Assembly (NCBI GenBank): GCA_903901425.1 | Contig: CAIURC010000113.1 | Coordinates: 1-54,070, forward strand | Direction of reading: 5' to 3' | From: an uncultured Spartobacteria bacterium | Lineage (GTDB): Bacteria > Verrucomicrobiota > Verrucomicrobiia > Chthoniobacterales > Chthoniobacteraceae | DNA length: 54,070 nt | Shown: positions 1-54,070 of the stretch, in pieces | Position numbering within the stretch: position 1 is the first letter of the stretch | Layout: each line of letters opens with the position of its first letter | Notes under the pieces: generated by a model | The model's database searches: none | What the model saw: only the letters and a program-made list of their open reading frames with translations | Told to the model about the DNA's origin: nothing | Program-made: the position numbers and the translations under genes

Positions 1-78
1 ATTGGAGGAGATGCCGCCGCAGAGTAGGATCGCAGCGAGACACAACAAAACGAGGGAGCGGGTTTTTCTGGGGAGCAT
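1..78 (-). CDS. Partial secreted protein (signal peptide only)
   Basis: An open frame on the minus strand starts with ATG at 78 and runs off the left edge of the window. The 26 visible residues (MLPRKTRSLVLLCL, then AAILLCGGISSN) form a basic n-region and a hydrophobic core typical of a Sec signal peptide. The cysteine after the core is not in a good lipobox, so a lipoprotein is possible but not supported. The mature protein lies outside the window and its function cannot be guessed. The frame begins 25 bases after the stop of a LamG-like remnant on the same strand. Confidence 0.5.
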   Translation of the reverse strand, partial: MLPRKTRSLVLLCLAAILLCGGISSN

Positions 79-103
79 AAGAAGAGCGTGAAGGAGAGCG
101 ACT

Positions 104-268
104 TCAGCGGTAGGGATTTCGGGGTTCAAAAAGCGCCTGAATTTCAGCAGGGGTGAGAGCCCGCCCCAAGACCACCAGTTCATCCACTCGGCCGCTGAGG
201 AACCAGGCGCCGCACAAAAGCGCGCACCGCCTGTTCATGCGAAGCAAACAGGCGCAGAAAACGACGAT
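104..268 (-). pseudogene. LamG/concanavalin-like domain C-terminal remnant
   Basis: The minus-strand frame from 268 to the TGA at 104-106 encodes a segment containing [19 protein letters not shown] and then [10 protein letters not shown]. This is the characteristic last strand and closing helix of LamG/laminin-G-like domains (pattern G.(I/V)DE(V/L)......AL(S/T)..EI..L). A stop codon at 269-271 cuts the frame and no LamG sequence is recognisable upstream. It therefore looks like the 3' end of a decayed gene rather than a complete small protein, although an ATG at 238 would allow a 44-residue peptide. A similar closing motif is present in the intact LamG protein at 30810-32483. Decay is inferred; the motif is seen directly. 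Confidence 0.5.
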
Positions 269-271
269 TTA

Positions 272-691
272 GATCGGCTTCAGGGACTCACATTCAAGGG
301 GGGGGCCTCATAGACAATCTCCGCCAGCGGCCCGTTTTTTACGGTTTTTTTCGGAGTTGCCTGTCTTTTTTCCGTCCTGAGACCCATTCCCGCTCGGTTT
401 TTCCGTCCGACTAGGCGGAGTTCCCGGGGCCTAAATCGGCAGACCCATCAGCCCCCTCTTTCTTGAGTGCGTCTGACACCCTGGGGCGACTCCAAGCGGG
501 CAAGTCAGCCGAACGAGTGACCGGTTCATTCGCCCAGCCGCCGGCAATTTTCCAATTTTGAGGGTAATCCCCGCCTCGTCTGGGCGGGGCGCGGCCGGCG
601 TGTTGGCTCGATTGGGGCCGACCACGCTTTGCTCCCCATGCGGGAATTTCGCTTGGCCGCATCGGGGCGCCCCCCTAGTATCGAGGTTTTT
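272..691. other. Intergenic region without a supported gene
   Basis: I see no convincing coding frame, RNA gene or repeat here. Short frames across it have no family motif and no ribosome-binding site. The stretch must hold the promoter of the glycosyltransferase pair that follows, but no clear -35/-10 pair stands out. Confidence 0.4.
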
Positions 692-1405
692 GTGTCCGAA
701 CTTCTTCTCTCCGTCGTTATCCCGTTTTTCAACGAAGCCGAAAGCTGCGTGGCGTTGTTGAATGAGCTCCGGGAAACTTTGGACACGTTGCCCGCTCCCT
801 GCGAAGTCATCGCCGTGGACGACGGCAGCACCGACCACACCCTCTCGCTTCTCCGGCAAACGGCAGCCCAGTGGCCGGCCCTGAGGATCTTGGCCTTGAA
901 GGGAAACCACGGCCAAGCCCCCGCCCTTTACATCGGAATGCGTGCCGCCCGGGGCCCTGTGGTGGTCACCATGGATGGTGACGGGCAAAATGTCCCAGCC
1001 GATATCCCGCTGCTGCTGAGCCGGATGCAGGAGGCGGAGGTCGTGGCCGGGGTTCGTGGCAAACGCCGGGATTCCTGGCTGCGCATCGGAATGTCCCGTC
1101 TGGCGAATGCGCTTCGCAATCGGATCTTGGCGGATGGGATGACCGACAGCGGTTGCGCGCTCAAAGCGTTTCGACGGGAAGTCGTGGACGCGTTTTTGCC
1201 GATGCGGACCCTCTATTCTTTCATGCCTGCGCTGGCGGTAGCAGCCGGGTTCAAGGTGGTGGAACAAGTCGTCCAGCACCGGGAACGCAAGGCCGGCGTA
1301 TCCAAATACGGTCTTCTGGTGATGCTTTGGCGGCCGGCGCTCGATATGCTGGGCCTGTGGTGGTGGCGGCATCGGCGGTTTACGCTGCCGGAGATCCAAG
1401 ACTAA
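692..1405 (+). CDS. Family 2 glycosyltransferase (polyprenyl-phosphate sugar transferase type)
   Basis: The protein has a GT-A fold N-terminus: LSVVIPFFNEAES, then VDDGSTD near residues 42-48, and a MDGDGQN metal/nucleotide site near residue 98. This is the layout of dolichol/undecaprenyl-phosphate mannosyl- or ArnC-like transferases, which move a sugar from a nucleotide donor to a polyprenyl phosphate at the inner membrane. At 237 residues it lacks the two C-terminal membrane helices of ArnC itself. GTG 692 is chosen because GAGG lies five bases upstream and homology begins there. In-frame TTG 629 and ATG 638 are alternatives without a good site. The next gene starts three bases after the stop and encodes an ArnT-like enzyme, so this protein probably makes its lipid-linked sugar donor. 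The sugar cannot be told from sequence. Confidence 0.85.
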   Translation: MSELLLSVVIPFFNEAESCVALLNELRETLDTLPAPCEVIAVDDGSTDHTLSLLRQTAAQWPALRILALKGNHGQAPALYIGMRAARGPVVVTMDGDGQNVPADIPLLLSRMQEAEVVAGVRGKRRDSWLRIGMSRLANALRNRILADGMTDSGCALKAFRREVVDAFLPMRTLYSFMPALAVAAGFKVVEQVVQHRERKAGVSKYGLLVMLWRPALDMLGLWWWRHRRFTLPEIQD

Positions 1406-1408
1406 CCC

Positions 1409-3079
1409 ATGGAAACCTCGTTTCCCCGTTGGCAATCGGCGGCGCTGTTCGTTCTGGCGGTTCTCACCGTTTTCCTTTTCTTGGGCTCTCGCGGGCTCAA
1501 CGAACCCGACGAGGGTCGGTATGCGGAGATCGGCCGCGAAATGGCGCTCTCGGGGGATTGGCTGGTGCCCACGCTCAACGGCGTGGAGCATTTCCAAAAA
1601 CCGCCCATGGTGTATTGGGCAACCGCACTTTCTTTCAAGGCGTTCGGATTCAACAACACCGCCGCACGGTTGCCCTCCGCCCTGGCAGCCCTGGGCACGC
1701 TGGGACTTACCTTCTGGATGGGTTGGCGGCTTTTTAACGCCCGCACCGGACTCGCCGCGGCGTGGATCCTTCTCTGCTCGCTCCAGTTTTTCTTCGGGGC
1801 ACGGCTCCTCACCCCAGACATGACCATGGGGTTCTGGATCACAGCGGCAATCGCGGCCTTGGTGAATGTGGATCGGTCCCGCAGGCTCGGGAATCCGAGC
1901 GCCAGCGGCATCTGGAGCTGGCTGTTTTTTATCGCCATGGGGCTGGGGTTTCTCACCAAAGGCCCGATGGCTTTTGTGGTCCCGATCTCGGCCGCCGTGT
2001 GCTGGCAATGGGGGCTGCGCAAGGAAGGTGCGCCGGTGCGGTTGCCGTGGTTCCGGGGGCTTTTACTGATGCTCGTGGTGGGACTCTCCTGGTTTATCGC
2101 CGTGGCTCTTAAAAACCCGGGCCTGCTCGACTATTTCGTCGGAGACGAACTGGTCAAACGATTCGCCTCCTCCAAACACGGCCGCAGCAAACCCTTTTAT
2201 TTCTTTTTCTGGGTGCTCCCCATCGGGCTGACCCCGTGGTTGTTCTTCTTCGGAGCCATGCTGTGGGATGCCCTCCGCAAGCTGCGCAGGAAAGTGTGGC
2301 CCAGCTCCGAACAGGCGCTTTTGCTGGGCTGGATTCTGATCCCATTCCTGGTGCTCTCCATGAGTGGCTCCAAACTGCCCACTTATCTGCTCCCGCTTTT
2401 CCCTGGACTCGCATTGGCCATTTCAGCGTGGACCCGGAATGATCCGCCGCGCCGGCTTTGGACCGGGGCGTTTTTTGCAACGCTCGGGCTGCTCGCCCTC
2501 TTCGCGATTGGGATTCCTGTAGCCGGTCGGTTTACGCCGGCGCCCCTTCCAAGCACCCTGTGGATGGTGCCCGGGTTGGGGGCCGCCCTTTATTTCTTCT
2601 TCAGGGACAACCGTGCCGCAGCCCAAGTCGCCTTGGGCCTGGCCGCAGCGACTCTGTGGCTGGCTTCCATCCAGCGGGCACCCTTGGCCAATCCTTGGCT
2701 GGCCCAACAAGCCAGCGTGGAACCCTTGGCTCTGAAGGTGCGCGCTGCTGCGGACTTCGACAAAGCCACGGTTTTCGCCTGCGAAGTGCGGGCCCACGGC
2801 TGGGAGTTTTACCTCCAAAAATTGACCTGCCTGACCCGCCCGGACATGGACGTGGTGCTCCCGCTCAGTGCCGACCAACAAACCCGGGTAATCTCCAATC
2901 TAAAGGAATGCGAGCAACTCATGCTCGAGCGGGCTCCCGCCTATGGGTTGGTCCGGAGAAAACGGTTCGACAAAACTTTCACGGCCTCCCGGTGGGTTGT
3001 TCTGGGCGACTCCGGGGATTTCCTGCTCATTGGCACGCCCGACACAGCACTGGCGGCCGGGGTGAAACCCACTGAGTAA
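1409..3079 (+). CDS. ArnT-like (GT39/GT83) membrane glycosyltransferase
   Basis: This 556-residue protein has about ten to twelve hydrophobic segments. After the first transmembrane helix comes the periplasmic loop GLNEPDEGRYAEIGREM, the conserved acidic motif of the ArnT/PMT family, and later FQKPPMVYW, also typical of ArnT. Such enzymes transfer a sugar from undecaprenyl phosphate to lipid A or another periplasmic acceptor. The soluble C-terminal part (about residues 420-556) is less conserved. The gene follows the GT2 gene by three bases, which indicates one transcript and a two-step pathway: loading of the lipid carrier, then periplasmic transfer. Whether the product is lipid A bearing aminoarabinose is not shown, because no other arn genes are present. 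Confidence 0.85.
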   Translation: METSFPRWQSAALFVLAVLTVFLFLGSRGLNEPDEGRYAEIGREMALSGDWLVPTLNGVEHFQKPPMVYWATALSFKAFGFNNTAARLPSALAALGTLGLTFWMGWRLFNARTGLAAAWILLCSLQFFFGARLLTPDMTMGFWITAAIAALVNVDRSRRLGNPSASGIWSWLFFIAMGLGFLTKGPMAFVVPISAAVCWQWGLRKEGAPVRLPWFRGLLLMLVVGLSWFIAVALKNPGLLDYFVGDELVKRFASSKHGRSKPFYFFFWVLPIGLTPWLFFFGAMLWDALRKLRRKVWPSSEQALLLGWILIPFLVLSMSGSKLPTYLLPLFPGLALAISAWTRNDPPRRLWTGAFFATLGLLALFAIGIPVAGRFTPAPLPSTLWMVPGLGAALYFFFRDNRAAAQVALGLAAATLWLASIQRAPLANPWLAQQASVEPLALKVRAAADFDKATVFACEVRAHGWEFYLQKLTCLTRPDMDVVLPLSADQQTRVISNLKECEQLMLERAPAYGLVRRKRFDKTFTASRWVVLGDSGDFLLIGTPDTALAAGVKPTE

Positions 3080-3098
3080 AATGGGAGGCGTTCTGCGG

Positions 3099-3122
3099 TT
3101 TTCAGGGTTCAAATCCTGAAAA
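3099..3122. repeat. 8-bp inverted repeat after the ArnT-like gene
   Basis: TTTTCAGG and CCTGAAAA form a perfect stem around an 8-base loop, 20 bases after the stop of the ArnT-like gene. No U-tract follows on either strand, so it is not a canonical intrinsic terminator. It may stabilise the 3' end of the transcript. Confidence 0.35.
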
Positions 3123-3236
3123 ATAAGAACCCGGCCTTTGTTTCTAGGAGCCAACCCTCAAGAGGTTCCAGATCACAGGCCTGCAAGTGGGAGCTTAAAG
3201 TAGCTGGCCAGATTCTCCTTTAAAAACCGAAACGTG

Positions 3237-5828
3237 ATGTTTATCTCCGCGGGTCTTGTGAATACCCGCGTCTCACCCACTCTCTTTTTCCTTCGAAATC
3301 AAACAGGCTATTTAAGAACAGTCCTCTGGTTGGTTGTGTTGGGATACGTGGGTGCGGCCGGGTTCAGCAGCGCGGCGGCAAAGGAGGCCCAGCCAGCGGG
3401 GGCGAGTCGTGTTGCGCCAAAGTCCAACCCCAGAAACGAGCAGGTTTGGGTGGTGGAATCGGTGGTCGGCAATATTGCCGAATTGGCGGGGTTTTCGGCC
3501 ACAGGGAAAGGGGCGGACCGTACCGTGGGGCCGGTGAGGGTGGAGAGCGATGGATTGATAGATAACAGCTATCAGTACAGAGTCATCGTTCCCCTGACGG
3601 GCGAGATCGAACCGTTGAAGGTTCAACTCAGGCTGACTGAATCCGTGTGGAGCGTTGGCAATTACACGGAGTTCGCGAGCCAAATGCTCAAACGACTGAA
3701 GGTGCGGGCCTCGGCGGAGCATCCCGGAGAGCATCCGATCCAGAAACTAACGAGTTATTCTGCGGACGACATTCAAAGTGAGAATCAGCGGATTTCGAGG
3801 TGGCTGTCCGAACATCCCGCTGATCCCGAGGGACATGAGCAGGCCGCATTGGTGATCGGCGTTTTGGGGATGAGAGAAAACTCGGGTGTCTTCTGGGACG
3901 CACGGCCATTCTGTAACCGGGCGACTGCGCATCTGGCTCTCGCTGAAGCCCTGCGGGCCGGTGACGCGCCCTCGGATTCCGCCCGGGTCGCTCGCCTGAT
4001 CGTTGGACTTCTGGACGACCGGAGAAAGCAATGTGACCAGTGGATTGGAGAACTGCGGTCAGCATCGGAGAAAAACGAACTGTTGAAGCCGTGGGTGATT
4101 GCTGCCTGCTTACGGAATGCGCGGGACTGGCGGGTGGCGCGGAGCGATGCCACCACGATGGAGCGCATCGAGTTGTTTCGCGCCCATTGCGAATCGATTG
4201 GTTCAAGCGTTGCCTGCAAAAAGCTTTTTGAGAGCAATCCGGCTGAGATTGCTGATTGGAGCCGAATCGTTTTCGAATACAGACCGAGCGTGGGCGATGG
4301 CCGTGCATTCCTGAATTTCGCGCTCGCCATGGAGCACCAGGAAATTGCGAAGGTCTTTCCGGAGATTTCTGGCAGCGAACGACCAGAGGACACCGCGTTG
4401 ATCCTGAATGTCCCGCCGGGCGGTTCGGTGCAACACCCGGCCAATGGGGCTGCTGCTATTGAAGTCATTGACCGCGGAACGTGGGCCCACTTTTTTCAAC
4501 GCCACCTGGCTCATGTGATCTCGCAAATGCACGAATTCGTGGCAGAGCAGTGGGGGGTTCCAGAGGAGGCGAAATCGTTCAAATCAGCGATGGACAAAAT
4601 GTTTGGTCAGCTGACCTTTTATCCTTTGGCCGAGATCCTCATGACCCCAATGAGCAATCCTCTCGATCGCGAGATGCAAGCTCGGCAGATGATCAGCGAT
4701 CATCCCGAATGGATCACAGTCTCGAATTGGGGGGCGGCGATCGCGCGTCAGAGCAGCGCTGAGCCGATCACACCCAGTATTTCTGACTGGTTTGAACCGG
4801 TATTGCTGACTGGGACGGCGTACGATTTCTACAGCCGCAATGTCAAATTGCCGCAGATGAGAAATCTGAGCTTGGAGAAAATAAAGGCACTGCATGAACT
4901 GGCGCCGACTCATATCGGAATCGCCACGCTTTATCTCCAGCGTCTTTACGGAAAGACCGCCAGTGTGAAGCAGATGCGAGAGATTCTGGGGGGCCTGCTT
5001 GAGTACAACGTCAGTGCGATGCGAAAACTCGCGGAGGTCGTGCGCAACGATCCGTCTCAGTATCTGCCGATCTCGAGCAAAATCGCTGAGCATGATCCTT
5101 ACGAATACCTCAGGCTGAGCAGTTACTTGCGGGCGCACCAAATGGAAAAGGAAGCCGTGGTGGCTTTTGAGACCGGCAAAGAGCGGGGCGCTGATCCTGT
5201 GGGTATCTCCAACAATTGTGCGTGGGTGGTAGACTACTATTTTGAAAATGGCGAGACGGCAAAGGCGGAGCGTCTGGCTGAGTTCGCTGCCGAGGTGTAT
5301 TCCTCGGCCGGCCTCGCGACCATGGGGCGACTCCAAGAGCGGATGGGAAAGCTGCCGGCTGCGGAAAGTTACTTCCTGAAGATTCAGGAGCGCTACAACG
5401 ACGACTCCTTGCTGATGGCCTTTTATCAGCGTCAGAATCTGGCGAACCCTGGTTCAACATACGCAGGAAAGCTCGAAGAACTCGTGAAGAAGGCGTTTCC
5501 ATCGGGTCTGCAGGAGGTGACCCTGGACAGTTTTTCCGGGGAACCGGCACGCGGAGTTCAGATTGTAAACAGCAGTCCTCTGGCGCGGGGATTCGGTTTG
5601 GAGGCTGGCACGTTGATCCTCGCTCTTGATGGTAAACGCACCGAGACCGAACGGCAGTATCTCTTAGTGCGCGCACTGACTGACTCGCCTGAGATGGACT
5701 TGATTGTTTATCAGGATGGTCAGTATCGGGAACTGCATGCAACAGCCCCCAATCGCACGCTCAACGTGCGCCTCGAGTCCTGGGAAACTTCAGGGTCGGA
5801 TTCTGGAGCACCACCAAAACGCCGCTGA
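3237..5828 (+). CDS. Large secreted protein with helical repeats and a C-terminal PDZ-like domain
   Basis: I do not recognise the family as a whole. The N-terminus (about residues 25-50) is a hydrophobic signal segment after a basic stretch, so the protein is probably exported. The middle is helical. Around residues 620-730 there are TPR-like pairs (ENGETAKAERLAEFA, MGKLPAAESYFLKIQERY). The last hundred residues fit a PDZ domain: RGVQIVNSSPLARGFGLEAG, followed by TLILALDGKRT and a final strand near MDLIVYQDG. PDZ domains of this kind bind peptide C-termini or act in periplasmic proteases, but no protease domain is visible. ATG 3237 was chosen; GTG 3234 is adjacent in frame, and neither has a strong ribosome-binding site. 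The gene stands alone between the glycosyltransferases and a converging operon. Confidence 0.6.
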   Translation: MFISAGLVNTRVSPTLFFLRNQTGYLRTVLWLVVLGYVGAAGFSSAAAKEAQPAGASRVAPKSNPRNEQVWVVESVVGNIAELAGFSATGKGADRTVGPVRVESDGLIDNSYQYRVIVPLTGEIEPLKVQLRLTESVWSVGNYTEFASQMLKRLKVRASAEHPGEHPIQKLTSYSADDIQSENQRISRWLSEHPADPEGHEQAALVIGVLGMRENSGVFWDARPFCNRATAHLALAEALRAGDAPSDSARVARLIVGLLDDRRKQCDQWIGELRSASEKNELLKPWVIAACLRNARDWRVARSDATTMERIELFRAHCESIGSSVACKKLFESNPAEIADWSRIVFEYRPSVGDGRAFLNFALAMEHQEIAKVFPEISGSERPEDTALILNVPPGGSVQHPANGAAAIEVIDRGTWAHFFQRHLAHVISQMHEFVAEQWGVPEEAKSFKSAMDKMFGQLTFYPLAEILMTPMSNPLDREMQARQMISDHPEWITVSNWGAAIARQSSAEPITPSISDWFEPVLLTGTAYDFYSRNVKLPQMRNLSLEKIKALHELAPTHIGIATLYLQRLYGKTASVKQMREILGGLLEYNVSAMRKLAEVVRNDPSQYLPISSKIAEHDPYEYLRLSSYLRAHQMEKEAVVAFETGKERGADPVGISNNCAWVVDYYFENGETAKAERLAEFAAEVYSSAGLATMGRLQERMGKLPAAESYFLKIQERYNDDSLLMAFYQRQNLANPGSTYAGKLEELVKKAFPSGLQEVTLDSFSGEPARGVQIVNSSPLARGFGLEAGTLILALDGKRTETERQYLLVRALTDSPEMDLIVYQDGQYRELHATAPNRTLNVRLESWETSGSDSGAPPKRR

Positions 5829-6120
5829 TTCGAATGGTGCGGCGAGTGCTGAAGTCACCGCTCGATCACCATAGTTTTGGACAAGCCAGACAAACCACGG
5901 CTCTCGAACTCTCAGGGAGATGCCCTTGCAGTTCGGCGTCCCTTTGAGTGTGTCCAGACGTCAACTCCGCCCCACCATCTAGAGCCGTTCTGACGCGCAG
6001 CCTTCGGATCCGCCCAACGATGGAGTTCAAATAAGGGCGTTTCCGGCGTCTCCTCGCCGCTCGCTATTTCCCAGCCTCGCTCCGATTTGACGCCAGTGTC
6101 GCTGAACTCCCGCCCTCCCC
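5829..6120. other. Convergent intergenic region
   Basis: These 292 bases separate two converging transcription units. I see no gene with family support and no hairpin followed by a T-run. One open frame on the minus strand extends from inside the neighbouring gene but has no recognisable domain. Confidence 0.4.
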
Positions 6121-7233
6121 TCACCGTTCCCAAGGCCGGTCCGGATTCACAAAATACCCGTCTAGCACGGCGGCCTGCCAGTCTTGGGCAGTGAGTTCCA
6201 GATCCCCAACGATCCGCCGGATCGCGAACCAGTCCGGATCGGGCAACTCGGCGCGGGGCACTTGGATCCGGACCCCGCCCCGACTGGTCACGGCCTCCAC
6301 CAGAAAAGGCGCATCCCCGCCCGGCGCCCACCCCAGGGTTACTTGGGCCTCGTCGGCGCCGGCCCGGACCAGTTCCAGAGCCAGCTGCCGGGCCCGGAAC
6401 GCACCGCATTTGTCCACCTTGTGCGGATCCTTGCCGGAGAGCGCTCCGCCACCAATCGGAATGCCTGGACCGTAATGGTCGATCACCAGTTTTTTACCGG
6501 AAAGACCGTTGTCCCCTTCGGGCCCGCCGACCGCAAATTCACCGGCCCCGTTGAGCAGGAGTTTCCGGGGATCAAAGGTTCTGAACACTCCATCGAGCCC
6601 GCGTTCCTCGAGCCGTTTCAGCAGACGCTGGAGGAGTGGAACCAGAAGCCGGTGCTGGGACTCGCTCTGGAGTTTCGGAATATGGAGAACGCTGAACACC
6701 AACTGCTTCCATGCGACACGCCCAGAAGCCGGATCCGTTTCCAACGAAACGAGGAGTTTGAAGTCCGGCCCGAATGTCCCCCAGAGAACGGCATCGGAAC
6801 GAAGAGCCCCATGGAGCGCCTTTCCGAGTTCCCACGCAGTCCAGTGTGCGGCAGGCAGATGGTGGGCGTTTCGGCAGGCGTAGCCGGTCACAATATTCTG
6901 GTCGTCTGAAAAGGGCCGGATATCGGCCTCCTCCGCAGGCAGTTCCTCCTCGCAGAGGTCGGCGCTGATCCTCAGGCGGTCAGGGTCTGGGATCCAGAAG
7001 CCGCCGTACCCTGCGTTCCGGTAGACGCTCCGGACAATCTGCTCGATATCCAAAGGGCGCGCTCCGGATGCGATCCGGCCGTCGATAAAGACGGCGTCCC
7101 GGTGGACGGCGACCTCGACCCCGACCAAGCTGTCGGGACGGTCCCGGAGAGCGGCGGTGACGATTCCCTCGGCAATCGCATCGGCGAGGCGGTCGGGGTG
7201 ACCAGGCGAAACGTATTCGGCGTGTGGGTTCAT
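6121..7233 (-). CDS. Divergent methionine adenosyltransferase (MetK-like)
   Basis: The 370-residue protein aligns along the whole length of S-adenosylmethionine synthetase, which makes SAM from methionine and ATP. Recognisable blocks are GHPDRLADAI (11-20), DDQNIVTGYA (110-119), PDFK with the conserved lysine (149), GGPEGDNGLSGKK (226-238), GGGALSGKDPHKVDK (251-265) and a final DGYF...PWE. Catalytic acids and lysines of the central and C-terminal blocks are kept. Two N-terminal signatures differ from typical MetK: SEGHPDK is here SPGHPDR, and TYGGMARHGGG is HYGPGIPIGGG. It is the last gene of a minus-strand operon, three bases after the metallopeptidase-VWA gene, which is not the usual setting for housekeeping metK. 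It may be an active synthetase, or a SAM/ATP-binding partner of the MoxR-VWA module. The family call is firm; the role is inferred. Confidence 0.88.
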   Translation of the reverse strand: MNPHAEYVSPGHPDRLADAIAEGIVTAALRDRPDSLVGVEVAVHRDAVFIDGRIASGARPLDIEQIVRSVYRNAGYGGFWIPDPDRLRISADLCEEELPAEEADIRPFSDDQNIVTGYACRNAHHLPAAHWTAWELGKALHGALRSDAVLWGTFGPDFKLLVSLETDPASGRVAWKQLVFSVLHIPKLQSESQHRLLVPLLQRLLKRLEERGLDGVFRTFDPRKLLLNGAGEFAVGGPEGDNGLSGKKLVIDHYGPGIPIGGGALSGKDPHKVDKCGAFRARQLALELVRAGADEAQVTLGWAPGGDAPFLVEAVTSRGGVRIQVPRAELPDPDWFAIRRIVGDLELTAQDWQAAVLDGYFVNPDRPWER

Positions 7234-7236
7234 AAA

Positions 7237-8796
7237 TCAAAAACTGGGGAGTCGGACAATCTCGCGCACCCAGCCCTCCAGGTACTTGGTCTGGTAGGGG
7301 GCGGTGATCGCGGCAACCACCCGGGTTTTTTTCAGTCCACAGACCAGATCCTGAGGCGGCACTCCCACGTCTCCATCGGTCACAATCAGCATCACACGCG
7401 GCCGGCGCGGCAGCGGGATCCCCGCGAAATGCTCGAGGACGGCGCGGATGGAAGTTCCCCCGGTGTTTTGAAACGGTATGGTTGTGAGATTTGTTCCCTT
7501 GGCCTCGCTGACCACCGTGGAAAACCCGAATACCTTGATCTCGCCGCGCCGGAACGGCTCACGACAGACTGCGGTCAGGGCCGGCAGGTAAGTCTCCATG
7601 GATCCGCTGATGTCCAAGTACAGGTGGACAATCGGCACGGGCTCCGACCGGACCCGTTTTTCCCGGGTGCTGACCCGGTAGATCAAGGGCGCAGCCCCCG
7701 TCAGCGCGCGCAGAGCCAAGACCCGCCGGTCCCGAGGATCCGGGAGAACGGTTTCCTGAATCCGCTCGGCCACCGCCAACTGCGGCCGGTAGTTTGCGGG
7801 ACCGCGTCCCTGATGGATTCCACATTTGCGCAGCAGACTCGTGAAAGCTTTCTGCAGAGCCGCCTTCGGTTTTTTTTGGGACTCGAGAAAGTAGGTTTTT
7901 TGCGGTTTACCTTCGTCCCGCCCGGCAATGCGCCGAGGCGGCGGAGGCCAACCGTCCACCAGGTCCCGGACGACATCCCTCAGAAGCCGGTTCTCGGGCG
8001 TTTCGTCGCCGTGGTTTCCGAGCAGGACTGGGGTGCCCCCATTTTTTGGAAGCAAACCAAGCCGGATTTTCTGACTGACAAGTTCCCCCTCCTGCCCACC
8101 GGAAAACTCGCTGTCCCCCACATCCTCGGTTTGGCTGCCGCCACCGGATGTTCCGGTCTCGGGATTGTCCCCGGGAGTTGCGTGGTCGACTTCGCGGGGG
8201 GTGGGATCCGGGCTGTCTGAGCTGGAAACCGATTTGCGGAGCAACTCGTAGATGTCGAGGTAGGTCACGGTGCCGTCCTCGGGACCGTACAGGAGGCGAA
8301 ACGCCTTCTGTTCTGCGGGAGGGAGCGGGGCGATGGCTTCCTCAAAGGAACCGGGCCAGCCCGGAGGCGGGCGGAGGAGTCGGTTGGGGAACTCGTCGAA
8401 CGAGTTTAGGGAAGTCAACAGATGAACGCCCACGGACCGGCCGACGGTGCGGGCCAGCATCGCATTAATCACGGCGTCGAACACGATGTTGTCGACCTCT
8501 GTGCCCCGGGTGAAAAGCCGGGTATGGCCCAGGATCACGTGATGGAGTTCATGCAGGATCAACAGAAAAAGGTCGCCATCCGCCTGGCAGTATTCCTCAA
8601 CGAACTGCCGGTTGAGCAGGAGCCGGGGCGTAGTGCTGCACTCCACGGCAGCCGAGTTGACGGCGTCGCTCCATTCAATGTCCAGAAGCCCAAACAGTTT
8701 CTCCATCTGGTAGGAGGCGGCCGGGATCACGTTGAAAATGCGCTCCCGAATGGCTCGGGCTTCCTGGGTGCGGGGTTGGCGGCTGAGGAGGTTCAT
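7237..8796 (-). CDS. Metallopeptidase-like and VWA domain fusion protein
   Basis: The N-terminal part carries HELHHVILGH (residues 82-91), a zincin-type HExxH with a further histidine. This matches the putative metallopeptidase domain that precedes VWA in DUF2201-type proteins. A low-complexity acidic linker spans about residues 185-235. The C-terminal 125 residues are a VWA domain with an intact MIDAS: DISGS near 396, then TGGTS and VTDGD. Proteins of this type act with MoxR AAA+ ATPases, where the ATPase drives remodelling and the VWA domain recruits partners through a metal ion. The MoxR gene lies two genes upstream in the same operon. The start overlaps the stop of the upstream gene in an ATGA arrangement, so translation is coupled. 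The peptidase activity is a prediction from the motif only. Confidence 0.85.
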   Translation of the reverse strand: MNLLSRQPRTQEARAIRERIFNVIPAASYQMEKLFGLLDIEWSDAVNSAAVECSTTPRLLLNRQFVEEYCQADGDLFLLILHELHHVILGHTRLFTRGTEVDNIVFDAVINAMLARTVGRSVGVHLLTSLNSFDEFPNRLLRPPPGWPGSFEEAIAPLPPAEQKAFRLLYGPEDGTVTYLDIYELLRKSVSSSDSPDPTPREVDHATPGDNPETGTSGGGSQTEDVGDSEFSGGQEGELVSQKIRLGLLPKNGGTPVLLGNHGDETPENRLLRDVVRDLVDGWPPPPRRIAGRDEGKPQKTYFLESQKKPKAALQKAFTSLLRKCGIHQGRGPANYRPQLAVAERIQETVLPDPRDRRVLALRALTGAAPLIYRVSTREKRVRSEPVPIVHLYLDISGSMETYLPALTAVCREPFRRGEIKVFGFSTVVSEAKGTNLTTIPFQNTGGTSIRAVLEHFAGIPLPRRPRVMLIVTDGDVGVPPQDLVCGLKKTRVVAAITAPYQTKYLEGWVREIVRLPSF

Positions 8797-9242
8797 AGAG
8801 TGATCAACGGGTCATCGAACAGGACGTGGCTCACCAGAAGCCGGTCCCAGGTCAGCTCCGGGACACGACGCGCGAGGTAAAGGGGGCCCGCGCACCGGGA
8901 CAGCACCCCGGCACACAAACGGGGGTCCTTGCACAAGACATGCGGCACGGGATCTCCCCCCTCTCCGAAAGGGTTCCCTGCCAAGCTGCCAATCAGGAAA
9001 TCCGCCTCCCAATCGGGAAAAACGGGCTGTCCTGCGCATTCAAAAAACGAATCTGGAACCGGAAAAACCCTGAGAATGGTGTCTCTGAGCGCGCCAATGC
9101 TCGGCAAGGGACCTTGGAACTCGGGCCGTTGCAGGGTGGTGCCGCAGAATTTGTGAAGCGCCCATGCGAGAGAGAATACCACCCCCTGGGCCGAAACGAT
9201 CCCGCATCGGGACTGAAACTCGGTCCGCGGCGGCGCGCTCAT
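8793..9242 (-). CDS. Hypothetical protein between MoxR and VWA genes
   Basis: I do not recognise this 149-residue protein. It is probably cytoplasmic, with no signal peptide or membrane segment. Five cysteines are present, at ...RCG, KFCG, FECAG, VLCKD..LCAG and RCAG, without a clear zinc-ribbon spacing. The conserved-looking core includes PDWEADFLIGSLAG and LTWDRLLVSHVLFDDP. ATG 9242 is used; GTG 9257 is an in-frame alternative. Its stop overlaps the start of the metallopeptidase-VWA gene by four bases, and it follows the MoxR gene by about 55 bases. Its position suggests it is an adaptor or substrate-specific part of the same complex. That is inference from context only. Confidence 0.65.
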   Translation of the reverse strand: MSAPPRTEFQSRCGIVSAQGVVFSLAWALHKFCGTTLQRPEFQGPLPSIGALRDTILRVFPVPDSFFECAGQPVFPDWEADFLIGSLAGNPFGEGGDPVPHVLCKDPRLCAGVLSRCAGPLYLARRVPELTWDRLLVSHVLFDDPLITL

Positions 9243-9297
9243 GTTGTTGTATCTCACAGCCTATGATGTGCGAAAAAGCCCATGGTGCAAACCCGGC

Positions 9298-10860
9298 TCA
9301 TTCCTTTCCGAGCCCGAACTGTTCCCAGAGCTTGTGGAACACTTTGATCAGCTCGGCCGGAGTGATCTCCCGGAGGCCGTCGGGGAGAAACGCGTTGAGG
9401 AGGTTGCGCGTGTAGGCATCGCGCGGCCCCGAGCCCAGACCGCTGCAGAGGTTGGCGACTTCCCGACACCGGCTGAGGGCGTGTCCGTAGACGCGATGCG
9501 TCACTGTCGCCGGGGTCAGCACCCGGTTCAACTGCGAAGCCAGCGTCTCGGCAGCCGTGGCGGCGATCCGTTTCGAGGACCGGAGCCGGAGGTAGATCAC
9601 CAGGGCAACGGCAGCGCTCAGTTCCTGGCAGCGCTGTGAGGAAACCGCTTCAAGAACCAAGCTCGAAAAATCAGCCTCGCTCAGGGAAAACCCAGGCCGC
9701 AGGGCGTGGAGAACCCGTTTGAGCGGGTCCGTGATTCCGAGCAACTCTTTCCAAGGATCGTCCTCCCGCAGCCCTGCAATCCCCCACGCGTGTCGGTGCA
9801 ACGCCAGCAACGCCACGCGGTCGACGCCCCCTGCCGCCAGCCCCGGATGCCCATACGCAAGCGCAAGGAACAACGTGTTCTCCAGAGTCGGTTTGGGGGA
9901 TGGGTCGCCCGACAGTGAGAAAAGCGTGAGCCGCGCCGCGTGGATTCCGAGTGCGGTCCGGAACAGCGTGGAAAGCCGCCGGCTCGAGAAGCGGGTGCCG
10001 GCCGTCTGGAGCTGGGATTCAAGGGCGATGAAATAGGCGGTCAGGTCCGGCGGATGGGTGCAGAAATCGGCGTATAAAGCCCGCGTCTGAGCCACCACTT
10101 GGGCCACGTCCACCGGGAACTCGTGCCGGCCCCGGAACTGATCGAGAAGCAGCACCCCTTTTTCCTCCTTGGATAGATCGCACCAGTCGGGCACCTCGAT
10201 GAGAAACCCGAACCGGTCTGCCAGCGCGGGATCCAGCGGTTCGGCTCCCAGATAGACCTCGCTGGAATCCGCCTCATCGGAGGGGGGCGGATTCATGGCG
10301 GCCCAGCGGTACTGGAGTTTTTCGAGCCGCACCCCTTGAACCCGGCGCTCGTGGATGATGGAAAAGAGTTTGTTTTGGAGGTCGGGCCGTGTGCGGTTGA
10401 GTTCGTCGATGAAGACCACTTCGGCATCCCAGATCGCCGTGGGAGTGCTGATGTAATGGAGCCGGGTCTGGGTGGAGTCCGGCACTGGGATCCCGACCAG
10501 ATCATCGTAATTGATCAGGGAGGCGTTGTAGAACCGGTAGTTGAGTTCGAGGGCCTGGGCCAGACGCTCCAAAAGGAAGCTCTTGGCTGTGCCGTGTTTG
10601 CCGATCAAGAGGAGGGGTTCTTCCGTGGCCAACGCCGCAAGCAGCACCGGCTCGAGGTGGTCCCAGCCCAGAAGCCCAAGGGGCTTGGTGAGGTGCACCG
10701 AGTGCACCTTGGCCGAGGGACTCGACGCAGGGAGGGGTTCTTCGGCCGGAGATGGACTGGATGGACTGGATGGACTGGATGGACTGGCGGCACTGGCGGG
10801 CGGGGCGGGCGGGGCGGAGACCGCTGCGGGGAGGGCTGTTTTGGTGGCTTTGCGGGGCAT
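9298..10860 (-). CDS. MoxR-family AAA+ ATPase
   Basis: The 520-residue protein starts with a Pro/Ser/Ala-rich, probably disordered tail (residues 1-50) that includes SPS repeats coded by a 9-bp tandem repeat. The AAA+ core follows: Walker A GKHGTAKS (87-94), Walker B VVFIDELNR (148-156), a sensor-1 AAMNPP (187-192) and a DPALADRFGF arginine-finger/RF motif. This is the MoxR/RavA subgroup, chaperone-like ATPases that work with VWA proteins to assemble or activate targets. The long C-terminal region (about 260-520) is helical and gives no further motif. The gene sits 15 bases downstream of a small arm-domain-like gene and upstream of the VWA fusion, so the two likely form the motor and VWA arms of one complex. 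Confidence 0.88.
   Translation of the reverse strand: MPRKATKTALPAAVSAPPAPPASAASPSSPSSPSSPSPAEEPLPASSPSAKVHSVHLTKPLGLLGWDHLEPVLLAALATEEPLLLIGKHGTAKSFLLERLAQALELNYRFYNASLINYDDLVGIPVPDSTQTRLHYISTPTAIWDAEVVFIDELNRTRPDLQNKLFSIIHERRVQGVRLEKLQYRWAAMNPPPSDEADSSEVYLGAEPLDPALADRFGFLIEVPDWCDLSKEEKGVLLLDQFRGRHEFPVDVAQVVAQTRALYADFCTHPPDLTAYFIALESQLQTAGTRFSSRRLSTLFRTALGIHAARLTLFSLSGDPSPKPTLENTLFLALAYGHPGLAAGGVDRVALLALHRHAWGIAGLREDDPWKELLGITDPLKRVLHALRPGFSLSEADFSSLVLEAVSSQRCQELSAAVALVIYLRLRSSKRIAATAAETLASQLNRVLTPATVTHRVYGHALSRCREVANLCSGLGSGPRDAYTRNLLNAFLPDGLREITPAELIKVFHKLWEQFGLGKE
10751..10786 (+). repeat. Four tandem copies of a 9-bp unit inside the MoxR gene
   Basis: The unit GATGGACTG is repeated four times without change. 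On the coding strand it gives SPS triplets in the disordered N-terminal tail of the MoxR protein. It is followed by a second G-rich simple stretch. The unit length is a multiple of three, so copy-number change would alter tail length without a frameshift. Confidence 0.9.
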
Positions 10861-10875
10861 GGCGTCTGGGGGGGC

Positions 10876-11085
10876 TTAGGCGGCAATCCGGGCTTCGAGC
10901 AGCAGGGAGTCCCGCAGGAAACGCGCGGTGGCGGCATCCCGCGTGTGGAGGCTGAGTCGGACCCTGCGTTTGGTGTAGTCCGGCAGATGCTCGGTGTAAT
11001 GGCACCACCAAGTCCCGTGGTTGTTCCAGAGGTGGTGGAGAGGATTTGCGGTTTCCCGGATGACCGGAGTCGGCTTGGCGTTCAT
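10876..11085 (-). CDS. Small protein resembling an integrase arm-type DNA-binding domain
   Basis: This 69-residue protein is the first gene of the operon. Its sequence has TWWCHYTEHLPDYTKRRVRL and then SLHTRDAATARFLRDSLLLE. That is the beta-strand, basic turn and 'slgT.d..eAr..rd' helix seen in the N-terminal arm-binding domain of phage-type tyrosine recombinases. No catalytic recombinase domain follows, so the domain stands alone. It could act as a DNA-binding regulator or as a degenerate relic. ATG 11085 has no clear ribosome-binding site. It lies 38 bases after the leader hairpin. The MoxR gene starts 15 bases after its stop, so the two are cotranscribed. The arm-domain resemblance is read by eye and moderate. 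Confidence 0.55.
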   Translation of the reverse strand: MNAKPTPVIRETANPLHHLWNNHGTWWCHYTEHLPDYTKRRVRLSLHTRDAATARFLRDSLLLEARIAA

Positions 11086-11123
11086 GGTTGGTGGCGTTGC
11101 GGTGCGGCACCAGAAACCCGGGC

Positions 11124-11159
11124 AACAAAAAGGCGCCCGTCCTTATCAGGAGAGGCGCC
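11124..11159 (-). terminator. Intrinsic terminator inside the 5' leader of the MoxR/MetK operon
   Basis: On the minus strand GGCGCC pairs with GGCGCC (6 bp). Inside lies TCCT/AGGA around a GATA tetraloop, separated from the outer stem by a 2x2 internal loop. A U-run (TTTTTGTT) follows at once. The only gene upstream on this side is on the other strand, so the hairpin cannot end an upstream gene's transcript. Its place 38 bases before the first start codon makes it an attenuator candidate. On the plus strand no T-run follows. Confidence 0.65.
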
Positions 11160-11364
11160 GTTGAAAGCCTGGAGAGATTTTTGTTCGGAGGATTTCTCCC
11201 CTCCGCACATCGACCATTCTGGTCAGCCACCGTGGGATTTCTCCGTCCCCGGTTGGCAGCACCCGGCTTTGAGCCAGATGCATTCCTGATGCTGGTGGGG
11301 AGGCTAACAGGTCCGTCTGTGGGCAGGCAACCGGAAGTTGTGTCATAAAACCGTGGGTGACCAC
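11160..11364 (-). promoter_or_regulatory. Structured leader region upstream of the MoxR/MetK operon
   Basis: Read on the minus strand, this stretch can form several short hairpins: GGCT/AGCC at 11265-11275, GACCA/TGGTC at 11212-11224 and GGAGG/CCTCC at 11187-11204. The word GGAGAAATCC occurs twice, in two of the presumed loops or stems. A 72-codon frame (GTG 11364 or ATG 11346 to TGA 11146-11148) spans it and stops inside the loop of the terminator hairpin, so it could be a leader peptide. I cannot match it to a known riboswitch class. The region also contains the 5' side of the divergent permease gene. Confidence 0.4.
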
Positions 11365-11453
11365 TTGGCCCCTGACTTACCGTGGGATCCACCCCGGGCG
11401 ACCCGCCCCTTTTTCTCCGTGCGCACCGGTTTGAGCCTGTTAGGGATGTCGGG

Positions 11454-12776
11454 GTGTCAGTCCCCGAAAAACGCGTTGTTTCGCTGCCCACCGCCACGGG
11501 GTTGGTGATTGCCAACATGGTGGGCACGGGGGTGTTTACGAGCCTTGGATTCCAGATCCCGGGGCTCCCCTCAGCGTGGGTGATTCTCACCCTGTGGCTG
11601 GTGGGCGGGCTCTGCTCGCTTTTTGGAGCCCTGGCTTACGGGGAACTCGCGGCGGCCCTGCCCAGGTCCGGAGGCGAATACCATTACCTAAATGCCGCCT
11701 ATCATCCGGCCGTGGGGTTCATGTCGGGCTGGGTGTCGCTTCTGGTGGGGTTTTCGGCTCCGGTGGCACTCGCAGCCATGGCGTTCGGCCGCTATTTTCA
11801 CACTCTGCTGCCCGGCGTTTCCCCCGAACTCGCAGCCCAGACGGTCGTGCTGGGGGTGACAGTCATCCACCTCGCCGGCGGGCGTGCGGGCAGCCTCTTC
11901 CAAAATGCAGCCACAGGCGCAAAAATTTTACTCATCCTGGTGCTGATCGGAGCCGGCTGGCTGCTGACGCCGGGCTCCCAGACGCCTTTTGCATTCAACC
12001 CGGGTGAAACCCGGCTCCTCGCATCGCCAGACTTTGCCGTGAGCCTGATCTACGTGATGTACGCGTACACCGGGTGGAACGCGTCCACTTACATCGCCGG
12101 CGAAATCCGCGATCCCCAGCGCAACCTGCCGCTCTCGGTTCTGCTCGGAACGGTGTTCGTGACCCTTCTGTACATCGGACTCAACACCACTTTCCTCAGA
12201 GCGGCCCCGCTCTCCGAGCTTTCGGGAAAACTTGAGGTCGGCCAGGTCGCCGCTGCCCACATTTTTGGCCCAACCGGCGGCCGGATCATGTCCGGCCTGA
12301 TCTGCGCGGGCCTGCTTTCCTCGCTCTCCGCCATGACCTGGGTCGGGCCGCGTGTCACGGTTGCGGTGGCTCGCGACTTTCCGCTGCTTGCCCCGCTCGG
12401 TCGCAAAAACGGGCGGGATGTCCCGGTGGCGGCCATGGGCCTTCAAACGGCCATGGTACTTCTGCTCCTGGCCACGCGCAGTTTTGAGACGGTGCTGACC
12501 TACCTCCAGTGCGCCCTTAGCCTTTGCTCCCTGCTCACCGTGGCAGCCGTGTTTGTGCTCCGCGTCCGCCAACCCGACCTGCCGCGCCCGTCCAAAACTT
12601 GGGGCTACCCGTTCACGCCCGCCGTGTTTGTGGGAGTGAACATCTGGATGCTTTGGCACGTCCTCAAGGCACACCCCCGCGAATCTCTAATCGGTCTGGC
12701 CACGCTGATTGCCGGACTCGCGTTCTTTGCCCTGCGCAAGCCCAACCAACCCAGAGATTCAGGAAGCCCAGGGTAA
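11454..12776 (+). CDS. APC-family amino acid permease
   Basis: About twelve hydrophobic segments are visible. The first carries the APC signature (TATGLVIANMVGTGVFTSLG), with the glycine-rich unwound helix that binds the amino acid backbone. A GGEYHYLNAAYHP loop follows helix 3, as in LAT/YfnA-type transporters. The protein should import amino acids by proton or sodium symport or by exchange; the substrate is not predictable. GTG 11454 is chosen because AGGG lies a suitable distance upstream and homology starts just after; GTG 11382 would add 24 residues. It is divergent from the MoxR/MetK operon, so a shared control region is possible, and methionine as substrate would be of interest there, though nothing in the sequence shows it. 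Confidence 0.85.
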   Translation: MSVPEKRVVSLPTATGLVIANMVGTGVFTSLGFQIPGLPSAWVILTLWLVGGLCSLFGALAYGELAAALPRSGGEYHYLNAAYHPAVGFMSGWVSLLVGFSAPVALAAMAFGRYFHTLLPGVSPELAAQTVVLGVTVIHLAGGRAGSLFQNAATGAKILLILVLIGAGWLLTPGSQTPFAFNPGETRLLASPDFAVSLIYVMYAYTGWNASTYIAGEIRDPQRNLPLSVLLGTVFVTLLYIGLNTTFLRAAPLSELSGKLEVGQVAAAHIFGPTGGRIMSGLICAGLLSSLSAMTWVGPRVTVAVARDFPLLAPLGRKNGRDVPVAAMGLQTAMVLLLLATRSFETVLTYLQCALSLCSLLTVAAVFVLRVRQPDLPRPSKTWGYPFTPAVFVGVNIWMLWHVLKAHPRESLIGLATLIAGLAFFALRKPNQPRDSGSPG

Positions 12777-12810
12777 GCCCGCGGGATCTCCGTCCCGACA
12801 GAAAGCGGCT

Positions 12811-14199
12811 TCAGAGTTCCACCGCGACCCCAGGTTCGGGAACAATCACCTGGGTCTCTGGCAAGTCCACAGAAACTTGGCTCCGGAACCATTCCACACC
12901 GGCAGGGTCTCCGTGCACAAGCACGAGCTTTTTGGGTCGGATTTTTCGGATGTACTCCAAGATACTCTCCCGGGAGGCGTGTCCGCTCAGGTTGAACTTT
13001 TCCACGCCGCACTTGAGTTTCGCCCCCAGTTCACCCCACTCCACCCGCTCTCCCGGAGCCGCAGCCCGGATTTTGCCGGCGGGCGACTCCGGATCCGCGT
13101 ACCCGACAAAAAAGAGGGCGTGCCGGGGTTCGCCCAGAACCAACCGGGCAACGGTGTGGGAAAGGGTGTTCTCGGTCATCATCCCGCTCGAGAGCGCGTA
13201 GATCCGCCCGGATTTCATGGGAAGCGTCTGGGCGTTCTGGCCGCTGACCACAAAGGGAGCGACCTCATCCAGAAGCTGGAGCCGGGGATGCTGGCGCACG
13301 GTCTGCCCTGCAAGCCGGTCATGGATTTCCGTCAACTTGGCCCCGAGTCCCCCGATGTAAATGGGGCAGTCCCGGCGCAGCCGGCCTTCCCGCCGGAACC
13401 GGTGAAAGAGCGCCAGAAGTTCCTGAGTTTTTCCCAGAGCAAACAGCGGCATCAGAATTGCGCCTCCGCCCTCGAACACCTTCTGAAGGGCGTCCCGGAG
13501 CCGGTTTTCCTCGGCCGCCCGGGTGAATCCGGGTTCGATCCCGCGGTCGCCCCGGGTGGTTTCAATCACCAACACATCCACGCCCTCGGTGGGAAATGCG
13601 GCGCCCTGCATCAGGGTCTGGTCCTCAAAATTCACGTCCCCGGTATAGAGCAAGGTCCTGCCCCCGTGCCGGAAGAGGGTTCCCACCGAGCCCAAAATGT
13701 GGCCGGCATCATAAAACTCGAAGCTGAGTTCGTCGGGTTCGCCTCCCGAGGGCCCCAACCGTTCACCGTCCACACTGAAAAATGTGTGGAGCGGCACTGG
13801 CATCCAACGGCGCCACTGGACCTCCAGTTCCCGGTGGGTGAAGAGCGGGTAATCCACCACGCCCGCCTCTTCCCGGCGCCGCATCATGACGTTCACGGAA
13901 TTGTGAAGCATCGCGTCCCCCAAGGCGCGGGTGGCCTCCGTCAAAAACACCCGGGCTTCGGGATGCCTCCGGCAGACCACGGGGAGGGCCCCGATGTGAT
14001 CTTGGTGCGCGTGGGAAACGATCACCGCGTTGAGGTTCTGGTTGCCGATTGCCTCCAAGACGGGCAGGGCATCGAGCCCTTCCTCCCTTGGGTGAAGTCC
14101 GCAGTCGAGCAGAACCCTTTTTCCGCCGGCCTCGAGGAGGTAGGAGTTGGCTCCAATCTCAGTCCTGCGTGTGAGGTTGGTAAATACAAACGCACCCAT
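12811..14199 (-). CDS. Beta-CASP metallo-beta-lactamase RNase (CPSF73/YSH1-like)
   Basis: The N-terminal metallo-beta-lactamase core has SHAHQDHIGALP (HxHxDH), a later DAGHILGS histidine, and YTGDVNFEDQTL with the bridging aspartate. The beta-CASP insert and the C-terminal part follow, including SSGMM (motif B region), FVGYADPESPAGK, LSGHA and VHGDP (motif C histidine). This is the layout of RNA-processing nucleases of the CPSF73/RNase J superfamily, closer to the archaeal/eukaryotic-like type than to RNase J. It probably cleaves RNA in the cytoplasm. ATG 14199 is chosen because GGAGG lies nine bases upstream and the family starts there. In-frame extension to 14289 would overlap the divergent gene's promoter. 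The next gene is divergent. Confidence 0.88.
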   Translation of the reverse strand: MGAFVFTNLTRRTEIGANSYLLEAGGKRVLLDCGLHPREEGLDALPVLEAIGNQNLNAVIVSHAHQDHIGALPVVCRRHPEARVFLTEATRALGDAMLHNSVNVMMRRREEAGVVDYPLFTHRELEVQWRRWMPVPLHTFFSVDGERLGPSGGEPDELSFEFYDAGHILGSVGTLFRHGGRTLLYTGDVNFEDQTLMQGAAFPTEGVDVLVIETTRGDRGIEPGFTRAAEENRLRDALQKVFEGGGAILMPLFALGKTQELLALFHRFRREGRLRRDCPIYIGGLGAKLTEIHDRLAGQTVRQHPRLQLLDEVAPFVVSGQNAQTLPMKSGRIYALSSGMMTENTLSHTVARLVLGEPRHALFFVGYADPESPAGKIRAAAPGERVEWGELGAKLKCGVEKFNLSGHASRESILEYIRKIRPKKLVLVHGDPAGVEWFRSQVSVDLPETQVIVPEPGVAVEL

Positions 14200-14312
14200 C
14201 CCGCCCACCCTCCAAGACCGGATGGCGCTTGGCAACGCGAATCCCGGGGGATTCCAGCGGGAGCCGACCGCACCGGATTGACTTCCCATCCCCTGCCCCT
14301 ATCCTCCGCGCG

Positions 14313-15338
14313 GTGAAGATTTCTGGCGATGCCCCAACCCAAAGCCCCACAAAGGCCGAGCTTTTCCAAAAGGCCTTTCATCCTGTCCGGGACCTGCTGG
14401 GGGAAGTGGAGGAACGCATTGCAGCCCAGGCCCGCGCGTTCGACCCCGCGGTGGAGGCCTACGTGGCCTACGCGATCCAGAGCCATGGCAAGCGGCTGCG
14501 CCCGGCTCTTGCCCTGCTCAGCGCAGGGGCCACCGGTCCCGTCACCCCGGAACACTCCGACCTTGCGGTGATTGTGGAACTCATCCATGCCGCCACGCTG
14601 ATCCACGACGACATTCTGGACGGAGCCGATCAACGCCGGGGCCAGCCCACCGCAAACGCCAAGTGGGGCAACGCCATCTCGGTGCTTCTGGGGGATTGCC
14701 TCTTTGCCCACGCCCTCAAGCTTTCGACCCAGTTCAAAAACAGCGAAATCGGACGCCAGATCGCATCGGCGGCCAGCGAGGTGTGCTCGGGTGAAATCCT
14801 CCAAACCCAGCGCCGGTTCGATCTCCAGCTCAGCGTTCCTGACTATTACAAGATCATTGAGATGAAAACGGGGGCCCTCTTTGCAGTAGCCTGCGAGATG
14901 AGCGCGGTTCTCAATCATGCCCCCACTCCAGCGGTCTCCAGCCTGAGAACGTTTGGGATGCGCCTGGGCACCGCCTACCAGATCTACGACGATTGTCTGG
15001 ACATCGCGGGCCACGAGGAAACCGCCGGGAAAACTCTGGGCAGCGACCTCCGGAAAGGAAAGCTGACCCTGCCCATCCTGCACCTGCTCCAACACAGCCC
15101 TCCCGAGGAACGCCAGCGGCTCTTTGAAACGATTCTCCGAGGCGCCCCCGGGGATCTGGAGCGCTTGGTTCAACTCGCCGTGGATGCAGGCGCGCTTTCC
15201 GCCGCCATTTCCGCTGCCAACCAGATGCTCGCAGAGGCCCGGCAAGATCTGGCCTGCCTCCAGGAATGCCCACATACCGAAGGCCTCCTTGGCCTGGTGG
15301 AAGCGCTCGAATTCCTTCTTGCCGGTTTTCACCCCTGA
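14313..15338 (+). CDS. Trans-polyprenyl diphosphate synthase
   Basis: The protein is an IspA/IspB-type isoprenyl synthase, elongating allylic diphosphates with isopentenyl diphosphate. It has GKRLRPAL, the first aspartate-rich motif LIHDDILDGADQRRG with QPTAN, and the second motif YQIYDDCLDIAG followed by GKTLGSDLRKGKLTLP. The length of about 341 residues and the HDDILD context suit long-chain (octaprenyl/heptaprenyl) synthases that supply quinone side chains, but chain length cannot be fixed. GTG 14313 is used as start; ATG 14229 would add 28 unconserved residues and overlap the control region of the divergent nuclease gene. A secreted protein gene follows 16 bases downstream. Confidence 0.88.
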   Translation: MKISGDAPTQSPTKAELFQKAFHPVRDLLGEVEERIAAQARAFDPAVEAYVAYAIQSHGKRLRPALALLSAGATGPVTPEHSDLAVIVELIHAATLIHDDILDGADQRRGQPTANAKWGNAISVLLGDCLFAHALKLSTQFKNSEIGRQIASAASEVCSGEILQTQRRFDLQLSVPDYYKIIEMKTGALFAVACEMSAVLNHAPTPAVSSLRTFGMRLGTAYQIYDDCLDIAGHEETAGKTLGSDLRKGKLTLPILHLLQHSPPEERQRLFETILRGAPGDLERLVQLAVDAGALSAAISAANQMLAEARQDLACLQECPHTEGLLGLVEALEFLLAGFHP

Positions 15339-15354
15339 CGCCAAAACCGTGCGC

Positions 15355-15993
15355 ATGCCCCACCGCATGCTGTGCAGCCTCCTCCCCGGCTGGCTCTTTG
15401 TTGCCACCGCCCTTCTTTGTTCGGTGCCTGCCCAAGCAGACGCCCCGGGCCGGCCCAAGGGCTTTGTTCAAATTCCCTGGGGCTCCAGCGTCGGCGAAGT
15501 TTTCCGGACCTTGGCGGACCGCCACAAGGTCAACCTCCCAGAAGAACTGCCCTCCGGCGACAAGGTTGAGGTCGAGGGCGGCGTTTTCTCGGATGAACCC
15601 GTGGTGCGCTGGACCTTTGAATTCAGGAAAGGCGCCTTGGTGGCCGGGACGGTTCTGATCCGCCCGAGGGAAAATCCCGTCGGCACCTACCGGAAATTCC
15701 GCGAGGCAATCATTCAGTCCTATGGACGCCCGACAAAGGAGGGCCGTCCGGTTGCGGGACGATCCCGGGTGGAACCGAACCATCAGGGCAACTTTTCGGT
15801 TTGGAAGTTCGATCCAGGGATTTCCGACAAGGAATCCAAATCAATCCTCTGCCAGGTCGCTACGGAAGCGGGGACGACCACGGCGGATCCGGCCCAACTG
15901 CTGCTCGTGGTGCGTTATACCAACGAGACCCTGATGGATTCCCGCAAAGCGCCCATCGACACCCCCAAGCCCTCCCGGAAGTTCGATTTCTGA
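15355..15993 (+). CDS. Secreted protein of unknown function
   Basis: The 212-residue product begins with a clear Sec signal peptide (MPHRMLCSLLPGWLFVATAL, cleavage near AQADA). The mature part starts GFVQIPWGSSVGEVFRTL, a motif also met in small periplasmic proteins where a 'G.pWG.s..ev' segment opens a compact alpha/beta domain. The domain ends near residue 195 and a Pro/Lys tail follows. I do not recognise a function. ATG 15355 starts 16 bases after the polyprenyl synthase stop, so the genes are probably cotranscribed; GTG 15349 is an in-frame alternative. Confidence 0.65.
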   Translation: MPHRMLCSLLPGWLFVATALLCSVPAQADAPGRPKGFVQIPWGSSVGEVFRTLADRHKVNLPEELPSGDKVEVEGGVFSDEPVVRWTFEFRKGALVAGTVLIRPRENPVGTYRKFREAIIQSYGRPTKEGRPVAGRSRVEPNHQGNFSVWKFDPGISDKESKSILCQVATEAGTTTADPAQLLLVVRYTNETLMDSRKAPIDTPKPSRKFDF

Positions 15994-16132
15994 GGGAGGG
16001 GACGGACCGCGCCAAACGCTCCCGGCCAGACAAACCCGCCAAACCGCACCGGCGGCTCCCAAGTGGAGTCACCTCGGATTGGAAGGAACCTGAGGCACCC
16101 AGAGTGCCGGGACGGGGGCTGAGGCCGGGGGG

Positions 16133-16867
16133 ATGAAACCGTGCGGTTCCCCCTGCCTCATGGTTGCAAACCCGCTTCTAGACCCCACTCTTGAAATTCC
16201 GCCAGACGAACTTCCGTCCGAAAAACTGTGTTCGCGCGGTCCCAACGCGCTCTCGAACAGCGAACTGATCGCCGTTCTGCTGCGGTCGAGTTTCCGGGGG
16301 GCCGCCCCCCTGTTTCTCGCACGCCAACTTCTCTCTGAATTTGGCTCGTTGCAGGGCCTTGCGCGGGCCTGCATCCCGCAGGTGGCCAGGATCCGCGGCG
16401 TGGGACGGAGCCGTGCGGTGCTTCTGGCTGCGGCGTTTCACCTTGGCAGCCGGCTGGCCCTGGAATCCACTGCGCGGCAGCGGATCGACACTCCGGAGGC
16501 GGTCTGGGCTCTCCTGGGAAGCGAGATGCGCAGCCTCCAGAGGGAATGCCTCCGGGTGCTGTTGCTCGACACCAAACATCATCTCCTGCGCATGGAAGAG
16601 GTTTCGGTGGGCAGCCTCAACGAGAGCATTGCCCATCCCCGGGAGATCCTGCGGCCCGCCCTGCTCCACCCGGCCTACGCCCTGCTGGTGGTCCACAACC
16701 ATCCCTCCGGAGACCCCCAGCCGAGCACGGCTGACCTCCAGTTCACCCGCCGCCTTTCCGAGGCCGCTGCCCTGCTCCAAATCCAGTTTCTGGACCACAT
16801 CATCCTCGGCTCGAGCGACAACGACCGGCGCCCTTGGTTCAGCTTCAAGAAAGCCGGACTCCTATGA
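16133..16867 (+). CDS. radC: RadC family JAB/MPN protein
   Basis: The N-terminal part has the RadC opening (LPSEKLCSRGPNALSNSELIAVLL) and a helix-hairpin-helix (VARIRGVGRSRA). The C-terminal half is a JAMM metal-binding domain with the glutamate in SVGSLNESIAHPREI and the HNHPSGDPQPSTAD motif (HxH...D), so all zinc ligands are present. RadC proteins are named for DNA repair, but their function is unsettled. The length of 244 residues is usual. ATG 16133 is used; the conserved part starts around residue 25, so a shorter start such as ATG 16160 is possible. lpxA follows 74 bases downstream. Confidence 0.92.
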   Translation: MKPCGSPCLMVANPLLDPTLEIPPDELPSEKLCSRGPNALSNSELIAVLLRSSFRGAAPLFLARQLLSEFGSLQGLARACIPQVARIRGVGRSRAVLLAAAFHLGSRLALESTARQRIDTPEAVWALLGSEMRSLQRECLRVLLLDTKHHLLRMEEVSVGSLNESIAHPREILRPALLHPAYALLVVHNHPSGDPQPSTADLQFTRRLSEAAALLQIQFLDHIILGSSDNDRRPWFSFKKAGLL

Positions 16868-16941
16868 AACGGGGATTGAAACGCACATTTCAGGCTCGTC
16901 CTCGCGGCCCCCCTGCTGTTGGATCACGACCTCCTTTTTCC

Positions 16942-17754
16942 ATGAGCATTCATCCCTCAGCCTGCGTCCATCCCGACGCCCGGATCGCCCCGGACGCGGT
17001 GATTGGCCCGTATGCAGTGATTGAAGGCCCGGCAGAGATCGGGCCCGGGTGCGTGATCCAGTCCCATGCGGTGGTGACAGGGCACGTGGTGATGGGAGCC
17101 GGGAACGTAATCGGGTACGGGGCTATTGTGGGGGCCGACCCTCAGGACTTCGGGTTTCAGCCCGGGGTGCGCAGCCAAGTGATCCTTGGGGAACGGAACC
17201 GGATTCGGGAATACTGCACGCTACACCGGGGGACCCAGGAGGGGTCGGCGACGGTGGTTGGGGACGACTGTTTTCTGATGGCAGGGGTGCATCTGGCGCA
17301 CAACTGCCGGGTGGGAAACCGGTCGGTGCTGGCGAACAACGCTCTCTTGGGTGGCCATGTGCAGCTTGGGGAACGGGTTTTTGTCGGGGGCGGCTGCGTG
17401 TTTCACCAGCACATCCGGGTGGGTTCGCTGGCCATCTGCCAGGGGGGATCGGCGTTCAGCAAGGATGTGCCGCCCTTCTGCATCGGGGCCGAGCGCAACG
17501 GTGTGGCGGGACTGAACGTGGTGGGGCTGAGGCGGGCCGGGTTATCCGCCCAAACGCGGGCTGGAATCAAAGCGGCGTTTGACCTCCTCTACCGGCGCGG
17601 CTTGAACCTGACCCAAGCGCTTCAGAAGGCCGCCGAGTCCGAATGGGCGCCTGAGCCTGCGCAGTTGGTCCGTTTTGCTGCAGAGTCGGGAAAACGGGGT
17701 CTCTGCGACCTGATCTCCAGCCGGAAAACCGGTCGTTTGGAGAACCCGGAGTGA
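16942..17754 (+). CDS. lpxA: UDP-N-acetylglucosamine acyltransferase
   Basis: LpxA carries out the first step of lipid A synthesis, transferring an R-3-hydroxyacyl chain from acyl carrier protein to UDP-GlcNAc. The N-terminal part is a left-handed beta helix made of hexapeptide repeats (IHPSACVHPDARIAPDAVIG and onward). The catalytic histidine is in HLAHNCRVGN. GADPQDFGFQ and IREYCTLHRGT match substrate-contact segments. The C-terminal helical part begins near GLRRAGLS. At 270 residues it is of normal length. ATG 16942 gives the usual N-terminus MSIHPSA. The gene, with lptD about 1.7 kb downstream, shows that the cell builds an LPS-bearing outer membrane. Confidence 0.93.
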   Translation: MSIHPSACVHPDARIAPDAVIGPYAVIEGPAEIGPGCVIQSHAVVTGHVVMGAGNVIGYGAIVGADPQDFGFQPGVRSQVILGERNRIREYCTLHRGTQEGSATVVGDDCFLMAGVHLAHNCRVGNRSVLANNALLGGHVQLGERVFVGGGCVFHQHIRVGSLAICQGGSAFSKDVPPFCIGAERNGVAGLNVVGLRRAGLSAQTRAGIKAAFDLLYRRGLNLTQALQKAAESEWAPEPAQLVRFAAESGKRGLCDLISSRKTGRLENPE

Positions 17755-17804
17755 ACATATTCCCGGTTGCGCCTCCCGTGACTCCCCCCTAACGTGCGCC
17801 GCCT

Positions 17805-18305
17805 GTGCTGCTGAGAACTTTCATTTTTCTGGGTGGGCTCCTTCTGCTGGGAGGCTGTGCGACCCGTCCCCACCATCGCTCTGGCGCATCCTCCACCCCG
17901 CCCCCGGGAAAAATGACGGTTCGAACCACGGCCTACACGCATTCCGAGCCCGGGGGAAGTTCCAACGGGGTGGGCGGCCGCCTCCGTTTCGGAGGCACAG
18001 TCCACAGCGCGGCGAGCGACTGGTCATGGATGCCTCTGGGAACCCGGTTCCGGATCTGTGCCACCGGGAGGGAATATGTGATCGAAGATTACGGGGCCGC
18101 CCTGGTAGGCAGAAAGACGATCGACCTGTATTTCCCCTCTCGAAAGGCGATGAACCAGTGGGGCTGCCGCCAGACCGAGATTGAAATTGTGGAATGGGGG
18201 TCCCCCTCCATGAGTCTCAAACTTCTCGAGGGCCGGATGAAAAACAAGCATGTCCGCCAAATGGTCGCCGCGCTGCGCTCCCAAAAGGACTCCTCCAACT
18301 TTTAA
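17805..18305 (+). CDS. 3D-domain lipoprotein
   Basis: The 166-residue protein starts with a lipoprotein signal, hydrophobic core then LLLGGC, so it should be anchored by lipidated cysteine 18. The mature part from VRTTAYTHSEPGG through AASDWSWMPLGTRFRI to YVIEDYG and KTIDLYF fits the '3D' (three-aspartate) fold related to MltA and YabE C-termini. In MltA, this fold belongs to lytic transglycosylases. Aspartates in SDWSW, IEDYG and IDLYF are the likely signature residues. It probably binds or cleaves peptidoglycan at the periplasmic face. GTG 17805 is the start; galE follows 12 bases after its stop. Confidence 0.78.
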   Translation: MLLRTFIFLGGLLLLGGCATRPHHRSGASSTPPPGKMTVRTTAYTHSEPGGSSNGVGGRLRFGGTVHSAASDWSWMPLGTRFRICATGREYVIEDYGAALVGRKTIDLYFPSRKAMNQWGCRQTEIEIVEWGSPSMSLKLLEGRMKNKHVRQMVAALRSQKDSSNF

Positions 18306-18317
18306 CCTCCATTTTCT

Positions 18318-19289
18318 ATGAACATCCTCGTCACCGGCGGCGCCGGCTACATCGGCAGCATCTGCGTCGAAGAACTCCTCAGCGCGGGGCACAAAGTCAC
18401 CGTGTTCGACAACCTCAGCGAAGGCCACAGATCCGCGGTCCACCCGGGTGCCCCCCTCATCGTGGGCGACCTCGCGGCGGACTCCGAAATCGATTCGGCG
18501 CTGGCCCGGTGCAAACCCGAGGCCGTCATGCACTTTGCCGCCAACGCACTGGTGGGCGAGTCGATGCAGAATCCCTCCAAGTATTTCCGGAACAACGTGA
18601 CCGCCGGAATTCACCTTCTGGATGCCTGCGTCAAACACGGAGTCCAAAAGTTTGTGTTCAGCTCCACCTGCGCCACCTTCGGGATTCCGGACAGGACGCC
18701 TATCGACGAAACGATCCCCCAGCGGCCCATCAATCCCTACGGCGAATCCAAGCTGATGTTCGAAAAAATCCTCCGCTGGTATCAGGAAATCCACGGGCTG
18801 AGCTATGTGGCCCTGCGCTATTTCAATGCCGCAGGCGCCAGTCAGGAGCGTGGCGAACACCACAGGATTGAGACCCACCTCATCCCGAACATCCTCAAGG
18901 TCGCCCTGGGCCAGAAATCCCATGTGGACGTGTTCGGCACCGATTACGAAACGCCCGACGGCACCTGTATCCGGGATTACATCCACATCCTCGACCTTGC
19001 CCAAGCCCACATGCTTGCCCTCCAGTTCCCTGGGAGCGAGTGCTTTAACCTCGGAACTGGGGGCGGCACCAGTGTCCGCGAAGTCATTGCCGCCTGCCAG
19101 CGCGTCACGGGCCGGCCCATCGAAGTCCGCGAACAACCCCGCCGCCCTGGTGACCCGGCCCGACTCATCGCAGGCTCGGATAAAATCCACCGGACCCTCG
19201 GCTGGGCGCCCCGCTTCCAGTCCATCGACGCCATCGTCGAAAGCGCCTGGAACTGGCACCTCAGACATCCAGACGGCTACCCGGACTGA
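18318..19289 (+). CDS. galE: UDP-glucose 4-epimerase
   Basis: An extended short-chain dehydrogenase that interconverts UDP-glucose and UDP-galactose with bound NAD. Visible are the Rossmann motif TGGAGYIGS (6-14), FAANALVGES, the catalytic serine stretch SSTCATFG, the active-site tyrosine/lysine in NPYGESK, YFNAAGA and DGTCIRDYIHILDLA, all GalE hallmarks. At 323 residues it has normal length. GalE supplies UDP-galactose for LPS or exopolysaccharide, in line with lpxA and lptD around it. ATG 18318 is the clear start. Confidence 0.93.
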   Translation: MNILVTGGAGYIGSICVEELLSAGHKVTVFDNLSEGHRSAVHPGAPLIVGDLAADSEIDSALARCKPEAVMHFAANALVGESMQNPSKYFRNNVTAGIHLLDACVKHGVQKFVFSSTCATFGIPDRTPIDETIPQRPINPYGESKLMFEKILRWYQEIHGLSYVALRYFNAAGASQERGEHHRIETHLIPNILKVALGQKSHVDVFGTDYETPDGTCIRDYIHILDLAQAHMLALQFPGSECFNLGTGGGTSVREVIAACQRVTGRPIEVREQPRRPGDPARLIAGSDKIHRTLGWAPRFQSIDAIVESAWNWHLRHPDGYPD

Positions 19290-19439
19290 CCTCGAAACCG
19301 CCCGAAAACCGCCACCCTGCTCTCGGTTTGTGCCAGATCCTGGTTCTCCGGGAGGCAATACCGTTGTTTCCAACAGGATCCGCCCCCCCTTTTGCCTTGG
19401 CAGGGGGTCCACCCGGCCGATAGGGTCCGGGCTTTGCCT

Positions 19440-21842
19440 ATGAAGCGTTTGCTGTTCACCCTCGCCTTGCTCCTGACTGTTCAGGCAGGCGCATGGGCTC
19501 AGTTCGGAAAGTTCGGCGATATTCCCATCGAGATTAGCGCCGACGACACCGACTTCAGCCGCGAGGTATCCACCGCAGACGGCAACGTGGTGATTCGGTA
19601 TGGGGAGATCGCCATTTACTGCGACCACGCTCAGTTCAACCCGGAAACCCGAGACATCCTGGTGGAGGGCAGTGTCAGGATCTACCGGGACGGACGGCTC
19701 TTTTCTGGCGACCGAGCGCTGTACAACCTCGAAACCAAGCAACTCTCCGCCGCAGATTTCCGGGGGGACGCCGGCCCGTTCCGATTTTCCGGGGAATCCC
19801 TGAGTACGCTGGGCAGCAACGCCTACCTGGTTCAGAACGGCACATTCACCACCAGTGACAGCTCAAAGCCCGACTACTTTATCAGGGCCAAGACTGTCCG
19901 GGTGTACCCGAATGACCGGGTCATCTTCACCAACGCCAAAGTTTACATCGGTCGCATCCCGGTTTTCTGGTTTCCCTACGTCTATCAGTCCCTGAACAAG
20001 GACGAGGGATTCAATCTGTCTCCCGGCTACAGTTCGGTCATGGGCGCCTATGTGCTCGGCCAGTACTACTTCCCGCTTTCCCCAGGCGTGGCCGGAAAAA
20101 TCCGGCTCGACCTGATGAGCAAGCGCGGCGTCGGAGTCGGCTTCGAAAGCAACTGGGGATCGGCCCGGGGCAGCGCTGAGCGCGCCCTGCTCACTGCCGA
20201 AAACTCGGACCCCGAACCCGCCGCGGATTCAAAGCCTGCGCAGGACTCGCAAGCCAGGCGTTTGGAAGAGTCCAACTGGGGCAGGTTTCGCGCCTACTAT
20301 CTGGAGGACAGCACTCCCGGGGTGAACCGCACCGGTCTGAGTCGTGAAACCATCGACCCCAACCGTTACCGGATTTCACTTCAAAACCGGGTCTACTTCA
20401 CTGAAGACATCTATGGCTCGGTGGACATCAATCGGCTCAGCGACGCCCGGTTTCTCCAAGACTTCTCGCAGGGCGAATTCCGCCGAAATCCGAACCCGGA
20501 CAACTCGATTACGGTCACAAAGTGGGACGAAGATTACACGGCCAACCTGCTGCTCCGCCGGAACCTGAACGAGGAGTCGTTTGACCTGACGGAGCGGCTC
20601 CCGGAAGTTTCTTACGACCAGAAGCGCCGGCCCATTGGGAAGGGGTTCTTTTACGAGACCGATTCGAGCGCCGGCTTTTACCGGCGCAACCACGAGCGAA
20701 CCAGCGCTTTTGCAGACTACGAGTCTTTCAGGGTCGACACCTTCCACCAAATCACGCGGCCCGCAACTTACCTGGGCTGGCTCTCGTTCATTCCACGGTT
20801 CGGGCTGCGCGCCACGTACTACTCGGAAAGCGGCTTTTTTAGGGAGCGCACGGTCACGACCATCATTCTCCCCACCACGCCTGGCGGAAAAGCCACCGAG
20901 AAAACCCGCACCGAACAGGACCTCATCGGCGGTGGCTCGGTGTTCCGGCCGGTGGTCAATGCGGGTTTTGAAACTTCCTTTAAACTCTCCAAATCTTACG
21001 AGCACATCCAGTCTCGCAAATGGGGCCTCGACGGCCTGCTCCACGTCATCCAGCCCTACGCGAATCTCTCCCTCGTCCACTCGGGCGAGGACCCGGACCA
21101 ACTCTACCAGTTCGACCGGTTGAGCTACTCCACCCGGCCGCTTACCCTCGATTTCCCCCAGTTCACCGCCATCGATTCCATCGACAACTGGAGCGTTCTT
21201 CGCCTCGGCGTCCGCAACCGGCTCCAAACCCGCAGGAACGATTTCACCTTTAATTGGTTCGAACTGGACTCGTTCTTTGACATCAACATGGAACGCTCGG
21301 ATTTCATTGAGCAGTTCTACGGCCCCCGTCGCAGCCTCTCCAACTTCTACAACCGGCTCCGCTGGTCCCCGCTCCCCTGGGCCAATCTCACCGTGGACTC
21401 CCAGATCCCGCTGCTCAACGACGGATTCTCCGAGTTCAACTCTGCCGTCAACTTCATGGTCAACGAGAACCTCCAAATCTCCCTCGGCCACCGCTACCTC
21501 GCGAACAACCCCCTCTTCGATGACAGCAACTTCCTCACCCTCTCAAGCTACCTGCGCCTCGGTGAGAACTGGGGATTTGCCGTCCGGCAAGCCTACGAAG
21601 TCGAAAACAACATCCTCCAATCCCAGAGCTACGAACTCTACCGCGACCTCTCCAGTTGGATCGCTTCGTTCGGGTTCCTCGTCCGGGACAACGGCAGAAC
21701 GGCCCAGAAATCTCAGAGCATGAACGACTACGGGGCGGTGCTCACCTTTACCCTGAAGGATCTGCCCCAAGTCCGCTTGCCCATCAGCCTCGACCCTGAC
21801 GCCCTCGGAAGCGGCGGCGGCGGTACCGGTAAAAACCGCTGA
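19440..21842 (+). CDS. lptD: LPS-assembly outer membrane protein LptD (OstA)
   Basis: A signal peptide (MKRLLFTLALLLTVQAGAWA) is followed by a periplasmic beta-jellyroll of the OstA type: IPIEISADDTDFSREVSTADGN, VVIRYGEIAIYCDHAQFNPET and ALYNLETKQLS. Then comes the LptD beta-barrel, with YVYQSLNKDEGFNLSPGY marking the junction (the usual 'P.y...d.r.tGfl.P..g.s'). Aromatic-rich alternating strands run to the C-terminus, which ends near QVRLPISLDPDALG. LptD with LptE inserts LPS into the outer leaflet. The length of 800 residues is usual. No LptE gene is nearby. Cysteine pairs typical of E. coli LptD are scarce here, so disulfide control is probably absent. ATG 19440 gives the signal peptide directly. 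Confidence 0.88.
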   Translation: MKRLLFTLALLLTVQAGAWAQFGKFGDIPIEISADDTDFSREVSTADGNVVIRYGEIAIYCDHAQFNPETRDILVEGSVRIYRDGRLFSGDRALYNLETKQLSAADFRGDAGPFRFSGESLSTLGSNAYLVQNGTFTTSDSSKPDYFIRAKTVRVYPNDRVIFTNAKVYIGRIPVFWFPYVYQSLNKDEGFNLSPGYSSVMGAYVLGQYYFPLSPGVAGKIRLDLMSKRGVGVGFESNWGSARGSAERALLTAENSDPEPAADSKPAQDSQARRLEESNWGRFRAYYLEDSTPGVNRTGLSRETIDPNRYRISLQNRVYFTEDIYGSVDINRLSDARFLQDFSQGEFRRNPNPDNSITVTKWDEDYTANLLLRRNLNEESFDLTERLPEVSYDQKRRPIGKGFFYETDSSAGFYRRNHERTSAFADYESFRVDTFHQITRPATYLGWLSFIPRFGLRATYYSESGFFRERTVTTIILPTTPGGKATEKTRTEQDLIGGGSVFRPVVNAGFETSFKLSKSYEHIQSRKWGLDGLLHVIQPYANLSLVHSGEDPDQLYQFDRLSYSTRPLTLDFPQFTAIDSIDNWSVLRLGVRNRLQTRRNDFTFNWFELDSFFDINMERSDFIEQFYGPRRSLSNFYNRLRWSPLPWANLTVDSQIPLLNDGFSEFNSAVNFMVNENLQISLGHRYLANNPLFDDSNFLTLSSYLRLGENWGFAVRQAYEVENNILQSQSYELYRDLSSWIASFGFLVRDNGRTAQKSQSMNDYGAVLTFTLKDLPQVRLPISLDPDALGSGGGGTGKNR

Positions 21843-21868
21843 CCCCCCCCATAAGGCATCTTCGCCGA

Positions 21869-23137
21869 ATGCCAATTCCATGGGAGCAACATCTGCGTCT
21901 GGTCGCTTTCTCACCGGAAGGTGGGCTGGTGGTTTCCCTGCCCCTGACCGAGGCCGCCTTTCGGGTCGGTTCCGATCCCGGGTGCCGACTCCATCTGGAA
22001 TCTGAGGAAATCCTCCCGCACCATGCCACCCTCGAATACGCGGAGGACCGCTGGATGCTGTCCTCCGTCGATCGCGCTCACCCGGTCCTGCTTCAGCAAA
22101 CCCCGGTTCTTGAACCCACCCCCGTAGGAACCAGCGCCAAAATCAGCGTCGGCCCTTACCGGCTCCGTTTTCAAACAGCCGGACTCAGCCCGGACATTCT
22201 GGCCAGGCTTCCCCACCCGCCCCCGTTGCTCACCCATTTCAACCCACGGGGGACCGTCGTCCAAGGACGCTCTTCCACCATCTACGAGGCCTTTGACACC
22301 GGATTGCAACGCACCGTGGCGTTCCGGGTCCTCCACCCAGAAAATCAGGCCTCCCCCAAGGACGCCCTCCAGTTCATCCGGGACGCCTGGGTGCAGGGCC
22401 AGATCCCGCATCCCGGCGTGCCGCCGGTGTTCGCACTGGGACTCGACCCCCATGGGCGCCTCTTCTCAGCCACTGGGTTTGTGGAGGGGCGCACCCTCCA
22501 TCAACTCCTGTACCCGGCTCAAAACCGGGAAACCCTCCCCAGCCTCAGCGAATTTCTCCTCACTTTTCTCAAACTCTGCGACTGCCTTGGCTTTGCTCAT
22601 TCCCGCGGATTTTTGCACTGCGCCCTCCACCCCTCGGCCGTCACCGTGGGACACTTTGGCGAGACCAGCGTTCTGGGCTGGATGCATGCGCGACGCCTTG
22701 GCCCAGGAGACGATCCCGCCCCTCCTGCGTTCCTGCCACCCGTCACCCCCTACTCGGCACCCGAACTGGCTTCTGGTTCCTTCGAGGAGATCGGGCCCGC
22801 CACCGACATCTACGCGCTGGGCGGCATCCTCCACCACATGTTGGCTCTGGCTCCGCCCGTTTCCGCTTCGGACCCGGAAACGCTGCTGGAACAAATCCTC
22901 ACCAACGCAATTTGTTCCCTCGAAGAAACCGCAAAACACCCCCCTCCCCACTGGCCCCTTGGCAGAATCCCGCCCAACCTGGCCGCCTCCGCGCGCAAAG
23001 CTCTGGCATCAGACCCCGCAGAGCGCCACAAAACCGTTGCCGAACTCCGGGTGGAGGTCGCGGCCTCGCTTGCCGTGCTCCATCTGGATTCTTCCAAAAC
23101 TTCGTCAAATCCGTTTCCGCTTTGGAAATGGAAGTAA
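21869..23137 (+). CDS. FHA domain-pseudokinase protein
   Basis: Residues 8-105 form an FHA-like domain (FRVGSDPGCRLHLESEEILPHHATLEY), which in other proteins binds phosphothreonine. Residues about 125-410 have a protein-kinase fold, but its active site is lost. The glycine loop is VQGRSSTIY, the VAIK lysine is arginine (AFRV, R153), HRDLKPxN is HCALHPSAV (250-258), and DFG is replaced by LGW. Kinase-fold landmarks such as YSAPELASG and ATDIYALGGILHHML remain. It is therefore likely a scaffold that senses phosphorylated partners. It lies 26 bases after lptD and just before the SGNH/dehydrogenase gene. Active FHA-kinase partner candidates include the protein at 40874-43441. Confidence 0.82.
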   Translation: MPIPWEQHLRLVAFSPEGGLVVSLPLTEAAFRVGSDPGCRLHLESEEILPHHATLEYAEDRWMLSSVDRAHPVLLQQTPVLEPTPVGTSAKISVGPYRLRFQTAGLSPDILARLPHPPPLLTHFNPRGTVVQGRSSTIYEAFDTGLQRTVAFRVLHPENQASPKDALQFIRDAWVQGQIPHPGVPPVFALGLDPHGRLFSATGFVEGRTLHQLLYPAQNRETLPSLSEFLLTFLKLCDCLGFAHSRGFLHCALHPSAVTVGHFGETSVLGWMHARRLGPGDDPAPPAFLPPVTPYSAPELASGSFEEIGPATDIYALGGILHHMLALAPPVSASDPETLLEQILTNAICSLEETAKHPPPHWPLGRIPPNLAASARKALASDPAERHKTVAELRVEVAASLAVLHLDSSKTSSNPFPLWKWK

Positions 23138-23166
23138 TCCCCACCGCAATCCCCCCCAAATTCCAC

Positions 23167-26100
23167 ATGCGAATCCCATCCCTTCTCCCCTTTCTGATTG
23201 CCCCCTGCATCCTCCAGGCTGAACTCGACTTCAAACAGCACGATACGCTCCTGGTGGAAGGCAACTCCCTCATGGAACGAATCTTGGAAGACGGCACTTT
23301 CCAAGCCTACCTCCACCTCGCCCGTCCGGAACTCCAGCTCAAGATCCGCTCGCTTGCATGGACCGGGGACGAGGTCGGCTACCGACTCCGGCCGGAGGGC
23401 TACACGGAACACCTCAAAAGCCTTCTCCAAAGCTGGCCCGCGCGCACAGTGCTCCTCGGCTACGGAATGAACGAGTCCTTCGCAGGCCCTTCCGGCGTGG
23501 AGGAATTCCGCTCCCAACTCCAGATTCTTCTCCGGGAAACCCGCCGACTCCACCCCGAGGCCCGGATTGTCCTGGTCTCTCCAATCGCCGTCGAGGAGGG
23601 CGGGCCGTCCGATGCCGCCGCCCGGAACAAAGACATTGCCCGCTACTCCAAAGCCATCCAACAAACCGCCTCCGAAAACGGCGCTGGATTCGTCGACCTG
23701 TTCAAGGCCTCCCTGGATGCCTATGCCCGAAAAACCGGCCCGCTGACCCAACTCGGCATCCACCCCAATGAAGCCGGCTGCCGCGTCCTGGCCCGGACTC
23801 TGGCCGGCGCCCTGGTCGGGGAGGAACCGCTCAAAAACATCGCACCCGAGCGCCTGACCGATCTTGCCCAAGCCACTCAACAGGAAGCCCGCTGCAACGC
23901 TGACCTTGTCCGGCCCAAAAACGCCGTCGTCTATTTCGGAGTCCGCAAACGCCCCGAAGAGTACGCCGCGGAAATGCCGCGGTACCACCAACTCCTCGAT
24001 CTGGCTACGGGCGTCGTCCATGACTTGGCCAAAAACCCCGGCCACCGGTTCAAGGACGCACCGGCGTTAACCCTCCCGGCGATGCCAGAAGGCCTCAGTA
24101 AAACCGACCGCCACGGCGGCGGCATCATCAAGCCTCCAGCCGAACAGATCGAGGAATTCAAGGTTGCCGACGGATACGCCCTCAACCTGTTTGCCTCGGA
24201 AGCCGAGTTCCCGGAACTGCGCAACCCCGTCCACATGGCATTCGATGCACGGGGCAGGCTCTGGGTGGCCACCATGCCGTCCTTCCCTCACACCATCCCG
24301 GGTTCACCCCGGGAAGACAAAATCCTCATCCTCGAAGACACCGACCGGGACGGCAAAGCCGACCGATCCACCGTATTCCTAGACCAACTCGACGCCGTAG
24401 ACGGCATCGCGTTCCACCCCAAAGGAGTGCTCATCTCCGCACAACCCCGGATCCTGCTGGCCCAAGACAGCAACGGCGATGGCAAGGCCGACCATGTCGA
24501 GGAAGTGCTTCGCGGCGTGGATGTCACCGACTCCCACCACGGGGGCATGATCGCCGTGGACCCCGTCGGCCAGATTCTTTTCTGTGACGGCGTTTTTCAC
24601 CGTTCCCAGTTCGAAACTCCTTTCGGCGTGGTGCGCGGGATTGATTCCACTACCTACCGCCTGGATCCCTTCTCCGGCAGGGTCCAGACCGAGTTTCAAG
24701 CCCTGACCCCCAACCCATGGCGCATCAGCTTCGACCGATACGGCAACCTCTATCAGCGCTACGGCGGCGGCCATGTGCTGGATGCGCTCCCGCTGACATG
24801 GACGCCCCTCGGAATCTATCATCCGTACGGCCATAGCACCGTCCTGGACTACAACAAGGGCTGCGCCCTGGAGGTGATCTCCAGCCCCAATTTCCCGTCC
24901 GAATACCAGCAGGGATTCGCCTCTGCCACCCTGCTCGGCAGTTACTTCGTGTCTATCTCCCGCAGCGCCTACGACAAGGGGCCCGTGGTCGCTCAGGACC
25001 GCCTCGACATCCTCTCCAATCCGAATGCCGCCTTCCGGCCCGTCGATGTCACCTTCGGATTCGATGGCGCGCTCTACGTGGCGGATTTCTGCAGCCGTAT
25101 CATCGGCCACGCCCAGCACCCAATGCGCGACCCCCAGTGGGACCACACCCATGGCCGGATCTGGCGCGTTCTCCGAAAGGACGGACCCGTCTCAAAAGAC
25201 TGGCCTGAAATCGAGAAGGCTTCCCAAGACCAACTTCTCGCGCTCCTTGCCCATCCTCAGGACCTCTTCCGCCAGCATGCCCGGATCCGGCTCCAGTCCA
25301 TGGACTGCCTGCCCGCCCTCCAACGCTGGATCCGCGACTTCGACAGGACTCAGCCCGCGTTTCCCCAAGCCGCTCTGGAGGCGCTCTGGGTGGCACATGC
25401 TAGGAGCGCCCAAATTCCGGGTCTGCTCTCGGAGATTGCCCATGCCAAGGACCCCATGGTCCGCGTTGCCGCCGCACGGCTCCTCCGGTTCCAAGCCTCC
25501 GCCCTTCCCGAAGGCCGGGACCTGCTGACCAGCCTCGCCCGGGACCCCCACCCCCGGGTCCGGATGGCGGTCATCCATGCCGTGGCGTTTCTCCGGCAGA
25601 CCGATGCCGGTTTTGAAAAAGCCCTTGAACCGCTGCTCTCCGCACCGCAACCCGAGCCCGCCGTGGCCCAAATGCTCGCGGACCTGCGCCACGGCCAGAA
25701 ACCCGCGCGGGCGCGCTCCATCCCCGTCTTGGAAATCCATCCAGACTCGCTGCTCAAGCACTGGCAGATGGTTTCGGAGAAAAACGAGGCCTCTCCCGCG
25801 GGCAAACCCCAGGTCGAACGCACCTTCCGCTCTTTTGTTGCCAGCGAACACCCCCAAGACGCCGTGCTCAGCATCCGGCACGGCTTTCTGGACGTGTTCC
25901 TGAACGGCGTCCAACTCCTGAGTGCCGACAGCAACTGGTCCACCGACCAGCAGGTCCAGCTCCAACTGCCCAAAGGCCTGAGCCAGATTCAAATCGTGGT
26001 CCGCAGGTCCAGGTCCAACCAGCCCCCGCCCGCCTCGCTCTTTGACCCCACGGGCGCTCTTCTGGCTGGCACCCGGATTCCCACGGATGACTCCCTCCTC

Positions 26101-26523
26101 CGCACCCTGGCTGCCGAGTGGGATCAGGCTCATCCCGTGGACTCCTCCACCCTCAAAATCCAGGCGGTGCCAAACCTGCTCCAGTTCACCCCGCGGGAAC
26201 TCACCGTCGCGGCTGGGAAACCGGTCCGGATCGTTTTTGAGAACCCGGATCTCATGCTCCACAACCTGGTTCTGGTTGCCGCGGGAGCAGACGAACAGGT
26301 CGGGACTTTGGCCGATGCGATGGCGGTTCAACCCGATGCTCTGGAGAAAAACTATGTGCCGGCCTCCCCGCTGGTGCTCAAGGCCACGCCTCTGGTCAAA
26401 CCCAACGAAAAGGCGGAACTCCAGTTCACGGCGCCTGAAACGCCGGGAGTGTATCCCCTGCTCTGCACCTTTCCGGGCCACTGGCGCGTGATGCGCGCCA
26501 ACCTCGTGGTGCGGAAACCCTGA
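23167..26523 (+). CDS. Mosaic SGNH hydrolase/PVC-type dehydrogenase/HEAT/cupredoxin secreted protein
   Basis: The 1118-residue product begins with a signal peptide (MRIPSLLPFLIAPCILQA). Next is an SGNH-like domain (LLVEGNSLMERI as block I; the LGIHPNEAG histidine as block V). From about residue 330 there is a beta-propeller of the PVC 'membrane-bound dehydrogenase' type (NPVHMAFDARGRLWVATMPSFP, DTDRDGKADRSTVF, DVTFGFDGALYVADF). HEAT-like helices follow (VAAARLLRF, DPHPRVRMAVIHAV). The C-terminal 110 residues are a cupredoxin with blue-copper ligands: histidine in MLHNLVL and the spacing CTFPGHWRVM (Cys, His+5, Met+9). It is probably a periplasmic redox enzyme acting on sugars, with copper as electron carrier. 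No c-type heme motif is present. ATG 23167 is chosen; ATG 23128 would overlap the upstream gene by ten bases. Confidence 0.85.
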   Translation: MRIPSLLPFLIAPCILQAELDFKQHDTLLVEGNSLMERILEDGTFQAYLHLARPELQLKIRSLAWTGDEVGYRLRPEGYTEHLKSLLQSWPARTVLLGYGMNESFAGPSGVEEFRSQLQILLRETRRLHPEARIVLVSPIAVEEGGPSDAAARNKDIARYSKAIQQTASENGAGFVDLFKASLDAYARKTGPLTQLGIHPNEAGCRVLARTLAGALVGEEPLKNIAPERLTDLAQATQQEARCNADLVRPKNAVVYFGVRKRPEEYAAEMPRYHQLLDLATGVVHDLAKNPGHRFKDAPALTLPAMPEGLSKTDRHGGGIIKPPAEQIEEFKVADGYALNLFASEAEFPELRNPVHMAFDARGRLWVATMPSFPHTIPGSPREDKILILEDTDRDGKADRSTVFLDQLDAVDGIAFHPKGVLISAQPRILLAQDSNGDGKADHVEEVLRGVDVTDSHHGGMIAVDPVGQILFCDGVFHRSQFETPFGVVRGIDSTTYRLDPFSGRVQTEFQALTPNPWRISFDRYGNLYQRYGGGHVLDALPLTWTPLGIYHPYGHSTVLDYNKGCALEVISSPNFPSEYQQGFASATLLGSYFVSISRSAYDKGPVVAQDRLDILSNPNAAFRPVDVTFGFDGALYVADFCSRIIGHAQHPMRDPQWDHTHGRIWRVLRKDGPVSKDWPEIEKASQDQLLALLAHPQDLFRQHARIRLQSMDCLPALQRWIRDFDRTQPAFPQAALEALWVAHARSAQIPGLLSEIAHAKDPMVRVAAARLLRFQASALPEGRDLLTSLARDPHPRVRMAVIHAVAFLRQTDAGFEKALEPLLSAPQPEPAVAQMLADLRHGQKPARARSIPVLEIHPDSLLKHWQMVSEKNEASPAGKPQVERTFRSFVASEHPQDAVLSIRHGFLDVFLNGVQLLSADSNWSTDQQVQLQLPKGLSQIQIVVRRSRSNQPPPASLFDPTGALLAGTRIPTDDSLLRTLAAEWDQAHPVDSSTLKIQAVPNLLQFTPRELTVAAGKPVRIVFENPDLMLHNLVLVAAGADEQVGTLADAMAVQPDALEKNYVPASPLVLKATPLVKPNEKAELQFTAPETPGVYPLLCTFPGHWRVMRANLVVRKP

Positions 26524-26544
26524 TCTGCGGAAACCAGGAAGAAC

Positions 26545-26904
26545 TCAGCGCCAGTGAAAGTTCACCTTGGTGGGCGGCTGGTTCAGGCTTGAGGAGGTCC
26601 GGGGAGCAGGTACTCCCCCGGCACCGGTCCGAGCGGCACTTCCGGCGCCCTTGAGCTTGAGCGCCACCTCGCTGGCCAGATCCATGGGCCAGTTTTCAGA
26701 CAGCAACCTCTTGGATTTTTCTGCCAGCAACCGGCGGTACAATTCCCCAAAAGCCCAGTTGAATGTGCTGCCCTCCACCCCCAACTCGGGGTGCGTCGCC
26801 AGTGCCCGCCGCCGAGATTCCGCGGCGGGATTGGGCTGGAAGCTGCACCCGACCACAAGGCTGAGGGCAGCAATGGCGAAACCGCGGAAGACAGGTCGAT
26901 TCAT
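26545..26904 (-). CDS. Small lipoprotein of unknown function
   Basis: Starting at ATG 26904, the 119-residue product has a lipoprotein signal peptide (MNRPVFRGFAIAALSLVVGC) with a good LVVGC lipobox. The mature part is mainly helical and basic (LYRRLLAEKSKRLLSENWPMD), followed by a low-complexity Ala/Gly/Pro/Ser tail. I recognise no family. It is divergent from the universal stress protein gene and converges on the mosaic dehydrogenase gene, 21 bases away. Confidence 0.6.
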   Translation of the reverse strand: MNRPVFRGFAIAALSLVVGCSFQPNPAAESRRRALATHPELGVEGSTFNWAFGELYRRLLAEKSKRLLSENWPMDLASEVALKLKGAGSAARTGAGGVPAPRTSSSLNQPPTKVNFHWR

Positions 26905-26960
26905 ACGCAGGACTCGGTTCAGGTTCAAACGGCCGAGATGGAAATCGGTTTCGGTGTCGG

Positions 26961-27773
26961 GTGTCAAACATTCCCTCGTTTTTCCCCCACCCCGGCACGT
27001 CCATTCCCCGGGCCTTTTCCGATTTCCTGAGTGTGTGCGAATCCAGACTAACCTCAGAACGCCCCCGGGAACGGGGACCGGAACCCGCCTCGGAACAGCC
27101 TCTGCCCCCGGCGGAGCCTTTGAACCCAGCGGAGGCCTTGAATGCTCCCTTAAACCCGGCGGAGCCTTTCAACCAGGCCCCGGCTGTCTCCCGGACGCAA
27201 TCCGTGTCCCGGTTGGAGGCTGCGTTGCATCCACCGGGTCCGGGCGAGGAATCGGGGGATGGGGAGCGTGCGGCCGCGGGCCCGGCCCGGCTCCGGCGGA
27301 TCCTGGTGCCGACGGATTTTTCGGAGCCGTCGTGCAAAGCGCTGGAGTACGCGGTGGCGCTGTGTCGTGCGCTGGGAGAGGACGGGCCGGAGGTGTTGCT
27401 GCTGCACGCCGTGGAACCGCTGCCCTATCCGGACGAGTTTGGGCTGGGGATGCGGCTCAATGCGCTGCCCTTGGAACCGTGGCGGGAGCGCCTGGAGGGG
27501 CTGGCGGAAGGCCATGTGCCGGCGGCGCTGCGCGGCCCGGTGCGGGTCACCCTCGGCATTCCGCATCAGGTGATCTGCGAGGCTGCGCAGAAATGGGATG
27601 CCGATCTGGTGGTGATAGCCACGCACGGGTACACCGGGTTGCGCCGATTTTTCCTCGGGAGTACCACCGAAAAAGTGGTGCGCCATGCGCCCTGTCCGGT
27701 GCTGGTGGTGCGCGACCGGGAACACGACTTTGTGGCGGCCCCGCCCGAACCGAGCGAACCGAGCGGGCCATGA
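26961..27773 (+). CDS. Universal stress protein with a long proline-rich N-terminal extension
   Basis: Residues about 112-255 make a UspA domain: [20 protein letters not shown] at the start and the ATP-binding stretch [20 protein letters not shown], which has G-x2-G-x9-G-S/T, then PCPVLVVR. Such proteins bind ATP and are made under stress. The first 110 residues are unusual. They are rich in Pro, Glu and Ala and contain repeats of [11 protein letters not shown] type, so the tail is probably disordered. The true start is uncertain; a start nearer residue 110 has not been found with a clear ribosome-binding site, and reading from ATG 26961 is retained. A Pro/Glu/Ser tail also ends the protein. 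Confidence 0.75.
27109..27174 (+). repeat. Imperfect repeats coding the Usp proline-rich tail
   Basis: Three related copies of a unit like CGGCGGAGCCTTTGAAC (with substitutions) occur here. They code the [18 protein letters not shown] segments of the universal stress protein's N-terminal extension. Confidence 0.6.
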
Positions 27774-27835
27774 AAGGAAAGATTTCACCCGCGTTCGCCT
27801 CCCGACTTCCCAACCCGCCCCCGACACTCCAGGAA

Positions 27836-27849
27836 GCGCCCCGGGGCGC
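27836..27849. repeat. Perfect 14-bp palindrome between converging genes
   Basis: GCGCCCCGGGGCGC is a perfect palindrome between the usp gene (plus) and the dnaJ-like gene (minus). No T-run follows on either side. It may block read-through between the converging genes, but is not a standard terminator. Confidence 0.35.
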
Positions 27850-27897
27850 AAGCTCTAGGGGCGGGGCAGGGGCGGCCCCAAGGTCCGGGGCGCAGGT

Positions 27898-28794
27898 TCA
27901 GTCGGTGCCGCCCAGCTCCCGGATCCGCTCCCAGGCCTGCCGCTGCTCCGCACCCAGTTTCCGGGGCAGGCTGACCTTCAGACGCACGTAAAAATCACCG
28001 CGCCCCCCGCCTTCCACGGGCAATCCCCGGCCCCGGATCCGGAACCGGCTCCCGATCTGGGCCCCTTCCGGCAGACGCAACCGGACAGTGCCCTCGGGCG
28101 TCGGCACATCCAATTCGCCGCCCAGAACCGCCTGCCAAATCGGGACCTCCAACTCGAACACCAGATCCGAGCCCTCGACCCGGAAATCCGGGTGCTGCTC
28201 AAACCGGACCCGGAGATAGATGTCGGATCCTTGGCCCGTGGCGCCCGCCGCCAGCCGGATCCGCTGCCCGTCGCGGACACCCTTGGGAATTGAAACCTGA
28301 TACGTCTCAGTCTTGCCCGCCCGCCGGAAACTCACCTTTTTCTTTCCCCCATTCAACGCCTCGGAAAGCGTCACCAGCAAATCCACCTCCTTGGCGACCC
28401 CGGCCCCTGTCCGTCCTGCTCCGGCAAAACCGGCAAATGGGTTCCCTCCGGCGGCACGCCCAAAAAACTGCTCAAAAAAATCGCTGAACCCCGTGCCGCT
28501 AAATCCCGACTCGCTCCACGCCGGGTCTCCGTTCGGCCCCGCCTGTCCCCTCCCGTTCCGCACCCGGTCCCAATTGGCCCCCAGTTGGTCATATTTCCGC
28601 CGATTCTCGGGATCCCCCAGCACCTCATACGCCTCGTTGATCTCCTTGAACTTGGCTTCGGCAGTTTTTTTGTCCTTGGCGACATCGGGATGATGCACCC
28701 GGGCCAGCTTGCGAAAAGCCTTGCGCACTTCCTCCTGCGTGGCGGTTCTGGAAACTCCCAGCACCTCGTAATAATCCCGAAAACCCTCAGCCAT
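27898..28794 (-). CDS. DnaJ-type co-chaperone of the CbpA class
   Basis: The J domain is at the N-terminus (DYYEVLGVSRTATQEEVRKA, HHPDVAKDKKTAEAKF, with HPD intact near residue 36). A Gly/Phe-rich linker follows (about 75-125: SGFSGTGFSDFFEQFFG). The two C-terminal peptide-binding barrels begin at KEVDLLVTLSEALNGGKKKV and include DIYLRVRFEQHPDFRVEG. The zinc-finger CxxCxGxG repeats of DnaJ are absent, so this is a class B (CbpA-like) Hsp40 that stimulates DnaK. ATG 28794 is preferred over TTG 28806 because GGGG precedes it and the J domain begins right after. It is divergent from the permease pair. Confidence 0.9.
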   Translation of the reverse strand: MAEGFRDYYEVLGVSRTATQEEVRKAFRKLARVHHPDVAKDKKTAEAKFKEINEAYEVLGDPENRRKYDQLGANWDRVRNGRGQAGPNGDPAWSESGFSGTGFSDFFEQFFGRAAGGNPFAGFAGAGRTGAGVAKEVDLLVTLSEALNGGKKKVSFRRAGKTETYQVSIPKGVRDGQRIRLAAGATGQGSDIYLRVRFEQHPDFRVEGSDLVFELEVPIWQAVLGGELDVPTPEGTVRLRLPEGAQIGSRFRIRGRGLPVEGGGRGDFYVRLKVSLPRKLGAEQRQAWERIRELGGTD

Positions 28795-28967
28795 AGTTTT
28801 CCCCAACCCTAGACAGCCCGATTCCTTCTGCCAATGCCACTTTGCTTGAGATCCATCCCCCGACCCGCAACTCCGGATCCCACGCTTTTTCGGTTGGCCA
28901 CACCCCTTGCTACCGATTCATCCTCCGATCGAACCCGTTTTTCGCCTCCCAAGTTTTCACCCGCTCC

Positions 28968-29888
28968 ATGGCCAGTTTTTTCTTCCGCCGCCTCCTGAGC
29001 TTTATCCTCGTACTCTGGAGCGTGGTGACCCTGACCTTCTTTCTGGTGCGTCTCGCTCCGGGAGGACCGTTTTCAAGGGAACGCAAAATCCCGCCCGCCA
29101 TCGAACAACAACTGCTGGCGCGGTACAAACTCAACGGCTCCCTGTTTGAACAGTACACGGACTACCTCGGCGACCTGCTCAAGGGCGACCTGCGGCTTTC
29201 CACCAAGTACAGGGACCGTTCCGTCAACGAACTCATCGGGGACGGGCTTCCGGTCTCTGCAGCTTTGGGATTCTGTGCATTCCTGATTGCGACCTTCGGT
29301 GGAATCCTTCTGGGGTCGGTGGCTGCGCTCCGACAACATTCCTGGCTGGACGCCGCCTCGATGCTGGGAGCCCTGGCGCTGATCAGTGTCCCTACATTTG
29401 TGGCAGGCCCGCTTTTGGCCTTGGTGTTTGGCCTCTGGCTGGGCTGGCTGCCTGTGGGCGGCTGGGGCCAGCCCGAGAGCATTCTGCTCCCGGCACTCAC
29501 TCTGGCTGGACCTGCCATGGCGTATGTCGCCCGCCTGACCCGCTCCTCGCTACTCGAGGTGCTGTCCCAAGACTTCATCCGGACAGCCCGCTCCAAGGGT
29601 CTGGCCGACTCCAAGGTCGTGCTCCGGCACGCCCTGAAACTTGCGTTACTTCCCGTGGTGAGCTTTCTGGGGCCGCTTGCCGCAAACCTCCTGACCGGCT
29701 CGATTGTGGTGGAGACACTCTTCAACATCCCCGGCATGGGCGGTTATTTTGTGCACTCGATCCTTAACCGGGACGTTTTCCTGCTCACCGGCGTAGTGAT
29801 CGTGTACTGCACCCTTCTGGTCGGACTGAACCTTCTGGTGGACGTCCTCTATTCCGTGCTCGATCGCAGAATCCAACTCGATGCCTAG
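28968..29888 (+). CDS. ABC transporter permease, OppB/DppB type
   Basis: Six hydrophobic segments are visible, opened by ASFFFRRLLSFILVLWSVVTLTFFLVRLAPGGP, split here as the first membrane helix and the conserved LAPGGP loop. The cytoplasmic EAA loop is LLEVLSQDFIRTARSKGLAD, with the usual F(I/V)RTARAKG core that contacts the ATPase. NIPGMGGYF follows near the C-terminus. It belongs to the peptide/nickel/opine importer family. ATG 28968 starts the family N-terminus. The next gene begins eight bases before its stop, so the two permeases are translated together. No binding protein or ATPase gene is adjacent, so the complete transporter needs genes outside this region. Confidence 0.9.
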   Translation: MASFFFRRLLSFILVLWSVVTLTFFLVRLAPGGPFSRERKIPPAIEQQLLARYKLNGSLFEQYTDYLGDLLKGDLRLSTKYRDRSVNELIGDGLPVSAALGFCAFLIATFGGILLGSVAALRQHSWLDAASMLGALALISVPTFVAGPLLALVFGLWLGWLPVGGWGQPESILLPALTLAGPAMAYVARLTRSSLLEVLSQDFIRTARSKGLADSKVVLRHALKLALLPVVSFLGPLAANLLTGSIVVETLFNIPGMGGYFVHSILNRDVFLLTGVVIVYCTLLVGLNLLVDVLYSVLDRRIQLDA

Positions 29889-30798
29889 TCCCGCCAAATC
29901 CCTGCCCCCGCCGGGGCTCGCCCAACGCCTGTTCAAAGCCCCCACCGCATGGGCCTCCGTTGTGGTTCTCAGCCTTCTGGTTTTGAGCGCGTTCCTCGGG
30001 CCGTTGTTTCTCGACGCCGACCCGCATGCCCCCTCCAGCTTGCAGTTTTCACCGCCCAGTTCCGCGCACCCCTTCGGCACTGATGTCAACGGGCGCGACC
30101 TTCTCAGCCGCGTGCTTGAAGGCGCCCGGATTTCGCTGCTGGTGGGTCTGAGTGGCGCACTGGTTAGCTTCACCATCGGCACCGCGTACGGGCTGGTCTC
30201 GGGCTACGTGGGGGGCCGGGTGGACGCCCTCATGATGCGCACCGTGGAAGTCCTCTACGCCATTCCGCGCCTGATCCTCATTATCATCGCCTTCTTTGTT
30301 TTTGATCCCATCCTCAAAAAACATCTCGCGGACCTCTGGGAAGGCCGCCTGATCGGGTACTCCAAAATCCTGATCCTGATCCTCTCCCTAGGCCTCATCG
30401 AATGGCTCACCATGGCCCGGATTGTCCGGGGCCAGGTGCTTGCCCTGAAAAACCAGCAGTTCGTCCTCGCCGCGCGCAGCTTGGGCCAGTCCCATCTTCA
30501 GATCATTTTCCGACACCTGCTGCCCAATCTGCTCGGCGTGGTCGTTGTTTACCTGACCCTCACCGTTCCGGCCGTCATTCTGGACGAATCCTTCCTCTCC
30601 TTTCTCGGCCTCGGCGTCCAACCGCCTCAAGCCAGCTGGGGAAGTCTCCTGGCGGATGGGGCTCAGGTCATCAACCCGGTCCGGAGCTACTGGTGGCTCC
30701 TGATTTTCCCGGCTGTGTTCATGTCCGCCACCCTCCTCGCCCTCAATTTCCTCGGCGACAATCTCAGGGACGCCCTTGATCCCCGGCAAAAACGCTGA
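29881..30798 (+). CDS. ABC transporter permease, OppC/DppC type
   Basis: The partner of the OppB-like protein. It has the N-terminal OppC helix, then HPFGTDVNGRDLLSRVLEGAR, the family hallmark before helix 2. The EAA loop is VLAARSLGQSHLQIIFRHLLPN, and SFLGLGVQPPQASWGSLLADG sits near the end. An insert between helices 3 and 4 (DPILKKHLADLWEGRLIGYS) is longer than in typical OppC. The start overlaps the upstream gene by eight bases. The stop lies 11 bases from the stop of the convergent FecR-LamG gene. Confidence 0.9.
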   Translation: MPSPAKSLPPPGLAQRLFKAPTAWASVVVLSLLVLSAFLGPLFLDADPHAPSSLQFSPPSSAHPFGTDVNGRDLLSRVLEGARISLLVGLSGALVSFTIGTAYGLVSGYVGGRVDALMMRTVEVLYAIPRLILIIIAFFVFDPILKKHLADLWEGRLIGYSKILILILSLGLIEWLTMARIVRGQVLALKNQQFVLAARSLGQSHLQIIFRHLLPNLLGVVVVYLTLTVPAVILDESFLSFLGLGVQPPQASWGSLLADGAQVINPVRSYWWLLIFPAVFMSATLLALNFLGDNLRDALDPRQKR

Positions 30799-30809
30799 GG
30801 CAACCGACT

Positions 30810-32483
30810 TTAAGGCAACCGGCTTTGGGCGTGCCGCCGGATTTCTTGTTCCGAAAGCGGCCGGCTGTAAATCGCCATCTCCGCCATCCGCCCCAAAAAC
30901 GGCCGCTCCAGCACCGGAAGCACAGACCCGTTTTTCATCCGTTTGGTGCCTGCCAAGTTTTCCCGCAACGCTCCCAACTGAATCCAACACGGCGCTCCGG
31001 CACCGCCCGGATCTGATCCGGCCTCCGCTCTGCCCACCCGTTTTCCATCCTGGTAAACCTCCAACCGACCCGAGTCCTGTTGTACCACCCAGTGGTGCCA
31101 GCGGTAGGCTAATCCCGGTTGCGGAACGAGCACATTCATCCCCCCGCCACCGCCTGCCGGCCGCCTGTGAAGAAAGCGCAGCGCACTCGCCTGTCCATGG
31201 CCACTGCCAGCCAGCCGGTTGGTGAACTCCACATACCCAAAATGCCGCTGAAACCGGTCGTCCTCAGCCAACCCAAGCACCCCCCCAGAACTCATCGGCT
31301 CCGCGCACAGCCAGCATTCTACGGCATACTTTTCCCCGGGAAAATCCACCGCCTCCCCCACCGCCAAAGCCCCCCCGCGAAACCACGCGCTCCGCGTGCC
31401 CGCCGTGTCTTCCACAAAATCCACGGCCCCTTTTTTCCAAAGTACCGGCGTGCCTTCCGTCTCCCCCGCCACCTGATCGCCTTCCACTCTGTCCAAGCGC
31501 CAGTAAAAAACCGGGCCCGCCTCCAACACCTGTTCCCGGTATCCAGGCGCCAACCTCAAGCCAGGCATCGGAATCCGGCCGACTCCCTGCAGTTCCTCAA
31601 TGGGCATCCGCCGGATCACTCCCTGTGCGCCCACCAACTCTGCCCCCTGCTTTTCCCCCAGGACTTCTGTCCGCACTCCTCCCTGGCCTGGAACCCGGAG
31701 GGACGCCTCGGCTTTTCCCTCGTAAACAGCCAGCCGAGTGCTGCGCCCAGGCGCAATCTCCACCCCCAGTTCGGTCCCAAGATCCGTCACCACGCCTTCC
31801 GGTGTGTCGATCACAAACCCCTCCGCCCCAGGCGGAACCCGAAGCCTCAGCCGACCACGTCCACACCAAATCCGGCTACTGTCGCGGAACTCCAAATCCG
31901 CCGGACCTTCCACAAACAAAAGCACCCCCGAATGAAACCCGATGCTGGCGTTGCCGCGCAGGAGTTTCAGGGGCCCCACCCTCACCTCGGATCCCACCCG
32001 GATCGAGCGATTTTCCCAGACTGCCCCCTCCGCCGAGACGACGTCGCCCAGTCCTCCCCCAGCCGCGTCCGGTTGACGCCCACCCCACATCCAGCCCAGC
32101 CCAGCCAGCAGTACCAAACAGGCCGCGAGAGCCAACACTGCGGCTCTGCGCCACCATGCCCGCACATAAGGTGCCGGTTCCCGCCGCACCTCCCCGAGAA
32201 CCCGGTCCAGATTCTCGAACCCCTCCACAGCCCCCGGATTTTCGCCTCGAGGATCCCCCGCTGCTGAGCCCGGGTTCAGCCAGCCCATTTCCTCGCACAA
32301 CCCCGTCCAGCGCGGTTCCGGGGCCTGCGCCAACCGGCTGAGCCCGAGGATCCAGACGGCGTCTCCGAAAGCCTCCCGGAACGCTGAATCCGTCCGAAGC
32401 CTGTGCACCAGTTCCCGGAGCCGCTCCTCAGGGAACGCCCCCCCCTGATAGGCCCGCAAGGCATCCGCCAAATCAGGTTCCAT
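30810..32483 (-). CDS. FecR-type anti-sigma factor fused to a LamG domain
   Basis: The cytoplasmic N-terminal part (1-107) is helical like zinc-free anti-sigma domains. One transmembrane helix (AAVLALAACLVLLAGLGWMW) follows at about 113-132. Then comes a FecR domain: RVGSEVRVGPLKLLRGNASI, FVIDTPEGVVTDLGTELGVE and LAVYEGKAEAS. The C-terminal 200 residues form a LamG/jellyroll (FYWRLDRVEGDQVAGETEG ... HHWVVQQDSGRLEVYQDGKRVG ... MAEMAIYSRPLSEQEI). It likely holds the ECF sigma factor coded just upstream, and releases it when the outer domain meets a ligand, perhaps a polysaccharide. The genes overlap by 11 bases. The ligand is not known. Confidence 0.82.
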   Translation of the reverse strand: MEPDLADALRAYQGGAFPEERLRELVHRLRTDSAFREAFGDAVWILGLSRLAQAPEPRWTGLCEEMGWLNPGSAAGDPRGENPGAVEGFENLDRVLGEVRREPAPYVRAWWRRAAVLALAACLVLLAGLGWMWGGRQPDAAGGGLGDVVSAEGAVWENRSIRVGSEVRVGPLKLLRGNASIGFHSGVLLFVEGPADLEFRDSSRIWCGRGRLRLRVPPGAEGFVIDTPEGVVTDLGTELGVEIAPGRSTRLAVYEGKAEASLRVPGQGGVRTEVLGEKQGAELVGAQGVIRRMPIEELQGVGRIPMPGLRLAPGYREQVLEAGPVFYWRLDRVEGDQVAGETEGTPVLWKKGAVDFVEDTAGTRSAWFRGGALAVGEAVDFPGEKYAVECWLCAEPMSSGGVLGLAEDDRFQRHFGYVEFTNRLAGSGHGQASALRFLHRRPAGGGGGMNVLVPQPGLAYRWHHWVVQQDSGRLEVYQDGKRVGRAEAGSDPGGAGAPCWIQLGALRENLAGTKRMKNGSVLPVLERPFLGRMAEMAIYSRPLSEQEIRRHAQSRLP

Positions 32484-33033
32484 GCGCCTCCTTCATACAA
32501 TCCCTGAGCATTTTCAACGCCCGGTACTGCAGCTGATACACGGCTCCCGCAGTGGTCCCGAGTTCCTCAGCCAAACTTTCACCCCGGCTCCCGTCCAGAT
32601 TCGCCCGGACCACCCGCCGCATCCGGTCCGGCAACCGCCCGATGCAGCCCAGCATCCGCTGCAAAGCCTCCCCATGCACTTCCTCAGCCCGTTCCTCCCA
32701 CGCATCCCCCAACACTCCCGCACACTCCGCTCGGAACCGTTCCATCAAGCCAGAGTGCTTCTGCACCTGCTCAAAATGTTTGCGCAATTTGTTCCGGGCT
32801 ATCCCCCGCAGCCATCCCCCAAAATCTTCCCCCTGCCGAAACCGGTCCAAACTCCGGTACGCAGCAATCAGGGTTTCCTGAGCGAGATCGTCGACGGCAT
32901 CCAACTGGTACAGATGGCTGGCTAGGTACGCCCTCACCCCTGGCGCATACCGATGCACCAACCCAAGAAACGCATCGCCGTCCCCTTTCAACACCCGCTC
33001 CACCATCTGCTGCACATCCTCTTCAACTCGCAT
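32473..33033 (-). CDS. ECF-type RNA polymerase sigma factor
   Basis: This 186-residue protein has sigma region 2 (FLGLVHRYAPGVRAYLASHL, DDLAQETLIAAYRSLDRF) and a region 2.4 DFGGWLRGIARNKLRKHF, then region 4 with a helix-turn-helix in ESLAEELGTTAGAVYQLQYR. It resembles the planctomycete/verrucomicrobial 'Rhodopirellula-type' ECF group. It overlaps the FecR-LamG anti-sigma gene by 11 bases, so the two are co-produced. The divergent PSCyt/DUF1549 gene starts 118 bases away and is a natural candidate target. Confidence 0.88.
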   Translation of the reverse strand: MRVEEDVQQMVERVLKGDGDAFLGLVHRYAPGVRAYLASHLYQLDAVDDLAQETLIAAYRSLDRFRQGEDFGGWLRGIARNKLRKHFEQVQKHSGLMERFRAECAGVLGDAWEERAEEVHGEALQRMLGCIGRLPDRMRRVVRANLDGSRGESLAEELGTTAGAVYQLQYRALKMLRDCMKEAHGT

Positions 33034-33150
33034 CCCCCCATATTGCCAACCCCAGGACGGGTTCTCACCGAATTTTCAGTATTTTTTTGTCCGCACCCGA
33101 TTTTTTTGAAGTTGGGTGTGAGATTTTGACCGGAACACGGAAGATGAGGC

Positions 33151-36100
33151 ATGCACTTTCCCCTCCGTTCGCAGGCCAACCCTTTGTTGGCTCTCGTCGC
33201 GTTTGCCATCTCCGGTTCGGCTGCGCTCGCCGAAGAACCCGTCCGGTTTAACCGTGACATCCGCCCGATTCTGTCCGGGAGCTGCGTGTATTGCCATGGC
33301 CCTGACGACAAACACCGGAAGGCCGACCTCCGCCTCGACACCCGGGAAGGCGCGCTTGCCGAACACGACGGTGTTCGGGCGATTGTCCCGGGCGACCCCG
33401 GGAAAAGTGAACTACTCAACCGAATCCTGTCCCACGACAAGGAAGAGGTGATGCCTCCGCCGGTTGCCAAGAAACCCAAACTGACCGAGGCTGAAATCGC
33501 CCTGCTCCGCCGCTGGATCGAACAGGGGGCACCCTACGAGGGACACTGGGCGTTTCTGCCCCTCACCACGCCGCCCCTGCCCCAACTCAAAAAACAGGGC
33601 TGGGCAAAGAACCCCATCGACCAATGGATCGGCCAGCGCTTGGAACAGGCCCAGCTCACCCCTTCCCCGGAAGCCGACCGCTCCACTCTCATCCGCAGAG
33701 CCTCCCTAGACATCACAGGACTGCTCCCTTCCCCGGAGGAAACCGCTGCATTTGTCCATGATCCGGCTCCCGACGCCTATGAACGGTTGGTGGACCGGCT
33801 TCTGGCCAGTCCGCACTATGGCGAACGCTGGGGCCGGCACTGGCTGGACCAGGCGCGCTACGCAGATACCAACGGCTACACCATTGACGGCGACCGCGCC
33901 ATGTGGCCGTTCCGGGACTGGGTGATCCGTTCCCTGAACGAGGACAAACCTTTTGATCAGTTCACCGTGGAACAACTGGCCGGGGATCTGCTTCCCAACC
34001 CCTCCAAAGCCCAGCTCATCGCCACCGCCTTTCACCGCAACACCCTCATCAATGAAGAGGGCGGCACCAAACCCGAGCAGTTCCGCGTGGAAGCGGTCAT
34101 TGACCGGGTCAACACCACCGGCGCTGTCTGGCTCGGACTCACCCTCGGCTGCGCCCAGTGCCACACCCACAAGTTCGATCCCATCCCCCAGCGCGAGTAC
34201 TACCAGATGTTCGCCTTCTTCAACCAATGCGCCGACTCCAACAACAAGGGGCCCACGCTCGAAGTCGCACGAGGCGAGGTGTTCGGCACCCATCCCTCCG
34301 CGGAAACCCTCCGGGCCCAAGCCCTTGCCCAGTCCCAGAAAGAACAACTCGCATGGGAATCCGCACAACTCGCACGCCTCAATCCGTCCCCAGCAACGGC
34401 GCAGGCACCCGCAGCGTGGTCAACCGCTCGTTACCTTGAGTACGACACTGCCAACAACGCCGGGTTCCGTCTCCTTCCCGACAACTCCCTCCTCGCCGAT
34501 GGCCGCGCCTCGTTCAATGACCGCTACCGAATCCTCGTCGCGCCCCCTGCCACACCCGTCCGCGCAGTCCGTCTCCGCGTGCTGACCCACGAATCCCTGC
34601 CCAAAAACGGACCCGGCCTTGCAGGAAACGGAAACTTCGTTCTGACCCAGTTCACGGCTTCGCGCAAAAACCAGCCCATCCCGTTCGCCTCGGCCGCCGC
34701 CGACCACGAGCAACCCGGTTATCCCGCAGCCGCTTCCATCGATCAGGCGTCCAAGACCGGTTGGGCCATCAATACCGCCAAAAACTCCGAGGCCCGGATG
34801 AATGCCGACCACGAAATTGTTTTCGTCCTCCAGACCCCTCTGGAGCCCGGCTCCGATCCCGTGGAGTTTCAACTCCACCATGACCTGAACGAGAATTACT
34901 TGGTGGGCCGGTTTGCCATCGAACTCTCCGAGTCGGCTCCGATGCCAAAGGCACAGCCCGTCACCAAAAAAGAGGAACCCTGGGAGACCGTGCTCCGGGT
35001 CCCCACAGCCCAACGCACCGCTGCCCAGAAAAAACTGGTCCAGGACGCGTTTGAAACCCAGTCCGGGTCCGCCACCAAAAAAATCGCGAATGTCGCCGAA
35101 CTGATGGTTTCGCGAGACATCCCCAAACCCCGGCCCACCTACCTCCTCAAACGCGGCGACTTTCTCCAGCCTGACGAAAAAGCGGGCCCGCTGGATCCGG
35201 GAATTCTCAGCGCGGCCCAAGCAGCCATGGGAACGCCTCCCGAATCCCTGAAAACCCGGCTGGATCTGGCCCGCTGGCTGGTCGACCCCAAAAACCCGCT
35301 CACACCGCGCGTCACGGTCAACCGGGTCTGGATGCGCTACTTCGGACGCGGCATCGTGGAGACCGAGGAGGATTTTGGTTCCCAAGGCTCGTCCCCCACC
35401 CACCCGGAGCTGTTAGACTGGCTGGCCGCCGACTTCCTGCGCGCCAACTGGAGCCTCAAACACCTCCACAAAACCATCCTGCTTTCCGCCACCTACCGTC
35501 AGGACTCCCGCCAGCGCAAAGACCTGGCCGACAAGGATCCACGCAACCTGCTTCTGGGCCGGCAGGAACGGCTCCGGCTCGAGGCTGAGGTGCTTCGGGA
35601 TGCGGCCCTCAGTGCCAGCGGACTCCTCGAAACCACGCTGGGAGGCCCCAGCGTCCGCCCCACTCAACCCGCCGGCGTCTACTCCTTCACCCAGAACGCC
35701 AGACAATGGGTGGCCGCCAAGGGCCCGGAACGCTACCGGCGCGGAATGTACACGTTCTTCATCCGCAGCGCGCCCCATCCGCTCTTTACGACGTTCGATA
35801 CCCCGGATTTCCAGCAGGTCTGCACCCGGCGCACACGGTCCAACACCCCGCTCCAAGCTCTCACACTCGCCAATGACGAGGCGTTCTTTGAAGCCGCACA
35901 GGGACTCGCCGGGCGGATCCTCAAAGAATCCCCAGCCCAAACGGACTCGTGGATTTCAAGGGCAGTGGCGCTCACACTCGGAAGACCCGCAACCCCGTCC
36001 GAGTCCGGCATTCTGAAGGAGTATTTTGGGCGCCGTCTTGAAGCCTTTTCAAAGCCTGGGGCGGAAGACCCGGCCTTATTGCTGGGCGGCCCGCTGGGTC

Positions 36101-36195
36101 CGCTGCCCGCAGGGGTTTCCCCGGCCCAGGCGGCCACTCTGGTTTCACTCGCACGCACCCTTCTCAACACCGACGCATTCATGGTCCGCGAATAA
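33151..36195 (+). CDS. Planctomycete-type cytochrome c / DUF1549 / DUF1553 protein
   Basis: A signal peptide (about 1-27) precedes a PSCyt1 domain with one heme site SCVYCHG (C45, C48, H49) and the usual MPPP segment (VMPPPVAKKP), where the methionine is the likely distal ligand. The PSCyt2/DUF1549 domain follows (NPIDQWIGQRLEQAQLTPSP, RRASLDITGLLPSPEE, HWLDQARYADTNGYTIDGDR, CAQCHTHKFDPI with another CxxCH). An interposed jellyroll-like region comes next, then DUF1553/PSD1 (VNRVWMRYFGRGIVETEEDFG, ANWSLKHLHKTILLSATYRQ, SNTPLQALTLANDEAFFEAA). These proteins are periplasmic. They pair with DUF1501 proteins and are thought to act in oxidative breakdown of complex carbohydrates. The DUF1501 partner starts three bases downstream. 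Confidence 0.9.
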   Translation: MHFPLRSQANPLLALVAFAISGSAALAEEPVRFNRDIRPILSGSCVYCHGPDDKHRKADLRLDTREGALAEHDGVRAIVPGDPGKSELLNRILSHDKEEVMPPPVAKKPKLTEAEIALLRRWIEQGAPYEGHWAFLPLTTPPLPQLKKQGWAKNPIDQWIGQRLEQAQLTPSPEADRSTLIRRASLDITGLLPSPEETAAFVHDPAPDAYERLVDRLLASPHYGERWGRHWLDQARYADTNGYTIDGDRAMWPFRDWVIRSLNEDKPFDQFTVEQLAGDLLPNPSKAQLIATAFHRNTLINEEGGTKPEQFRVEAVIDRVNTTGAVWLGLTLGCAQCHTHKFDPIPQREYYQMFAFFNQCADSNNKGPTLEVARGEVFGTHPSAETLRAQALAQSQKEQLAWESAQLARLNPSPATAQAPAAWSTARYLEYDTANNAGFRLLPDNSLLADGRASFNDRYRILVAPPATPVRAVRLRVLTHESLPKNGPGLAGNGNFVLTQFTASRKNQPIPFASAAADHEQPGYPAAASIDQASKTGWAINTAKNSEARMNADHEIVFVLQTPLEPGSDPVEFQLHHDLNENYLVGRFAIELSESAPMPKAQPVTKKEEPWETVLRVPTAQRTAAQKKLVQDAFETQSGSATKKIANVAELMVSRDIPKPRPTYLLKRGDFLQPDEKAGPLDPGILSAAQAAMGTPPESLKTRLDLARWLVDPKNPLTPRVTVNRVWMRYFGRGIVETEEDFGSQGSSPTHPELLDWLAADFLRANWSLKHLHKTILLSATYRQDSRQRKDLADKDPRNLLLGRQERLRLEAEVLRDAALSASGLLETTLGGPSVRPTQPAGVYSFTQNARQWVAAKGPERYRRGMYTFFIRSAPHPLFTTFDTPDFQQVCTRRTRSNTPLQALTLANDEAFFEAAQGLAGRILKESPAQTDSWISRAVALTLGRPATPSESGILKEYFGRRLEAFSKPGAEDPALLLGGPLGPLPAGVSPAQAATLVSLARTLLNTDAFMVRE

Positions 36196-36198
36196 CGT

Positions 36199-37638
36199 AT
36201 GAACCTCGCCCAACGCCTCCACGCCCAAGACCTCACACGCCGCCATTTTTTCGAGCAGAGCGCCCTCGGACTGGGCGCCCTCGCCCTCAACGATCTCCTC
36301 GCCAAGGACGGCTGGGCCGCCCCGGTGGATCCTGCCAATCCCATGGCCCCGCGGGCCGGGCATTTCCCGGCCAAGGTCAAACAGGTCATCTTCCTGTTCA
36401 TGGCCGGCGGCCCGAGCCAACTCGAACTCTTTGAGGACAAACCCAAGCTCCGCGAGTTCCATGGCCAGACTCCGCCCCCCAGCCTGCTCGCGGGCAAACG
36501 GTTCGCATTCCTCAAAGGCGACGAAAAGCTGCTGGGTTCCAAACGCACCTTTCAAAAATACGGCCAGTCCGGCATGACCCTCAGCGAACTGCTGCCGCAC
36601 CACCAAAAAATCGTGGATGAAGTCTGCTGGCTGCGCGGCATGGCCACCGATGTGTTCAACCACGGCCCCGCCAAACTCTTCATGAACACCGGGTTCCAGA
36701 TCCCGGGACGCCCCAGCACTGGGGCGTGGGTCACGTACGGGCTGGGAAGTTCGTCCCGGAACCTGCCGGGGTTTGTCGTTCTCCAAAGCGGGCCCCGCGG
36801 CCCCCGGGGCGGCAACTCGCTTTGGAGCAGCGGGTTCCTGCCCACCTCCTACCAGGGGGTTCCCCTGCGCGGCAGCGGCGATCCCATCCTCAACCTGCGC
36901 AATCCCCAGGGAGTTTCCCAAAACCAAGCCGAGGATTTCTTTTCCACCGTCAACCAACTCAACCGGGCACGACTCGACGAAGTGGCCGACCCGGAAATCA
37001 TGACCCGGATCAACGCCTACGAAATGGCCGCCCGGATGCAGGCCAGCGCCCCGGAACTCACCGACCTCGGGAGCGAATCCCAAGCCACCCTCGACCTCTA
37101 CGGCGTGGATCCTGCAAAACCCAGCTTTGCCCGGAACTGCCTCATCGCGCGACGCCTGGTGGAACGCGGGGTGCGATTTGTCCAACTCTACCACACCGAC
37201 TGGGATCATCACGGCGACCAGAAAAACAACCTCGACGACTCACTGGAGGAACGCTGCCGCGAAGTGGACCAGGCCTCCGCTGCCCTAGTTCTGGACCTCA
37301 AACAACGCGGCCTCCTTGAGGACACCCTCGTGGTCTGGTCCGGCGAATTCGGCCGGACCCCCATGGGCGAGGTCCGGAAAAACGTGGGCCGCGACCATCA
37401 CATCGATGCATTCACCCTCTGGATGGCCGGGGGCGGCGTCAAAAAAGGATTCGTCCTCGGTGAAACCGACGAACTCGGGATGGGCGTCGTCGACGGCAGG
37501 GTCCATGTGCACGATTTCAACGCCACGCTCCTCCACCTGCTCGGACTCGACCACGAACGGCTCACCTACCGGTTCCAAGGCCGCGACTTCCGTCTGACCG
37601 ACGTCCACGGCGAACTGGTCAAAGCCGCTCTCGCCTGA
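36199..37638 (+). CDS. DUF1501 protein (Tat-exported sulfatase-fold partner)
   Basis: The N-terminus LTRRHFFEQSALGLGALALND is a twin-arginine-like signal. The body is DUF1501, a sulfatase/alkaline-phosphatase-like fold: VIFLFMAGGPSQLELFEDKP, then SYGLGSS-type and GPRGPRGG loops, FVQLYHTDWDHHGDQ, and TLVVWSGEFGRTPMGE with HHIDAFTLWMAGGGVKKG. The metal-binding type residues (Asp, His in DWDHHGD) are present. The gene is the constant neighbour of PSCyt/DUF1553 genes and here starts three bases after it. The exact reaction is unknown. Confidence 0.9.
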   Translation: MNLAQRLHAQDLTRRHFFEQSALGLGALALNDLLAKDGWAAPVDPANPMAPRAGHFPAKVKQVIFLFMAGGPSQLELFEDKPKLREFHGQTPPPSLLAGKRFAFLKGDEKLLGSKRTFQKYGQSGMTLSELLPHHQKIVDEVCWLRGMATDVFNHGPAKLFMNTGFQIPGRPSTGAWVTYGLGSSSRNLPGFVVLQSGPRGPRGGNSLWSSGFLPTSYQGVPLRGSGDPILNLRNPQGVSQNQAEDFFSTVNQLNRARLDEVADPEIMTRINAYEMAARMQASAPELTDLGSESQATLDLYGVDPAKPSFARNCLIARRLVERGVRFVQLYHTDWDHHGDQKNNLDDSLEERCREVDQASAALVLDLKQRGLLEDTLVVWSGEFGRTPMGEVRKNVGRDHHIDAFTLWMAGGGVKKGFVLGETDELGMGVVDGRVHVHDFNATLLHLLGLDHERLTYRFQGRDFRLTDVHGELVKAALA

Positions 37639-37804
37639 GCCGCACATCCCGGAGAATGGCCGGTCCCGTCTGCGGTTCCAAGGCCAACACCCGGGGCCGG
37701 AAAGGCGGCGCTCCGTTCCATCGCTTCATCACGACGAACCGGCTGAGAAAAGTTTCCCGCGTTTTTTTGTCCAAATCCTGGGCTTGGCGGTGCATCCCTC
37801 TGGC

Positions 37805-38356
37805 ATGGCACTCCCCCCGCCCCCTGAACCCACCCGTCCGGAACACCACGCTGAATTTCTCCGCCTCTACGTGGAAGTTCAGGACAGCCTCCGCATCTAT
37901 CTGGCTTCCCTCCTGTTTGGCCGGGAGGAAACCTTGGAGGCCTCTCAGGAGGTCGCACTCGCCCTCTGGAAAAAATTCCAGCCTGGGATGGACTCCCTCA
38001 GCTTCCGACGTTGGGCCTTTGGCGTAGCCCGGATGCAGGTCCTCGCATTCCGCCGGGACAAAGCCCGGGACCGTCTCACCTTCAGCGACGACCTCACCCT
38101 GCTTCTCGGTGAAGCCGTTGAGGAACACGCCCCGCAACTTGAAGCAGAACGCGGCGCGCTGGAGCGCTGTCTGCGCAAACTGCCTGAACGCCAGATCCAG
38201 ATCTTGAACGGTTTTTACCTCTCGAAACTCAAGATCGAGGCTCTTGCCGTGCAGATTGGCCTCTCCGTGGCCGCCATTTACAAGTCGCTCCACCGCACCC
38301 GCCTCCAACTCATGGACTGCACACGCAGCGTCCTCGCTCTCGAAGAACTGCCATGA
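37805..38356 (+). CDS. ECF-like RNA polymerase sigma factor
   Basis: The roughly 183-residue protein has region 2 (HHAEFLRLYVEVQDSLRIYL, DSLSFRRWAFGVARMQVLAF) and a region 4 helix-turn-helix (KIEALAVQIGLSVAAIYKSL). It is of the Rhodopirellula-type ECF group. ATG 37805 is used; GTG 37790 and TTG 37784 lie in frame upstream. Its stop overlaps the start of the next gene in an ATGA, so sigma and its presumed anti-sigma are translationally coupled. Promoter targets cannot be read directly. The DUF1501 gene upstream and sulfatase downstream are plausible members of its regulon. Confidence 0.85.
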   Translation: MALPPPPEPTRPEHHAEFLRLYVEVQDSLRIYLASLLFGREETLEASQEVALALWKKFQPGMDSLSFRRWAFGVARMQVLAFRRDKARDRLTFSDDLTLLLGEAVEEHAPQLEAERGALERCLRKLPERQIQILNGFYLSKLKIEALAVQIGLSVAAIYKSLHRTRLQLMDCTRSVLALEELP

Positions 38357-39360
38357 ACCGGAACGACCCGCGCTTTGATCTCCTCGAAAAACTCCGGGCC
38401 GAGCCAGCCTCGCCCGAACTGGTTTCAGAACTTGAGGCGGTCCTCCGATCGGATCCCGAATTCCGCAGGGAATATCTGCGGTACATCAACCTCGAGTTCC
38501 AAGCACCTGCCGCACTCCAATCCATCCAAGGCCCGCGACCAGAAGCCGAACCGATCCCGTTGCCCCGGCTCGAACAATCCACTCCAGAACCGGCCAGCCC
38601 GAAGCCCCCCGGGAAGCGACCGGGTTTTCTCGGCCAATGGCGGCCGCTCGCCGCTGGAATCCTCCTCGGAATGGCCTCCGCATCGTGGGCCATTTCCCAA
38701 CGCCTTCCCTTCTGGATCGTCAAATCTGTCCCCATCCAAAATGCCGACTTCGAAAAGAGCGCAGGCATGCTGCCCTCTGTATTTCCCACAGGCCCGGGTC
38801 TGTGGTCGGGGGATCCCACGGAAGTCGCGCCTCCGCCCATTCCGGTTTCCGGTTCTCTGGCGCTTCATTTTCTGAGTCCAGCAGGCCCCAGCGCAGCACC
38901 CGGGGCGAACTCCTGTGACGCCTATCAGTGGGTGGACCTGCGTCCTTTTCACTCGATGCTCGGAACGAATCCCGAAGCGGACCTCGAACTTTCTGCAGCT
39001 TTCTTGGATGCAAGGCCCCAGCCAGGAACACCCGTCCGGTTCACGGCGTATCTTTTCCTGTTCCAGGCCGAGCCGACCTCGGGGGAACTGTCCCGGCAGC
39101 GTCTCCAGCAGGAGACCGTTGCCATGGGAAAAAAATCGTGGGTCAGCCACGGCGGCCAGCCGGTCCCGGAATGGAAAACCCTCACCGCCCGGTGCGCGTT
39201 TCCGCCTGAAGCCGACTGGGCACTGCTCCAAATCAGCGCGGGCCGGGATACCAAGGCGGGCACCCCGCTGCCAGACTTCGGCCAGCAATGGGCCGACCAG
39301 ATTCAACTCAAACTGCGCGTCCCGTCCACCTCCTCCCCTCAAACCGGCAAAACCCCATGA
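38353..39360 (+). CDS. Putative anti-sigma factor with periplasmic domain
   Basis: The N-terminal 90 residues are acidic and helical (LLEKLRAEPASPELVSELEA), like the cytoplasmic part of anti-sigma factors coupled to Rhodopirellula-type sigma genes. A single membrane helix lies at about 98-115 (PLAAGILLGMASASWAISQ). The outer part contains IQNADFEKSAG, then a beta-rich region ending near AWADQIQLKL-like strands; this matches the start of small carbohydrate-binding jellyrolls ('v.N.dFE'). The position, overlapping the sigma gene by ATGA and the sulfatase gene by ATGA, supports the role. No direct anti-sigma motif is certain. Confidence 0.65.
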   Translation: MNRNDPRFDLLEKLRAEPASPELVSELEAVLRSDPEFRREYLRYINLEFQAPAALQSIQGPRPEAEPIPLPRLEQSTPEPASPKPPGKRPGFLGQWRPLAAGILLGMASASWAISQRLPFWIVKSVPIQNADFEKSAGMLPSVFPTGPGLWSGDPTEVAPPPIPVSGSLALHFLSPAGPSAAPGANSCDAYQWVDLRPFHSMLGTNPEADLELSAAFLDARPQPGTPVRFTAYLFLFQAEPTSGELSRQRLQQETVAMGKKSWVSHGGQPVPEWKTLTARCAFPPEADWALLQISAGRDTKAGTPLPDFGQQWADQIQLKLRVPSTSSPQTGKTP

Positions 39361-40787
39361 TCCGCTTCGGAACTCTGCTCGTCCTCCTCTGCGCCACACT
39401 CCCAGCGCCCAACGCCCGAGCTGACACAAGACGCCCCCATGTGCTGCTCATCATCAGCGACGACCAAGGGTACAGCGACTTCGGGTTCACCGGAAATCCA
39501 CGGGTCAAAACGCCGAACCTCGATCAACTCGCCGCCGAATCTGCCGTGTACCGCAACTTTGTTGTCGCGCCGGCCTGTTCCCCGAGCCGTTCCGCGCTGT
39601 TCACCGGCCGCGACCATCTGCTCACCGGCGTCTGGGGCGTCCCGCCCCGGGCCAACCTGCACCCGGATGAAACCCGGATGCCTTCGTTCTTCAAGGCCGC
39701 GGGCTACCAGACCTGCCACATTGGAAAACTCGATTCCGTGTTGGTCCCGCCCCGGTCACCCGCCGATTTCGGCTGGGACAAATGGGTCGGCGGCGGCGGT
39801 TACCAGCATAAAGATCCCGTGCTGTACACCCAAGACGGCAAGTCCACCGGCCAAGGCTGGAGCGTGGACCTCTGGACCGATGCAGCCCTGCGTTTTTTGG
39901 AGGAAAACAAAACACGCCCCTGTTTCCTGAGCCTGGCCTACATCATCCCGCACCTGCCATGGGTCTGCCCGGCGGAATCCTCCCAGCCGTTTTCCCAGCA
40001 AGGCCTCTCGCCCGCCCTGTCCTCCTGCTACGGCTCCATCCTTCAGCTCGACACCGCCATCGGTCGGCTCATGGATGGACTCAAACAGTCCGGACTCGAC
40101 CAGAACACCGTCGTCGTCTTTCTCAGCGACAATGGCATGTCCCATAACGCCAGCGCCAAAAGCTCGGAGGGAGACCCGGAGACGGCGCGGGGAAGCGGCG
40201 GAGGCGACCGTGAACTCTCCGCCGAAGGCTGGAAGATCCGCAACCCGCACCGGCTCGCCGGACACAAAACCCAAGTCTGGGAAAACGGGATCCGGGTTCC
40301 GCTCCTGGTCCGCTGGCCCGGCCAGATCGCGCCGGGAGACCGTACCCAGTTCGCCATGGTGGAAGACGTCCTCCCCACCGTACTGGATTTGACCGGCACC
40401 CCGGAAATCCCGCATCTACCGTTCACCGGTGTCAGCCTGGTTCCCTCCCTGAAAAATCGCGAAACCCAAGTCCCGCATCCAGACGCGTTCCGAATGACGA
40501 TTTCGGGACCTGGATCCCCAAAAAACCCGGCGGGAAACGCGGAGTCACGGCTGGAATCGGCGCATCATCTCGCCGTGCGCAACCAGCGGTTCAAGTTCCA
40601 TGGCTTTCCGGATGGAACCGCTGCGCTCTACGACTTGGAAACAGATCCGCACGAATCCGTGGATGTCCAGGACAGGTTTCCCGACGTGTTCAAAAAAATG
40701 CGTGCCTCGTGCACCGAACACTGGAACCGGATCACACATTCCGGACGCGCTTTTGCTCCGCCTGCGGCTGCTCTAAAAGCCCGCTGA
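39357..40787 (+). CDS. Secreted sulfatase
   Basis: A signal peptide (1-22) precedes a type I sulfatase. RPHVLLIISDDQGYSDFG gives the metal-binding aspartates (D35, D36). CSPSRSALFTGR (C74) is the formylglycine motif. FLSDNGMS gives the C-terminal metal aspartate/asparagine, followed by GHKTQVWENGIRVPLLVRWP. The cysteine is oxidised to formylglycine by an FGE or an anaerobic maturase before activity. It should remove sulfate from polysaccharides in the periplasm or outside the cell. ATG 39357 overlaps the anti-sigma stop, so its synthesis is tied to the sigma/anti-sigma pair. The next gene, convergent, codes a kinase with an FGE-like domain. Confidence 0.92.
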   Translation: MIRFGTLLVLLCATLPAPNARADTRRPHVLLIISDDQGYSDFGFTGNPRVKTPNLDQLAAESAVYRNFVVAPACSPSRSALFTGRDHLLTGVWGVPPRANLHPDETRMPSFFKAAGYQTCHIGKLDSVLVPPRSPADFGWDKWVGGGGYQHKDPVLYTQDGKSTGQGWSVDLWTDAALRFLEENKTRPCFLSLAYIIPHLPWVCPAESSQPFSQQGLSPALSSCYGSILQLDTAIGRLMDGLKQSGLDQNTVVVFLSDNGMSHNASAKSSEGDPETARGSGGGDRELSAEGWKIRNPHRLAGHKTQVWENGIRVPLLVRWPGQIAPGDRTQFAMVEDVLPTVLDLTGTPEIPHLPFTGVSLVPSLKNRETQVPHPDAFRMTISGPGSPKNPAGNAESRLESAHHLAVRNQRFKFHGFPDGTAALYDLETDPHESVDVQDRFPDVFKKMRASCTEHWNRITHSGRAFAPPAAALKAR

Positions 40788-40873
40788 ACGCCCCACCCCA
40801 TGGCCAGCAACCTGTGTTTGCGGCCTCGGGTGCAAACGCACTCCTAATGATACCGGCCTCGGGCATCGCTCAG

Positions 40874-43441
40874 TCATTTGCGTTGCACCAGGGCGATTCG
40901 AAAACCAAGGGTTATATTACTGCTATTAAAAATGTACGCGCCGTGGTTCGTCACCCTGCAATAGGTGGAGAAAGAATCCCATCGGCCACCCCGGATGTAC
41001 CCTTTATTTTCGTCCACTCCATCCCACATAAACTCCGCGACGTTCCCGCCCAAATCATAAAAACCGAGTGCATTCGGCTTGAACGACGCCACCGGTGCCG
41101 TACCCAGGATCCCGTCCACCCCAACCAGCAGAGGATCCCTTTTTCCGTCCGCGGCAACCGCATAATTTCCGTCATCCCAGTGCGGCGGATAATAATCGCC
41201 CCATGGGTATTCGATGCCTCCAACAGCGGCCTCCCACTCCGCATTCGTGGGAAGACGCCACTCCCTCCCCGTTTTTGCGCTCAGCCAAATGCAAAAATCC
41301 CTCGCCTGATTCCACGTCACACCCACCACAGGATGCATGTCCGTCTGCGTCCAGGAGTTTGACGGTGGATACCAGTCGGGCAACCCCTCGGCTTTCAAGT
41401 ACAGTTTCCATTCCCCGACCGTAAGCTCTGTCCGACTCAACGAGATTCCGGTGCCCGGCACCGGCAACAACTTCTCCTCCAACCGCTTCACCAACTCGGG
41501 CAACACGCTCAAATCTTTCTTTTTTTCCCGCCAGAAATCGCCCAGTCCACGGCCGTACTCCATGGCTTCCGCTTGCCTTCCCTGAGCGGGCAGCGCCTCG
41601 TAAAGCGCCACTTTCGCCTTTGCCAAACCCTCTTTTCTCGCCCGCTGGAGCAGGTCCTCCGTCAAAATTAAGTTTTCTTCCGCCCCCTCGTTTGCGCCTA
41701 ACCGGACCGCCTTCCGGTACTCTTCCACGGCCTCCGGCCAGCGCACGAGCACCTGCAGCACATTTCCCCGCAACGCATGGTACCCCCCATTTTGCGGCTC
41801 CAGGCTCACAGCAAAGGTCGCAGCTCTCAGAGCCTCTTCAAACTGACCCTCTCCGAGCGCATCTCGAGCCCGAGCCGCAAAGGTCGGTGCCGTTTCCCGC
41901 AAACTCTGCAAAGCCTTGCGGGCCTCACGTCCCTTTTGAATCACCCGGACCGTGAATCCCAACACCACGACCCCCAAAACCGCCGCAGCTCCCGCCAATA
42001 CCCGGTTTCGCCCCACCCACAACGAAGCTCGCCTCCAAGTTCCCGCCTCCTCCGCGCTGGTTGCAAACCCGTTCTGATACGCCTGAATGTCGGTCACCAA
42101 CGCCTCCACGTCCGTGTACCGGTCCTCCCTCCGCATCGCCATCGCCTTGAGCGTCACCGAAATCAATGCCCCGGGTATCTTGACGTCCAGCGCTCCACCC
42201 GTGCCACGCGGTTCTTCCTCGCTGCGAGTCCACAGGGGAGAAATCTGGCCGCTTTTTACCCGGCTCACCACCTCCTCCACCGTCCGCCCCTCCACTGGCG
42301 CGCGCAGCGTCAGGATCGCATACAGAACCGCCCCCAGCGAATACACGTCCGAGCGTACATCCAATTCCGACACCATTCCTTGCGCTTGTTCAGGCGACAT
42401 GTACTGCGGCGTCCCCATCAACTGCCCCTCCACGGTTGCGCCATGGCCCCCCGGTTTACTCCCCCGTCTCAGCGTACCCAGCTCTGACCGATCCATGGGA
42501 GTATCCTCCGCGCTCCCCAAAACCTTGGCCAAACCCCAGTCCATCACCAGCACCTCCCCATACTCCCCCACCATCACATTCTCCGGCTTCAAGTCGCGGT
42601 GCAAAACCCCCTTCGAATGCGCAAAAGCCACCGCATCGCACACTTTGCGAAACACATTCAACAACGCACTCTGCGGGTACGCTTTCTGCACCCCGGAATC
42701 CCCCTCCCTCAGCGCATTGAGCACGGACTGCAGCGTCCGTCCCTTGATGAGCTTCATTGAATAAAAAGGCCGGCCCATTCCATCCGTGCCCAGGGTGTAA
42801 ACCGGCACAATGTTCGGATGCGCCAGGTGCGCAAGGACCTCCGCCTCGCGCGCAAACCGCGGATCCAATGCGCCCTGCGCCACGCTGCTCACCTTGACCG
42901 CCACCTCCCGCTTCAACTGAAGGTCCTCGCCCAAGTAAATCTGTCCCATCCCGCCCCGCCCAATCTCATGGACCAGTGTGTAACGGCTCGTTGTTTCCGC
43001 AGTGCAAGATCCACCGGCCAGCTCTTGGAAGCTGGGCAACAAATCCGCTTGGATCACCGTCTGTTCCGGATCCTGCGGGAGCACCTGCAGAACGGTTGTC
43101 TCCAAACCCTGAGACCCCGTAAACTCCGATTTCTCAATCACGAGCGTCACCGAACCCAACTCAACGCAGGCGGGGTAGCCCAACCCAACCCGCCCCTGAA
43201 CCGCTTCCCCGTCCACCCCCACTCCCCCCCCAAGGTCTTCCACCTCCATCCGTCCCGCCATGATTGAGACCCGCGCATGGAGTGGCGCCAGCCCCTCCAC
43301 GCACAGCACTCCGTCCCCGGCCTCTGATCCCAGCACAAACTCTGTCTCCCCGGATTCCAACCGGCACAAGACGCCTTCGGTACCACGCAGAGTGAGACGC
43401 CACTTTGACACGCTCCCTGAGCATCGCAGACCAGGAGACAC
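40874..43441 (-). CDS. FHA-Ser/Thr kinase-TPR-FGE domain receptor-like protein
   Basis: Four parts are visible. Residues 12-105 are an FHA domain (TEFVLGSEAGDGVLCVEGLA). Residues 154-430 are an active-looking kinase: GRGGMGQIYLGE (161-172), AVKV lysine (183), HRDLKPENVM (281-290), DWGLAK in place of DFG (301-306), GTPQYMSPEQAQG. One membrane helix follows (VLAGAAAVLGVVVLGFTVRV), then TPR-like helices (EEALRAATFAVSLEPQNGGY). The C-terminal 215 residues are an FGE-sulfatase-like domain (GISLSRTELTVGEWK, HPVVGVTWNQARDFCIWLSA, LPTNAEWEAAVGG, GGNVAEFMWDG, IRGGRWDS). In this architecture the FGE-like fold may be a ligand-binding domain rather than an enzyme: it has the usual fold signatures, but only one clear cysteine. 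GTG 43441 is the chosen start; GTG 43411 is an alternative. Confidence 0.88.
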   Translation of the reverse strand: MSPGLRCSGSVSKWRLTLRGTEGVLCRLESGETEFVLGSEAGDGVLCVEGLAPLHARVSIMAGRMEVEDLGGGVGVDGEAVQGRVGLGYPACVELGSVTLVIEKSEFTGSQGLETTVLQVLPQDPEQTVIQADLLPSFQELAGGSCTAETTSRYTLVHEIGRGGMGQIYLGEDLQLKREVAVKVSSVAQGALDPRFAREAEVLAHLAHPNIVPVYTLGTDGMGRPFYSMKLIKGRTLQSVLNALREGDSGVQKAYPQSALLNVFRKVCDAVAFAHSKGVLHRDLKPENVMVGEYGEVLVMDWGLAKVLGSAEDTPMDRSELGTLRRGSKPGGHGATVEGQLMGTPQYMSPEQAQGMVSELDVRSDVYSLGAVLYAILTLRAPVEGRTVEEVVSRVKSGQISPLWTRSEEEPRGTGGALDVKIPGALISVTLKAMAMRREDRYTDVEALVTDIQAYQNGFATSAEEAGTWRRASLWVGRNRVLAGAAAVLGVVVLGFTVRVIQKGREARKALQSLRETAPTFAARARDALGEGQFEEALRAATFAVSLEPQNGGYHALRGNVLQVLVRWPEAVEEYRKAVRLGANEGAEENLILTEDLLQRARKEGLAKAKVALYEALPAQGRQAEAMEYGRGLGDFWREKKKDLSVLPELVKRLEEKLLPVPGTGISLSRTELTVGEWKLYLKAEGLPDWYPPSNSWTQTDMHPVVGVTWNQARDFCIWLSAKTGREWRLPTNAEWEAAVGGIEYPWGDYYPPHWDDGNYAVAADGKRDPLLVGVDGILGTAPVASFKPNALGFYDLGGNVAEFMWDGVDENKGYIRGGRWDSFSTYCRVTNHGAYIFNSSNITLGFRIALVQRK

Positions 43442-43489
43442 CTCGCAAGAGCGTTGCTTCCTGAGGGGAAACCCACACGGTCTGGCGAC

Positions 43490-44434
43490 TCAAACGCCGG
43501 AGCCCAGCACGCGCGCAGCTTCGGCACAGTCCCGGGCAATCTGCGCCTTGAGCGATTCCACTCCGTCAAACCGCTGCTCCGCCCGCAGCCAGCGGTGAAA
43601 CGCCACCTCGACCTCCCGCCCGTACAGGTCTCCCGCAAACCCTAAAAGATGCGCCTCCATGACCCTCTCCGGAACGCCCGCAGCTACCGTCGGCCGCAAC
43701 CCATAGTTCAAAACCGCGTCCCATGCCCGGCCATCCACAAGGACCCGCACCGCATACACGCCGTCCCGCAGCAGCGCGTCATTGCGCACCGCGAGATTCG
43801 CCGTGGGAAAACCCAGCCGCCGCCCGAGCTCCTGCCCCCGCACCACCTCGGCCCGCACCGCATACGGCCTTCCCAACAGCCCCTCAGCTTCCTCCATCCG
43901 GCCCGCCTCCACTGACGCCCGAATCGCCGTGCTGCTAATCACACCTGCCGCGTCCACGGACTCCACGGCTTCCACCCCCACCGCCTCAAACCCCAACTCC
44001 TTCCCCAGCCCCTTTAACAACTCAAAATTGCCACCTCGCCCGCGCCCAAATGACCAGTTGCTTCCCACACAAATTCCGCCCAGCGGACTGCACGCCCCAG
44101 CCAGTTCCCGCACAAAATCTCCCGCCTCCCGCGCCGCCAGTTCCAGATCAAACCCGAGCAGCAGCACCGCATCCACGCCCATCCCGAAAATCAACTCCAG
44201 CTTCTGGTCCGTGGTCGTCAAAAGACGGGGACCGCCGTCTGGCCGAAGCACACGCCCCGGATGCGGGTCGAACGTCAGCACCACCGCGGTCCCACCACAC
44301 GCCCGGGCCAGATCCTGCGCCCGCCGGATCACCGCCTGGTGGCCGAGATGCACCCCGTCAAAAACCCCCACCGCCAGCACCACCGGCCCGCGCACGCCCC
44401 GCAGTTCCCCAATCGCATGCAGCACCGGTTTCAT
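43490..44434 (-). CDS. ribF: Riboflavin kinase/FAD synthetase
   Basis: A bifunctional enzyme that phosphorylates riboflavin to FMN and adenylates FMN to FAD. The N-terminal nucleotidyltransferase has GVFDGVHLGHQAVI, LTFDPHPGRV and ISSTAIRASVEAG. The C-terminal kinase has RRLGFPTANL, GVYAVRV and MEAHLLGFAGDLYG. The length of 314 residues is normal. It is the last gene of the nusA-infB cluster and starts nine bases after truB stops, the common truB-ribF pairing. Confidence 0.93.
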   Translation of the reverse strand: MKPVLHAIGELRGVRGPVVLAVGVFDGVHLGHQAVIRRAQDLARACGGTAVVLTFDPHPGRVLRPDGGPRLLTTTDQKLELIFGMGVDAVLLLGFDLELAAREAGDFVRELAGACSPLGGICVGSNWSFGRGRGGNFELLKGLGKELGFEAVGVEAVESVDAAGVISSTAIRASVEAGRMEEAEGLLGRPYAVRAEVVRGQELGRRLGFPTANLAVRNDALLRDGVYAVRVLVDGRAWDAVLNYGLRPTVAAGVPERVMEAHLLGFAGDLYGREVEVAFHRWLRAEQRFDGVESLKAQIARDCAEAARVLGSGV

Positions 44435-44443
44435 CGCCCGACC

Positions 44444-45163
44444 TCACGCACCGCGCATCCGGGACACCGTCGGCAAACTCAATAACCGCTCCCGCATCGC
44501 TCCCACGGACAGCGTTTTCAACTCGTCCACGGTCACTGCGTGCTCCAGACCAAATTTCCCGCTCCGCGTCCTGCGCAACCGGTTCAGAGACGCCCCGCAA
44601 CCGAGTTCCTCCCCGATGTCACAGGCATAGGTCCGGACATAAAACCCCTTTGAACACACCACCCGGAAATCCACTTCCGGAAGCCGGATCCCAAGGATCT
44701 CATGGGCGTACACATGCACAAACCGCGGCTCGCGCTCCACCGTCTTGCCCTGCCGCGCCAGTTTGTAGAGCGGCACACCGTCCTTCTTGATCGCCGAGAC
44801 CATCGGCGGGAGTTGGTAGAAATCCCCGTGGAACTTTCCAAACGCCGCCTCGATCTGGTCCGGCGTAAACTCCGGCACCGGCCGGGTCTCGACCACCTGC
44901 CCGTCGGCATCCTGACTGTCGGTCAGCACCCCCAACTGAAGCGTGCCGACGTACTCCTTGTCCTCGCTCATGAGCAGGTCCTGGATCTTGGTGCCCCGCC
45001 CCACCACGATGATCAGCAGCCCCGTGGCCTGCGGATCCAAGGTTCCGCAGTGCCCCACTTTCTTTGTGCCCAAGGCCCGCCGGGCCATTGCCACCACATC
45101 GTGCGAGGTCATTCCCCCCGCCTTGTCCACCAACAGTACGCCGTCAGGTCCTTGCAAGTTCAT
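44444..45163 (-). CDS. truB: tRNA pseudouridine-55 synthase
   Basis: TruB makes pseudouridine 55 in the T-loop of tRNAs. Motifs: GVLLVDKAGGMTSHDVV at the start, the catalytic aspartate in KVGHCGTLDPQATGLL, KEYVGTLQLGVLTDSQDADG, YKLARQGKTVEREPR and GFYVRTYACDIGEELG. At 239 residues it is a short form lacking the extended PUA C-terminus. ATG 45163 lies 20 bases inside the upstream nrnA gene. A longer frame to 45277 has no homology and is not used. Confidence 0.92.
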   Translation of the reverse strand: MNLQGPDGVLLVDKAGGMTSHDVVAMARRALGTKKVGHCGTLDPQATGLLIIVVGRGTKIQDLLMSEDKEYVGTLQLGVLTDSQDADGQVVETRPVPEFTPDQIEAAFGKFHGDFYQLPPMVSAIKKDGVPLYKLARQGKTVEREPRFVHVYAHEILGIRLPEVDFRVVCSKGFYVRTYACDIGEELGCGASLNRLRRTRSGKFGLEHAVTVDELKTLSVGAMRERLLSLPTVSRMRGA

Positions 45164-46124
45164 GTTCAATCGCCAAAAGCACTCTCGTTTCCACCTCGCC
45201 CAGACTGCCCGCCACCCGCGCCCCAGCCGCCAGAGTATGTCCGCCCCCCCCAAACTGCGCACACACCCGCGAGACATCCACCTCCGGGCGCTTCGAACGC
45301 AGGCTCACCCGGACACGCCCACCTTCCATCTCCTCAAAAAACGCCGCCACCTCCACCCCTTCAATCGCCCGGATCGTGTCGATCAACCCCTCATTGTCCT
45401 CTGGCAACGCACCGACGCGCGCCGTGGTGGCCCGGTCGAGTCCGAAACTCGCCACCCTGTCCCCACTGCTCATCCGGAGCACGTTGAGCAGTTCCCGCAG
45501 CAGCTCAATCCGGCGCCGGGGATAACTCTCGTACACCTCCTGCGACAACCGGCCGACGTCCACCCCCAGCCGCACCAGTTCCGCCCCAATCTCGTACGTC
45601 CGCGCCGTCGTGCTCGGGTACCGGAAGGAGCCGGTGTCCGTCGAGATCGCCACATACAAATTGGCCGCCATGTCGCGCGTCAACGGCAGCCCCTGACCGG
45701 CAAACAACTCGTACAGGATCTGGCCCGCAGCCGGCGCTGACGCATCCACATACGCCAAATCGCCGTAGTGGTTGTTGGTGATGTGGTGGTCGATGTTGAT
45801 CCAGCATCCCGCACTCCGCACCGATCCCCAGCAACTCCCAATCCGGTCCTGGACTGCAGTGTCCAGACAGATAGCCACCTCAAAATCCCGGGGCTCTGCA
45901 GACGGCCGCTCCACAAGACCCGATCCCGGCATGAACCGGTACCGGTCCAGCATCCCGTCCTCGTTCCAGACCGTGACATCCTTGCCCAGCTCGCGCAAAC
46001 AGAGCGCCATCGCCAGTTCGCATCCGTAAGCGTCCCCATCCGGACGCACATGGCTCATCACCAAAAACCGATTGGCGTTCCGGAGCACACCGGCAATCTC
46101 GCCCAACTCACAATTCTTTTTCAT
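45144..46124 (-). CDS. nrnA: DHH-family oligoribonuclease/pAp phosphatase (NrnA-like)
   Basis: The DHH domain has SHVRPDGDAYGCELAMAL, a CLDTA segment, the DHH motif in NIDHHITNNHYGD, and STDTGSFRYPST. The C-terminal DHHA1 domain carries FGGGGHTLAAGARV. NrnA-type enzymes degrade very short RNAs (nanoRNA) and pAp in the cytoplasm with Mn2+. Located between rbfA and truB, it joins RNA turnover to this cluster. ATG 46124 is used; a GTG at 46160 overlaps the rbfA stop by GTGA and is a credible coupled start. The 3' end overlaps the truB start by 20 bases. Confidence 0.9.
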   Translation of the reverse strand: MKKNCELGEIAGVLRNANRFLVMSHVRPDGDAYGCELAMALCLRELGKDVTVWNEDGMLDRYRFMPGSGLVERPSAEPRDFEVAICLDTAVQDRIGSCWGSVRSAGCWINIDHHITNNHYGDLAYVDASAPAAGQILYELFAGQGLPLTRDMAANLYVAISTDTGSFRYPSTTARTYEIGAELVRLGVDVGRLSQEVYESYPRRRIELLRELLNVLRMSSGDRVASFGLDRATTARVGALPEDNEGLIDTIRAIEGVEVAAFFEEMEGGRVRVSLRSKRPEVDVSRVCAQFGGGGHTLAAGARVAGSLGEVETRVLLAIEHELART

Positions 46125-46156
46125 CGTCTCAAAAGAACGCCCGCCGGCGCTCCCAA

Positions 46157-46546
46157 TCACTTCCGGGCGCCGTCCTCCGAATCCTCCTCGTCCAGGTCCT
46201 CGTCCGGGGCAGGAGGCGGCAACTGGCTCATGATATCCAGAACACGACTTCCCCGTTCCGCTGCCACATCCAGCTTGAAGTGGAGGTGCGGGGTGTACTT
46301 CAAAATCACGCGTCGGCTCAGGGCCGCCTGCAGATCCGAACGTTTGCCGTGCAACAGCGCCATGTCCCGGTGCTGCTCCTCGGCGCTCCCGATGAAGCTC
46401 ACATAGACGTGGGCATGCTTCAGGTCGGGGGTGATATCCACCTGCTGGACCGTGGCCAGCTTGGACTCGAACCGGATTTCCCGGGCAAGCATCTCCCCAA
46501 GCTCGCGCCGGATCACTTCGTTGACTCTTTCAAGACGGTGTTTCAT
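46157..46546 (-). CDS. rbfA: Ribosome-binding factor A
   Basis: RbfA binds free 30S subunits and helps 16S rRNA 5' processing. The sequence starts MKHRLERVNEVIRRELGEML, then IRFESKLATVQQVDITPDLKHAHVYVSFIG-type strands read as separate blocks, ending LHFKLDVAAERGSRVLDIM. These are the KH-like fold blocks of the family. A Pro/Asp/Glu tail ends the protein. ATG 46546 gives the family start; a TTG 18 bases upstream is an alternative. It follows infB by about 116 bases. Confidence 0.9.
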   Translation of the reverse strand: MKHRLERVNEVIRRELGEMLAREIRFESKLATVQQVDITPDLKHAHVYVSFIGSAEEQHRDMALLHGKRSDLQAALSRRVILKYTPHLHFKLDVAAERGSRVLDIMSQLPPPAPDEDLDEEDSEDGARK

Positions 46547-46662
46547 CGCTCTGGTTCCCTTCAATTACTGCCATTCCCAAGACATCCATGAAACAGGCCG
46601 CGTCCGACCCACTCTGGCAGGAGGGGTGTCCGCCGGCTTTTTTCCCTGGGACGGATGGCGGC

Positions 46663-48786
46663 TCAGAGTTTCTGGGGCACCTTTTCGAGCGTGTAACACT
46701 CGATCACGTCGCCGGCCTCGTATTCGTTGAAATCCCCGAGCTTGATCCCGCATTCCAAGCCGCTGCGGACCTCCTTGACGTCTTCCGTGAACCGCCGGAG
46801 CGTCGCCAGGGCGCCGTCGAAGATCGGCTGGCGGCCCCGGATCACCCGGGCACGCGCGGTGCGCGAAATCCTGCCATCGGTGACCAAGCACCCCGCCACC
46901 ATGCCGCGCGAGAGTTCGAACACTTTCTTCACCTCGGCATGGCCGATGACCGTTTCGCGGCTTTCCGGCTCCAGCATCCCGGCCATGGCTTCCTTCACCT
47001 GGTCGATCAGTTCGTAGATGATGGAATACAGCTTGATCTGGACGCCTTCCCGGCGGGCCGTGTTGGCCGCGCTGGCCTCGGTTTTCACGTTGAACCCGAC
47101 CACAATCGCGTTCGAAGCCGTGGCCAGCAACACGTCGGATTCTGTGATCGGCCCGACGGCAGCGTGCACCAGTTCAAGGTCGATCTTCTTGCTCTCGATC
47201 TGTTCGAGGGAATTGACCAGCGCCTCGTTGGAGCCCTGCACGTCCGTCTTCAAAATGATCTTCAGCACGGGCCGCTTGCCGGCCGCCAGGTTGCTAAAGA
47301 GGTTTTCCAGAGTGGCCCGCTGTGGCGCCACCAGTTTCTGCAACCGCAACGCATCAATGCGCTCCTGGCTGAGCGTGGCTGCCGCCCGTTCGTTGTCCAT
47401 CACCACCAGTTCGTCCCCGGCATTGGGCAGGCCGCTGAATCCGAGCACTTTGCAGGGCGTTGACGGACCGGCGCTCTTGATCGGCTTGCCGTTGTCGTCC
47501 AGAAGCGACTTCACCTTCCCGCTGAAATTCCCGCAGATGAACGCCGAGCCCACCTTCAACGTCCCCATCCGAACGATCACCGTGGCAGTCGGGCCGCGGC
47601 CCTGCTCCACCTGGGCCTCGATCACTGTCCCGCGTGCCCCCACGTTTCCGCTGGCCTTCAATTCGGCCATTTCCGCCACGAGCAGGATGCTCTCCAGCAG
47701 GGTGTCGATCCCCTGCTTTTTGATGGCCGATACCGGGCACACAATGACGTCGCCGCCCCAGTCTTCCGGCACGAGGCCGCGCTCCTGAAGCTGGCCCTTG
47801 ACCTTGTCCACGTTCGCTCCGGGCACATCGGTCTTGGTGATGGCCACCATCATCTGGACCTTGGCCGCCTTGGCGTGGTTGATCGCCTCCACCGTCTGCG
47901 GCATGACGCCATCGTCGGCGGCCACGATGATGACCGCAATGTCCGTCACGTTCGCCCCGCGGGCCCGCATCGCGGTGAATGCCGCGTGGCCCGGGGTGTC
48001 CAAGAAGGTGATGGGATGGTTGTTGTGCGTGACCGAATACGCCCCGATGTGCTGGGTGATCCCGCCCGCCTCGCCGGCCGCCACCCGGGTCTTGCGGATG
48101 GTGTCCATGAGGGTCGTCTTGCCGTGGTCCACGTGCCCCATGAAGGTCACGATCGGCGCCCGCAGCTTGAGCTCGTCCTCCTTGGGCTTCACCAGTTCCC
48201 GGGGCGGTTCCACCACCTTCTCCACCACCTTGTGAACCCCGCCGCCTTCTTTCCGCTTTTCCCGCTCGAAAACAAATCCGTGCTTCGCGCACACCTTGCC
48301 CGCCACATCCGGTTCCACCGGCTGGTTGATGGCGGCAAAGATGTTCATCTCCATCAGGTCGCTGATGATCACGAACGGCTTGAGCCCCATCTGCGCCGCC
48401 AATTCTTTGACGATGATCGGCGGCTTGATGTGGATCACCTTGTCCGATCCCTTGGATTCCTCCGCCTGCACAGGTTCCGCACCCGACACGGCCGGTTCCG
48501 CCGGCTCAGCAGGCTGCACCGGCGGCTCCGGCTCCGGAACGGGGGGCGGCTCAGGAGCCAGAATCTTGGAAATGCTCGGCAACGCAAACGGCTTGTGCCC
48601 ATGGGCTGCGGGCCTGCGTTCCCGGGGACGCTTGGGTTTTTCGTCAATCAGCGAAACCGCTTCCTTGGGCGGCTCGGGCTTTGGAGGCTCGGCCGGCGCC
48701 TTCACGGGCTTGGGTTCCGGCTCCGCATTCCTGCCGGCCGTGATCTTCTTGAACGCGCTTTTAACTTGGGTGGGCTTGATGGCCAT
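46663..48786 (-). CDS. infB: Translation initiation factor IF-2
   Basis: IF-2 is the GTPase that brings initiator tRNA to the ribosome. The N-terminal third is low-complexity (Pro/Glu/Lys/Ala), followed by an IF2N-like block ([20 protein letters not shown]). The G domain has G1 [18 protein letters not shown]2 region [10 protein letters not shown] and G3 DTPGHAAF. G4 is TKTD where NKxD is expected. G5 falls near [10 protein letters not shown]. The C-terminal domains end with [16 protein letters not shown]. The 707-residue length is on the short side but complete. It lies 119 bases after nusA in the same cluster. The asparagine-to-threonine change at G4 is discussed under findings. Confidence 0.95.
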
Positions 48787-48905
48787 TCAAAGGGTTTCCT
48801 GCTGTTGACTCGCTCTCTTGGTCCGCACTCTAAACAAATTTCTCCGGATCGCACAGCCCGGACTGGCCCGGACGCTCCCGGCACTCGGGCCGGACGACCT
48901 CCAGG

Positions 48906-50168
48906 TTACTGGGCCGCCGCAACTCCCTTTCCGTGGGCGCGCCGGGCAGCCTCATGGATCCGGGTCGCAAGGTCGAGCTGGCCCACGATCTCGGCAATGT
49001 CCTGGGGCTCCACCTCCACGAGCATCTCCAGACTCGCCATCCCGCCCTTGACCAGCAGCGTGGCCGTGGCCGCGTCCACCTCCAGCGCCTCGCTCAACGA
49101 GCGGGCTGCCGCCTGCACACGCCCCTCGAAGATCTGTGCCGCAGACTCGTCCTTCTCAATGTTGATCTCCCAACCCGTCAATCGGGCCGTCAACCGGGCG
49201 TTCTGGCCTTTCTTCCCGATGGCCAGCGACAACTGGTCCTCGTCCACCCGGATCTGCACCTGCCTGCGCTGCTCGTCCAGTTTCAGGCTCTTGACCTTCG
49301 CCGGTTTCAACGCCTCAAGCACAAACTCCTTGATGTCGGCACTCCACCGGATGATGTCCACCTTCTCGTTGTTCAACTCCCGGACAATGTTTTTGACACG
49401 GGCACCGCGCATCCCGACACACGCCCCCACCGGGTCCACCTTCTCGTTGGCGCTGAACACGGCCACCTTCGTCCGGAACCCCGCCTCCCGCGCTATCCCC
49501 TTGATCTCCACCGTCCGGTCCGCGATCTCGCTCACCTCGGTCTCAAACAGGCGCCGCACAAAGTTCGGGTGACTCCGCGAAATGATGATCTCCGGCCCGC
49601 GCATCCCGTTCTCCACCGCCACCACATACGCACGCACCCGGTCTCCGATGTTGTAGTCCTCGGTCTGCACCCGCTCCCGGGCCGGCATCGTTGCCTCAAA
49701 CTTGCCCAAATCCACAATCACGTCCGAACGCTCAAACCGGCGCACCGTTCCCGTCACAATCTCCCCGGCACGGTCCTTGAACTCGTCGTAGATCATCTCC
49801 TTCTCCGCCTGCCGGATCCGCTGCATCATGGCCTGCTTGGCCGTCTGCGCCGCAATCCGTCCGAAGTTCTTGGGCGTTACCTCCACGTCCAACTCCTCCC
49901 CCAACTGCACGTCCCCGCGGATCTTGCGGGCCGCCGCCAGCGCAATCTCGTCGTGCTTGTTCTGCACCTTCTCCACCACGATCAGCTTCGCCACCGCCCG
50001 GATCTCCCCGCTCTTGGGGTCAATCACGCACCGCAGATCCCGCCCAGCCTCGACCGCCTTCTTTGCTGCAGAAACCAACGCCCCTTCCACAGCCTCCACC
50101 AGCACCTCGCGCTTGATCCCCTTCTCGCGCTCCAAGTAGTCCAGCATCGCAATAAATTCGGCATTCAT
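48906..50168 (-). CDS. nusA: Transcription elongation factor NusA
   Basis: NusA binds RNA polymerase and nascent RNA and promotes pausing and intrinsic termination. The N-terminal domain starts MNAEFIAMLDYLEREKGIKR. An S1 domain follows (GEIVTGTVRRFERSDVIVDL), and then two KH domains (DPVGACVGMRGARVKNIVRE; LSLAIGKKGQNARLTARLTG). A single C-terminal helix-hairpin-helix-like stretch ends the protein (LVKGGMASLEMLVEVEPQDI). The length of 420 residues fits a NusA with a short C-terminal part. ATG 50168 is chosen. An upstream in-frame GTG at 50225 would translate through a terminator hairpin and is not credible. No rimP gene precedes it. Confidence 0.93.
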   Translation of the reverse strand: MNAEFIAMLDYLEREKGIKREVLVEAVEGALVSAAKKAVEAGRDLRCVIDPKSGEIRAVAKLIVVEKVQNKHDEIALAAARKIRGDVQLGEELDVEVTPKNFGRIAAQTAKQAMMQRIRQAEKEMIYDEFKDRAGEIVTGTVRRFERSDVIVDLGKFEATMPARERVQTEDYNIGDRVRAYVVAVENGMRGPEIIISRSHPNFVRRLFETEVSEIADRTVEIKGIAREAGFRTKVAVFSANEKVDPVGACVGMRGARVKNIVRELNNEKVDIIRWSADIKEFVLEALKPAKVKSLKLDEQRRQVQIRVDEDQLSLAIGKKGQNARLTARLTGWEINIEKDESAAQIFEGRVQAAARSLSEALEVDAATATLLVKGGMASLEMLVEVEPQDIAEIVGQLDLATRIHEAARRAHGKGVAAAQ

Positions 50169-50190
50169 AAAAAATCGGTGTTTCCCGGGG

Positions 50191-50218
50191 AAAAAAAAGA
50201 GTGGGCTTAACCCACTCT
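50191..50218 (-). terminator. Strong intrinsic terminator just upstream of nusA
   Basis: On the minus strand AGAGTGGG and CCCACTCT form a perfect 8-bp stem around a 5-base loop, followed directly by eight T residues. The nusA start codon is only 22 bases further on, too little room for a promoter. Transcripts of nusA must pass through this site, so it is best seen as an attenuator. It could also end the rrf2 transcript from upstream. Confidence 0.85.
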
Positions 50219-50392
50219 CTGCCACCGGAAATCAGCCCTTACCCTTAACCCGCCCCCCGCCCAGCGTCAAGGAGAGAAAAGCCCTCCGCCGGGCCCCTAG
50301 TTAAACCAAACACCCACCCTTCTCACGAGGGCCAGTTTCGGCCTCAGAGTCCTCAGCAAAGCCCTGAAACTCAGGAATGCAAACCCAGACAG

Positions 50393-50959
50393 TCAGGCCG
50401 CGCCACTCCCGGAAGTCCGAATCCCGAGCGCATTGAGGAATCCCGCAGCCGGGTCCGCCACCCTTCGCCTCGGCACCTCAGCAGCGCAAGCCTCCACCAA
50501 GAAGGGGAGGGGCGCGTTATCCCGGCGCATCTTTCGAAGGGTGACTTCCACCACATCTTGAAGGGTGTACTTGTCCAGAATGTCCGCAATTGCGTTGCGG
50601 ACATCAATCATCAGCATCCGAAGCCCGCAGTGCTCCTCATCGGGACAGGTGCAACGCACATACTCGGTCTCACTCGCACAGGCAATTGGCGCCAAACGCC
50701 CATCAATAAGCCGGACCAGCTCCCCCATCTGAATCTTGTCCATCGGTTTTTTGACCGCGTACCCGCCCAGTTTACCACGCTGCGTCTCGATATACCCGGC
50801 CTCCCGCAGCTCGAGCAGGATCCGCTCCAAAAATTTCAGAGGCAACCGGTTGCTCTGTGCCAGCTCCGAAACCGGCACCACATCTCTCCCCAGCGACTTT
50901 GCCAAGCCAAGCTGGATCATCGCCCGAAGCGCGTACTCCCCCTTTTTGGTCAAAGTCAT
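50393..50959 (-). CDS. Rrf2-family regulator with Fe-S-type cysteines
   Basis: The N-terminal winged helix-turn-helix is typical of Rrf2 proteins (KKGEYALRAMIQLGLAKS, SELAQSNRLPLKFLERILLE, GGYAVKKPMDKIQMGELVRL). The cysteine cluster is C-x8-C-x-C-x5-C in CASETEYVRCTCPDEEHCGL, one cysteine more than the three used by IscR and NsrR. It probably senses redox, iron or sulfur status through an Fe-S cluster. It is a paralogue of the protein at 53311-53862, with the same cysteine spacing. The C-terminal tail is not conserved. The gene is preceded by a candidate operator and promoter and followed by the nusA leader. Confidence 0.88.
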   Translation of the reverse strand: MTLTKKGEYALRAMIQLGLAKSLGRDVVPVSELAQSNRLPLKFLERILLELREAGYIETQRGKLGGYAVKKPMDKIQMGELVRLIDGRLAPIACASETEYVRCTCPDEEHCGLRMLMIDVRNAIADILDKYTLQDVVEVTLRKMRRDNAPLPFLVEACAAEVPRRRVADPAAGFLNALGIRTSGSGAA

Positions 50960-50969
50960 GATTGGTACC

Positions 50970-51007
50970 CCTAGAACAGGTTAGACCGCATCCAATCCGG
51001 TGGTCAA
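50970..51007 (-). promoter_or_regulatory. Candidate promoter/operator of the first rrf2 gene
   Basis: On the minus strand TTGACC (51007-51002) and TCTAAC (50985-50980) are spaced by 16 bases and suit a sigma-70 promoter. The bases CCTA-N8-TAGA (50970-50985) resemble a half-conserved inverted repeat found before the second rrf2 gene (53872-53888). Auto-repression is common in this family. The match is read by eye. Confidence 0.4.
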
Positions 51008-51047
51008 TGCCCGCCACAGACCGCGAAAAACAGCCATCGCGATACAG

Positions 51048-51059
51048 CCCCCCCCCCCC
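51048..51059 (+). repeat. Run of 12 cytosines
   Basis: A homopolymer of 12 C lies in the 324-base gap between the rrf2 gene and the M14-like gene (50960-51283). Apart from this run and the candidate rrf2 control site, I see no supported gene or structured RNA in that gap. Confidence 0.9.
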
Positions 51060-51283
51060 GCACTGAAGGAGAACGGTGGACAGACATGCCCGTCTGCCAG
51101 TCCGCAAAATGCGGCGGGTTGGAAAAACCGCCCTTCCGTTCGCATGCGTTGGCGCCCAGATTCGGGTCCCCTGAAAAAAGAGCGCCCACCGCCGGACAGG
51201 CTGGATGGCGGTTTGTTGATTGCGCCCGACAAACGGAGGAGCCCAGGATTCCAGCCGCCCAGCCGTGTGCCTCCCCCCTTTTG

Positions 51284-52108
51284 CTAAAGCTCGCCGCCGA
51301 AGGCCATCATCTGGGGGTAGTGCCGCAGAATCTCCAGAACCCCGTTCACCAAAGCGTCCCGCTGCATTCCCAGCGGCGCAAGGGCCGGTGACTCCAGCAC
51401 AATCTCAAACGGCTGCGGTTTGCTCCCGGGAGGCGCCCCCAGAATCCCCGGGTACCCGCTCCGGATCAGGCCCTCCACGGCATGAAACCCGTCAATAAGA
51501 CTTCCTCGGTTCACGGGCAACGCGCGTTCCGCCGCTGCCAGCGCCGGCCGCAACAGATGCTCCGTCAAAGTCGCCCCACGCACAAACCCGTACACCCCAT
51601 CACTGGTGTCATCGCTGTGAAGCGCCACGTAGCCATCGAACTTTTCACGCAAAATCTCTCCCTCCATCAACGCCACCTCGGGCTCCAAACTTCCCCGCCA
51701 GAACTCCCGGTTCAAGTCCCGGCCACTCCGCGACTCCCGAGTTCCATCCTCGTATCCGGTCGGGTTCAGGAGCGGATAAACGTGCAACTCGTAGTCCGAC
51801 ACCCAGCCCGGACGCGCCTCCAGTTCACGCACCAGATCACACAACGCCAGAACCCCGGCCGGTTCGTCCCCATGGATCCCCGCAAATATCCCAAGCTTAA
51901 ACCGGGTCCGGCTGGATCGGAACACGAACTTGCCCAAGCCATACCGCTCTCCCTCCGTGCTCCATTCCCCGACCAAAACCGATTCCCAGGTTTCCGGGAC
52001 CGCGCGTGCAAGCGGCTCGAGCAGAGACTGGACCGACCTTCGAGACATCACCACAGGTTCAACAGGGGCGACCGCTTCCACAAGACCCAATGGACAGAGC
52101 AGACTCAT
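51284..52108 (-). CDS. M14-like deacylase/carboxypeptidase (AstE/AspA superfamily)
   Basis: Zinc ligands are visible as H79 and E82 in FAGIHGDEPAG and H164 in VALHSDDTSD. GRDLNREFWRG matches the arginine/asparagine substrate-binding block, and FEIVLESPA holds the candidate catalytic glutamate. This is the layout of succinylglutamate desuccinylase/aspartoacylase proteins, which remove acyl or aminoacyl groups from small amino compounds. It is the last gene of a coupled operon; its ATG overlaps the YezD stop by ATGA. A role in processing a sulfur- or nitrogen-containing substrate is suggested by its neighbours but unproven. ATG 52048 is a possible internal start. Confidence 0.78.
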   Translation of the reverse strand: MSLLCPLGLVEAVAPVEPVVMSRRSVQSLLEPLARAVPETWESVLVGEWSTEGERYGLGKFVFRSSRTRFKLGIFAGIHGDEPAGVLALCDLVRELEARPGWVSDYELHVYPLLNPTGYEDGTRESRSGRDLNREFWRGSLEPEVALMEGEILREKFDGYVALHSDDTSDGVYGFVRGATLTEHLLRPALAAAERALPVNRGSLIDGFHAVEGLIRSGYPGILGAPPGSKPQPFEIVLESPALAPLGMQRDALVNGVLEILRHYPQMMAFGGEL

Positions 52109-52305
52109 CGTCCTTCCCTCCCTGGCTTTTCCGGCACCCCGCCCAGACGCGTTTTCTCAATAGCCTCCACCTGCAACACCCGTCCGTCCCGAACCGACAA
52201 CTGGATGCTGCCATACCGCATTCCGGCCAACTGGGTCTTTACCAACTCCAACCAATCCGTCTCCTGGGCCGCGTCCCCGGCATCCGAGGGTGTTTCCGTG
52301 CTCAT
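52105..52305 (-). CDS. YezD-like (DUF2292) small protein
   Basis: The 66-residue protein has the block LAGMRYGSIQLSVRDGRVLQ followed by VEAIEKTRLGG. It fits the short YezD/DUF2292 family ('i.yGsv.l.vhdg.vvqie...k.R'), whose members often accompany sulfonate transport and sulfur-assimilation genes. Its function is unknown. It overlaps both neighbours by four bases (ATGA on each side), so it is made in step with the binding protein upstream and the M14-like enzyme downstream. The association supports a sulfur role for this operon. Confidence 0.75.
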   Translation of the reverse strand: MSTETPSDAGDAAQETDWLELVKTQLAGMRYGSIQLSVRDGRVLQVEAIEKTRLGGVPEKPGREGR

Positions 52306-53303
52306 AACGTCTCAAAAAGTGAGCCGAGATCGGCCTTCGCGGGCAACAACCCGGCCGCATGCGCGTCGTTCATGGCCTGCTCGAAATCCGCCCGGTCGAG
52401 CCCCGTGCCGAGCTTCAACCGCGGCCAGGCCCGTTCCAAAAGATCCGGACGGATCGGGCTGGAAGTGGCCCGTTTGAGCGCCGCCGACACTTTTTCCTTG
52501 GCCCATGCGGGTTCTTGCAGAATCCGGTCCGTCAACGCCCGGTGAGCGGCCACCAGTTTTTCCAAAACCGGCCGCCGGTCCCGGATCGTTTTCACGCTGG
52601 AAGCAATCAGGGTCACCAGCACGTCATCCTGCCTCACCAACACCTCGCCCCCCGCATCCAACTCCAACCGCGACACCCACGGCTCCACCGTCCACACCCC
52701 CTCGAGTTCTTTCCGCTTGAACAACTCGAGCTGGTCCGGGTTCGCCGTCGGGATCACCAACGCGTCCCCCCCCTTCTGTGTCACTGTCAACCCGCCCGCC
52801 GTCAGCCAGGCGCGCGCCGCTACATCCTGCGTGTTGCCCATCTGCGGCGTCGCCAGCCGTTTTCCGCGGAAATCTGCGGGCCCTCGCAGGCCCGCCCCGG
52901 GCTGCACCACCAGCGAGGTCGCACCGCGCGCCGCCCCCACCAAAGCCCGCACATCCCGGCCCCCGGTCCGGATGTACCCGTTCAAAACCGGGCTCGGCCC
53001 CACATAAGTCGCGTCCACCGCTCCGGTCAGCAACGACTCAATCGCACTGGGTCCCGCGTTGAACGGGTACCATTCCAACACACAGCCCGTTGCCTTCTCA
53101 AAAACGCCCTCCTTCCCCAATGCCTGCGTCTCCTCATACGCAATCAGCGCCTGCACATGGGTCAGGTTCGGGAAAAAACCCAGCCGCAGCACCTCAGCCC
53201 CTTTAGACTCCCGCTTTCCGCACCCGGGAAGAAAGCTCAGACCGGACAATGCGGCGGTCCGGATAAAACTGCGGCGTGTGGTGGAAGGATTGGGAATGTT
53301 CAT
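52302..53303 (-). CDS. Tat-lipoprotein NitT/SsuA-type substrate-binding protein
   Basis: The N-terminus has TTRRSFIRTAALSGLSFLPGC: a twin-arginine motif and a lipobox (FLPGC), so it is probably exported folded and lipid-anchored. The mature protein is an ABC-type periplasmic binding protein of the NMT1/SsuA family: LRLGFFPNLTHVQALIA, FNAGPSAIESLLTGAVDATYVGPSPVL and TPQMGNTQDVAARAWLT. These proteins bind sulfonates, nitrate or related compounds. The ABC permease and ATPase are not in this window. ATG 53303 starts seven bases after the rrf2 stop; the in-frame extension to 53336 would overlap that gene. YezD association favours a sulfonate. Confidence 0.88.
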   Translation of the reverse strand: MNIPNPSTTRRSFIRTAALSGLSFLPGCGKRESKGAEVLRLGFFPNLTHVQALIAYEETQALGKEGVFEKATGCVLEWYPFNAGPSAIESLLTGAVDATYVGPSPVLNGYIRTGGRDVRALVGAARGATSLVVQPGAGLRGPADFRGKRLATPQMGNTQDVAARAWLTAGGLTVTQKGGDALVIPTANPDQLELFKRKELEGVWTVEPWVSRLELDAGGEVLVRQDDVLVTLIASSVKTIRDRRPVLEKLVAAHRALTDRILQEPAWAKEKVSAALKRATSSPIRPDLLERAWPRLKLGTGLDRADFEQAMNDAHAAGLLPAKADLGSLFETL

Positions 53304-53310
53304 AATGGGT

Positions 53311-53862
53311 TCAGATGGAAAACTCGGGCTCATCAAGAGGCGCAGGCTTCAGCGCTGCAGCCCGGGGCCGGCTTGCAAGCGACCAGTGGCGGATTTTTGT
53401 GATCAATGGCGGCAGACAGCCGTCCGCCCGGAGCCCGCCCAAGGTTTGGGTGGCAAGGGCAGAAAGCGTCCAGCCGTCCAAAACCCCTGAAACCGCGTTG
53501 CGCACCTCCTGCATGGCCAGACGCAGCCCGCAGTGCTTTTCATCCGGACAACTGCACCGCTCATAGGCGGTCACCGAGGCGCACCGGATGGGAGCCAGAG
53601 GACCGTCCAAGCAGCGGACCAAGTCGCCCAACCGGATTTCGGAGGCGGGTTTAGCGAGGGAATACCCCCCGTACTTGCCCCGGGTGGCGGTCACGAACCC
53701 GGCCTGCCTTAAATCGGCCAGGATGTGTTCCAGAAAATTAGCGGGGATGGCCTGTGCCTCGGCGAGGGCGCTCAACGGAACCAGAGCGAGCTCCAGCTCG
53801 GCGGCCATGGCCAAGTCGAGCAAAACGCGAAGTCCGTATTCGCCGCGCTTTGAAAGCTTCAT
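53311..53862 (-). CDS. Rrf2-family regulator leading the binding-protein operon
   Basis: This 183-residue protein has the Rrf2 winged helix (KLSKRGEYGLRVLLDLAMAA, SALAEAQAIPANFLEHILAD, GGYSLAKPASEIRLGDLVRC) and the cluster CASVTAYERCSCPDEKHCGL, C-x8-C-x-C-x5-C, identical in spacing to its paralogue at 50393-50959. It is the first gene of an operon with the SsuA-like, YezD and M14-like genes, and likely regulates them in response to sulfur or Fe-S status, as CymR- and IscR-type proteins do elsewhere. An inverted repeat overlaps the likely -10 element just before its start codon. Confidence 0.88.
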   Translation of the reverse strand: MKLSKRGEYGLRVLLDLAMAAELELALVPLSALAEAQAIPANFLEHILADLRQAGFVTATRGKYGGYSLAKPASEIRLGDLVRCLDGPLAPIRCASVTAYERCSCPDEKHCGLRLAMQEVRNAVSGVLDGWTLSALATQTLGGLRADGCLPPLITKIRHWSLASRPRAAALKPAPLDEPEFSI

Positions 53863-53871
53863 TGGTTATAC

Positions 53872-53899
53872 CCTATAAGATTTGTAGGTTTTAACGCAA
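53872..53899 (-). promoter_or_regulatory. Candidate promoter with overlapping inverted repeat
   Basis: On the minus strand TTGCGT (53899-53894) and TATAGG (53877-53872), with a 16-base spacer, fit a sigma-70 promoter whose start would fall within a few bases of ATG 53862, giving an almost leaderless mRNA. CCTA-N9-TAGG (53872-53888) forms an inverted repeat over the -10 box and spacer, a natural site for an Rrf2 repressor. A related arrangement lies before the first rrf2 gene. Confidence 0.5.
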
Positions 53900-53970
53900 G
53901 CGGTTTTCTATTTCCGCTGAAGAACCGCCCAATATCCCCAGCGTTCCCTTCAAAAAAGCGCGAGCGGCCA

Positions 53971-54068
53971 TGTTCCCGGAGGGAACACAGCCGGTAGCCG
54001 GTGCGTGGCGCGCTGCGCGCCACCACCGGTACGCAATTCAGTAAGCGCATGCACCCCGAAGGGCGTGC
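53971..54068. repeat. Cluster of three strong palindromes (REP-like) at the right edge
   Basis: Three hairpins follow in close order. TGTTCCC/GGGAACA has a 3-base loop (53971-53987). CCGGTG-C-GTGGCGCG pairs with CGCGCCAC-CACCGG around a CTG loop (53998-54029). GCAC and CCC pair with GGG and GTGC around GAA, with one bulge (54051-54068). There is no gene on either side that they would terminate, and no T-run. This looks like an extragenic palindromic repeat unit. The short minus-strand frame across it (54050-53859) has no support as a gene. Confidence 0.6.
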
Positions 54069-54070
54069 CA

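Follow-up and report, generated by a model that had tools for sequence, protein, structure and literature searches.

A predicted SAM riboswitch heads a MoxR-VWA gene block that travels with SAM synthetase-family genes

Why should the genes of a MoxR-type AAA+ ATPase and of a VWA protein stand beside a gene of the SAM synthetase (MetK) family? The question is raised by the window, that is, the whole stretch of 54,070 nucleotides analysed here (contig CAIURC010000113.1, assembly GCA_903901425.1, from an uncultured Spartobacteria bacterium), in which a first-pass annotation had described five minus-strand genes. All five are real and their coordinates were confirmed, and they are headed by a predicted riboswitch and terminator:

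11170..11297, minus strand: SAM-I/IV riboswitch aptamer (RF01725; cmscan)
11127..11159, minus strand: intrinsic terminator, likely the expression platform (stem 11159-11132, then a T run)
10876..11085, minus strand: arm-like protein, a stand-alone integrase-arm-like domain, 69 aa, optional (DUF6538, sub-cut-off)
9298..10860, minus strand: MoxR-type AAA+ ATPase, 520 aa (AAA_5, bpMoxR, RavA)
8793..9257, minus strand: P3, orphan adaptor-size protein, 154 aa (27-row alignment)
7237..8796, minus strand: zincin-like domain and C-terminal VWA domain with MIDAS, 519 aa (conserved motifs)
6121..7233, minus strand: divergent MetK-like protein, 370 aa (MAT domains, TIGR01034, tree)

A four-gene cassette in two forms

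The junctions between the arm-like, MoxR, P3, VWA and MetK-like genes measure 15, 40, -4 and 3 nt, respectively, the second becoming 55 nt if P3 is counted from an internal ATG. P3 had been described with 149 residues; the protein is real, and 154 aa from a GTG start is the likelier length because the [LY]HNM residues just before the internal ATG are conserved in most homologues.

The homologue search gave 39 loci, from which two Patescibacteria loci (L070, L071; 30-31% identity, without the cassette) were dropped, and identical genomes (G177 = L041, G279 = L053/L079, G372 = L034) were each counted once. The suspected co-occurrence of the MetK-like gene with MoxR-VWA was seen in other genomes: the VWA gene adjoins it in 36 of 37 testable loci (35/36 plus the window), a count that leaves out L059, at a contig end, includes L057, whose frames are broken, and has its one failure in L066, where the VWA gene is missing. 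MoxR and P3 precede the VWA gene wherever the contig extends far enough. MetK-like distances track VWA and MoxR distances (r = 0.94 and 0.96; 0/2000 permutations) across 25 loci, a set restricted to those in which the three proteins are all full-length and from which L047, L057, L068 and L069 were removed by hand.

Two forms were distinguished. Type A, as in the window, has the MetK-like gene at the 3' end of the MoxR-P3-VWA block, whereas type B, represented by six related Opitutaceae cassettes, has the order arm-MetK-MoxR-P3'-VWA and carries at its 5' end a dedicated canonical-type MetK, which forms a group of its own in the MetK tree, instead of the MetK-like protein. Both kinds of MetK gene are present in two hybrid loci. 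The arm-like gene (DUF6538, 17.9 bits, below the cut-off of 27) was found in the window and 14 further type A loci, making 15 of the 27 with the region upstream of MoxR in view, was not found in the other 12, and is present in six type B loci. The constant set is thus four genes: what had been read as a five-gene unit is conserved as a four-gene block, and its genes co-occur in other genomes with the arm-like gene inconstant.

Within the phylum, the close form of the cassette occurs in 4 of 387 sampled genomes, so few carriers that its function is probably accessory, and a distant VWA match alone occurs in three more; overall, the distribution is patchy across several phyla. Among the neighbours listed, no obvious candidate for a second client turns up repeatedly next to the cassette. 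In the larger clusters listed, the commonest other neighbour family (LexA/UmuD-like by eye) has a member within 10 kb in 4 of 37 loci, and a gene that appears MetA-like by eye follows the cassette in L041.

Predicted SAM riboswitch and terminator

The window aptamer, directly upstream of the cassette, scored 45.6 bits against RF01725 (gathering score 41.1) with cmscan, and its core is conserved relative to that family. Neither riboswitch nor terminator figured in the first-pass annotation, the riboswitch sitting just outside its coordinates. A purpose-built model, R1, gave the window aptamer 95.5 bits, a score obtained on one of its own training rows; R1 was trained on 16 of the 27 type A riboswitches, 11 being outside the training set. 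Over 548 kb it returned 27 matches at E<1e-4, of which 26 coincide with a cassette; the 27th type A site (L079), outside this search, was matched separately. Of 28 type A loci in which the sequence ahead of the cassette can be seen, 27 have a riboswitch directly before it, L065 being without a clear one. It also precedes four of the six type B cassettes; L093 (Rfam match rightly placed, with a chance-level 28.7 bits and E 1.6) and L121 (no match, partial core by eye) were counted negative.

The window terminator stem appears in the MFE fold and in a script-based search; a simple terminator scanner did not report it, the stem being interrupted. A terminator right after the aptamer was found in 12 of 30 sites, against 0.48 expected (30 of the 32 riboswitch sites, L118 and L120 being left out), and the terminator between aptamer and first gene is likely the expression platform. 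We found no paper that brings a SAM riboswitch and MoxR together in the open-access literature searched. Judged from motifs, profiles and gene order, the unit is a riboswitch-headed MoxR/P3/zincin-VWA block travelling with a SAM synthetase-family gene.

A MetK-like protein with a predicted altered methionine pocket

The MetK-like protein shares the three-domain organization of canonical MetK, with three MAT domains in the Pfam search (the central one sub-cut-off), and the His14/Lys/Asp core, but it reached only 157.8 bits against TIGR01034, the model for canonical MetK (cut-off 309.4), and its clade forms its own group in the MetK tree. This tree was built by a quick method with SH-aLRT only, a midpoint root and long-branch warnings; it omits five near-duplicate clade rows, fragments <300 aa, L076 and the in-operon MetK of L037, which reads GNPD where the filter expected GHPD. 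The window protein is 33% identical to the housekeeping MetK of the same genome. A canonical metK is also present in 10 of 10 carrier genomes tested at a completeness of at least 90% (excluding G227, with the distant VWA-MoxR pair only), and a housekeeping-type MetK accompanies the MetK-like protein in 32 of 37 genomes; the five in which none was found, those of L042, L043, L050, L060 and L066, are MAGs whose completeness is not stated. In the L037 genome the full MetK copy is the in-operon one, a further copy being partial. The separate tree group and the separate canonical metK of carriers rule out that the MetK-like gene is the housekeeping metK, upholding its original description as a divergent SAM synthetase and placing it outside the housekeeping clade; the case of it being the genome's only metK did not occur. 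A third MetK type, in rumen Kiritimatiellae, was set aside as it lies outside the cassette, in prophage-like loci beside DNA-methylase-like genes.

Residues were compared in 36 of 38 MetK-like proteins (L068 and L069 fell below a 150-bit cut, and the row of the L037 in-operon MetK was disregarded), with numbers that we take to be those of E. coli MetK. H12, D14, K159, D241, K248, K268, K272 and D274 are kept in all or all-but-one rows, and canonical Arg244 is Lys. Glu55, which contacts the methionine amino group and is kept in all 42 non-clade MetKs of the tree, is Arg in 35/35; the Gln98 gating loop is missing in 36/36; and new invariant residues have appeared, e.g. H130 and N242 (35/35 each). 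By alignment, the MetK-like protein keeps the ATP and metal residues but has an altered methionine pocket, changes that may point either to another substrate or to a loss of catalysis.

Under the first possibility, the MetK-like protein would be a working adenosyltransferase whose acceptor has changed, for instance to deaminated or blocked methionine or to methionine in a peptide, and MoxR-P3-VWA would mature or feed it. The retained ATP, triphosphate and metal residues are in favour of this reading, as are the clade-wide Glu55 replacement, loop loss and new invariants set against the constancy of Glu55 elsewhere. We nevertheless judge it improbable: SAM-riboswitch control and the canonical pocket of the type B enzyme point to ordinary SAM, and archaeal MATs are active with other residues binding methionine (PMC3853416). 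Its boldest form, an AAA+ SAM-synthesis machine whose type A MetK-like protein has abandoned free methionine and adenosylates another sulfur compound or a protein-held methionine opened by MoxR-VWA, seems decidedly improbable; if true, it would be new adenosylation chemistry under SAM-riboswitch control.

MoxR, P3 and zincin-VWA proteins

The features of a MoxR-VWA pair are present: a MoxR AAA+ protein with Walker A and B motifs, whose reported intactness was corroborated by conservation of the Walker residues among homologues, and an adjoining VWA protein with a full MIDAS. The window MoxR matches AAA_5 (57.6 bits) and bpMoxR (33.9 bits, cut-off 27), both above cut-off, and RavA is its sole PDB relative found by sequence. 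The HELHH motif and intact MIDAS noted earlier in the VWA protein are likewise sound, with HExxH in 30/30 homologues and GH and MIDAS also conserved. VWA_CoxE is the most-matched Pfam model (22/25 family members, E<=0.1), followed by DUF2201_N (19/25 at E<=0.1, best 2.6e-5; window protein 11.2 bits, below the cut-off of 23.2). No solved structure was matched by sequence profile for the zincin-VWA family. In structure comparisons, the best matches to the VWA half include other VWA domains as well as MDN1/Rea1 and a NorQD chain.

P3 bears an N-terminal [LY]HNMSxPPR[ST] motif in an alignment of the window and 26 loci, without L057 (frames broken, P3 not found), L047 (MoxR frame broken, P3 match weak) and L061 (start ambiguous). 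Its AF2 model has a pLDDT of 86; P3 had no match in the PDB, and the window protein none in Pfam. The P3 profile had no match in type B, where P3' was recognised by eye only. The conserved Met is not strict (Leu in L049, Thr in L068), which rules it out as an obligatory adenosylation site and counts against P3 as an obligatory substrate of a changed-acceptor enzyme.

These proteins bear on a second alternative, in which the MetK-like protein would be a non-catalytic SAM/ATP sensor gating the MoxR/zincin-VWA machine, whose true client would be a metal site or a different protein of the methionine pathway. The altered pocket, the conserved zincin and MIDAS sites, the NorQD structural match and the MetA-like gene of L041 are consistent with it; nitric oxide reductase needs NorQD to acquire its iron (PMC9976466). 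Conservation of ATP, triphosphate and metal residues would be unexpected in a mere sensor, however, the MetK that takes its place in type B looks ordinary, and no second client gene recurs among the neighbours listed; we consider this reading rather unlikely.

Known MoxR-VWA systems and defence

NorQ-NorD, CoxD-CoxE and RavA-ViaA are likewise MoxR and VWA pairs, but their clients are others, and we know of no MetK, P3 or SAM riboswitch associated with them. MoxR-vWA ternary conflict systems (PMC7159879) also combine MoxR, VWA and a further component, and the bpMoxR match adds to the likeness, whereas the domain architecture of the cassette is fixed. VMAP, iSTAND, FtsH and beta-propeller domains had no Pfam match among the cassette proteins scanned, with flanks viewed by eye, and MetK, SAM synthetase and DUF2201 go unmentioned in the main text of Kaur et al. 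2020 (PMC7159879).

A stress or defence role, also suggested earlier, found no support. Such a module might be armed by SAM depletion, for instance by phage SAM-degrading enzymes, a loss that the riboswitch could sense; patchy occurrence across several phyla, the bpMoxR resemblance, restriction-type genes (by eye) near single loci such as L057 and LexA/UmuD-like genes (by eye) within 10 kb in four loci among the larger clusters listed would fit. Against this, there is no variable effector, flanking genes vary among the loci listed, PADLOC gave only weak partial AAA matches for MoxR, and the VWA protein matched neither its models nor the phage and plasmid collections, making this reading very unlikely indeed. 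The PADLOC result also discounts a known anti-phage system, the window MetK-like, P3 and arm-like proteins being without a match, and a viral element is disfavoured by the unmatched VWA protein and by the MetK-like protein not having been found in viral contigs. One IMG/VR contig (L123) carries a riboswitch (74.3 bits) before MoxR, P3 and the front of a VWA gene beside phage-tail-like genes; this gene is incomplete, its VWA domain missing, so the contig cannot show whether MetK follows.

Discussion

The cassette most closely recalls the Rubisco activase CbbQ-CbbO, in which a MoxR AAA+ protein and a VWA/MIDAS protein are likewise encoded with a metabolic enzyme, and which provides the precedent for a MoxR-VWA machine acting on Rubisco (PMC4660213). 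It differs in that the partner belongs to the SAM synthetase family, the VWA protein has a zincin-like half, and P3 and a SAM riboswitch are added. We give an even chance to the cassette being a riboswitch-controlled SAM synthetase activase or assembly machine, its interactions and client being read from gene order and its reaction being proposed. When SAM falls, the terminator would no longer form and the cassette would be expressed; a MoxR hexamer would employ the VWA protein as adaptor and P3 as co-adaptor, the MIDAS would grip an acidic side chain on the client, and ATP hydrolysis would remodel, assemble or un-inhibit a SAM synthetase, cassette-encoded or housekeeping. The machine would then serve SAM synthetase as CbbQO serves Rubisco. 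Since the type A MetK-like protein keeps the ATP and metal residues without two methionine-binding elements, it most likely forms a mixed oligomer with the housekeeping MetK or serves as the machine's docking subunit.

Of the SAM-linked maturation first proposed, the SAM link is strongly supported by the riboswitch and the MetK-family gene in both forms, while maturation is plausible, given the intact MoxR-VWA pair. The MetK-like protein may, as also proposed, provide or sense SAM, its methionine pocket being altered. Several observations weaken the activase reading. The zincin site is conserved yet unexplained, and we know of no counterpart in CbbQO; the distant VWA-MoxR pair (L095, G227) has no MetK nearby and no P3 or riboswitch match; and the window MoxR scores above the cut-off of bpMoxR, a family named for candidate conflict systems. 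One client chemistry for both types is also not obvious, as their MetKs differ in kind. Further points against it are the scarcity of carriers, the exceptions L065, L066, L093 and L121, the by-eye recognition of P3' in type B and the pocket changes of the MetK-like protein.

We know of no description of an ATP-driven helper for SAM synthetase, and none appeared among the matches listed from the open-access literature searched. Our results suggest a helper machine for SAM production in some bacteria. The riboswitch indicates when it would be induced, and type B, having a MetK of ordinary appearance, offers a system directly testable in vitro. If the activase reading is true, a MetK clade, an orphan P3 family and a zincin-VWA family would all gain a function, and in some bacteria SAM supply would be served by its own AAA+ machine for repair or assembly, as Rubisco carbon fixation is.

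Gene content of the operon

All five minus-strand genes described by the first-pass annotation are present, downstream of a riboswitch aptamer on the same strand:

11170-11297, minus strand: SAM-I/IV aptamer (Rfam), between the operon and a divergent gene at 11382
10876-11085, minus strand: small arm-like gene; sub-threshold DUF6538 match (Pfam)
9298-10860, minus strand: MoxR ATPase gene; AAA_5, bpMoxR and AAA_3 matches (Pfam)
8793-9257, minus strand: P3, a 154-residue protein without a Pfam match
7237-8796, minus strand: zincin-VWA protein; weak VWA_CoxE match (Pfam)
6121-7233, minus strand: MetK-like protein; three SAM-synthetase domains (Pfam), the central one at 25.5 bits, below the cut-off of 29

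The MetK-like protein scored 157.8 bits against the NCBIfam metK model, for which the cut-off is 309.4. It is not the genome's only MetK, as a canonical copy with 33% identity to it is encoded on another contig, and a housekeeping MetK was likewise found in 10 of 10 carrier genomes tested, each at least 90% complete. The divergent gene (11382-12776, plus strand) is amino-acid-permease-like by eye and may share the intergenic region with the riboswitch.

Conservation and distribution of the cassette

Among 288 genomes of the phylum, the window's included, MetK-like matches above the canonical level were restricted to the window's genome, G177 and G279, the latter two encoding proteins with 58% and 53% identity to the window's, in each case beside a VWA gene. 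Scanning a single genome per species yielded 39 MetK-like loci, 37 of them true relatives. Based on MAG labels, which may be wrong, carriers are mostly Verrucomicrobiota-type, Kiritimatiellae or Lentisphaerae, with three Planctomycetota, three Proteobacteria, and one each from Deltaproteobacteria, Clostridia, Bacilli, Spirochaetales and Candidatus Uhrbacteria. The cassette is rare and patchy: of 387 sampled phylum genomes, 4 had a close VWA homologue and 3 more a distant one.

Of the 37 testable loci, window counted, 36 have a VWA gene right beside the MetK-like gene (L066 being the only failure, and L059 left out as not assessable), and MoxR and P3 precede it wherever the contig extends far enough, except in L057, where frames are broken. 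The proposed five-gene order recurs in its MoxR-P3-VWA-MetK-like part; the arm-like gene is less constant (15 of 27 loci with that region in view, among cassettes with a 3' MetK-like gene, hereafter type A). Across 25 loci, pairwise distances between MetK-like proteins correlate with those between VWA proteins (r = 0.942) and between MoxR proteins (r = 0.957); none of 2000 permutations reached these values. Four of the 37 loci (L033, L034, L046, L056) have a LexA/UmuD-like gene (by eye) no more than 10 kb from the cassette, a hint of stress regulation. The L041 cassette is immediately followed by a gene (11171-12067) that is MetA-like (homoserine acyltransferase-like) by eye.

Cassettes with other MetK arrangements

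A distant VWA branch, in Opitutaceae, was found in 6 of 150 sampled genomes, with the gene order arm-MetK-MoxR-P3'-VWA (type B). Here P3', the presumed P3 counterpart, was identified by eye from an MGPP start and an LGLCG-type C-terminal motif; the P3 profile had no match in these cassettes. HExxH and MIDAS motifs are kept in 5 of 5 type B VWA proteins checked; the VWA gene of G525 is split over contigs and has internal stops. Type B MetKs have a canonical pocket and form their own fully supported group in the tree (7 rows); between compared cassettes they share 73-74% identity, and with housekeeping MetKs 56-58%.

Two loci, L033 and L037, carry both a type B-like MetK and a 3' MetK-like gene, and L094 retains a remnant of the MetK-like C-terminus after its VWA gene. 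The in-operon canonical-type MetK of L037 (5486-6589) has GNPD for GHPD, replacing the catalytic His with Asn; this may be a sequencing difference or an inactivation, and counts against a machine acting on SAM synthetase. A SAM-synthetase-family gene thus accompanies the MoxR-P3-VWA block even where the kind of MetK differs. This tie to MetK does not extend to the wider MoxR-VWA family: in G227, a still more distant VWA-MoxR pair (L095, 4463-7698) has a different gene order and no MetK, P3 match or riboswitch match at the locus. On an IMG/VR contig (L123), a riboswitch (74.3 bits) precedes genes for MoxR (43% identity) and P3 and the 5' part of a VWA gene (3264-4316) that ends before its VWA domain beside phage-tail-like genes, possibly through prophage insertion into the cassette.

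A SAM riboswitch precedes the cassette

In searches of carrier genomes, further cassette copies were also headed by SAM-I/IV or SAM aptamers. A covariance model built from 16 such sites gave 27 matches over 548 kb (E<1e-4), 26 directly upstream of a cassette, 11 of these outside the training set; the 27th, in L034, precedes a non-cassette gene. Overall, the upstream sequence is visible in 28 type A loci and contains a riboswitch in 27, including L079, where the L053 cassette continues; none was found near the L065 cassette, where a weak match (24.6 bits) lies 4 kb off. With Rfam's own models, 12 of the 27 type A aptamers reach the gathering threshold, the remainder being below it or not run through cmscan. 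The riboswitch model also matched ahead of 4 of 6 type B cassettes; L093 had a chance-level Rfam match only, at the right place, and L121 had none.

Of the 30 sites supplied, 12 have an intrinsic terminator after the aptamer, against 0.48 expected from shuffles. The window's terminator (GGCGCC...GGCGCC-TTTTT), seen in the sequence and its fold and missed by a general scanner, ends ~40 nt ahead of the first start codon. By analogy with known SAM-I riboswitches, this anatomy suggests a SAM-repressed OFF switch.

SAM riboswitches outside the cassettes include the second SAM-I/IV element of L034 (13459-13600, minus strand), upstream of a small ThiS/MoaD-like gene (by eye). The sole other one in the window's genome in RF00162 or RF01725 searches (G000:C25:12233-12402; L078 6234-6403) precedes a gene that is threonine synthase-like by eye.

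An altered methionine pocket in MetK-like proteins

A fully supported branch sets the MetK-like proteins apart in the tree, which is unrooted and carries a long-branch warning. In E. coli MetK numbering, the residues aligned with catalytic His14 and with the ATP, triphosphate and metal ligands are conserved in 36 clade proteins (fragments included) with at most one exception each; canonical Arg244 is Lys. Glu55, kept in 42 of 42 non-clade MetKs of the tree, is Arg in 35 of 35 MetK-like proteins, and the stretch holding Gln98 and Ile102 is deleted.

According to PMC3853416 and PMC1282579, Glu55 helps bind the methionine amino group, and Gln98 and Ile102, near the gating loop, bind its carboxyl group and side chain. 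PMC3853416 assigns all three to the partner subunit; in PMC1282579, Gln98 shares a subunit with Asp238, and Glu55 belongs to the other one. Since archaeal MATs function without these residues (PMC3853416), loss of activity cannot be concluded. MetK-like chains may pair with housekeeping MetK, which would then contribute the residues they lack from its side of the dimer interface; alternatively, they may use a new acceptor.

A third MetK type, forming one group in the tree, occurs beside DNA-methylase-like genes (by eye) in prophage-like loci of rumen Kiritimatiellae (L072, L073, L074, L075), and is interpreted as phage-borne SAM synthetases; a similar gene in L076 has its own SAM riboswitch (G312:C152).

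A candidate client for the MoxR-P3-VWA machine

The zincin-VWA proteins conserve HExxH, a GH after it and the full MIDAS, along with two Cys that are nearly invariant, and 19 of 25 members reach DUF2201_N, a putative metallopeptidase (Pfam), at E<=0.1. Structural matches of the AF2 model (pLDDT 76) are confined to the VWA half, and include the MDN1/Rea1 MIDAS domain, a NorQD chain and other VWA domains. MoxR has conserved Walker motifs, with RavA its only PDB relative by sequence. P3 carries the motif [LY]HNMSxPPR[ST] and is modeled confidently (pLDDT 86), without a PDB match.

Among the open-access papers listed, titles and abstract starts described no such gene set and no system joining MoxR and S-adenosylmethionine synthetase, and nothing joined a SAM riboswitch with MoxR. 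The main text of the conflict-system paper PMC7159879 mentions no MetK, SAM synthetase or DUF2201.

Several observations count against a SAM synthetase as the client: such a reading gives the conserved zincin site no role, and the window MoxR exceeds the cut-off of bpMoxR, a Pfam family whose name refers to candidate conflict systems. The riboswitch is absent from L065 and the VWA gene from L066, LexA/UmuD-like genes lie near four loci, and canonical MetK was not seen in five carrier MAGs, which incompleteness could explain. According to PMC4660213, the MIDAS of the CbbQO VWA protein binds an acidic client residue and the complex clears inhibitors from Rubisco; RavA is stated there to relieve ppGpp inhibition of lysine decarboxylase. 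By analogy with CbbQO, the client of the MoxR-P3-VWA machine would be a SAM synthetase.
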